Below are positions 1-37,922 of a stretch of DNA of 37,922 bases, in pieces. The notes beneath the pieces are model-generated. The model saw only the letters and a list, made by a program, of their open reading frames with translations. It was not told where the DNA came from and ran no database searches. Within the stretch, counting starts at the first letter, position 1. Each line of letters opens with the position of its first letter. Location of the stretch: NCBI GenBank assembly GCA_023356535.1, contig JAKQYF010000019.1:1-37922 (forward strand), written 5' to 3'. The stretch comes from Trichodesmium sp. MAG_R03. Its GTDB lineage: Bacteria; Cyanobacteriota; Cyanobacteriia; Cyanobacteriales; Microcoleaceae. The translations under genes and the position numbers were made by a program.

Positions 1-54
1 TCCTAATAGTTCTGCTGCTGCACCTATCTTAATGAATCTATTAGTCATCATCAT
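1..54 (-). CDS. N-terminus of a MerR-like HTH protein, possibly IS607-type TnpA (runs off window)
   Basis: Only the first 18 codons are inside the window. They read MMMTNRF followed by IKIGAAAELLG. The latter resembles the opening helix-turn-helix of MerR-type regulators and of IS607-family serine recombinases (pattern xxIGxAAxLLG). Three ATG codons lie in tandem (46-54), so the start is uncertain. The fragment lies just inside a broken hydrolase-like gene, which suits the edge of an inserted element and is why the IS607 reading is favoured over a chromosomal regulator. The catalytic domain is outside the window, so the assignment is tentative. Confidence 0.4.
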   Translation of the reverse strand, partial: MMMTNRFIKIGAAAELLG

Positions 55-64
55 AAGTTTTACA

Positions 65-93
65 AGATAATCAGAGATTATAAGAGATAATCA
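65..93. repeat. Two 9-bp direct repeats spaced two helical turns apart
   Basis: AGATAATCA occurs at 65-73 and again at 85-93, exactly 20 bp apart, immediately upstream of the MerR-like start codon. This could be a recombinase or regulator binding site at an element end. IS607-type elements have no terminal inverted repeats, so short subterminal direct repeats would be compatible. The function is inferred only. Confidence 0.35.
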
Positions 94-241
94 TAGATTT
101 TGTCAAGCTGTTATTTACCCTTTTACTTTGAGGATGCCATGTACCCCTAGGATGACCGGCCAAACCATGAACAAAAACAATATCCCCTTGAGGATGAGAA
201 TTTTTGCAGTCAAATACAAGTAACAAGTCAAGCATAAGCAT
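71..241 (-). pseudogene. 5' fragment of an alpha/beta-hydrolase-type gene
   Basis: From ATG codons at 241 or 235 the minus strand reads into DIVFVHGLAGH followed by PRGTWHP. This is the beta-strand and oxyanion-hole opening (VFVHGLxG) of lipase-like alpha/beta hydrolases, which in cyanobacteria often head long multidomain proteins. Recognisable homology stops about 40 codons in, near position 120, and a TGA follows at 71-73. The nucleophile, acid and histidine are all missing. It appears to have been cut by the element starting near position 110 or below, while the IS701-type derivative at 262 sits only about 20 bp upstream of its start. It is a remnant, not a functional gene. Confidence 0.45.
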
Positions 242-261
242 ACAATATTCTGTTATTTTAG

Positions 262-1024
262 TTATCTGGACTTTTGGAAAAAAGTCAAATTAAATCACTT
301 TCATCCTTTATATATAGGAGGTTATACCTGAATCTGACCCCAAACAAATCCTAGATTAGCTTTATGCTTCACAAAAACCTGTTCATGCTCTCGCAGCCAA
401 CAAAAAAAGTTGTAAGAAATAGCTGTGATAAATGCTTCCAAAGTTTCAGTAAAATTTGTTAAAGGTTTATTAGCGTAACGTTTTCTTAATCCTCCCATTA
501 ATTGCTTATAAATAATGAAAGTATAGGCTACAAAAACTCAAATAAAGTGACGTATGAGACTGGTTTTATTTCTCACTTGATATTCTTTTAAACCCAACCA
601 TCCTTTAGTTTCTCTATAAAACTTTTCCATATAGTTTATATTAGAAAATGTTGTAACTATCCATTCTCCTGTCACAGTTTCAGAGTGTTTGTTTGTGATT
701 AAATAATCAATTTCAGTTGCTGATTCTACAGAACTACTATTCATGACGATCGCTATAGTTCTTTGACCATCCAGACCTTTGATTTCTGCTTTTATGGTAG
801 CTACCCAAACTTTTTTAGGTATATTGTGTTTTATAGTAACTTCAGTAAAATCTTTTTGATCCAAAGAAAATATAATTTCATCCAATTTTTGGCACCACTT
901 TTCAAAACATGGTGGTAAGAAAGACAAGGTTGTTTCTTTCATCAGCTAGCATTTTCAGGTCAAAAACTTATTATATAATAATTATAGGTTGTTTTACTTC
1001 ATTTTTTTTCAAAAGTCCAGTTAT
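262..1024 (-). mobile_element. IS701-type insertion sequence, internally deleted but with both ends intact
   Basis: Inverted repeats at 266-283 (CTGGACTTTTGGAAAAAA) and 1003-1020 (its complement) match at 17 of 18 positions. They are flanked by a 4-bp direct repeat TTAT at 262-265 and 1021-1024, the duplication size expected for IS701. The body is about 755 bp, roughly half a normal element, and holds a shortened transposase gene. Because the ends are preserved, a full-length relative in the same genome could move it. Confidence 0.75.
322..942 (-). pseudogene. IS701-family (DDE_5) transposase, internally deleted and with an in-frame stop
   Basis: The ATG at 942 starts MKETTLSFLPPCFEKWC, which looks like the true N-terminus of this family. 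After about 30 residues the text passes to C-terminal family sequence, with YMEKFYRETKGWLGLKEYQV as the clearest match, so most of the DDE core is deleted. An in-frame TGA at 538-540 interrupts the next motif (RHFI then VFVAYTF), and reading through it continues to a TAA at 322-324 with plausible sequence. The gene cannot make an active transposase: it combines a large internal deletion with a nonsense codon. Assignment of the first 30 residues to the native N-terminus rests on memory of the family. Confidence 0.75.
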
Positions 1025-1290
1025 TTGTTAAAAGTACCTCTAGCTAAAGCATCCAGTGAAACACTGAAATTTATTTTTTTCCCGAACCTTGAAAGAGCAA
1101 CCTTGAGACCTTGTTTTTTGGTCAAACAGGCTAAAAGTTATGAATAGTTCTGAATTAGTTATCAAGAAACTAGGCTAGAGTATTGACTTAATAAAAAAAT
1201 AATGATATTAATGGTATGGAATAGAAACAAATATACCAACTCCCGAATTATTTATTTGTTTTAAGTTAATCTTAAAATCCTGACAAATAT
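1025..1290. other. Intergenic stretch, no gene seen
   Basis: No plausible reading frame. The sequence is AT-rich, with a short AGTACCTCTAGCT string near 1034 that recurs near 26860 and (inexactly) 23690. Nothing else is supported. Confidence 0.5.
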
Positions 1291-1345
1291 TACCGAAAAA
1301 TTGGGTTTAAAGCCTCGCCCTTCTAGGGCGACTTTTTAGTTGATT
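1291..1345 (+). mobile_element. Left-end tag and hairpin of a HEARO/IscB-type (IS200/IS605-like) element
   Basis: The tag CCGAAAAATTGGGTTTAAAG is followed by a perfect 7-bp hairpin (TCGCCCT at 1315-1321, loop TCT, AGGGCGA at 1325-1331) and a T-run. Subterminal hairpins like this mark the ends of elements moved as single strands by Y1 transposases. The same tag, AAATTGGGT, recurs at about 2152 and 27792, and each time HEARO-like sequence follows about 90-125 bp further on. No transposase is present. Confidence 0.5.
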
Positions 1346-1396
1346 TTTTTTCACAGGTCATGTTATCATGGTTTTTAGTTCACAGGAAATATATTA

Positions 1397-1551
1397 GTCG
1401 CGGGTGGGCAATCCGAGACAAAAAACGGACGGGTCGGCAAGTGTAAGACTACTGCCAAAGTAGCGGCAGCCCGTGAAACGTCAACCCGCCGGGGAGCTGC
1501 GGCTCGGTTGTTACCCAGTGCCTTTAGGCCGGGGAGGATCTCAAAATTAGA
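1397..1551 (+). ncRNA. Stand-alone HEARO / omega-RNA-like structured RNA
   Basis: A compact GC-rich island in AT-rich DNA with interlocking helices. GCGGGT 1400-1405 pairs with ACCCGC 1484-1489. ACGGG 1429-1433 pairs with CCCGT 1470-1474. GGCA and AGT at 1436-1442 pair with ACT and TGCC at 1448-1456. CCGAG 1413-1417 can pair with CTCGG 1503-1507 as a pseudoknot, and GCC-TTTA-GGC forms a small hairpin at 1520-1529. The pattern, including GGCAAGTGT and CCCGTGAAAC, matches my recollection of HEARO RNAs, the omega-RNAs of IscB nucleases. In those systems the guide is the roughly 16 nt just 5' of the core (here about 1380-1396). No iscB frame follows, so this would be an orphan. An RNA-encoding right end of a TnpB element is the main alternative. 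Confidence 0.62.
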
Positions 1552-1581
1552 CTTTCTTATAATTATAGATACATAAGAAAG
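1552..1581. other. 9-bp inverted repeat after the structured RNA
   Basis: CTTTCTTAT (1552-1560) and ATAAGAAAG (1573-1581) form a perfect stem around a 12-nt AT loop. It could end transcription of the upstream RNA, but it is AT-rich and no T-run follows, so this is weak. Confidence 0.3.
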
Positions 1582-1649
1582 CTATCTTTACTTTGAATAC
1601 TTTTTTGTGATCTGAAGGTTTATAGCTATAGTTTTCTATAACTTTATAT

Positions 1650-1968
1650 GGGGCTGTGGCTCAGATGGATAGAGCAAGCGCCTCCTGAAATATCGGGCAC
1701 CATAGGAGGAAACTCCGTGAGTGAATGTGGTCAAACTCAAGGAAACCTAAGTCCTGTATAAAGATAAGGTAATCTTGAGCCAAGCTTTACCTCATTAGGG
1801 GTAAAGAAGGTGCAGAGACTAGAGTTTTAAGGAGTCATTACAATTCTCCTTAAGCGTTAGGCCACCACCTAAAGCTATGAGAGCAATGGTGAAGGGATAG
1901 TCCAGAGAATGGGGAAACTCATACAAATCTGAAGCGCTAGGTCGCGCGTTCGAATCGCGCCAGTCCCG
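1650..1968 (+). tRNA. tRNA-Arg(CCU), interrupted by a group I intron
   Basis: The exons are 1650-1686 and 1932-1968, giving a 74-nt tRNA. The acceptor stem is GGGGCTG/CAGTCCC with discriminator G1968, and CCA is not encoded. The D stem is GCTC/GAGC, the anticodon stem AGCGC/GCGCT (1677-1681 with 1934-1938), and the loop reads CT-CCT-AA with anticodon CCT at 1684-1686. The T arm is GCGCG-TTCGAAT-CGCGC at 1944-1960, and the variable loop AGGTC has 5 nt. It decodes the rare arginine codon AGG. The intron splits the loop directly after anticodon position 36, so a search for a contiguous tRNA would miss the gene. Confidence 0.93.
1687..1931 (+). other. Self-splicing group I intron (245 nt) in tRNA-Arg(CCU)
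   Basis: The intron starts after U1686 and ends with the required terminal G1931. P1 is short: exon CCU pairs with GGG at 1695-1697, which places a U-G wobble at the 5' splice site, extended by GA/UC inside the intron around an AATA loop. P2 is GGAG-GAAA-CTCC at 1705-1716 with a GNRA tetraloop. Core elements are visible: GGTAATCTTGAGCC near 1768-1781, GTGCAGAGACTAGAG (R) near 1810-1824 and AAGGGATAGTCC (S) near 1893-1904, giving P7. A strong P6-like stem is AAGGAG/CTCCTT. No homing endonuclease frame is present. Related small IC3 introns are known in bacterial tRNA genes, including Arg(CCU). Confidence 0.9.
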
Positions 1969-1970
1969 TA

Positions 1971-2012
1971 AATTAAAAATTAAAAATTAAAAATTAAAAA
2001 TTAAAAATTAAT
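1971..2012. repeat. Heptamer tandem repeat (ATTAAAA), about six copies
   Basis: Six near-perfect 7-bp units start two bases after the tRNA 3' end. This is a typical cyanobacterial short tandem repeat prone to slippage. No coding role is seen. Confidence 0.85.
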
Positions 2013-2149
2013 TCCCCCTTATCTACCTATATCCTTATATACGAATATACGAATATAGGAAGTTCCTAAAACTATTTTCTGGATAGGGAGACGTAGAGAT
2101 GAGGGAACATGAGGAGAGTGATTGTAAAATTACGTCACATTTACCATAA

Positions 2150-2330
2150 AATTGGGTTTAAAGCCTCCCCCATAAGCAAGGGACTTTCCATGTTTAGACT
2201 TTCTATGTTTATTCTATGTTTAATAGAGTAGGGTTTGAAAACCCGCCAAGTCTCATAAATACTGTTGAAAAGAAGATTAGGTTGAAACTCCTTCAGTTGA
2301 GAGCAGAACTTGGGAAGCTTTCAGGTCAAT
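2150..2330 (+). ncRNA. Degenerate HEARO-like element (left-end tag plus decayed RNA)
   Basis: AAATTGGGTTTAAAGCCTC at about 2152-2170 repeats the tag of the 1291 locus, but its hairpin is damaged. From about 2241 the text runs GCCAAGT, then ATACTG, GTTGAAAC and finally GCTTTCAGGTC. These line up in order with GGCAAGT, CTACTG, GTGAAAC and GCCTTTAGGCC of the 1397 RNA. Helices are no longer intact. This reading depends on the order of short matches and is much weaker than the first copy. Confidence 0.35.
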
Positions 2331-2399
2331 GAACAGTTCACTAAAGAAAAATTGTATCCTTTGAAATTTCGTACATCTTGCTAGAATTAGTTAAGGTTA

Positions 2400-2635
2400 A
2401 CTGATGAAATCTCAAAACATTTACTGATTTGGCCTAAAGCCTTTTTTGGGCCCAAAAAAGTACCTGGTATAACTTCCAAAAACCTCAAAAAGTTAGCATT
2501 TTGGGCAGAATAATTGCATAAAAATCAAAGAGAAATATATCCAACAACCTCCTCTATAATTCGACCTTCCGACCTAGGTCAGTTCCTAGAAATGTTTTCA
2601 TCTCTTAGATCGTTGCATAGAATGTCCCTATCTAT
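2400..2635 (+). repeat. Relic of miniature element family A
   Basis: The order of short blocks matches the complete family A copies at 7593 and 9510: CTGATGAAAT, TTTTTTGGGCCC, CTCAAAAAGTTAGCATTTTGGG, then CAACCTCCTCTATAATTC. Both terminal repeats are gone. No gene is seen between 2331 and the start of the next gene at 2747. Confidence 0.6.
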
Positions 2636-2746
2636 TTCACTACTTTCCCAATCCTACTCCGGATAGTAGATAATACTGTTTGAATATTGATATTGAAACT
2701 ATTTCCACCTGTAAGACTACAGATGGTTTTTTTATTTGAAAAAGAT

Positions 2747-3337
2747 ATGATTTTAAGGGTAGTGTCCAATAAAAAATTATATAAAGGATTGAATATTGCT
2801 CTAATTTCGTGGTTTTTAATCGGATTTTTAGTTATTTTTTGGATTAGTTATCAACAAATTGTTGGTACTATTGAACCTCCTCAAGCTTTATTAGTACTTG
2901 GTGGGGCCATAGAGAGAGAGATATTTGCTGCAGAATTTGCCCGCCAAAATCCTAATCTAGGTATTTGGGTATCTTCTGGCACTAACCCAGAATATGCAGA
3001 ATGGTTATTTTCCCAGGCTGGCATATCACAAACCCGTTTACATTTAGACTATGATGCTGTAGATACTGTCACTAATTTCACGACAATAGTTGATAAACTA
3101 AAATCCCAAGGTATTACAAGTGTTTATTTAGTTACCTCCGATGACCACATGCGTCGCGCTATAGTTATTGGCCAAATTGTTTTGAGTAGTAGAGGTATTG
3201 CTTTCAAACCCCTACCAGTTCCCTCTGGGCGATCGCCAGAACCTATCGAAAAAGCAATTCGAGATGGAATCAGAGGAATTCTGTGGTTAACTACCGGTTA
3301 TACAGGAGCCAATTTTTTCCATCAGTTCTACCCTTGA
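2747..3337 (+). CDS. YdcF/SanA-like DUF218 membrane protein
   Basis: The protein has one N-terminal membrane anchor (roughly residues 15-35: NIALISWFLIGFLVIFW) followed by a DUF218 domain of about 150 residues. Domain landmarks are ALLVLGGAIERE, VSSGTNPEYA, YDAVDTVTNF and LVTSDDHMRRA. DUF218 proteins (YdcF, SanA, ElyC) are linked to envelope integrity, but their chemistry is not settled. The start at 2747 is chosen because GAAAAAG precedes it and the anchor then lies near the N-terminus. Upstream in-frame options are ATG 2723 and TTG 2687, which would add 8 or 20 residues. Its 3' end overlaps the convergent DUF2288 gene by 10 bp. Confidence 0.8.
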   Translation: MILRVVSNKKLYKGLNIALISWFLIGFLVIFWISYQQIVGTIEPPQALLVLGGAIEREIFAAEFARQNPNLGIWVSSGTNPEYAEWLFSQAGISQTRLHLDYDAVDTVTNFTTIVDKLKSQGITSVYLVTSDDHMRRAIVIGQIVLSSRGIAFKPLPVPSGRSPEPIEKAIRDGIRGILWLTTGYTGANFFHQFYP

Positions 3338-3630
3338 ATTTCCCCATATTCTTGGACTAAAACAAAAGGCTGTACTATCAAAGCATTAAACTTTGTAGTC
3401 TCATTAGCATTCCAAATCGACAATTGTTCTGCTGAAGGTTTATAAATAAGTTCTTGGCTAATCCAATCTTGTACAGAAGATGTATGATCAGAAGCGATCG
3501 CAACTCCCACATCTAGCAAATCCAATTTTTGGTCTATAATTACTACAGAATTACGTTTCACATGAGGTACTAACCAGTTCCATTCAGCTACATCCAAATT
3601 TTCAGCTAATTGTTCTCTAATATCTTGCAT
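3328..3630 (-). CDS. DUF2288 family protein
   Basis: A 100-residue soluble protein. MQDIREQLAENLDVAEWNWL at the start and SVQDWISQELIYKP, then FNALIVQPFVLVQEY near the end fit the whole length of DUF2288, a small conserved family of cyanobacteria and some proteobacteria with no assigned function. It lies 21 bp downstream of plsC on the same strand and is probably transcribed with it. Its last codons overlap the 3' end of the opposing DUF218 gene. Confidence 0.85.
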   Translation of the reverse strand: MQDIREQLAENLDVAEWNWLVPHVKRNSVVIIDQKLDLLDVGVAIASDHTSSVQDWISQELIYKPSAEQLSIWNANETTKFNALIVQPFVLVQEYGEIQG

Positions 3631-3651
3631 TTTCTTAGGTAATTAAATTGA

Positions 3652-4287
3652 TTAACGTCCTAAATCGTGCATTTTGTTAATTATATCTGCACATTTCTGA
3701 CTAAGCTGTTGTAACTCTTCTTTTTTAGTTGATTCAGGAGGAGGTATAATCTCTCCTATTCTAACAGTTATTGGTACAGAATTAGCTATTAAACCTTGAC
3801 GCTTTACTGCATGAGTACCCCAAATACAAACTGGTAATAATGGTACTTTTGCCTTTGCAGAAATTAAAGCAGCACCCAACTTTGGTTCTGTAATTCTACC
3901 ATCAGGAGTTCTAGTTCCCTGTAAAAAGATGCCTGTGGCCCATCCTTCTGCTAAACTATTCATAGCCGAACGAATAGCACTTCGATCTGCCAATCCTCTT
4001 TTGACAGGATAAGCACCATATAGGGTAATTATCTGCTTCAAAATTGGTACATCAAATAATTCCTCTTTTGCCATATAAGCAACAGGTCTTCTTAAACAAA
4101 CAGATACAATTGGAGGATCTAGATCGCTAGCATGATTACTAACTATCAGTAAAGGTCCTTGTTGTGGAACATTTTCGACACCATAAATATTACTGCGAAA
4201 ATAAAAACGAAGTATAGGAACTATTACTGACCATTTTAATAAGCGATAAAGAAGTAAGTTCTTAACTGGTTCACGATTTCTTGTCAC
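3652..4287 (-). CDS. plsC: 1-acyl-sn-glycerol-3-phosphate acyltransferase
   Basis: It adds the second acyl chain to lysophosphatidate, giving phosphatidate for membrane lipids. The catalytic HX4D motif is NHASDLD (His52, Asp57). The glycerol-phosphate motif reads FLQGTRTPDG at 121-130 rather than the textbook FPEGTRS, and I believe this variant is common in cyanobacteria. The length of 211 residues suits the compact bacterial form. An N-terminal hydrophobic patch (LLKWSVIVPILRFYF) supports membrane association. The start is GTG at 4287. It is downstream of plsX and fabH on the same strand. fabD, which sits in this cluster in other cyanobacteria as I recall, is not present between fabH and plsC. 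Confidence 0.92.
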   Translation of the reverse strand: MTRNREPVKNLLLYRLLKWSVIVPILRFYFRSNIYGVENVPQQGPLLIVSNHASDLDPPIVSVCLRRPVAYMAKEELFDVPILKQIITLYGAYPVKRGLADRSAIRSAMNSLAEGWATGIFLQGTRTPDGRITEPKLGAALISAKAKVPLLPVCIWGTHAVKRQGLIANSVPITVRIGEIIPPPESTKKEELQQLSQKCADIINKMHDLGR

Positions 4288-4490
4288 AGGATTTTATAGA
4301 AATTTTCAGTAAGTAAACTTGACAATTTATTATCCATTAATGCTATTTAGTAAAGTCGCAAAAAATTAGTATCAAAAGGGTAAGGTTTATTATATCAGTT
4401 TCCTACTTAATTAAGTAATTATGTTGATCATATTAGGGAGTAAGAAAGATAATGAGTATTATAGGGAACAAGCAAAAAATATTTACCCTG

Positions 4491-5480
4491 TCAGTTCCAC
4501 TCAAAAATGACTGCCCCCCAACTTAATCCAGCTCCAAAGCCAGAAGCAGCAATAATATCTCCTGATTTAACCAGCCCTTTCCTAACAGCTTCGTCTAAAG
4601 CTAGAGGTATAGAAGCAGCAGAAGTATTGCCATAATTTTGGAGATTACTAATAACTTTCTCTGATGGAATATTCAATCTACTAGCAACTGCATCCAGGAT
4701 TCTTTGGTTAGCTTGATGTAATAATAACCAGTCAAGTTTCTCCACATCAATATTAGCTCTAAATAAAGCTTTTTCTATCGCTTCTGGTACTTTTTGTACT
4801 ACAAAACGATATACTTCTTTACCATTCATCGCTATTGGTTGATAAGTACCTTGACTAACAGTTACTCCCTCAATTATTTTCTTTTCTTGGGGTTGGTAAG
4901 AAAGACTTAAACATCTATTTTGACTACCATCACTACGAAGTTCAAAACCTAGCAAGCGATCGCTTTCTGAAGCTTGTAAAACCACTGCACCTGCCCCATC
5001 TCCAAATAAAACACAAGTTCGCCGGTCTTCCCAGTCTACCCAACGCGACAGAATATCTGCCCCAATCAACAAAACATTTCGATAAACTCCATTACGGATA
5101 AACTGTGCTCCTGTAACTAGAGCAAATAGAAACCCAGAACAAGCCACAGTTATATCAAAGGCAACCGCTTTCTCAGCGCCCAACTCCCATTGAATTTTAC
5201 ATGCAGTGCCAAATAAATCATCAGGAGTAGATGTAGCCAGAATAATTAAGTCAATATCTTTAGGAATAATATTTGCTTGGCCAAGAGCCCCTAGAGATGC
5301 TTGAGTTGCAAGACTACATAATGATTCTGTTGTATCTACCAGTTGTCGCTTACTAATCCCAGTACGAGAACTAATCCATTCGTTAGAAGTGTTTACTATT
5401 TGGGATAATTGTTGATTGTCTAGAGATATTTTTGGTATTGCAGAACCACTTCCAATTATGGAAACACCTATATTTGTCAT
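4491..5480 (-). CDS. fabH: Beta-ketoacyl-ACP synthase III
   Basis: FabH condenses acetyl-CoA with malonyl-ACP to start fatty-acid synthesis. The catalytic triad is visible: Cys114 in DITVACSGF, His255 in LLLHQANQR and Asn285 in NYGNTSAAS. The C-terminal GFGAGLSWG loop is also present. The length of 329 residues is normal. The start at 5480 (MTNIGVSIIGSGSAIP) matches the family N-terminus, with only a weak ribosome site. It follows plsX on the same strand but 604 bp away, so the usual tight plsX-fabH coupling is stretched by repeats here. Confidence 0.96.
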   Translation of the reverse strand: MTNIGVSIIGSGSAIPKISLDNQQLSQIVNTSNEWISSRTGISKRQLVDTTESLCSLATQASLGALGQANIIPKDIDLIILATSTPDDLFGTACKIQWELGAEKAVAFDITVACSGFLFALVTGAQFIRNGVYRNVLLIGADILSRWVDWEDRRTCVLFGDGAGAVVLQASESDRLLGFELRSDGSQNRCLSLSYQPQEKKIIEGVTVSQGTYQPIAMNGKEVYRFVVQKVPEAIEKALFRANIDVEKLDWLLLHQANQRILDAVASRLNIPSEKVISNLQNYGNTSAASIPLALDEAVRKGLVKSGDIIAASGFGAGLSWGAVIFEWN

Positions 5481-6084
5481 CTGTTCAGTTTTTAATTATT
5501 ATTTGTTTATTTAGTATTACTTACAGCGCTTTCCGTTGTTATGAGGTACAGCTACCCTGGCAAGATGCCCGCACTACATAATTTTCACCATTTACCCTCT
5601 ACATTATTTACCCTCTACATTATTTTCTCTAAATTCGCCCTAGTTATTCATTTCAATATAGACTTGATCTATAACTTTTGGGATTCCTAAATATATTAAG
5701 CAAATAGATTTGGCCAAGTTTTTCATAAGTTCTTTTTATAAATAATTTCTGAGTCTATAGTAATCCCAAATAAGGTTGTGACAAATCAAAAAAGAGAAAT
5801 AAACTCCAGAACTCTTGCCCATTGACTATTGCCTCCAAACTTATTCCCAAAAAGCGTTCAAATTGTGGACACCAATCAAGTAGGATTGCTATATATACTT
5901 TTCACTTTTTGTTTTTAAATTTACTGTTTGTCTTCACTGCTTCTCAAAGCTTATTTAAACCACATCCTCACAATCAAAATATCTAGAGTCAAAATTACTA
6001 AATAATCATTAAAGCTTCAAAAAAAATTATAACTTCTAACTTTTTTTAGAAAGAAAGAATTATTGATTACTAACTATTGATTTC
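5481..6084. other. fabH-plsX spacer with repeats
   Basis: The 604-bp gap holds a repeat of family E at about 5517-5590, related to 11779-11877 and partly to 32135-32175 (complement). Its core is a hairpin-like GGCAAGATGCCCGCACTAC. Two exact 16-bp tandem units (TTTACCCTCTACATTA) follow at 5591-5622. The remaining 460 bp shows no gene. Confidence 0.6.
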
Positions 6085-7098
6085 TTAACTTTCGAGTACA
6101 TACTTAGAATTAATTCGTTCTAGCACTCTATTTTCAACAGCTTCTTTTGCTGAACGAATTGCATTAGATATAGATTGTGCTTTAGAGGAACCATGACTAA
6201 TAATACAAATTCCTCCTACTCCTAATAATAATCCTCCTCCATGTTCGACATGGTCTATTCTTTGCTTCATACGTTTTAAATTAGGTTGTAATATTGCAGT
6301 ACCTATTTTTCCACTCAGACCAGGTGTTAATTCTTCCCTCATCATTTGCAGTACAGCATCACCAACTGCCTCCGCAAACTTTAATAAAATATTACCTGCA
6401 AAACCATCACAAACTATCACATCAAATTCACCAGATAAAACATCACGACCTTCTGCATTACCAATAAATTTGATTTGATTATTTTCTTGTAGTATTTGGT
6501 AAGTCCTTACTGCCAGATCATTTCCTTTTGATGGTTCTTCCCCAATATTAAGTAGTCCCACTTTTGGCTCATTAGTGGCCAGAACATATTCACTGTAAAT
6601 TGTCCCCATCACTGCAAACTGGTCTAAATATTTGGGGCGACAGTCCACATTTGCTCCCACATCAAGTATCAGAACTGGTTTTTTCGGAATCATAGTGGGT
6701 AAGACCGCCCCAATTGCAGGGCGATCAATTCCTGGTATTCTTCCCAAACGCAGCAAAGCGGAGGCCATTGCGGCTCCAGAATGGCCGGCAGAAACGACAG
6801 CATCTGCTTCTTTCCCCTTGACTAAATTCATAGCGATGTTAATTGATGCTTTAGACTTACGCCTAATAGCAGTCAAAGGTTCTTCGTCCATTTTTATTAT
6901 GTCCTGAGCAGGAACTATTTCTGGCAGAGGTTGGCTTGATTTATGATCTATACAAGCTTTAATTTGCTGAGGGTCGCCAACTAGCAATACTTTGACACCA
7001 TAAGCTTCTTGGGCCTTGATTGCTCCCTCAACAATTTCTGATGGAGCATGGTCCCCACCCATAGCGTCAATTGCAATTCGTATAGGTATTATTCCCAT
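6085..7098 (-). CDS. plsX: Phosphate acyltransferase PlsX
   Basis: PlsX converts acyl-ACP to acyl-phosphate, the donor for PlsY in phosphatidate synthesis. IAIDAMGGDHAPSEIVEGA at residues 9-27 is the family signature. DVGANVDCRP, NIGEEPSKGNDL and CDGFAGNILLKFAEAVG follow in the expected order, and the glycine-rich end HGGGLLLGVGG is present. The length of 337 residues is normal. It is the first gene of the plsX-fabH-plsC-DUF2288 set on the minus strand. Confidence 0.95.
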   Translation of the reverse strand: MGIIPIRIAIDAMGGDHAPSEIVEGAIKAQEAYGVKVLLVGDPQQIKACIDHKSSQPLPEIVPAQDIIKMDEEPLTAIRRKSKASINIAMNLVKGKEADAVVSAGHSGAAMASALLRLGRIPGIDRPAIGAVLPTMIPKKPVLILDVGANVDCRPKYLDQFAVMGTIYSEYVLATNEPKVGLLNIGEEPSKGNDLAVRTYQILQENNQIKFIGNAEGRDVLSGEFDVIVCDGFAGNILLKFAEAVGDAVLQMMREELTPGLSGKIGTAILQPNLKRMKQRIDHVEHGGGLLLGVGGICIISHGSSKAQSISNAIRSAKEAVENRVLERINSKYVLES

Positions 7099-7187
7099 TT
7101 ATCACAGTTAGAGAAACCTTTAAAATTCTATCAGTTAATTGATTATTTATTGACTTTCTTGCTTGAGAAAAGTAGCTTTAATTTTTA

Positions 7188-7284
7188 GGGCTTGCTCATT
7201 AAATATTAAAGCATTGACAAATAAAGGCTTTAGACTTTTTTGGCCTTTAAAAAGTGCCTGGTTAAAGACTTGTTCAGCAAACCC
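7188..7284 (+). repeat. Miniature element family A, short internally deleted copy
   Basis: Terminal GGGCTTGCT at 7188 and TTCAGCAAACCC at 7273-7284 are retained, with only 97 bp in total compared with 302-347 bp in full copies. No clear target duplication remains. Confidence 0.7.
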
Positions 7285-7303
7285 TATGTATATGTGCTTC
7301 ATC

Positions 7304-7394
7304 AGGACTTACGCAAATTTATCTTGAACACCCCATATGTAGGGACGAATGGCATTCACCCTGATCCTCGTGTAGTACCCTTGCCTAAGTCCTG
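7304..7394 (+). repeat. Miniature element family B, 91 bp
   Basis: Its ends are CAGGACTTACGCAAA and TTGCCTAAGTCCTG. The length is exactly 91 bp, as at 11945, 28480 and 35541. The interior carries TAGGGACGAATGGCATTC. Any reading frame here is a by-product of the repeat. Confidence 0.8.
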
Positions 7395-7441
7395 TTCATA
7401 TTACATTATCGAATATTTTTTTCATCTCCTTAGAGCACCGA

Positions 7442-7479
7442 GTGTGAAGAAAGTTTTCTAGTGTGAAGAAAGTTTTCTA
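7442..7479. repeat. 19-bp exact tandem duplication
   Basis: GTGTGAAGAAAGTTTTCTA occurs twice head to tail. It lies between two miniature elements and has no evident function. Confidence 0.85.
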
Positions 7480-7483
7480 TAAT

Positions 7484-7967
7484 AGAATTTATGCATAAAC
7501 ACTATTGGTAGGGTGTGTTTTGCTGACGCCAAGCGGAGCGAACGCTTCGCGACTTGAATTGCGCACTTCCTAACAGACCAAGGCTCTATATAGGGCTTGC
7601 TGATTAAATATTAAAGCATTGACACATAAAGGCTTCAGGATTTTTAGGAGGGAAAAAAGTGTCTAGTTTTCGGTCCTGAGAGCTCAAAAAGTTAGTATTT
7701 TAGGTGCTCCCTAGGCATAAAAATCAAGGTACAAATGTATCCGACTACCTCCTCTATCAATTCCACTCTCCTCTGCAGGGACATTGCATAACAAAAATGC
7801 GTTTTCCTGACGGAATGCTGCGCAAACATGTCGCGTAGCGTTAGCGGAGCTTTGCGTTAGCAAAACGTCCCTACATCTCCTCCTGAAAAATATTAGGGGT
7901 TGTTTCCCTACTCCTGAAAAAGACTTTTTCAGCAAGCTCTATATATAGTAGGTTTGCGTAAGTCCTG
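7484..7967. repeat. Long family B variant split by a family A insertion
   Basis: The outer element is an inverted relative of the copy at 33773-33904; both share TAGGGTGTGTTTTGCTGACG and a palindromic GCGAACGCTTCGC-type core. Family A (7593-7939) has entered its CTCTATATATAGT string. The flanks read CTCTATATA and TATATATAGT, a 6-bp TATATA duplication, and removing the insert plus one copy gives exactly the CTCTATATATAGT seen uninterrupted (as complement) near 33800. Confidence 0.8.
7593..7939 (+). repeat. Miniature element family A, full copy with extra palindrome
   Basis: It opens GGGCTTGCTGATT and closes TTTTTCAGCAAGCTC. At 347 bp it is longer than the 9510 copy because of an additional GTAGCGTTAGCGGAGC-type palindromic segment near 7835-7860. 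No transposase is encoded. The 6-bp TATATA duplication is described under the host repeat. Confidence 0.8.
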
Positions 7968-8003
7968 TATAATAGAAAAGTTGGGAAAACATTGAATTAA
8001 GTT

Positions 8004-9314
8004 ATGTGGGAATTGTTCAGCTACGGATTTATACATCTGTGGTTAGAAATGGCAGGAATACAAACTATTGGACAGAACACTGTAACTATACTCAAATGGC
8101 AAGCAGGTCTACCTGAATTAGTTTCCCCTGAAAATTCAGATGAAATATTGACCTTAAAAGTAGATGAATACTTAGAAGGCTTAAAAACAAAAGGATTACT
8201 AACTGCGAATACTCAGGGTATCTGGATCCAGTCAGAACTAAGATCTCTAAATAGTCATGAAGGGACAACTCCCATTCCCGGTGCTTCTTTAACCAAAATT
8301 GCTACATCTTTAGCTGCACTTGAAACTTGGGGACCACAACATCAATTTGAAACCTTGATTAGTATTACAGGTCCAATTACCAATGGTATCTTGCAAGGAG
8401 ATTTAGTAATTAATGGTGGTAGTGACCCTTATTTTGTCTGGGAAGAAGCGATCGCCTTGGGTAATGCTATACAAAAATTGCCTATTAATCAGGTGAGAGG
8501 CAACTTAGTTATAGTAGGTGATTTTTGGATGAACAATCAGTATGACCGTTTAGTAGCTGGCAAGTTATTGCAAGAAGGTATAAATTCAGCAACTTGGTCT
8601 AGAAATGTCAGAAGTATCTATAACCAAATGCCGCGAGGAACACCGATGCCGAAAGTAGCAATCACTGGTTCTGTGATATCCCAAAAATCTGTATCTAAGA
8701 AAAAACCTATTATTAGACATAAGTCATTACGGTTAGTGCATATTCTCAAAAAAATGAATGTAGAAAGTAACAATAATTTAGCTGAGACATTGGCGAAAAA
8801 TTTGGGAGGAGCAAAAGTTGTGCAACAAAAAGCTGCTTGGAGTGCTGGGGTGCCCAAAGCAGAAATAAAATTAGTTAATGGTTCTGGGTTGGGAATAGAG
8901 AATAAGATTTCCCCAAGAGCTGTAACTGCAATGTTCATAGCTATTCAAAGGTGTCTGCAAACTTCTCAGTGGGTTATTAGCGATCTATTTCCGGTATCTA
9001 ATTACGATACGGGAACTTTAACTGATCAGTCAAGAAATATTCCTCGGGGAGCGGTGGTAAAAACTGGCACTTTAAATGATGTCGTTGCTTTAGCGGGAGT
9101 TTTTCCAACGCGGGACAAGGGTTTAGTTTGGTTTACAACAATTAACCGCAGTCCTTACTGGGAGGAAATACGAGCCGAGCAAGATAAATTTTTGCAACAA
9201 CTAGTTGGTAGGTGGGGAGCAAGAACACCACCTAGAGCTATTATTCCTAAAATTAATGGTGATCGCTTAGACTTGGGAAACACTCAAAGAAATCATTTTC
9301 TTTCAGGAAATTAA
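8004..9314 (+). CDS. dacB: D-alanyl-D-alanine carboxypeptidase, PBP4 family (peptidase S13)
   Basis: A periplasmic enzyme class that trims or cleaves peptidoglycan peptides. All three penicillin-binding motifs are present: SLTK at 95-98 (PGASLTKIA), SNN at 255-257 and KTG at 353-355 (VVKTGTLND). The strand AETLAKNLGG and loop VNGSGLG after SNN are typical of PBP4. The length of 436 residues is normal. The N-terminus (MWELFSYGFIHLWLEMAGI) is hydrophobic but is not a clean signal peptide, so export is not certain from sequence. The start at 8004 is the first ATG after the family B repeat end at 7967. The region upstream is only repeats, so the promoter probably lies at 7968-8003 or inside the element. 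Confidence 0.9.
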   Translation: MWELFSYGFIHLWLEMAGIQTIGQNTVTILKWQAGLPELVSPENSDEILTLKVDEYLEGLKTKGLLTANTQGIWIQSELRSLNSHEGTTPIPGASLTKIATSLAALETWGPQHQFETLISITGPITNGILQGDLVINGGSDPYFVWEEAIALGNAIQKLPINQVRGNLVIVGDFWMNNQYDRLVAGKLLQEGINSATWSRNVRSIYNQMPRGTPMPKVAITGSVISQKSVSKKKPIIRHKSLRLVHILKKMNVESNNNLAETLAKNLGGAKVVQQKAAWSAGVPKAEIKLVNGSGLGIENKISPRAVTAMFIAIQRCLQTSQWVISDLFPVSNYDTGTLTDQSRNIPRGAVVKTGTLNDVVALAGVFPTRDKGLVWFTTINRSPYWEEIRAEQDKFLQQLVGRWGARTPPRAIIPKINGDRLDLGNTQRNHFLSGN

Positions 9315-9459
9315 TTATGAGGAAAATTCTCAGTAAAAGATTGCAAACAGATGATAAATTCAACTATAATACCAAATTCGATCCATAAAAAGCTACTTTG
9401 TCTAAATCCTTCTAGCCCTCTTGCCTTCTGCCTTACTTTTTTAATAAGTTTCTTATATA
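9315..9459. other. Spacer after the carboxypeptidase gene
   Basis: No gene or clear terminator is seen. The sequence is AT-rich and ends at the family B element at 9460. Confidence 0.4.
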
Positions 9460-9858
9460 CAGGACCTATGCAAAGACACTAATTGTAGTGTAAATATCTC
9501 AAATAATTAGGGCTTACTGATTAAATATTAAAGGATTGATACATAAAGATTTCAGGATTTTTAGGAGGGAAAAAAGAGTCTAGTTTTCGGTCCTGAGTGC
9601 TCAAAAAATTAGTATTTTGGGCGTTCCCTAGGCAGAAAAATCAAGGTACAAATATATCCGACTACCTCCTCTCTCAATTTTTCGTTCCTCTGTAGGGACG
9701 TTTCGCTACCCGATATGAACGCATTTTTGTTATGCAACCTCCCTACATCTCCTCCTGGAGGATATTAGGGGTTGGTCCCCTACTCCTGAAAAAGACTTTT
9801 TCAGCAAGCCCTAATTATTAAAAATATACCATATTATAGAGGCAATACGTAAGTCCTG
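9460..9858. repeat. Family B element (91 bp) split by a family A insertion
   Basis: The outer ends are CAGGACCTATGCAAA (9460) and CAATACGTAAGTCCTG (to 9858). The insert is 9510-9811, flanked by TAATTA on both sides. 399 minus 302 minus 6 equals 91, the exact length of the intact family B copies. Confidence 0.85.
9510..9811 (+). repeat. Miniature element family A, 302-bp copy
   Basis: Ends are GGGCTTACTGATT and TTTTTCAGCAAGCCC, with TAATTA target duplications. Interior blocks match 7593-7939. No reading frame resembles a transposase. Confidence 0.85.
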
Positions 9859-10204
9859 ATATAAAAGGAGTTTAATATCATACCAAAATTCGCCAACATG
9901 ATCTTGTAAAACTGTACGCTTTTATTTAGCTTTAACTTCTTTATAATGGTCTCATGGCGTCGAAAGTGTTACTGAAAATTTGTTGACATTTGGGACAATA
10001 ATATCCTTGACTTCTTTGGTAGTTCTAAAGATGTAAGGATGTGGGTTAGTAAATCTTATGCTTTTTCATAGGACCTTAATTCTTACACTTTCGGAGTTTA
10101 TTTTAAGTTTTTGAATTGCTACAAATTATTTAGGAATGCATTACCCCAAACTGGATTTTAGTATGAAACCTTATTTTCTAGTAAATATACGGAGGAAGTA
10201 AGCA
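9859..10204. other. Spacer before the first AAA-like gene
   Basis: No gene is seen in these 346 bp. The end carries a strong ribosome site, GGAGGAAG at about 10190-10197, for the gene starting at 10205. Confidence 0.5.
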
Positions 10205-11743
10205 ATGTCATTAAGTAGAGAACAGTTTGAACGTATTGAACAGGAAGAGTTAACTCCTATTCCAAAAAGAATTTTAAATAGAATACTAAATGGTAAAACA
10301 AATCAGGAGATCAGAAAAGATGAAACAGTTTGGTACAATCTGGATATATGTGAATATCTAGATATACATAAATGTGATAACATCAAACAAATAGTCGAAC
10401 AGATAAAAAAAGAAATTGAGAAACTAGAAGCTCAAAAAGAAAAAAATGATAATCAACTAAAAAAACTAAAAAAACTCAAATCAGAGGTGCAAGATTTATA
10501 TAACTTCCGAAAATCTTCATCTGGAAAAAGCAAACCTTTACTTAGCAAACATTTACGAGCTATATGCGATAAATTTCGCATCAAAAGCACCAGAAATATA
10601 GAAGATGATTTACTCAAAGTAATGAAATATTTCGTTGGCTATAAACAAGATAAGATTTCCTCTGCAGCTAGAGCCAGGTTTGAATTATTAGGTCGCATTC
10701 CCTACCCAGGTGGTTCTATTCCAACTTATTCTCTCTATTATCAATATAGATATTATAACCAAAATGATTATTTAGAAAACAAATGTTTAAGTCAGATTGA
10801 GAATGCAGGTAAGGAAGCTATATTAATTCGGATTAAAGGCCCTCATTTAATGGGTAAAACATCTTTCAAGAACAGGTTATTAAATAATAAATTAGCTTCG
10901 AATAATCAATTGGAAGTAGTGGATATTGATTTAGCAGAACATTTTAGGATTTTCCAAAAGGAAAAGTCTAAAATTTACCATTGGTTTTGCAGTGAACTTT
11001 GTCAACAGTTGGGGTTAAATGCAGAAGATATATTTCAAAGATGGGGACAAGCAATAGAAAGTGTTTCTGATTGTACATTATTTGTCGAAAAGTACATATT
11101 GTCCGAGATTGCCCAGCCTATTTTATTGAGTTTTGATAATTTCCATAAAATATTTGAATCTTCAAATTTTTCTGAGTTTTCAAGCTTATTGCGTAGTTGG
11201 CACGATAACAAAGCCAAAAATAATGATAAATGGAGAAACTTAGTATTGATTTTAACTTATTCAACATCCGATTATCCAAGATTTAATATTAATCAATCTC
11301 CCTTATTTAATTTAGGACAAGGTTGGAATTTAGGTGATTTTAATTATCAAGAAATTCAGGAATTATCAGACAAGCATCAATTAGATTGGGGAGTTGAACA
11401 AGTTGAAAAATTGATGTCTTTTTTCGGAGGAAATCCATATTTGATCAGACTAGCTTTGTATCATGTTGCAGTCGAAGGAATGTCTTTAGATACAGTTTTA
11501 GCAAAAGCAACCACAAATGAGGGTATTTATAAAGATCATTTGATGCAACTTTACAACATTGTTAATGACGCTAGATTAACAGATGACTTAAGAAAAATAG
11601 TTAATAATCAAGATTATATTAAGTTAGATTCCCCAATATCAAACTTTCATTTATATAGTGCAGGTTTAGTTATCCAGAATAATAACAAGGTTAAACCTCG
11701 GTGTCGTTTATATCGTGATTATTTTGCTGATATTTTGCAATAG
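10205..11743 (+). CDS. AAA-like (AAA_35) ATPase with an N-terminal HTH split by a coiled coil
   Basis: The C-terminal two thirds is an AAA-like domain. Walker A is GPHLMGKTS at 212-220 and the Walker B region is ILLSFDNF at 306-313, where the usual acidic pair DE has become DN. A conserved tail motif is FGGNPYLIRLALYH, and the end PRCRLYRDYF is typical. In cyanobacteria such proteins belong to NTP-driven signalling or conflict systems (vWA-MoxR-associated type). The N-terminus resembles the winged or LuxR-like HTH of that family: PIPKRILNRILNGKTNQEI, then SKHLRAICDKFRI. A highly charged coiled coil (about 56-100, rich in K and E) is inserted between these halves. No effector domain is visible. 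GGAGGAAG supports the start. Role is inferred from family. Confidence 0.75.
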   Translation: MSLSREQFERIEQEELTPIPKRILNRILNGKTNQEIRKDETVWYNLDICEYLDIHKCDNIKQIVEQIKKEIEKLEAQKEKNDNQLKKLKKLKSEVQDLYNFRKSSSGKSKPLLSKHLRAICDKFRIKSTRNIEDDLLKVMKYFVGYKQDKISSAARARFELLGRIPYPGGSIPTYSLYYQYRYYNQNDYLENKCLSQIENAGKEAILIRIKGPHLMGKTSFKNRLLNNKLASNNQLEVVDIDLAEHFRIFQKEKSKIYHWFCSELCQQLGLNAEDIFQRWGQAIESVSDCTLFVEKYILSEIAQPILLSFDNFHKIFESSNFSEFSSLLRSWHDNKAKNNDKWRNLVLILTYSTSDYPRFNINQSPLFNLGQGWNLGDFNYQEIQELSDKHQLDWGVEQVEKLMSFFGGNPYLIRLALYHVAVEGMSLDTVLAKATTNEGIYKDHLMQLYNIVNDARLTDDLRKIVNNQDYIKLDSPISNFHLYSAGLVIQNNNKVKPRCRLYRDYFADILQ

Positions 11744-11778
11744 ATAAGGTTTGTTGCATAAAAGACAAAAGTTGAATA

Positions 11779-11877
11779 CTTACTTACAGCGCTTTCCGTT
11801 GTGATCAGATACACCCACGCGGGCAAGATGCCCGCACTACAGGATTTTTACCATCTACCCTCTACATCATTTGCCCG
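11779..11877. repeat. Family E repeat with perfect GC-rich hairpin
   Basis: TTACAGCGCTTTCCGTTGT opens it, as at 5522. GCGGGCAAGATGCCCGC is a perfect 7-bp stem with a 3-nt loop, followed by CACTAC. The start resembles the family C terminus, so the two families may share ends. Confidence 0.65.
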
Positions 11878-11944
11878 AAATCTGCATTCTTTTGGATATA
11901 GGGCATTTAAGCAAAATTGTAAACCTCGCCTAATTTTATGTGAA

Positions 11945-12035
11945 CAAGACTTACCCACGGGCAGTACAGGAGGGTGAGGACGAATGGCATTCGCCCCTAC
12001 ATATGGCGTTTTCAAGGTTAATTGGCGTAAGCCCT
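11945..12035 (+). repeat. Miniature element family B, 91 bp
   Basis: Ends are CAAGACTTACCC and TTGGCGTAAGCCCTG, each with changes from the consensus. The length is exactly 91 bp. Confidence 0.75.
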
Positions 12036-12461
12036 GATGAAATAACAGTAAGCTGTTAAGCATTTAAACCGCATATGTGTTTTGTGCCTAGCTAATAATT
12101 ATACCTTCGTCAATTATGACTTCTGAATTATGACTTTTGGCTTGCTAATAAGTATTTTAAATGCTTATTAGCTTATAAGGAATTCTGCTTGACAAAATGT
12201 GTAATTAATTTTGTTTACCTGCTTATATGGTTTAAGAAGTTAGGCAAAAAAAATTCAAGAAACTTTACAAAAATAAATTGAATAATTACTCAAATTTAGC
12301 TATTATTATTAATGCTAAGAGCAAAATGTAAACTATAAAGCTAGAGTTCAAATTAAATAATTATTAAATAATAAAGAAGGAACTAGTCTGGTAAAAGATA
12401 CCGGTTACTCTCTCTTCTTTGATAATTATACTTGATCTTTGTACAATTAAATTAGAGCATG

Positions 12462-12780
12462 ATGAAATCAAGTGCCCATTTAAAAATAGAGAACTATTAT
12501 GTTTATCCCATAATATCTAATCATAAATTATCCATTAGTGTAGCAGATTTTGGAGCTTATGAGTTAAAAGCAATATTAACTTCTCAATCCCAATGGTATG
12601 GGTAAAGAATAGATATTATTAACCAATGGTTTTCCTGAAGTAAAAACTATTATAAATGTGCAAAAAAAAAAGGAAGATTTAAGACTATAAGATAGAATGT
12701 ATGAATATTTATCTTGTGGGTTAAAAATTGACCGTGATTTGAGTGCTTCAATACATTTAGCTCATAGAACAGATAAGGTG
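12462..12780 (+). pseudogene. tnpB: TnpB (IS200/IS605/IS607 OrfB) C-terminal fossil
   Basis: Translated fragments follow the C-terminal half of TnpB in order: ISNHKLSISVADFGAYELK, ILTSQSQWYG, RIDIINQWF, SKNYYKC (half of the zinc ribbon), then YLSCGLKIDRDLSASIHLA. The last is the RuvC III motif, usually DRDxNASxN, with its Asp retained. In-frame stops (TAA after WYG, TGA after WFS) and at least one frameshift break it. The N-terminal half is missing. The downstream 180 bp probably includes the right end of the former element. Assignment rests on motif order. Confidence 0.6.
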
Positions 12781-12968
12781 ATTTGATATTGGCAAAAATA
12801 GGGTGGGTTGCACCCTAATGGACACCTGTGGAGAGTATATCGGCTCTTGGAGCTGGTTTGAAGCAGGAAGCAAACACTATAAGATAACTCTGGGTAAGTT
12901 TTGCGTAACGGTTATCTGCGTTGGTGAAGCAAGTGAGACAGCTATATTATCAATATTGTCCCTATGCT
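12781..12968 (+). other. Probable right-end region of the TnpB relic
   Basis: The GC content rises after the AT-rich fossil, and short pairing blocks such as GGGTGGGTTGCACCC occur. In TnpB elements the 3' end of the gene overlaps the guide RNA, so this could be a dead reRNA region. It could also encode only decayed C-terminal residues. Confidence 0.3.
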
Positions 12969-12970
12969 TT

Positions 12971-13073
12971 TACAGCGCTTTTCAGATTGATGACCTCATA
13001 TCATAATCAAAACCCTGTAGGGGCGAACCGCTATTCGCCCCTGTTGTTCTCTGCGGAAATAAAAACCGCTGTA
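12971..13073 (+). repeat. Miniature element family C, 103 bp
   Basis: Ends are TACAGCGCTTTTCAG and AAAACCGCTGTA. The interior has a hairpin, AGGGGCGAA/TTCGCCCCT. It ends 24 bp before the start of the next gene, so it must influence that gene's leader. Related copies are at 37064 and 37677. Confidence 0.8.
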
Positions 13074-13097
13074 AATTAATTTGATTAGACATAAATA

Positions 13098-14270
13098 ATG
13101 ACAGAAAATTTTTATCATGTTGGTGGAACTATTCCTTTTAATAAACAAGAGGTTTATGTATCTAGGAAAGCTGATGATGATTTACTTGAATCCTTAAAAA
13201 ATGGTCAGTTTTCCTATGTATTTAATTCTAGACAGATGGGTAAAAGTTCTTTAATCGTTAATCTTAAAGAAGAATTAAGAGAAAATAAAGATATTTTATG
13301 TATTGATTATAGTCTTCAAAATAGACCCAAAGATGAATCAGATTTGTATAAAAATCTTATACAAGAGATAGGTCGTAAATTTTTAGAGATTAATACAAAT
13401 AAAACTCTTAATGTCATAAATTTTATACCTATTTCTCAAGACAGAAAAATTGGATGTAGTGATTTAACAGAATTTTTCCAAAAACTTTTGTCATCTAATA
13501 AAAAAATAGAAATTATAATTTTTATTGATGAAATTGATGGGTTGTTGAACTTTACTTGGAGAGATAACTTTTTTGAATTGATTCGAACCTATTCTGAATA
13601 CAAAGCTCATTCTAATAAACAAGAATATAGGAGACTGACTTTTTGTTTATTAGGAGTTGCTACACCATCTAATTTAGTTCAAAATAATGGCAATAGTCCT
13701 TTTAATATTCAGTGTAAACGTATTGAATTAGAAGGTCTTAAAAGTCATGAATGTTCTAACTTAGCAGCAGGATTAAAAAATGTTGCTGTTAAACCAGAGT
13801 TACTGATGAAATGGATTATTGATTGGACTGGGGGACAGCCTTTTTTAACACAAAAAGTATGTCAGTTAGTAGTAACATCTAATTTGAAATTTTCTCAAGA
13901 AGAAAGAGAAAAAATCAAACTTGATAATTTACTACAAGAAAAAATAATTGAAAATGGATTAAGTGAAGAAAAAGACGATCCTGAACACTTAAGAACTATT
14001 AGAAACCGTCTTAGAGAAGAAAAGCAAGGACACCTTTTATTACATCTATATCAAAGGATATTAAATGAAAGTAGAATTGAGTTCAAAGATGATTATGTTT
14101 ACCAAAAATTGAAATTGTTAGGATTGGTTGTGAAAAAAGATGGTTATTTAGAAGTATTTAATGAAATCTATAAAAGGATATTTAATCAAGGTTGGATAAC
14201 AGAGGAACTCGACAATATAGCAGTCCTAAATGATATTAGAGAAAGTATTATATGTAGTAAAATTAGGTAA
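13098..14270 (+). CDS. AAA-like (AAA_35) ATPase without a visible effector domain
   Basis: Walker A is NSRQMGKSS at 43-51 and Walker B is IIIFIDEID at 138-146, both intact. The opening FYHVGGTIPF and the conserved block WTGGQPFLTQKVCQL place it with the cyanobacterial AAA-like proteins that usually continue into WD40, TPR, CHAT or similar repeats. A charged helical section (LLQEKIIENG to RLREEKQGHL) and a winged-helix-like end (YVYQKLKLLGLVVKKDGYL then EVFNEIYKRIFN) follow, and the protein stops about 30 residues later. Either it is a naturally short, adaptor-like member or it has lost a C-terminal module. The downstream 860 bp shows no matching repeat fragments. The leader is created by a family C element. 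Confidence 0.75.
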   Translation: MTENFYHVGGTIPFNKQEVYVSRKADDDLLESLKNGQFSYVFNSRQMGKSSLIVNLKEELRENKDILCIDYSLQNRPKDESDLYKNLIQEIGRKFLEINTNKTLNVINFIPISQDRKIGCSDLTEFFQKLLSSNKKIEIIIFIDEIDGLLNFTWRDNFFELIRTYSEYKAHSNKQEYRRLTFCLLGVATPSNLVQNNGNSPFNIQCKRIELEGLKSHECSNLAAGLKNVAVKPELLMKWIIDWTGGQPFLTQKVCQLVVTSNLKFSQEEREKIKLDNLLQEKIIENGLSEEKDDPEHLRTIRNRLREEKQGHLLLHLYQRILNESRIEFKDDYVYQKLKLLGLVVKKDGYLEVFNEIYKRIFNQGWITEELDNIAVLNDIRESIICSKIR

Positions 14271-15138
14271 GAAATGAGAACCAAATAAAGCCGGAGAAAA
14301 TTAATTACGCTCAAGAGATTTCCCAAGCAAAAACTACAAATTTCCGATATTAGTTAATTTACGTTTCTAAGCTAAATAATTGCACTTTTCCATGATACAT
14401 CATTGATCTTCAAAATCATTCAGGATTAGTATATGAGACCCATAGAATACCAAGAAAAATAGCTACTTGGGCAATCTCAATATTCAAAACAGAACACAGA
14501 AATAAATCTTGGTTGTTGTAGGATAAAGATTTATAATATCCTTCACTTCATCGTGTTAATTACTTAATACTTAATAATTAACAAACTAATAGACCGACAA
14601 AACGATTGGATATTTCAATGTTTTCAGTCGATTCATTTATTGATTAATTCTGGATTTAAGAGTATATCTAATCTCACTCCGGAGCGTTTAGAATTATTGA
14701 ATTTTTTTCCTCCAAGTTGTCAAAGATACTATCTACTCAGTTGAGAAACTTGAGATGAAAACAGGTAGAGGGCCAAAATAATCAACGATTGAATAGTAGT
14801 AGAATAAATCCCTTGGCAATTAGTGCGATCGCTCAAGTGATAGAGAAACTTTGGCAATTTTTGAATTGGTCATTGGTAAATTCCGGCAACTGATACCATT
14901 CTATTGAGAAAGCGATCGTCTCCTAGCCCATATTTTAAGTATAAATACTTACTCAACTTTCCCCCTCTTTCTGTGCTACATTTTGTCGTGCGGAATGTGG
15001 GTTTAATCCCCCACTGAACTAGAGTTCAGTGGCTACTGTGGGTTTAATCCCCCACTGAACTAGAGTTCAGTGGCTACCATTCAGGAGGGGTCACAATTAC
15101 CTAGCATTAATACCTGACGAATAACGGGAAGTGCTCTA
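14271..15138. other. Spacer with a possible transposase scrap and tandem palindromes
   Basis: Mostly without recognisable genes. At about 14595-14743 the plus strand reads NDWIFQCFQSI, then LTPERLELL and FFPPSCQRYYLLS, which has the look of a transposase C-terminus but no firm family. Two HIP1 or near-HIP1 sites occur at 14825 and 14912. The tandem 41-bp palindrome is listed separately. Confidence 0.4.
14996..15077. repeat. Two perfect 41-bp tandem units, each with a 22-bp palindrome
   Basis: The units at 14996-15036 and 15037-15077 are identical. Each includes CCACTGAACT-AG-AGTTCAGTGG, a perfect 10-bp inverted repeat with a 2-bp centre. The pair lies about 60 bp beyond the 3' end of tocopherol cyclase. 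It could work as a transcription end on either strand, but there is no T-run, so a mobile-repeat origin is as likely. Confidence 0.85.
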
Positions 15139-16221
<1,083 letters not shown>

Positions 16222-16332
16222 TTAGTAATTTTGTAGAAATGATTAAGATTTTTTGGACTCAGGTTACAATCTCATTATTTTGGTAATATTGGTAATATTG
16301 TTTAATCGCATCCATAAGAGAGTTTAAAGACA

Positions 16333-17496
16333 TTATTGAGGAATAATTTCTGTGACTACATTACTATTATCACCTTGAATAATAACTGTCTCATTTTTTA
16401 GCTGCCCTACTGCTCGAGGGCCTCTAACATTAAATGGTGGATCAACTTGACGATAAAATACATTACCTTCTGCTTCAAAAGTTTGATTATTTGAATACCA
16501 AGTTAAGCGATCGCTATTTAATTGAGCTTGATTTTGTTGCCCAACACCAACCACATCTCCCGATAAAACAAAAGTATTTTTCTGAAAATTGCCTTGACCT
16601 TTATTTGCTTGTAAAACTACTTTTTCTCCTTGTTCTAATACTGTTATAGGTCCTGGTGAATCTATCAAACCTTGTGGCATATTCCAAATCATCAAATCAC
16701 TACTTATTTGTATTTTTGGATTAGTTCGGAGTAACTGTACATTTTTTTTCATAGTAGCTATTTGACTTTCTAAGTTAAAATCTGATTCTTCACCATAAGC
16801 TATGCCAATAACTTGTTTATCTTTTAACTCTTCTATTTTTATTAATTTATTAGCAATCAATTTTTTTTTATCTATCTCCCAAAATAATTGATCGGTTTGA
16901 ATTTTGAGCACAGGTTCTTTGAACATAGCCACTACTTGACCATAAAACTCTATTCTGTTTTCTAGGCTAATAACTTTTGCCATTTGAGCTGATGCTTGTA
17001 GTTGTTCATTACTACCTATTATATTATTGCGAACAATAATGATTCCTGGTTCAGTTAACCATTCTAACTGTTGTCCTCTAATAATTATTTGATTTTGGAT
17101 GTCATATACTTCTATTTCTTCTATAAGCAAAATTTTGTTTTCATCTTGATATATTTCTCCTTGCAATGCAGTAATTTTATAGGCTAATTTTCCATCTCGA
17201 AATAATTCACTTTTAGGCTTAATAACTTTAACTAATTCTTGATTTTTTACATAGGAAGCTCGTTTAGATTTGACCCGCCACAACATTTGACCTGCTTCAG
17301 ATATTTCTTCAAGAGTAACGTCATTTAATATTAAATCACTTTCTATGATTTCATTGGCAATTGTTTGTTCAGAAATATTTGCTTGACCTTGATTTTTTTT
17401 ATTACAAGCGGTTATTCCTAGAAATAAAGTTACGAAGATAGATAAAAGTATTGATGAATTTTGAAAATAAGAAAAATAATTATTTGGTGTTTTCAT
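16333..17496 (-). CDS. lptC: LptC-like lipopolysaccharide-transport lipoprotein
   Basis: The periplasmic link of the LPS export bridge. The N-terminus has a hydrophobic segment and a lipobox-like LGITAC (Cys31), which suggests lipid anchoring. The body is a series of beta-rich repeats typical of the LptC/OstA fold: LRGQ-like strands such as ASYVKNQELVKVIKPKSELF, ITALQGEIYQDENKILL and ITVLEQGEKVVLQANKGQG. At 387 residues it is about twice the E. coli protein, as expected for cyanobacterial LptC. No permease or ATPase gene is adjacent. Confidence 0.8.
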   Translation of the reverse strand: MKTPNNYFSYFQNSSILLSIFVTLFLGITACNKKNQGQANISEQTIANEIIESDLILNDVTLEEISEAGQMLWRVKSKRASYVKNQELVKVIKPKSELFRDGKLAYKITALQGEIYQDENKILLIEEIEVYDIQNQIIIRGQQLEWLTEPGIIIVRNNIIGSNEQLQASAQMAKVISLENRIEFYGQVVAMFKEPVLKIQTDQLFWEIDKKKLIANKLIKIEELKDKQVIGIAYGEESDFNLESQIATMKKNVQLLRTNPKIQISSDLMIWNMPQGLIDSPGPITVLEQGEKVVLQANKGQGNFQKNTFVLSGDVVGVGQQNQAQLNSDRLTWYSNNQTFEAEGNVFYRQVDPPFNVRGPRAVGQLKNETVIIQGDNSNVVTEIIPQ

Positions 17497-18114
17497 AAAA
17501 AGCTTATTATAATCATATAATCTTTCTCAAGAGACTTCCTTATAGAAATTTGAAACAAAGACCAGAAAAGATGGGCAGTAGAATAGAGAACAAGCAAAAA
17601 ATATTTAATCTATGGTTCATTTTAACCAAGTATTTTTGTGTGGCCAGTTAAGAAGACAACCCTTATTACTTACTAAGACGCATGTGAAATGCTTATTAGC
17701 TTATTTAATCACTTATACCACATATAATCACCTAATATACTGTATTTCATCATTTTTTAGCACTTTCCTCAAGATTTAACACCACTTAAAGTAATGTATC
17801 ATCAGGATACTATATTTATTTAGCTAGCCCTACTTCACTTATGAAAGATTAGTATATTCAAATAAAAATAAAGGAAAGTTTTTGATCATAAGCACAAAAT
17901 TTTCCAGGTTTTAGATGGATAATGCTTAGTTTTTCAAACTTTCCTTTTAATGAGTAACATTTAAATTTTGCTTTAACGTACCTCTCAAATCAAGATCACA
18001 AGATATTCTGGGTATTAATCCGCTAATTTCAATAAAAATTAACACTACTCTTACATTGATTACTATTCTAAAATTTGCCAATGGTTCTAAGTTAAACTAG
18101 AAGCCAATATTATT
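17497..18114. other. Spacer between the NYN gene and lptC
   Basis: 618 bp without a gene. A 20-bp string near 17589 (GAACAAGCAAAAAATATTTA) also occurs near 4468. An AAATGCTTATTAGCTTAT string near 17693 also occurs near 12160. Nothing else is supported. Confidence 0.4.
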
Positions 18115-18729
18115 TTAATCATGTTCATCCATTAAACCTATCACTGATAGAGGACGATAGGTATAGCTAGGAGATTTAGAAGTTTTTTGGATATCCTCTT
18201 TAATTTGCTCCAAGTCTATATAACGATCTGAAACATTAATTAAACTATCACTAGTCATAGCTCTAAGACTAACAACTTCAACCCTAACACCTCTATAACT
18301 AACAGCATCTACAGCATAAGCTAAATCTCCATCTCCACTAACTAATATAGCAGTATCATAAGACCCAACCAAAGCCATCATATCAACAGCAATTTCTACA
18401 TCGAGATTAGCTTTTTTAGAACCATCAGGTAATTGTACTAATTCTTTAGAAATAACGCGATAACCATTACGGCGCATCCACAGCAAAAATCCTTGCTGTT
18501 TTTCATTAGTACGATCTACTCCTGTGTAGAAAAAAGAACGTAGGAGGCGAGAATCTCCAATCAGACAACAAAGAAGTTTTGTATAATCTATCTCAATTCC
18601 TAGCTGTAAAGCAGCATAGAATAAGTTAGACCCATCAATAAAAATGGCTACTCTGCCACGATTTTCTAGAACTTGTTCTGGTGTAAATATTTCATGACAC
18701 TCTATTTGTATTTGTTGATGATTCAACAT
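18115..18729 (-). CDS. NYN-domain (LabA/DUF88 type) protein
   Basis: A PIN-like fold of the NYN family, predicted RNA-processing nucleases. Conserved acidic sites are visible: AIFIDGSNLFYAA (Asp32), KKANLDVEIAVDMM, and LVSGDGDLAYAV. The region SYRGVRVEVVS then SLINVSDRYIDL completes the domain. LabA in Synechococcus elongatus modulates circadian output, but whether this is the orthologue cannot be told from sequence alone. The start is at 18729, with GAGG about 10 bp upstream. It follows metG on the same strand, 134 bp away. Confidence 0.85.
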   Translation of the reverse strand: MLNHQQIQIECHEIFTPEQVLENRGRVAIFIDGSNLFYAALQLGIEIDYTKLLCCLIGDSRLLRSFFYTGVDRTNEKQQGFLLWMRRNGYRVISKELVQLPDGSKKANLDVEIAVDMMALVGSYDTAILVSGDGDLAYAVDAVSYRGVRVEVVSLRAMTSDSLINVSDRYIDLEQIKEDIQKTSKSPSYTYRPLSVIGLMDEHD

Positions 18730-18863
18730 TGTTTTTAACCTCAGTTTTTTATAAAATAAAGAAATTTAATTCTTAATTAGAGATAGTTTGTAACAGAAAA
18801 AAAGCTATGCCATCCAACAACAAAAAAGAGTACGATTATCTTTTAAGTAATAGTTTATATTAA

Positions 18864-20447
18864 TTATAGTCTTTGAAAAATAGGTTGAGGTTTCCCCAAA
18901 ATTTGATTTCTTGGTAGAGCACCCCAACTTGCTTGTTTAACAAAAATTTCTGAACTCTTAATTACTGATTTATCATTAAAATCATTTGATAAGCCTAGTT
19001 GCTGATAGATAGCATTGCTAATATTAGGAATAATGGGTGATAAAAGATAGGCTGCTAATCTAACAGACTCCAAGACAGAATATAAAACTTTTGCTAAGGC
19101 TTCTAATTGACCCTGTTTATATAAACTCCAGGGAGCAGTTTCGTCTATATATTTATTGCAGTTTCTAACTAAAATCAATACAGCTTCACAAACTTGACTA
19201 AAAACTAAAGAGCCATAAGTTTGAGTAACTTCTTCGCCCAAGCTAATGCCTATTGTTTTGAGTGGATGAGTAACTTCTACTTCCTCCCCATCAATATTAG
19301 GAATTTGACCATTAAAGTATTTATGAGCCATTTTCAGGGTACGATTCAGTAAATTACCCAAGTCATTTGCTAAGTCAGCATTTAGGACATTGATAAAGCG
19401 AGTTTCATTAAAATCGCCATCAACTCCAAATTCGATTTCTTTGAGAAAATAGTAACGAACTGCATCAGATCCGTATTTTTCGATTAATTTAAAAGGATCT
19501 AAAGTGTTTTTTAGGGATTTACCCATCTTCTTACCATCTTTGGTCAAAAATCCATGTCCAAATACACGTTTAGGTAGAGGTAAATTTGCTGACATTAACA
19601 TTGCTGGCCAATAAACAGCATGAAAACGTAATATATCTTTCCCAATGAGGTGCAGATTAATCGGCCACCATTTTAATAAAGCATTCTCTAGGGTAGGTTC
19701 ACTATCAGGATCTAAAAGAGCTGTAACATAACCTAATAGAGCATCAAACCAAACATAGATAGTATGATTAGAGTCAATAGGTAGTTGAAAGCCCCAATTA
19801 ACATTAACTCTAGAGATTGAAAAGTCTTGTAACCCTTTGTTAACAAAGCTTAAGACTTCATTCCGACGGCTCTGGGGTTGAATAAATTCTGGCTTTTCTT
19901 GGTAGAAAGCTTGTAGTTGTTCCTGATACTTGGAGAGACGAAAGAAGTAGTTTTCCTCATCGCGCCATTCTACTTTTTGGTTAGTGTGAATAGGACAATA
20001 TTTATCTTCCCCAAGTTCGCGCTCTTCTTTAAACTCTTCACAAGATACGCAATACCATCCTTGTTGCTGACTTAAGTAGATATCGTCTTGTTCCCAAACT
20101 CTTTGGAAAAATTCCTTGACAATTTCTTGGTGGTTAGATGCGGTAGTACGAATAAAACGATCATACTGAATATTTAGTTTTTGCCAGAGAGATTCAAATC
20201 CTTTAAATACTAAGTCGCAATGTTCTTTAGGGTATCTTCCTTTGCTTTGAGCTGTTCTTTCAATTTTCTGGCCATGCTCATCTGTACCAGTAATCATCAA
20301 AACTGATCTACCTTGTAGTCTGTGAAAACGAGCTATCGTATCAGCAGCAATAGTTGTATAAGCACTACCTATATGTGGTAAATCGTTAACGTAATAAAGG
20401 GGAGTTGTAATTGCAAAGGTATTTCTATTTGTATATGTGTTTGTCAT
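18864..20447 (-). CDS. metG: Methionyl-tRNA synthetase
   Basis: It charges tRNA-Met. The HIGH-class signature is PHIGSAY (24-30) and the KMSKS-class signature KMGKS (307-311). A single zinc knuckle is suggested by Cys133, Cys136, Cys151 and His154 (CVSC and CPIH). TGTDEHGQKI and WFDALLGYVTAL are typical. The length of 527 residues means the short form without a C-terminal tRNA-binding or dimerisation domain. The start at 20447 gives the usual lead to FAITTPLYYVND. Confidence 0.96.
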   Translation of the reverse strand: MTNTYTNRNTFAITTPLYYVNDLPHIGSAYTTIAADTIARFHRLQGRSVLMITGTDEHGQKIERTAQSKGRYPKEHCDLVFKGFESLWQKLNIQYDRFIRTTASNHQEIVKEFFQRVWEQDDIYLSQQQGWYCVSCEEFKEERELGEDKYCPIHTNQKVEWRDEENYFFRLSKYQEQLQAFYQEKPEFIQPQSRRNEVLSFVNKGLQDFSISRVNVNWGFQLPIDSNHTIYVWFDALLGYVTALLDPDSEPTLENALLKWWPINLHLIGKDILRFHAVYWPAMLMSANLPLPKRVFGHGFLTKDGKKMGKSLKNTLDPFKLIEKYGSDAVRYYFLKEIEFGVDGDFNETRFINVLNADLANDLGNLLNRTLKMAHKYFNGQIPNIDGEEVEVTHPLKTIGISLGEEVTQTYGSLVFSQVCEAVLILVRNCNKYIDETAPWSLYKQGQLEALAKVLYSVLESVRLAAYLLSPIIPNISNAIYQQLGLSNDFNDKSVIKSSEIFVKQASWGALPRNQILGKPQPIFQRL

Positions 20448-20975
20448 GGAAAATCAGACTTAAATATTTTTGATTTGAACTAGCAATGGTAATATCATAA
20501 TGGTTGAGTAGTATTGACATATTTTCCTTTACTGCTTGAATTGATTACTTATTCACTAACCGTCGATATTCAGCTAGCTTCCATTCAGTTTTTCCTAGAT
20601 CATGCTACTTAAAAAGGTTTTGAATATATTCAAGTAGCTACTAAGGACCAATTTCATTAATAAGTGGCACTACTTAACTTGAGAATTCTTATTAGAGACT
20701 AATTCCTCCTTCGGTGTAATAATCAGTTGATAACTCATAGCTGATAGTTAACCAGTGACGCCTTAACACTGACTTCAGTAATTTTACTATTATTATATTG
20801 GCAGCAAACAATAACCCATACCTTAACATTAATACAGTAATGCTATTATGTTTTTCTGATAAAATTTCTCAAAGAAAATTTAACTTTTGTGATTTTAATA
20901 TTAAGTGCCTAGGCAAAATTAATTACCTAGTTTTATTAACAAATTACAATAAATATATAACTTTCAGCTTGAAAG

Positions 20976-21069
20976 TATAGTCATTTTAATTTAGATTGAG
21001 ACAACTATATTCTTGCTATGACTAAGTTTCAGCAGAAAAAGTGTTTCATTTTTATTTGAAATAACTATA
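20976..21069 (+). repeat. Miniature element family D, 94 bp
   Basis: Ends are TATAGTCATTTT and AAATAACTATA. It aligns along its length with 28577-28670, which is also exactly 94 bp (shared ATTGAGACAA and TTCTTGCTATGA). Confidence 0.75.
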
Positions 21070-21230
21070 TGTATAATTAATTTTGCACAACTACTTATAT
21101 TTATTTAAACTATAGATTTGAATCTTTAGTGAGAATCAAAATGGGGAGCAAACCAACTCAGGAAATAGTGAGAATATTTCCAGAAGGTTCTGCATAGATG
21201 GTAGAACGCTACACTTAAGGTAAAAGTCTA

Positions 21231-21256
21231 TCCCTCCCTTACGAAGCAAGGAGGGA
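21231..21256. other. Strong hairpin, IS200/IS605-end-like
   Basis: TCCCTCC and GGAGGGA form a perfect 7-bp stem, with an inner CTT-ACG-AAG stem. It resembles subterminal hairpins of Y1-transposase elements, or a bidirectional terminator without T-run. No linked frame is found. Confidence 0.4.
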
Positions 21257-21475
21257 AGGGAAAAGTCAAAAATAATCTATGACCAAGTTTGATAGTTTAG
21301 AAATACCCCCGTCCTTTGCTTCAATTGTGATAAGATTTATTAATCCTAAATTTGATTGGTAATTTTTGATTCTATGATTTACTCATTTATAAGTTGAATG
21401 ATAACTTGCTCAGATATATCAACTATTAGTCATTAATTTATCAATCATTACTAACTTTTATCTGTATTCACAATT

Positions 21476-22303
21476 ATGCAAGTGGCAAGTAGTAAAATTA
21501 GTTTTTTAAGGCCAACCCCCTTTCAACCTGAATTACCTCTGTTTGTTTTCCTATCTGGTATGGACGGTACAGGTAAATTATTACGACCACAACTCTCCAG
21601 CTTATCAACTACTTTCGATATTCGGTGTCTCAGTATCCCACAAAATGATTTATCGACTTGGACTCAATTATTGCAGAGAACAATAAACTTAATTAAAATT
21701 GAACAGAAAGCAGCACCCAAAAGACATATTTATTTATGTGGAGAATCTTTTGGAGGATGTTTAGCACTAAAAGTGGCCTTAAATGCTCCTGAATTATTGG
21801 ACAAACTAATTTTAGTTAATTCAGCTACTTCATTTAGTCAAAAACCTATAGTTAAATACGGTTCATATCTCACCCAATATCTACCAACCTATTTATATAG
21901 ATTATCTGTAATAGCAACTTTACCCTTTTTAGGAGCTTTGGATCGGATAAAGCCAGAGGAGCGTCAAGCACTACTCAAAGCTATGCAGTCAGTTTCTCAA
22001 CAGACTGCCATCTGGAGGTTAGAGTTAATGCGCTCATTTCAGGTAAGGAAAAATCAACTAAAAAATTTCCCAAAGTCTACATTAATTATTGCTAGTGCTG
22101 CCGACCGACTTTTACCTTCTGCATCACAAGCTAAGTTTTTAGTAAAGTATTTGCCCAAAGCTGAAATGGTTATTCTACCTAATAGTGGCCATGCCTGCTT
22201 GCTAGAAGCAGACATAGACCTTTGTGAAATTATTCGAGGCCAATGGGGCAGTAATTTAGTGGAATTAGGAAGAGATCAAGTATATACTACATTAAATGTC
22301 TAG
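21476..22303 (+). CDS. Alpha/beta hydrolase (phytyl-ester-synthase-like)
   Basis: The catalytic triad is visible: Ser91 in CGESFGG, Asp210 in SAADRLLPS and His239 in NSGHACLLEAD. The oxyanion strand FLSGMDGTGKLL and the next block FDIRCLSIP resemble the hydrolase part of plant and cyanobacterial phytyl ester or wax-ester-forming enzymes. The acyltransferase half of those proteins is not present. At 275 residues it is a single-domain hydrolase. The substrate is unknown. Its stop codon overlaps the end of the convergent DUF2996 gene by 4 bp. Confidence 0.8.
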   Translation: MQVASSKISFLRPTPFQPELPLFVFLSGMDGTGKLLRPQLSSLSTTFDIRCLSIPQNDLSTWTQLLQRTINLIKIEQKAAPKRHIYLCGESFGGCLALKVALNAPELLDKLILVNSATSFSQKPIVKYGSYLTQYLPTYLYRLSVIATLPFLGALDRIKPEERQALLKAMQSVSQQTAIWRLELMRSFQVRKNQLKNFPKSTLIIASAADRLLPSASQAKFLVKYLPKAEMVILPNSGHACLLEADIDLCEIIRGQWGSNLVELGRDQVYTTLNV

Positions 22304-22749
22304 TTTAAACTCAGCCACTTTTGAGCATTCAGACGTTGAATTACACCGAACACCAATAACTTCAGAGTAATTTTACGTTCATCAATTAAAAAAGGTTCTA
22401 AAGTAGCAGGTTGAGCTCCATTATCAGCACAGGAGAAAGCTCTAGGGCCTTTAATATCCTTTTTGAGGAAATAGATATTGAACTGACGCTGGCCTTTTTT
22501 AAACTTACCCACAACTTGCCAACATTCTTGAGATGAACCAAAGCTAATCATAGGTAGTTTTTGCTTGACTAGGTTTAGATGAATATCGTCAATACCTTGC
22601 TGAGTCAGAGCTTTTTGTAAAGCTGGCAAATAATCTTGCTGCATAAACTCAGCAAAAGGCTTATTTTCGACAGCGGGGGGCTTTTCTGGTTTGACCTTCC
22701 CTGCAGCAGTCTTAGTTTCAGTTTTTTTAGCTTCTTGTTCTTCTACCAT
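22300..22749 (-). CDS. DUF2996 protein
   Basis: It has a charged, low-complexity N-terminus (about 30 residues rich in Lys, Glu and Ala), then a compact domain: FAEFMQQDYLPALQKALTQQ, CWQVVGKFKKGQRQFNIYF and ISFGSSQECW. This matches DUF2996, restricted to cyanobacteria and plastid-bearing eukaryotes. The function is not established. AAGGAAG precedes the ATG. It lies 14 bp after the next minus-strand gene and is probably co-transcribed with it. Confidence 0.8.
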   Translation of the reverse strand: MVEEQEAKKTETKTAAGKVKPEKPPAVENKPFAEFMQQDYLPALQKALTQQGIDDIHLNLVKQKLPMISFGSSQECWQVVGKFKKGQRQFNIYFLKKDIKGPRAFSCADNGAQPATLEPFLIDERKITLKLLVFGVIQRLNAQKWLSLN

Positions 22750-22763
22750 AAATACTTCCTTGC

Positions 22764-23654
22764 TTAAATTTCTGCATAAGCTCGTTCTACTAAACGACGA
22801 GCCAGGGTTTGAACCCCTGTATGTTCATAATAATTAGTACTCATATCTAGGAATGCAGCTAAATAGTCCAATTTATCATCGCTAAATTCTACGAAACTTT
22901 GCAAGCTATTGGCTACGTTTGTTGGTGTAATGCCGCGATCGCTGACAAAATCTCCCATCCAACTAGAAACAGAACCAAAGGCTTCCCCAATAAAGCCCAA
23001 CTTACTATCTTTATTATCCCCTGGAATAGCTTCTTCAATTCCCCGGAAGCCTTGGTTTTCTTCTAAGTCCGAGGTAGAAAGTCCTTCTATCCAGTTAGCG
23101 GCGGCACCTAGAAAATCTGGCCCTAAAGGAATTAAACCATCAAAACAAACTAAGGCTGCTAAGCGCATTAAAGATTCTCCACTATAATCTCCTAGAGCGC
23201 CGACAAAATCACCAATACTATCTCCAGGAATGCCATTGATGGAACAAAAACCTAATAGTTCCGCAACTACTTTGAGAGATAAATCAATAGTTTGGGCTTT
23301 TCCCGGTTTAGGAGTCAGGCTAGTTAATAAACCTCCGAGCAAAGGTATTTTATCTCCAACCATATTAGCTAAAGAAGCCGCACCTAAAGCACGACCTGCT
23401 CCACTAACAGTTTGATAAAGCCATAAGGCCCTTTGATATCCTTGAGCTTTGTCATTGAACAGAATTACAGCTCGATCACCTATTTGCTGAATTAGCTCTT
23501 CGTCATCTTCTCCTGTTACAGTGCGGATGGTATTTTCAAATCCTACCAAGTTATCCCACTCTCCTGGAACAACGAAGTCTAAAGCACGTAAAGCTTTAAT
23601 TGTAATATTGTCACTGGGCAGTTCATCTACTAATTCAAAGATGGGCTTACTCAT
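22764..23654 (-). CDS. Conserved cyanobacterial protein of unknown function
   Basis: I do not recognise a named family. The 296-residue protein is acidic and mostly helical, with no signal peptide. A hydrophobic, glycine-rich central stretch (LGAASLANMVGDKIPLLGG) could be buried or membrane-touching. AAGGAG lies 6 bases before the ATG. It is the first gene of a tight pair with DUF2996. Confidence 0.7.
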   Translation of the reverse strand: MSKPIFELVDELPSDNITIKALRALDFVVPGEWDNLVGFENTIRTVTGEDDEELIQQIGDRAVILFNDKAQGYQRALWLYQTVSGAGRALGAASLANMVGDKIPLLGGLLTSLTPKPGKAQTIDLSLKVVAELLGFCSINGIPGDSIGDFVGALGDYSGESLMRLAALVCFDGLIPLGPDFLGAAANWIEGLSTSDLEENQGFRGIEEAIPGDNKDSKLGFIGEAFGSVSSWMGDFVSDRGITPTNVANSLQSFVEFSDDKLDYLAAFLDMSTNYYEHTGVQTLARRLVERAYAEI

Positions 23655-23837
23655 TTAAGGCTCCTTAATTTCATTTATCAGTTATCAGTACCTCTGGCTG
23701 AAACCGGAGGTTTTAAGTCTGAGATTTCCTTTTTTATCCTCTTGAAAGGAGAGGCTATTGACTTTATTTCTTGGTCAAAAGTTAAAAGTGAATAGAGGAA
23801 GACACTTTTTTTTCAGGGTTGAGACAAGATTTTGTGA

Positions 23838-24344
23838 TTAGAGACTAGCTAGACCACTCAGATTAAATTTTTTTAGCCATGCTTCGCGATCGCTGGCAGT
23901 AAATGAGGAATCTTTTGATTGAGCTTTTACCTGAAAACGATTATTTACTAACACTGCAGTCGTTGTTTTACCTTGTTCTACTGCTGGATATCCTCCGATT
24001 TTTTTGCTGCTATTTTGGAATTTTTTGGTGGCAGTGGAAGAAGCTGAGATGTCATTGATAGACATAACTGCTACTTCTTTACCATCTTTTTTCAGGCTTG
24101 CCTGAGCAAAGCCTTTTTTCTCTTGAGCATAATTTAGTTTATATTCGCTACTTGATGATGGGAAGTATTCGTTTAAATTACCACCTGATAGTTGTTTAGC
24201 TTTAGAGGGACGTTCTGTTTTGCTTTGTTGTTGGGCCTGGTCAAAACGACTAGGTTCTTTAGCCTTACCACAAGCAGATATTAGCAATAATAAGCAGAGC
24301 AAGACTGGGGCTAGTGGTTTACCTAATCGACGACTAATTTTCAT
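23838..24344 (-). CDS. Predicted lipoprotein
   Basis: The N-terminus is a lipoprotein signal: basic MKISRRLGK, hydrophobic LAPVLLCLLLL, and lipobox ISAC (Cys25). The mature part is polar and Lys-rich, with SGGNLNEYFPSSSSEYKLNY and a C-terminal SFTASDREAWLKKFNLSGL. It is probably a small envelope lipoprotein; no family name is recalled. AGGAGA lies just before the ATG. A relic of ggpS lies directly upstream. Confidence 0.75.
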   Translation of the reverse strand: MKISRRLGKPLAPVLLCLLLLISACGKAKEPSRFDQAQQQSKTERPSKAKQLSGGNLNEYFPSSSSEYKLNYAQEKKGFAQASLKKDGKEVAVMSINDISASSTATKKFQNSSKKIGGYPAVEQGKTTTAVLVNNRFQVKAQSKDSSFTASDREAWLKKFNLSGLASL

Positions 24345-24397
24345 GCTATCTCTCCTGATAAATTTGAGATGTCTCTTATCAATTTTCCCTTAAAATT

Positions 24398-24523
24398 GCA
24401 CAAATTGCTTCTATCAAGGAAAAATATCAAGGACGAAAACTGGTTGTTATAGCAGGCCGCATTGATTATGTTAAAGGCAACCCTCGAATGTTGGAAACTG
24501 TTGAGCGTCTGCTGAAAATGTAG
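24398..24523 (+). pseudogene. Fragment of a GT20 glycosyltransferase (ggpS/otsA type)
   Basis: One frame reads IKEKYQGRKLVVIAGRIDY, then VKGNPRMLETVERLL. This is the conserved nucleotide-sugar region of glucosylglycerol-phosphate and trehalose-phosphate synthases (KxxGxKLIxxxxRxDYxKG). About 40 codons remain, ending in TAG. The following glpD-like fragment favours ggpS, because those genes neighbour each other in salt-tolerant cyanobacteria. Confidence 0.6.
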
Positions 24524-24812
24524 GAGCAGCTGCAATGAATTATGTAGAAGTGACTGATTTACAAAGGGAAAATAATCGAATTTATGCAGTTAATTGTCAA
24601 GATTTTTAGACTGGAGTAGAATTTGAAATTAAGTGTAGAAATTAAACAGTAATTGTTAATACTTCTGGCCCATAATCAGTAGACAAAATTTTAAATTCTG
24701 CCAAGACAAATAGTACAATAGATACCATTAGAAAAACCAAAAAAATTGTTGCTACAAAACGTAGTCATATTATTATCAATTCATTTCAGCTGGCACCCAA
24801 TACTAACTTATA
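24523..24812 (+). pseudogene. Fragment of an FAD-dependent glycerol-3-phosphate dehydrogenase (glpD-like)
   Basis: Starting on the last base of the previous TAG, the frame reads GAAAMNYVEVTDLQ, then NRIYAVNCQDF, stop, TGVEFEIKC, stop, and VNTSGP, stop, SVDKILNS, matching GlpD text of the type NYVEVxxLxxExGRVxGV, DxLTGEEFEI and VVNATGPWVD. IVATKRSHIIIN follows. At least three in-frame stops are present, and the flavin-binding start and C-terminus are gone. Confidence 0.65.
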
Positions 24813-25328
24813 AGTCTGAATATACTTAAACTTTGGTAGATATTGCTTGTCATCATACTAGTTTAGCAATGAAAGTAAATTCTGCTTTAGATTTACTGCC
24901 TATATTAACGGATATTTTGACTTGTTATTGTAGTTTTAGTTATAAAAGGCGTGACAAAGAAGTTAAATATTATCGTCAATTTATGGAACAAAATTGTATT
25001 TCCGATTATGTAATAGAAAGTTCTGAATATAGTCAGCAGGTATAAGTTAATGCTTAGTTTTATTGAAGTCATTTTTTTATCGTTGCTAATTGCTTTAAAA
25101 TAAAAAAAATTGAAATTTTGCTAGTTAAATTTATGAAAGATAAATTGATTAAACAACACCGAATATTCTCTATGCTTCTTGTTTATAATTAATCTCCATA
25201 GTTTGAGAATAATTAACTAGTCGTTATCATGATTGTGTAATAATTTAGGTCATGCTTAGTAGATTAGATAGTACCCTTAATTTATACTTATCTACCTACT
25301 TAACTTGTATATAGAATACTTATAAATT
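24813..25328. other. Spacer before gpsA, with an unassigned conserved-looking frame
   Basis: A plus-strand frame at 24833-25045 reads VDIACHHTSLAMKVNSALD and YYRQFMEQNCISDYVI. It looks like real protein, perhaps the tail of another decayed gene of the same former cluster, but I cannot name a family. The rest shows no gene. Confidence 0.35.
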
Positions 25329-26324
25329 ATGATGAATAAAATATCTCAAGCTGATAAAAGAAGAAAAGTTATTATAACTTTAGAATCTGCTTATCCAATC
25401 TCAACTGACAAAGCAAATTTAGCAATTATAGGTGCAGGTGCATGGGGTTCTGCTTTAGCAAAATTGGCCAGTCATAATCAACATAAAATATATTTGTGGT
25501 CTCGTCGTTTAAATGTAAGTTTAGAACAGGCACTAAAGGATGCTGATATGATAGTTTCGGCAATTTCTATGAAAGGAGTTAATGAAACTGCTAAGAAAAT
25601 TCAAAAGATTGGTTTACCACAACAAGTAATTATTGTTACTGCTACAAAAGGATTAGATCCAGAAACAACTCGTACTCCTTCTCAAATTTGGGAAGCTAAT
25701 TTTCCTGATAATCCTGTGGTGGTCTTATCCGGTCCTAATTTATCACAAGAAATTAACCATCAATTACCTACTGCAACAGTAGTTGCTAGTAAAAACATAG
25801 CAGCAGTAAGAAGAGTACAAAATATTTTTGCTTCTGGCCTATTTCGAGTTTATCGTAGTTCAGATGCAATAGGTACAGAGTTAGGTGGAACTTTGAAAAA
25901 TATCATTGCTATTGCTAGTGGAGTTTGTGATGGTTTGCAACTTGGCACTAATGCCAAATCAGCTTTATTAACTCGGGCTTTGATAGAAATTATTCGTATT
26001 GGTACTCATTTAGGTGGAAAAACTGAAACCTTTTTTGGATTATCTGGTTTGGGAGATATGTTGGCAACTTGTAGTAGTTCTTTGAGTAGAAATTATCGGG
26101 TTGGTTATGGTTTGGCCCAGGGAAAAAATTTGGAGGTAATTTTAGAGCAATTACCTGGTACTGCTGAAGGCATTAATACTACGAATGTTTTGATTGATAT
26201 TGCTTATCGAGAGAAAATTGCTTTGCCTATTTCTCGTCAAGTTTTTTTATTGTTGAATGGTAAGATTACTCCTGAAGAAGCTGTGGGAGCTTTAATGGGA
26301 AGAGATTTAAAAGCAGAGTTTTAA
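25329..26324 (+). CDS. gpsA: NAD(P)-dependent glycerol-3-phosphate dehydrogenase
   Basis: It makes sn-glycerol 3-phosphate from dihydroxyacetone phosphate, the backbone for the PlsX/PlsC pathway also encoded in this window. The Rossmann motif IIGAGAWGSALA is at 33-44. Family landmarks are VTATKGLDPET, VVLSGPNLSQEI, GGTLKNIIAIASG and FGLSGLGDMLATC. The first 28 residues precede the Rossmann strand and may be over-long; an internal start is possible. The early helix is compressed (LWSRRLNVSLEQAL), a feature I associate with cyanobacterial GpsA. Confidence 0.94.
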   Translation: MMNKISQADKRRKVIITLESAYPISTDKANLAIIGAGAWGSALAKLASHNQHKIYLWSRRLNVSLEQALKDADMIVSAISMKGVNETAKKIQKIGLPQQVIIVTATKGLDPETTRTPSQIWEANFPDNPVVVLSGPNLSQEINHQLPTATVVASKNIAAVRRVQNIFASGLFRVYRSSDAIGTELGGTLKNIIAIASGVCDGLQLGTNAKSALLTRALIEIIRIGTHLGGKTETFFGLSGLGDMLATCSSSLSRNYRVGYGLAQGKNLEVILEQLPGTAEGINTTNVLIDIAYREKIALPISRQVFLLLNGKITPEEAVGALMGRDLKAEF

Positions 26325-26423
26325 CTTCACAAAATCATTCTAGCAAAAAAGGCCAAAAGTGTTTTGCTGATTAGTAATTGGTTTTTAATTTTTATGTTTT
26401 GATGAAACAAATATTTGTGAATT

Positions 26424-26813
26424 GACTAATGAGGTTTTGTCCCATTGGCTCAATTGCTCAAGAATTTAGTTAAATTTGACACCTAGGGGATGGAGAATCC
26501 TGAAGTATCAAGAGTAGGCTATCAGCATGGACACTTATACAAATACGAGATCAGGAAATACCTGTAGGAGAAATGGAAATGCACCTTTATCTACTGTGGG
26601 TTCACAGATAAGCCTCTAGAGTTAGAATATATCGTTTTCATAACTAAAGGAAGTTACAATCGAGTCAGTAATTTAACCATTGCCTGGGTACCCTGCAATC
26701 CAACTAAATTCAATCATTCGATTGAAGACTTCTTGTCAAGTACACCGAACCTACTGGTAAAGTCTAAAATAAATATGACTAAAAAAATCAAGTCTCAAAC
26801 TTCTCCTTATTAA
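26424..26813 (+). pseudogene. iscB: Decayed iscB (HEARO-associated HNH/RuvC nuclease), middle part
   Basis: The reading follows IscB text closely: LMRFCPIGSIAQE, then (one frame away) VKFDT, stop, GMENPEVSRVGYQHGHLYKY, EIRKYL, stop, EKW, then CTFIYCGF, PLELEYIVF, NRVSNLTIAWVPCN and IEDFLSS. Typical IscB has QELVxFDTQ, YQQGxLxGYEVREYLLEKW, CAYCG, PLEIEHIVP and NRVSNLTLAC. The catalytic HNH His is Tyr here (EYIV for EHIV). TAG codons stand for Q and L positions. RuvC I and the C-terminus are missing. TAA ends the frame at 26811-26813. It cannot be an active nuclease. Confidence 0.75.
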
Positions 26814-26863
26814 GGGGATTAAAAAAACTTTAGTATTTCCAAGCTCTGGCTGAAGCTAGAGGT

Positions 26864-26921
26864 ACTAATAACTAATAACTAATAACTAATAACTAATAAC
26901 TAATAACTAATAACTAATAAC
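26864..26921. repeat. Heptamer tandem repeat (ACTAATA), about eight copies, abutting tatC
   Basis: Perfect 7-bp units run up to four bases before the tatC ATG, replacing any Shine-Dalgarno site. Upstream at about 26846-26865 lies a partial hairpin, AGCTCTGGC-TGAA-GCTAGAGGT. Confidence 0.9.
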
Positions 26922-26925
26922 TGAA

Positions 26926-27783
26926 ATGACACCTTCAGAGGATTTAAATAACAATAATTTAGCACCGATAAATTTAAAAGAGCCAGAAATTAGAGCTGAG
27001 AAAGTAAGGGATATTGCTGCCCAAGACTTAGATGATCCTCAAAATTCAGAAAAAGAAGAAGATGATTATCTCAACAAAGTTCCTGATGAAGTTGAGATGT
27101 CTATATTTGAGCATCTTGAAGAGTTACGGATGCGGATATTTTATTCTTTAATAGCAGCAGTAGTAGGTATCATAGGTTGCTTCATTCTCGTTAAACCCAT
27201 TGTCAAATTTCTCGAAATTCCTGCTCAGGGAGTGAAATTTCTCCAACTTGCTCCAGGAGAATACTTTTTTGTCACTATCAAAGTCGCTGCATATAGTGGT
27301 ATTCTCTTAACAAGTCCCTTTATACTTTATCAAATAGTTAAATTTGTTCTACCTGGCTTAACTACTAGAGAAAGAAGATTTCTCAGACCAATTTTCTTAG
27401 CTTCTACAGTCTTATTTGCATTGGGATTGCTATTTGCTTATTTTGCCATCGTACCAGCAGCTTTGAAATTTTTTATTGGTTATGGTTTAGAAGTAGTAGA
27501 GCAAGCATGGTCAATTGAAAAATACTTTGAATTTGTATTGTTATTAATGTTTAGTACAGCATTAGCATTTCAAGTTCCGATTTTACAATTATTGTTAGGT
27601 ATTGTGGGAATAGTTACTTCTCAACAAATGCTATCCAGTTGGAAATATGTATTATTAGGATCTGTAGTTTTAGGAGCTGTTTTAACTCCTTCAACTGACC
27701 CTTTAACTCAAAGTCTATTAGGTGGAGCAGTAATTGTCCTTTATCTTGCAGGTAGTTTTATTGTTAAGTTGATTGGCAAATAA
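26926..27783 (+). CDS. tatC: Sec-independent protein translocase TatC
   Basis: TatC recognises twin-arginine signals and builds the Tat translocon in the thylakoid and cytoplasmic membranes. The signature [11 protein letters not shown] at about 64-74, the periplasmic block [18 protein letters not shown], and six hydrophobic spans up to [14 protein letters not shown] are present. [20 protein letters not shown] is a conserved block. An acidic N-terminal extension of about 60 residues is longer than in E. coli but I believe it is common in cyanobacteria. If the real start were at MSIFEHLEE the protein would lose it. petC, whose product is a known Tat client, is 1.6 kb downstream. Confidence 0.95.
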
Positions 27784-27786
27784 AAA

Positions 27787-28030
27787 ATACTGCCGAAAAA
27801 TTGGGTCTCTATTGTCTCGTCCACAAACGGAGGGCATATAAATTGATTAAGTAGGAAGACATAAGCTATAAAATTATTGTCCCTGGTGAGCACAATCTGA
27901 GAAATTAAACTGACGTGGCGGGAAGAGTAGGATGATTATCAAGGTAGCAACATTTAATGAAACGTCAACTCATTGAAGAGCTAAGGATCACTCAGAATAT
28001 TTGCCCCTTCAGGCCGGAGAGAATGTTAAT
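27787..28030 (+). ncRNA. Degenerate HEARO/omega-RNA copy with left-end tag
   Basis: GCCGAAAAATTGGGT at 27792 repeats the tag of 1291. From about 27911, GTGGCGGGAAGAGTAGGATGA, AATGAAACGTCAACTCATTG, GAGCTAAGGATCACTCAG and CCCCTTCAGGCCGGAGAG follow the order of the 1397 RNA (GTCGCGGGTGGGCAAT, GTGAAACGTCAACCCGCC, GAGCTGCGGCTCGG, GCCTTTAGGCCGGGGAG). Stems are partly lost. No nuclease gene follows. Confidence 0.55.
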
Positions 28031-28134
28031 AAAGCTTTAATATGGCACTATGCAAATAGAACGCGGATATTTATAAACCCTCAAACTTAGTCAGGGATTA
28101 CTTCTGAATTCTGATTTCTGATTTGCCTACAGCA

Positions 28135-28449
28135 CTATACCATCCATTCTGATGCTCTCTCACCTAAATCTAAAGGAATATTCACTACCTTGCCTAACCT
28201 TGGTTTTTCCTTTGTATTCTCAATATAATTCTTCACAGTTTCTACACTACCAAAACCGTTGATATAGATGGCTATAGCATCTAAGTGGGCTAAATATTCT
28301 GCTTCTGCCATGGGAAAAGATGCTTGTTCTAAATATTTCCACATCACCTGCACAAATATTTTGCCCTTTGTCCGTCGTAGTTGAATATCATAAGACTTAC
28401 CCCACTTTGCCAATAATAATTGGTGTAATTCTTCCCCTGTCATATCCAC
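28135..28449 (-). CDS. DUF3067 protein
   Basis: A 104-residue soluble protein: MTGEELHQLLLAKWGKSYD, VQVMWKYLEQASFP, and a C-terminal IPLDLGERASEWMV. It fits DUF3067 over its whole length, a cyanobacterial and plastid family of unknown role. It is divergent from petC, 936 bp away across repeats. DUF3067 near the cytochrome b6f genes is, as I recall, a recurring arrangement in cyanobacteria. Confidence 0.82.
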   Translation of the reverse strand: MDMTGEELHQLLLAKWGKSYDIQLRRTKGKIFVQVMWKYLEQASFPMAEAEYLAHLDAIAIYINGFGSVETVKNYIENTKEKPRLGKVVNIPLDLGERASEWMV

Positions 28450-28479
28450 ACCTAAGATTTTCTATTGAGTTTAGTTTAT

Positions 28480-28570
28480 CAGGACTTATGCACGGGAACT
28501 ACATTGAGTGAGGGCCAATGTCATTCGCCCCTACATATAGTGTTTTCAAGGTAAATTTGCGTAAGTCCTG
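28480..28570 (+). repeat. Miniature element family B, 91 bp
   Basis: Ends are CAGGACTTATGC and TTGCGTAAGTCCTG. The interior has ATTCGCCCCTACATATAG. It lies 30 bp upstream of the DUF3067 start. Confidence 0.85.
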
Positions 28571-28576
28571 TTTATA

Positions 28577-28670
28577 TATAGTCGTTTCACAATAGAATTG
28601 AGACAAGTATTTCTTGCTATGAAAGTATTTCAGGCGAAAAATAGTCTCACTCTTATTTAAAATGACTATA
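28577..28670 (+). repeat. Miniature element family D, 94 bp
   Basis: Ends are TATAGTCGTTT and AAAATGACTATA. It aligns with 20976-21069 at the same length. It begins 6 bp after the family B element. Confidence 0.8.
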
Positions 28671-28744
28671 ACAATCATGACTTATCTATTCCTGCTACAT
28701 ATAGTCTATTTTGGTGATTATTTGAGATACTTATACTATAATTA

Positions 28745-29022
28745 GTACTTGCTGATTAAATATAAAAACATTGACCAATAAAGGTCTTAGCCTTTTTTTT
28801 CGAAAAAACTACCTGGTTTTCGGTCCTTCAAGCTTATAAAGCCAGTATTTTAAGCCCTCCCATGCCAGAAAAATCAAGGGACAAATATATCTGACTACCT
28901 CCTCTATACATTCCCTGTTCTTCTGTAGAAACGCCCTTATGCAACGTCCCTACCTACTCCAGTCCATAGTCTGGGTTAGGGGTGGGTCCCCTGCTTCTTA
29001 AAAAGACTTTTTCCCCAGACCC
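28745..29022 (+). repeat. Miniature element family A copy, ends diverged
   Basis: CTTGCTGATTAAAT at the left and AAAAAGACTTTTTCCCCAGACC at the right correspond to the family ends. The interior blocks GGTTTTCGGTCCT and CTACCTCCTCTAT are shared. Flanks TAATTA and TAAATA may be a decayed target duplication. Confidence 0.75.
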
Positions 29023-29028
29023 TAAATA

Positions 29029-29044
29029 GGGCTTGCTGATTAAA
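29029..29044 (+). repeat. Left-end stub of family A
   Basis: GGGCTTGCTGATTAAA begins 6 bp after the previous copy and then stops matching. It is probably a truncated second insertion. Confidence 0.6.
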
Positions 29045-29385
29045 CCCAAATAATGTCGGATTCAAAATATCTGAAAAATATTTACATTTTTTAATAATTA
29101 AGAATAGAAGTTAAAACAATGTAATAATAATTATGAAACGGCCTTAAGGAAGAATTGTTCTATCTAATAGAAGATTTTCAACTTGTCTGTAGTGGCAGGC
29201 TAACGTTAATTCTAGCAGAAGTCAGGTTTCAGAAGTCAGAAGTCAGAAATTTAAATTCTTGCTGTGACTATATTTGAAGATTTGAAAATGTCCCAACAAT
29301 CAAGGGCAACTGCTATTATATATTTTTGTCTGCAAATAATTCAAAATATAGAAACGTAAATTAGCAAAAAATACCCAACCTATTC

Positions 29386-29925
29386 ATGGCTCAAGCAGAA
29401 GGAACACCAGATATACCCGATATGGGGCGTCGCCAATTTATGAATCTTCTCACCTTTGGGACTGTAACAGGAGTAGCTCTTGGAGCGCTTTACCCAGTCG
29501 TTAAGTATTTTATTCCTCCATCTAGTGGTGGAACTGGTGGTGGAGTAACAGCTAAAGACGCCCTTGGTAACGATATTATAGTCAGTGACTTTTTGGCCAG
29601 TCACAACCCTGGGGAACGAACTTTAGCCCAAGGACTTAAAGGAGACCCTACTTATTTAGTGATCGAAGGAGACCAAAGCCTAGCTAAATATGGGTTAAAT
29701 GCAGTTTGTACCCACCTAGGGTGTGTTGTACCTTGGAATGGTAGTGAGAATAAATTTATTTGTCCCTGTCATGGTTCTCAGTACGACAACACAGGAAAAG
29801 TAGTGAGAGGTCCAGCACCTTTATCTCTAGCATTAGTTCATGCGAATGTTAGTAACGATAAACTGATCTTTACTCAATGGGAAGAGACAGATTTCCGCAC
29901 TGGGGAAAAGCCTTGGTGGGCTTAA
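29386..29925 (+). CDS. petC: Cytochrome b6f Rieske iron-sulfur protein
   Basis: It carries the 2Fe-2S cluster that takes electrons from plastoquinol to cytochrome f. The cluster ligands are CTHLGC (108-113) and CPCHGS (126-131), with the disulfide cysteines inside the same motifs. The N-terminal [12 protein letters not shown] and hydrophobic [17 protein letters not shown] form an uncleaved Tat-type signal-anchor. A glycine hinge (SSGGTGGG) follows. The length of 179 residues is standard. It is transcribed toward petA, 136 bp away, as the usual petCA unit. Confidence 0.98.
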
Positions 29926-30061
29926 GAAAGTGGATAAGATTACTTCCATCTTTTGAGACTTGTTCTAAGTACTGCTATTCGTTATACCTTTGGTGGTTAA
30001 TGGTAGTATGAGGTCAAATTTGTAGAAGTTTTTGATTTTTGAGAGAAGACATAAATAAGTA

Positions 30062-31042
30062 ATGTCAAAAATAAATTTATCAACCATGTGGGATAGTTTT
30101 GTTAAGCAGATCACCAAGACAATTCTAGTAGCGATCGCATCCATATCACTATTTCTCATAAGTACCCAGGCAGCAAATGCCTATCCATTCTGGGCTCAAG
30201 AAACTGCTCCAGAAACTCCCAGAGAAGCTACAGGTAGAATTGTTTGTGCTAACTGTCACCTTGGTGCTAAACATACTGAAGTAGAAGTCCCTCAGTCTGT
30301 CCTACCAGATACAGTATTTAAAGCCATAGTCAAAGTTCCTTATGACACCAGTATTGAACAAGTATTAGAAGATGGCGAAAAAGGTGAGTTAAATGTAGGT
30401 GCTGTATTAATGTTGCCTGAAGGTTTCAAACTTGCACCAGAAGATAGAATACCTGAAGAGTGGGAAGAAGAAATTGAGGACATTGATGACTTCGAGACTT
30501 ACTCTGAAGAGCAAGAAAATATTCTGATATTTGGACCAATGCCAGGGGATGAATACCAAGAAATTGTATTCCCTATCTTATCTCCAAATCCGGCAACAGA
30601 TAAATCTATCCACTTTGGTAAATATGCTGTTCATGTTGGAGGCAACCGAGGCCGTGGTCAGATTTATCCAGAAGGTAATAAGAGCAATAATACTACTTAT
30701 AATGCGGCTGCTAGTGGTAAGATTACTGACATTCTTTTTGAAGAATATGAAGGTAATGAAATCACCATCGAAACTGCTGATGGCGAGACTGTTGTAGATC
30801 TAATTCCTCCAGGTCCTGAACTTTTGGTTGGTGTAGGAGATACTGTTGAAAAAGGTCAAGTTATTACTAATAATCCTAATGTCGGCGGTTTTGGTCAAGC
30901 AGATACAGAAATTGTACTGCAAGATGCAAATCGAGTTAAATGGTTGCTGGCATTTTTTGCCTTGGTTATGCTAGCTCAAATTATGTTGGTTTTGAAGAAG
31001 AAACAAGTGGAGAAAGTTCAAGCTGCTGAAATGAATTTCTAG
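30062..31042 (+). CDS. petA: Apocytochrome f
   Basis: The c-type cytochrome of the b6f complex. A signal peptide (1-40, ending TQAANA) precedes the mature N-terminus YPFWAQ, whose Tyr41 amine is the axial haem ligand. The haem-binding site is CANCH at 62-66. A single C-terminal membrane helix ([18 protein letters not shown], about 292-310) is followed by a stromal tail. The length of 326 residues is normal. The insert [17 protein letters not shown] is strongly acidic. Confidence 0.98.
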
Positions 31043-31100
31043 ACTGTCTGAGTTTTTTCCTGAAAAATTAAAAATTAACTGATGGGGAGAAAGCATTAGG

Positions 31101-31120
31101 AATGAAGGTTAAACTTCATT
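31101..31120 (+). terminator. Possible terminator after petA
   Basis: AATGAAG (31101-31107) and CTTCATT (31114-31120) form a 7-bp stem, followed after a few bases by the pyrimidine-rich TTTTCTTCTTCT. It is AT-rich and the spacing to the tract is loose. Confidence 0.35.
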
Positions 31121-31226
31121 TCTGAAGCTTTTCTTCTTCTAATAGAAACGCTATTATAGCTAACTGCTAGTTGCCAAATGATGATATAATCACCAACATT
31201 CGTCTACAAAAAATTAATCAAATATA

Positions 31227-32075
31227 GTGTCAATTGAGAAAAAAAATATAATAGTCGGTTCTCTAGAATGGTTTTATCGGGATGCTCAACCCGATGGCGA
31301 GACAGATAAAATACCAGTATTGTTATTACATGGGTTGCCTTCTCAAAGTCATAGTTGGACTATAATTATGCCGGAATTAGCTCAAGCAGGTTATCGGGCG
31401 ATCGCTCCTGACTGGATAGGTTGTGGTTTGTCTCCTAAGCTAGACAAAAGAGATTTTTCCTACACAACAGAAGCTTTTATTAAGGCTTTAACAGAATTGA
31501 TTAATAGTTTAGAAATTGAGCGTTTTTATCTAGTTGTCCAAGGATTTTTAGGTTCGGTTGGTTTACAATATGCGTTACGAAATCCAGAAAAAATTGAACG
31601 TTTAACTATTTTAAATACTCCTATTTCCACCACAGCGAAATTACCTTGGCAGATTCAACAATTAGGGTTACCTTTTGTTGGAGATATGCTGACTCAAGAT
31701 CCTCTATTTGTGGATAGAACTTTAGAAAAAGGTAGTCGCTTAACGGTTACTGATGAAGATTTAGAAGTTTATCGTAGCCCTTATCTAAAAAGTTCTGCTG
31801 CTGGTAGAGCTATATTAGCAATTGTGCGAAATTTAGATTTAAAAAAATCGATGGCAGAAATTGAATCTGGCTTTAAAAAATGGCAGCAACCAACCTTAAT
31901 TATTTGGGGAATAAAAGACCCTTGGTTAGATGTTCAGCAAGGGGAAAATCTAGTTAAGATTTGTCAGAATGGAAAGTTAGTGAAGTTATCAGAAGCAGCA
32001 CATTATCCCCAAGAACATTGGTCAGGAAATATTATAGATGAACTCCTATTATTTTTTAGGACAACAGAAATTTAG
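31227..32075 (+). CDS. Alpha/beta-hydrolase-fold protein with no nucleophile
   Basis: The fold is that of the haloalkane-dehalogenase/epoxide-hydrolase branch: VLLLHGLPSQSHSW (oxyanion), PDWIGCGLSP, and the late His in EAAHYPQEHW with acid WGIKDPW. The nucleophile elbow, normally VVQDWGG, reads VVQGFLGSVG, so residue 106 is Gly. That position should hold the attacking Asp or Ser. The protein is otherwise complete at 282 residues. It may be a non-enzymatic member. I believe the same elbow occurs in other cyanobacteria, which would mean a conserved change. The start is GTG at 31227. It follows petA by 184 bp. Confidence 0.8.
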   Translation: MSIEKKNIIVGSLEWFYRDAQPDGETDKIPVLLLHGLPSQSHSWTIIMPELAQAGYRAIAPDWIGCGLSPKLDKRDFSYTTEAFIKALTELINSLEIERFYLVVQGFLGSVGLQYALRNPEKIERLTILNTPISTTAKLPWQIQQLGLPFVGDMLTQDPLFVDRTLEKGSRLTVTDEDLEVYRSPYLKSSAAGRAILAIVRNLDLKKSMAEIESGFKKWQQPTLIIWGIKDPWLDVQQGENLVKICQNGKLVKLSEAAHYPQEHWSGNIIDELLLFFRTTEI

Positions 32076-32418
32076 AAACAATTTACAGTAAATTTCAAGT
32101 ATACGAAGTAAAGATATTAAAAATTAAATGTTCCCAGTGTGGGCATCTTGCCCGTGATAGGTGTATCTCACTAAGGTGGACTCAAATTTTGTTACCCTGA
32201 GGAGATTAATTAGGGTTTGCTGAAAAAGTATTTTAAGGAGCACAGGGGTAGGTAGGGAGGTTGCATGGAATGTCCCTACAGAGGAACAGGGAAGGTATAT
32301 AAGTATAATAAAGTTTTGTCAAAAATATAGAAAGATATGGAAAGACATTAAAATTTCAGTCAGACTAAAACTAATGAAAACTAAATTTAAGTCTATGAAA
32401 TTATCTAACTAATAAAAG
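32076..32418. other. Spacer with repeat fragments
   Basis: It holds a family E fragment near 32135-32175 (complement of 5545-5575 text) and a truncated, inverted family A right end at 32213-32299 (GGGTTTGCTGAAAAAGT). The remainder shows no gene. Confidence 0.55.
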
Positions 32419-33438
32419 CTACCAGTTAGCCAATAATTTTTCTAACTTTTTTTGTACCTTTACCTGATTAATATAGGCATCTGTTTCCTTTAAAACTGCC
32501 TCTATATTTGCTTGGCGAGCATCATCCATTGCTAGTAATGGTTTCTTAAGAGGTAGTCGTAGTTGTAGACGAATATAACGTAGTTCACTGTCACTTTCCG
32601 CCCCACTTATGATTTGTTCGGCAACATATCGATGTATATCAGTGGGGGCATCCATTAATACATCTGCAATGCGCAAAGCCCATTGGAAACGTCCCCAACT
32701 TTGGACTTTTTCCCAGGGAATTGGAAATGCGGGATCTCCAGTACCGATAGATATTACTTTAATTTGCTCAATAAAGTTCCCTATAGATGTATCAGAATAC
32801 TTGCCTAATAGCTTGATAGCCTCTGCTACAGCACAGGCTGCAGGATTTTGAGCACAAACCCCTCCATCAATCAATGAGTATATCCGCCCATCCTGTTCGA
32901 TCCGGTGGGCCGGAAAATAACTTGGGGCTGATGTAGAAGAAAGACAAATTTCCCAGAGTGGAACTTTGGCATACCAGTGATCATGACACCAGCTTTTAAA
33001 TATCACAGGACTACGGCTAATAGTATCATAGCTAGGGATAAGAATTTTTAAGGAATCCATCAATTTATTAGGATCAGGTGTAATGTCAGGAAATGTCTTC
33101 TCTCCACATTGCTCCTGAAGTATGGCCATCAAGCCTTTGTTGGAAAACTTGGGACCAAAAAAACCATATTTGAAAATTATTGGTAGTCGTTTGGGTGAGA
33201 AAAGAGATTGGTAGGGAAATATTTGCAAACCTTTCTCCATATATAGATTTAACAATTCTTTCGGGCTTTTCTCTAGTCCAATTCCTACAGCCAATGTTGA
33301 TCCTGTGGAAGTACCAGCTATGAGATCAAAATGTTTTTTTAAAGGGCTACCTAACTGCTGTTCAATTTTCTGAAGAATACGAGCAGTCATAACACCTCTA
33401 ATACCACCACCATCTAAGCATAAAATGCGAAAAGTCAT
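32419..33438 (-). CDS. Patatin-like phospholipase
   Basis: A Ser-Asp dyad lipid acyl hydrolase. The oxyanion loop DGGGIRG is at 9-15, the nucleophile elbow GTSTG at 42-46 (Ser44) and the catalytic Asp191 in DGGVCAQNP. The length of 339 residues is normal for bacterial single-domain patatins. No signal peptide is seen, so it is probably cytosolic or membrane-peripheral. Patatins serve as effectors in some antiphage systems, but no cyclase, CD-NTase or partner gene adjoins it, so a lipid-remodelling role is the simpler reading. Confidence 0.88.
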   Translation of the reverse strand: MTFRILCLDGGGIRGVMTARILQKIEQQLGSPLKKHFDLIAGTSTGSTLAVGIGLEKSPKELLNLYMEKGLQIFPYQSLFSPKRLPIIFKYGFFGPKFSNKGLMAILQEQCGEKTFPDITPDPNKLMDSLKILIPSYDTISRSPVIFKSWCHDHWYAKVPLWEICLSSTSAPSYFPAHRIEQDGRIYSLIDGGVCAQNPAACAVAEAIKLLGKYSDTSIGNFIEQIKVISIGTGDPAFPIPWEKVQSWGRFQWALRIADVLMDAPTDIHRYVAEQIISGAESDSELRYIRLQLRLPLKKPLLAMDDARQANIEAVLKETDAYINQVKVQKKLEKLLANW

Positions 33439-33937
33439 AATTTATTGTCTCCGTATCTATTGTGCCATACTAACAATGACTAGAAGTAAGCTAAATCTAA
33501 CGGGGTGATACTCAAGCTGAAATAAATAGAGGTATTAGGTTTCAGGTGTTTAATACCAAAACAGTATTCTGTAGCTATGATACTAACAGCTTGATATATT
33601 TAGGACTATGAATTTTAGTAGAAGTTCAACCGTACCACCACCCCACCTAAAACCTGACACCTACCACTTACTAGATTTTTAGCCGTCTCGTCACCCCTCC
33701 AGAAACTAAATAGTAATTTTACATTATTTTGTACTAAAGTTTGCTAATGAAGTACAATCAATTTATACAAATCAGGACTTTCGCAAAGGCACTATATATA
33801 GAGCCTGGGTGCGTTACGAAGTTCGCAATTCAAGCCTCGAAGCGTTCGCTCCGCTTTGCGTCAGCAAAACACACCCTACCAAGAACGTTCATGGGTAAGT
33901 CCTCAAAATATAATGATTATATCTAACTTGAAACTAA
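33439..33937. other. Divergent spacer between patatin and SDR genes
   Basis: 499 bp without a gene. A long family B variant occupies 33773-33904. A TATAAT string at 33909-33914 follows the element directly and could be a -10 box for the SDR gene, though no good -35 is seen. Confidence 0.45.
33773..33904 (-). repeat. Long variant of miniature element family B (132 bp)
   Basis: Ends are CAGGACTTTCGCAAA and CATGGGTAAGTCCTC. The interior has GCGTTCGCTCCGCTTTGCG palindromic text and CACACCCTACC, shared in inverted form with 7484-7590. It is the uninterrupted reference for the nested copy there. Confidence 0.8.
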
Positions 33938-34732
33938 ATGAAAACTGCATTAATTACAGGTGCTTCTTCTGGAATTGGTGAAACCTTTGCTAAAGAGTTA
34001 GCCGGAAGAAAAAACAATTTAGTATTGGTTGCTCGTTCAGCAGAGAAACTCCATGAATTAGCAAATATATGTCAGAATCAATATCAAATTCAAGCTGATG
34101 TAATAGTTCAAGATTTAACAGCACCAGCAGCAACAAAATCTATCTTTGAAGTAGTTTTACAGGAAGGATTAACTATAGATTTGTTAGTTAATAATGCTGG
34201 TTTTGGTGACTATGGAAATTTTGCTGAGAGGTCTCTAGAAAAGCAAGTAAATATGATTCAATTAAATATTACTGCTTTAGTAGAGTTAACACATTTATTT
34301 TTACCCGGAATGCAACAACGCCAGTCTGGTGGAATTATTAATGTTGCTTCAATTGGTGGATTTCAACCTTTGCCTTATATGTCTGTTTATGGTGCAACTA
34401 AGGCATTTGTTTTGAGTTTTAGTGAGGCTTTGTGGGCAGAAAATCAAGATTTAGGAGTGAAGATATTCGCCCTTTGTCCTGGACCTACAGAATCAGATTT
34501 TTTCCAAAGAGCAGAATTTCCTAAGTCTGCTGGAGAAAGTTCAAAGCAAAAATTGACTTCTGCAGAAGAGGTAGTGCGAGATGCTGTTGAAGCATTAGAA
34601 AAAAATCAATCTAATGTTGTTACAGGAGGATTTTTAAATCATTTAATTGTTAATACTTCTCGCTTTTTTCCACGAGAGACTTTAACTAGTTTAGTAGCAA
34701 GACAGTTTACAAGTTTTAAGCAAAATAAATAA
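33938..34732 (+). CDS. Short-chain dehydrogenase/reductase
   Basis: Classical SDR. The cofactor motif TGASSGIG is at 7-14, NNAG at 85-88, and the catalytic Ser138, Tyr151 and Lys155 (YGATK) are all present. Arg33 after the second strand (LVARSAEKL) suggests NADP(H) preference. The length of 264 residues is normal. The substrate cannot be told. It begins 34 bp after a family B element, which may supply part of the promoter. Confidence 0.9.
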   Translation: MKTALITGASSGIGETFAKELAGRKNNLVLVARSAEKLHELANICQNQYQIQADVIVQDLTAPAATKSIFEVVLQEGLTIDLLVNNAGFGDYGNFAERSLEKQVNMIQLNITALVELTHLFLPGMQQRQSGGIINVASIGGFQPLPYMSVYGATKAFVLSFSEALWAENQDLGVKIFALCPGPTESDFFQRAEFPKSAGESSKQKLTSAEEVVRDAVEALEKNQSNVVTGGFLNHLIVNTSRFFPRETLTSLVARQFTSFKQNK

Positions 34733-34824
34733 GTAAATATACTTTTCTATTGCCAAAATCGTCATTTCCATCTTAAATTTAATAATAGAATACTAAAATT
34801 AGCTTGAGCAAATAAAAGGGGATT

Positions 34825-35268
34825 ATGTTAAATAAACGATCAATAGTAGCATGGGTAATAGCACTATTAGTAGCATTTTTGGCGAGTTGTGGTTCTCCGA
34901 CTCCGCCGCCAACTTACTCAGATGCTCAATTACAGAAAATAGAACTGTCTGCTATTAGAATACAGACTTTGCGCGATCGCATGGATGAACTAGAAAGCCT
35001 AATTCAACAGGGGGAATGGGTAAATATCCGTACATTTATCCACGGGCCTTTGGGAGATTTGCGGAGTAAGACTAATTATCTGACCCAAAGTCTACTGCTA
35101 CCAAAAGACAAAACACCTGTGCTGAATGCAGCAAAAAAGATATTTGATGACTTAGAGAATATTGATGTAGCAGCAGCACAAGGGAATACAAATCAAGCTC
35201 TAAGTAACTACAAAGAAGCAGTGGCAGATTTTGACACTTTCTTAGATTTAGTACCAAAAAATAGTTAA
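34825..35268 (+). CDS. psbQ: Photosystem II lumenal lipoprotein PsbQ (CyanoQ)
   Basis: CyanoQ binds the lumenal face of photosystem II near the oxygen-evolving centre. A lipoprotein signal, WVIALLVAFLASC (Cys22), is followed by a Pro-rich linker and a four-helix bundle: SAIRIQTLRDRMDELESLIQ, WVNIRTFIHGPLGDL and the C-terminal YKEAVADFDTFLDLVP. The length of 147 residues is normal. AAGGGGA lies 6 bases before the ATG. It follows the SDR gene by 92 bp on the same strand, with no functional link evident. Confidence 0.92.
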   Translation: MLNKRSIVAWVIALLVAFLASCGSPTPPPTYSDAQLQKIELSAIRIQTLRDRMDELESLIQQGEWVNIRTFIHGPLGDLRSKTNYLTQSLLLPKDKTPVLNAAKKIFDDLENIDVAAAQGNTNQALSNYKEAVADFDTFLDLVPKNS

Positions 35269-35643
35269 ATAATTTTAAGCATTCAGCTATTAGCTATCAG
35301 TAGTTTCATAATACCAATTACCATAAACTTTGCTATACTTGGATTTTCTATTTCTAAATATTATTTGTTGGATCAAATACTAGATAGAATAGTAACTTCG
35401 GTTATAAAGGAAAGTTATTTTTGCAAGATTTTAAGTATAGCAGAATTTTTGAGAATTGGTATAATATACTCCTACGCTGATTACAAAAATTAGACATTGA
35501 ATGACCTAGCAAGGAATGCCCTACTTCTCCAGTTATTTAACAGGACTGAGGTAGGGAACTTCCTTAATATTTATTGTTAAAAACAACGATTCGATTTATC
35601 CTAGAAACCAGGTTTCTTTGGCTAAGTCCTGATCAAGCTAAAA
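35269..35643. other. Spacer before the FAD oxidoreductase gene
   Basis: 375 bp without a gene. The 91-bp interval 35541-35631 is a family B element ending 12 bp before the next start codon. Confidence 0.5.
35541..35631 (+). repeat. Miniature element family B, 91 bp, diverged
   Basis: Ends are CAGGACTGAGG and TTTGGCTAAGTCCTG. The interior AGAAACC-A-GGTTTCT is an inverted repeat. The length equals other copies exactly, although the left end is weak. Confidence 0.6.
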
Positions 35644-36831
35644 ATGAGTCATATAGTAATTATTGGATGTGGAATAGTTGGAGCGGCGATCGCTTATCAA
35701 CTTAGCAAAATAGAAGGTTTAAAAATTACAGTCTTAGATCAACAAATGCCTGCTCAAGGGTCTACGGGTGCTGCTTTGGGTGTTTTGATGGGAGTTATTA
35801 GTCAAAAAACTCAAGGTAGACCTTGGAAAATGAGGCGCATTAGTGTCCAGAGATATCACAGTTTAATTCCTGAGTTAGAGGCAAAAATCAATCGCCCTAT
35901 TTCCCATAACCGCCAAGGTATTTTACGGTTTTGTTTGCCTGGGGATGATCTGGATAAGTGGCAAAGATTAATTGATATTCGAAAAGCAGACGGTTTGCCA
36001 TTAGAAATGTGGGATGTGGAACGGCTGGGCGATCGCTGCCCCCAGATCCAAACATCAGAGGTTATCGGGGCTATTTATTCTCCCCAAGATTTACAAGTTA
36101 ACCCTGTTGAATTAACTTTAGCTTTAGTGGAAGCTGCTCAACAAAATGGCGTCAAGTTTCATTTTGGAGTCACAGTTGCCGAATATAAGACTATTTCTCT
36201 GCCAAAAAATAAATATCGTTGTCGCCAAGTATATATAAAAAGCTTGGATGAGACGAAAACAGCTCCTGCTTTACCAGATGTAGATTGGTTGGTTGTTGCT
36301 GCGGGGTTGGGTTCATTGTCATGTTTACAAGGAATAAAAGGGGGTAAATTACGCTCCCTACAACTCAAGCGCAAATCTAATCTTGATAATAAGTTTACTA
36401 TAGTACCTGTGTTAGGTCAAGCTTTACATCTGCAAGTATCAACGCTTTTAGGAAACCCAGATTTTCAACCAGTGATAACTGGAGATGATGTGCATATTAT
36501 ACCAGTGGCAAAAAATGAATATTGGGTCGGAGCAACGGTTGAATTTCCCAATGATATTGGTGAGGTGTTTGCTGACTCCAGTTTATTGGATAGGGTGATG
36601 GCGAGAGCAATTAGTTTTTGTCCTGGTTTAGCAGATGCAACTATTCTTAGGAAATGGTCTGGTTTGCGGCCTCGCCCAGAAGGTCAAGCTGCTCCTGCAG
36701 TTGGTTATTTGGAAGGTTGGCAAAATGTATTGTTGGCAACGGGTCATTATCGGAATGGGGTGTTATTAGCTCCGGCGACTGCACAAGCAGTTGAGAAAAT
36801 GATTATGAACAGGACTTACGCCAATTCGTAG
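35644..36831 (+). CDS. FAD-dependent amine/amino-acid oxidoreductase (DAO family)
   Basis: The DAO fold begins IVIIGCGIVGAAIAYQL, a GxGxxG motif at 8-13 with the usual second glycine kept. ALGVLMGVI and the substrate-side QGILRFCLPG follow. The C-terminal flavin motif is RKWSGLRPRP, then YLEGWQNVLLATGHYRNGVLLAP. This end (GHYRNGVLLAP) is typical of ThiO/glycine-oxidase-like enzymes. The last six residues, RTYANS, and the TAG are encoded by a family B terminal sequence (CAGGACTTACGCCAA at 36810), so the native C-terminus has been replaced after EKMIMN. Only a few residues can be lost, so the enzyme is probably active. Confidence 0.82.
   Translation: MSHIVIIGCGIVGAAIAYQLSKIEGLKITVLDQQMPAQGSTGAALGVLMGVISQKTQGRPWKMRRISVQRYHSLIPELEAKINRPISHNRQGILRFCLPGDDLDKWQRLIDIRKADGLPLEMWDVERLGDRCPQIQTSEVIGAIYSPQDLQVNPVELTLALVEAAQQNGVKFHFGVTVAEYKTISLPKNKYRCRQVYIKSLDETKTAPALPDVDWLVVAAGLGSLSCLQGIKGGKLRSLQLKRKSNLDNKFTIVPVLGQALHLQVSTLLGNPDFQPVITGDDVHIIPVAKNEYWVGATVEFPNDIGEVFADSSLLDRVMARAISFCPGLADATILRKWSGLRPRPEGQAAPAVGYLEGWQNVLLATGHYRNGVLLAPATAQAVEKMIMNRTYANS
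36810..36830 (+). repeat. Family B end inside the oxidoreductase 3' end
   Basis: CAGGACTTACGCCAATTCG matches the family terminus; beyond about 36830 the match fades. It provides the final codons and stop of the overlapping gene. Confidence 0.7.
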
Positions 36832-37063
36832 ATATATAGAGTTATTGGGAAATCAGGTAAAAGTAAAATAAGTTAAGAAGAAATTGGCGAACTTGAATGC
36901 TAAATATTAAACGAGCCTTAAAACTCTGTCTTCATCAACATTCACTGCTCCCCGAAGTTTCAAAGTTTTTTCCCACTCTTGCTCCTCCCTCTCAGTTGCC
37001 ATAGTCAGTTCCCAAATTTCCATCCCCAACTTCATTTCCCGGTGCTTGACGGCGCAAATAATA

Positions 37064-37168
37064 TACAGCGGTTTTCATTTCAGCAGACCACAGTAGGGAC
37101 GTTCCATGGAACGTCCCTACAAGGTTTTGCTTGTGATGATGTGGTTTATCAATCTGAAAAGTGCTGTA
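37064..37168 (+). repeat. Miniature element family C, 105 bp, with a perfect 28-bp palindrome
   Basis: Ends are TACAGCGGTTTTCAT and CTGAAAAGTGCTGTA. The palindrome at 37093-37120 is centred on CCATGG, with arms GTAGGGACGTT and AACGTCCCTAC. The insertion ends the upstream minus-strand frame with element-derived residues LQHFSD and a TGA. Confidence 0.88.
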
Positions 37169-37676
37169 AATGAGAATTTTGATCCAATATTTCAGACATC
37201 AATGCTTCTATTTCAGATTTTTTTAGAGTCACCTTACCCAACTGAGCGCGAACAAATTTATCCGCCGCACTACCAGAAAACCGATAACCCCAATCTTGAG
37301 AATTCAAAACTTGAGCAGGTAAAACTTTTGTGGGAGCTGCTAAGACTGGAGTTACCGGAAGTGGGGAAATAATTTTGGTAGTAACTTCTAACTCTCGTCT
37401 GCCATCTGCTGCCGACAGGAAAATCAAACCAGATAAATTTGTACCAGTAGGAATATTGGCAGTATTTAGGATAACTTGTAAATTTTGTCGCCCCGGTGAG
37501 AGATAACTGGAGCGCACCTGCAACTAATTCAGATCGCACAAAACCTGACAAACCATGCCCAGTTGTAACTCCCACCCATGTTCCACCAGTCGATTTATTT
37601 CTGCTTCCCCAAAGTCGAGAATTGTGGGAATATCCCAACTTGCTCCTGACCACTCTACATTTTCTGCGATACCATT

Positions 37677-37781
37677 TACAGCGCTTTTCAAATTGATAAA
37701 CTACATCGCTATAACCAAAACCTTGTAGGGACGTTACATGCAACGTCCCTACTGTGGTCTACCGACATGAAAACTGCTGTA
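37677..37781 (+). repeat. Miniature element family C, 105 bp, opposite orientation to 37064
   Basis: Ends are TACAGCGCTTTTCAA and GAAAACTGCTGTA. The inner GTAGGGACGTT and AACGTCCCTAC arms are shared with the 37064 copy. The text TTTTCAAATTGATAAAC matches the right end of 37064 as complement, so the two copies are inverted. Confidence 0.88.
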
Positions 37782-37922
37782 ATTTTACCTGACTTAAAAT
37801 AGGGTTAGTATTAGTTTCAGCAAATATAGCAACTTCCCCATTGTCACCACCAACTGTTCGCTCTACTGTTCAATTTTCTAGTCGTACTTTTGGAACTGTA
37901 ATTATTAGTGGGGGTTCGGTTG

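Follow-up and report, generated by a model that had tools for sequence, protein, structure and literature searches.

The window analyzed here is a 37,922-nucleotide stretch of Trichodesmium sp. MAG_R03 (the whole of positions 1 to 37,922 of contig JAKQYF010000019.1). At 1290-1544 it carries a 255-bp miniature IS200/IS605 element without a nuclease gene. From left to right the element consists of TTAC, the left end (LE) with the leader of tnpB, the final 40 tnpB codons, and the right end (RE), whose last four letters are TCAA. Its features, all on the plus strand, are as follows.

1290-1293, plus strand: TTAC target site 5' of the element and predicted TAM for TnpB (from the own-genome copies and the empty site in the relative G006)
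1294-1382, plus strand: left end and leader of tnpB (LE-to-ATG comparison with L066, L067, L068, L070, L317, and L370)
1315-1331, plus strand: LE hairpin TCGCCCT-TCT-AGGGCGA, seven pairs, perfect (scored as terminator-like; one found vs. 0.5 in shuffles)
1340-1369, plus strand: weak promoter-like TTGATT - 18 nt - TATCAT with TG before the -10, in line with the reRNA (9/12 matches)
1383-1386, plus strand: fusion joint left by loss of tnpB codons 1 to about 360 (where homology to tnpB 3' coding DNA starts)
1388-1507, plus strand: remnant of the 40 codons at the 3' end of tnpB (residues 361-400), original stop changed (frame 1385 translation compared with the TnpB P0001)
1396-1544, plus strand: TnpB reRNA scaffold (right-end RNA), by alignment with 22 tnpB-type right ends
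1428-1431 with 1479-1482, plus strand: scaffold helix including the supported pair 1431-1479 (pair counts)
1514-1534, plus strand: RE terminal hairpin (pairs 1514-1516/1532-1534 and 1520-1522/1527-1529)
1541-1544, plus strand: TCAA right cleavage site, last 4 nt of the element (all own-genome copies, 18/20 copies in G006, 17/19 in G001)
1545-1560, plus strand: predicted guide, 16 nt of 3' flank (position by analogy with the ISDra2 reRNA)

The element is almost certainly a deletion derivative of a tnpB element that retains a TnpB reRNA, i.e., a non-autonomous MITE of the IS200/IS605 type. The copy in the window follows the LE and leader of intact elements to about 1382, where the match stops (by eye) about 11 nt short of their tnpB ATG. 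It then continues from tnpB codon 361 (frame 1385 NILVAGGQSETKNGRVGKCKTTAKVAAARETSTRRGAAAR compared with NILVAGGQSETLNGHGGKHETTAKVAAACEMSTRRGATAR in P0001). Read through the GC-rich island that follows, frame 1385 gives NILVAGGQSETKNGR..TTAKVAAARETSTRRGAAAR, which is the C-terminus of TnpB. By sequence comparison, the island overlaps the 3' end of tnpB and extends to the right end, as a TnpB reRNA does, and it is accompanied by a variable 3' flank at the guide position and a TAM-like TTAC 5' of the LE. By the logic of the ISDra2 reRNA, the scaffold would be 1396-1544, the guide 1545-1560, and the TAM TTAC. In most tnpB-type right ends of relatives, the right hairpin is preceded by GGTAGGAATCCC (the GAAT motif and the tnpB stop, corresponding to 1508-1516). 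In most of the own-genome copies listed it is replaced by TTGTTACCC or TGGAAACCC, which alters the stop as well as the right end's presumed guide motif.

RNA family and neighboring genes

An earlier note on this DNA had read 1291-1551 as an orphan HEARO, the omega-RNA of IscB nucleases, next to a tRNA gene. Much of what it described is present. The GC content of 1400-1544 is 60.7% compared with 35.2% for the whole window, and only a fraction of 0.00013 of 145-nt windows (5-nt steps) are as GC-rich. The left-end tag begins with TTAC at 1290 and is followed by the perfect seven-pair hairpin. A tRNA gene lies downstream, and no iscB or other nuclease frame follows the island: none of the ORFs listed is nuclease-like, and the next one on the plus strand starts at 2687. 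An element does occupy the proposed extent, with boundaries at 1290 and 1544.

The RNA family is a different one. RF02033 has no match in 1200-1660 (cmscan, E<=10), the outcome that had been named beforehand as refuting HEARO, and among the seven places listed for this model over the whole genome at E<=10 none is at 1290-1544. A GC-rich, structured-looking island beside an end hairpin would suit a HEARO with a 5' guide, and so would two low-scoring HEARO-like matches at other places in the genome (56.1 and 49.3 bits; the cut-off is 83). The island, however, encodes the TnpB C-terminus, and in relatives it forms the right end of tnpB elements; HEARO can be discarded with near certainty. A search of the genome for the IscB RRXRR domain gave no match, but all 14 controls were silent too, and it is hence uninformative. 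The two HEARO-like places below the cut-off (G000:C11:5302-5511, L001, and G000:C35:36550-36766, L002, both in the own genome) are possible remnants of IscB omega-RNAs. Other Rfam families gave six sub-threshold matches in 1200-1660, all unrelated (snoRNAs, a leader, an lncRNA exon, and two other RNAs). A host small RNA or a tRNA-linked regulatory RNA is rejected because the same 255 bp recurs at more than 90 unrelated places.

The idea of an orphan guide RNA stands in part. The island would be a transposon guide RNA without a nuclease gene, possibly acting in trans, and it is the family (TnpB right-end RNA) and the polarity that change. Since the right part is a TnpB reRNA, the guide would be about 16 nt on the 3' side (1545-1560) and not on the 5' side; the stretch proposed before, about 1380-1396, falls on the fusion joint of the deletion. 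A search of this predicted guide against the genome returned no target beyond chance level: with up to three mismatches, TTAC plus the predicted guide finds the locus itself and one chance-level match, and the reversed control also finds one.

The neighboring gene is tRNA-Arg(CCU) at 1650-1968, which is split right after the anticodon by a 245-nt group I intron (1687-1931; RF00028, 68.7 bits). ARAGORN calls the spliced exons as tRNA-Arg(cct) and calls none in the unspliced window. The locus has a match in 7/7 genomes of the genus, including the own genome. In the relative G001 (contig C518; L219, L277) a mini-element (mini) is found at another position, just downstream of the same intron-bearing gene. 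Further along the window, at 2141-2450, a second LE copy (TTACCATAAAATTGGGTTTAAAGCC...) is followed by a different insert (CCCGCCAAGTCTCATAAATACTG...TTTCAGGTCAATGA). A similar insert is found behind the LE in L320, L345, and L346, perhaps a second mini family. On the minus strand at 538-942, a 134-aa open frame, transposase-fragment-like by eye, sits between inverted repeats (263-314 and 972-1023) that are 71% complementary.

Copies, target site, and parent element

At least 92 distinct copies of the element exist in the own genome (95 before removal of three duplicates, with eight partial BLAST rows dropped). A search with 1285-1560 finds many places in the genome, and the fully listed ones show 88-94% identity (best 40 of 339 candidates scored). 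The pattern TTTAAAGCC-N205..235-GAGGATNTCAA is found at 89 places and the reversed pattern at none. TTAC stands at the start of 85/92 own-genome copies. TCAA ends 92/92, a count in which 60 of 90 loci had been picked by a pattern requiring TCAA. The 16-nt right flanks are highly diverse, 130 being distinct among 132 copies from four genomes. The median pairwise identity among the 92 copies is 87%. The nearest neighbor of a copy has a median identity of 95% and a maximum of 98%, and thus no very recent burst is seen.

In G006 the same locus by the same tRNA-Arg gene lacks the element, and ..AATATTAC runs straight into AATTAG... This exact empty site places the insertion 3' of TTAC without target duplication, as is found for MITEs of this group. 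The element also has end hairpins in common with an autonomous element, no gene, and many copies, as PATE-like MITEs of IS200/IS605 do.

The autonomous form is found in relatives. LE and RE matches lie 0.9-1.5 kb apart in five of them (G002, G007, G012, G013, and G023), and in G012 the LE, a 400-aa TnpB (P0001), and the RE are present in one element (L066). P0001 scores 341.6 bits against the NCBIfam model guided_TnpB (cut-off 100), matches three Pfam OrfB/TnpB models, and aligns with the solved ISDra2 TnpB at E 2.3e-70. In six tnpB-bearing copies the LE and leader to the tnpB ATG measure 102-106 nt. TnpB with 85-87% identity and no inner stops is encoded in G002, G003, and G004.

The own genome differs in this respect. 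Among the matches listed there (best 150 of 460 candidates), every TnpB of the P0001 family has stops or is partial. The assembly has 486 contigs and is 93% complete, and identical repeats can be lost from it. From these broken or partial matches, the guide system in the own genome is probably dormant, and its guides may at present be silent; the picture is one of many orphan guides spread over the genome. A 412-aa open TnpB (C15) was considered as a user of the guides and set aside, since by eye it is from a different family, and no right end of similar sequence accompanies it in the stretch read. Among 14 Y1 transposase matches examined in the own assembly, no intact LE-associated TnpA was found: the genes beside the same LE are all broken or partial, and two intact Y1 genes (L102 and L105) are without such ends within the stretches read.

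Transposition by TnpA in trans is the most likely mechanism and is well supported by the anatomy; possibly TnpB, also in trans, helps to retain the element by way of the reRNA. The course that we infer is as follows. An internal deletion in a tnpB element would have removed codons 1 to about 360 and joined the LE and leader to the complete reRNA part. A Y1 transposase provided in trans would have spread the product, in single-stranded form, to sites 3' of TTAC. The reRNA, if transcribed, would draw its guide from the DNA to the right of TCAA (1545-1560). TnpB supplied in trans would bind it and cut TTAC plus guide, which is the empty site left by excision, and repair from a sister copy would then put the element back.

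Deletion joints and retention of the reRNA scaffold

Left ends were collected with a 31-nt LE pattern over the contigs of the genome collection. At least 74 were found, from few genomes (Trichodesmium and Okeania assemblies and one Microcystis). The 74 listed comprise 62 minis with scaffold, four with tnpB, four with the LE alone, three cut at the end of the stretch, and one with a distal right end. No mini consisting of the ends only is among them. In 57 of the 62 minis the 5' edge of the scaffold comes directly behind the LE (52 by BLAST and five by eye, due to an insertion). The other five (L320, L331 twice, L345, and L346) have other sequence first and the scaffold more than 200 nt from the LE; 57 is therefore the count for a scaffold directly behind the LE. 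The right end is reached by 50/62, several others being cut at the end of the stretch. The scaffold is shortened, and not by the end of the stretch, in L337, L349, and L354, i.e., in three or more copies. In five Okeania minis (L326, L333, L338, L356, and L363) an insertion (..CACGCCTCCTCCGGAGGAG..) is present near the start of the scaffold.

The minis have several joints. In the Trichodesmium type (132 copies read from four genomes, 119 anchored), the joint lies 10-13 nt upstream of the AGTCGC edge (1396) in 112/119 copies, 9 nt in three, 14-15 nt in three, and 0 in one. In Okeania minis it lies 0-4 nt upstream of the edge, a match of chance length that means only that the joint is at the edge. 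Joints of single copies are found at 26 nt (L332), 27 nt (L306), 29 nt (L299), and 58 nt (L304), and those of two further copies at 6 and 8 nt. The two genera thus have different joints, nearly all of them 0-58 nt upstream of the 5' edge of the reRNA. L299, L304, and L306 come from a scaffold-biased search, and L332 and L354 from the LE-only sample.

Note that these counts leave out the 25 of 212 minis without an anchor and, because copies were anchored on the 5' edge of the scaffold itself, cannot by themselves reveal joints inside the scaffold. In an anchor-free recheck, the edge is present in 132/132 Trichodesmium-type copies (chosen by near-full-length BLAST), in 15/17 further copies, and in 56/62 minis of the LE sample. 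Of the remaining six in that sample, five show the edge by eye and then an insertion, and L331-1316 is without it. The two exceptions among the further copies are the decayed G005 copies L308 and L309, in which the first 19-24 nt of the scaffold are not recognizable and the joint may lie inside the scaffold; apart from these, no clear joint within it is seen.

As far as sampled, the minis of the two genera are mostly leader plus complete reRNA. The lack of ends-only minis and the joints near the edge are what selective retention predicts. They are short of proof because there are only two large families, which may be a founder effect, and three single copies come from the biased search. Two founder deletions yield nearly all minis. 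Under this alternative, which comes close to being probable, the identity of the element is the same and the reRNA stretch is passenger DNA: the transposase needs the end hairpins only, and two or a few deletion products happened to keep the tnpB 3' end and then to be amplified. The derivation from two families, the copies with a shortened scaffold, and the lack of an intact TnpB among the own-genome matches listed fit it well. It is less at ease with the absence of ends-only forms among the 74 left ends listed and with several joints falling nearly all just upstream of the reRNA. Another alternative, which is unlikely, is that the Y1 transposase or replication needs right-end DNA beyond the terminal hairpin, so that the stretch is kept for its DNA and not its RNA. 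Uniform retention would then be explained without TnpB. In the IS608 and ISDra2 systems, however, short terminal hairpins reportedly suffice for the transposase.

In line with the passenger reading, the diversity among own copies is 0.084 in the scaffold compared with 0.090 in the LE interior, so no strong constraint is visible. Shared variants are mildly rarer at sites that are conserved in tnpB-type right ends (34/88, vs. 18/34 at other sites). The 22 right ends used for this comparison remain after leaving out seven of 29 (mini-type or <80% identity), and an intact tnpB is verified for only part of them. In the core hairpin 1446-1469, 22 variants are private and 6 are shared (p 0.0057, for a block chosen after inspection of the data).

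The earlier note had seen a multi-helix RNA-like island, whose helices rest on comparison with relatives. The fold energy of 1390-1551 is no lower than that of dinucleotide shuffles (z -0.41), so that a multi-helix structure from energy alone is not above chance, and the RNAalifold consensus on the mini alignment is low in energy and uninformative. The pair 1431-1479 is conspicuous for compensatory change in the minis: among 132 copies it is A-T in 69 and G-C in 54, and it is paired in 125 compared with 94.6 expected after shuffling. On a tree each column changes 6 times and the pair 10 times, which means that few switches coincide on branches. The selection tests within Trichodesmium minis are weak, as the passenger reading would have it.

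For the copy in the window it is plausible that a promoter lies in line with the reRNA, and the set-wide test is mixed. Two promoter-like sites occur in 1285-1700 compared with 0.8 in shuffles. A score of 9/12 is reached by 36/87 Trichodesmium segments compared with 10% in block shuffles, many top sites being a different hexamer pair. In Okeania it is reached by 2/31 compared with 10% in shuffles, and a score of 8/12 by 26/31 compared with 34%. A clear -10 is absent in many minis (31/92 of the TCC type).

Our inference, which falls short of proof, is that the minis keep the reRNA so that TnpB can use it in trans. On this selective reading, which we hold tentatively as possible rather than probable, the minis would be selected "leader plus guide RNA" transposons: only those deletions that keep the reRNA would succeed, with the TnpB of relatives cutting empty donor sites and thereby copying the minis back. 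Such minis would, by the same tentative reading, parasitize TnpA as well as TnpB, and an incoming TnpB would find about a hundred orphan guides in the genome ready for use.

Comparison with known systems

Whether nuclease-less remnants borrow the TnpB of intact relatives to survive is the question raised by these elements. If gene-less derivatives depend on the reRNA, they would be natural comparative evidence that TnpB homing is important in nature and acts in trans. Trichodesmium and Okeania would in that case lend themselves to a test, since some species have intact TnpB copies and others have about a hundred orphan guides for which TAM and guide are predicted. For annotation, note the risk of confusing islands of this kind with HEARO or with small RNAs of the host.

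Stand-alone IscB omega-RNAs are reportedly found in Ktedonobacter, where many guide RNAs have no adjoining nuclease gene. The present minis resemble them in this, but IscB omega-RNAs belong to another nuclease family and have a 5' guide, and their model RF02033 is without a match here. Another parallel is the IS608 type of insertion, with TTAC on the left and TCAA on the right. The target and right cleavage tetranucleotides are the same, and insertion is 3' of TTAC without duplication. Unlike in the IS608 type, the GAAT before the right hairpin, which is common in the tnpB-type ends of relatives, is GTTAC or GAAAC in most of the own minis listed. Gene-less IS605 elements have been noted in papers on TnpB. 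No paper describing reRNA-bearing MITEs was found by title or opening of the abstract, in a search with most subscription journals outside it, and no priority is claimed.

For ISDra2, it is reported that the TnpB-bound RNA is about 150 nt long and consists of the tnpB 3' end and the right end, with the last 16 nt or so from the flank, that the TAM equals the insertion target, and that TnpB is proposed to protect IS605 elements from loss on excision (Karvelis 2021, PMC8612924). The predicted reRNA of the minis agrees with it in composition, in length, in the guide from the 3' flank, and in a TAM that equals the target (PMC8612924). Unlike in ISDra2, tnpB is reduced to its last 40 codons, the target is TTAC compared with TTGAT, and the reRNA is predicted from sequence. 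Palindrome-associated transposable elements (PATEs) of IS200/IS605 are likewise short and gene-less, have IS605-type ends, and are thought to be moved in trans (PMC7290912). PATEs are described as having palindrome ends only (PMC7290912), whereas the minis add a complete reRNA and reach at least 92 copies in one genome. Many short gene-less elements are also found in another cyanobacterium, Anabaena sp. 90, whose 147 MITEs (77-541 bp) are filed as type II and reported to show no similarity to its own IS ends (PMC3542288). In contrast, the parent tnpB element is identified here. In kind, the element is an ordinary MITE of an IS200/IS605 tnpB element. Less ordinary is that, as sampled, the minis of two genera are mostly leader plus complete reRNA, without any ends-only form among those listed.
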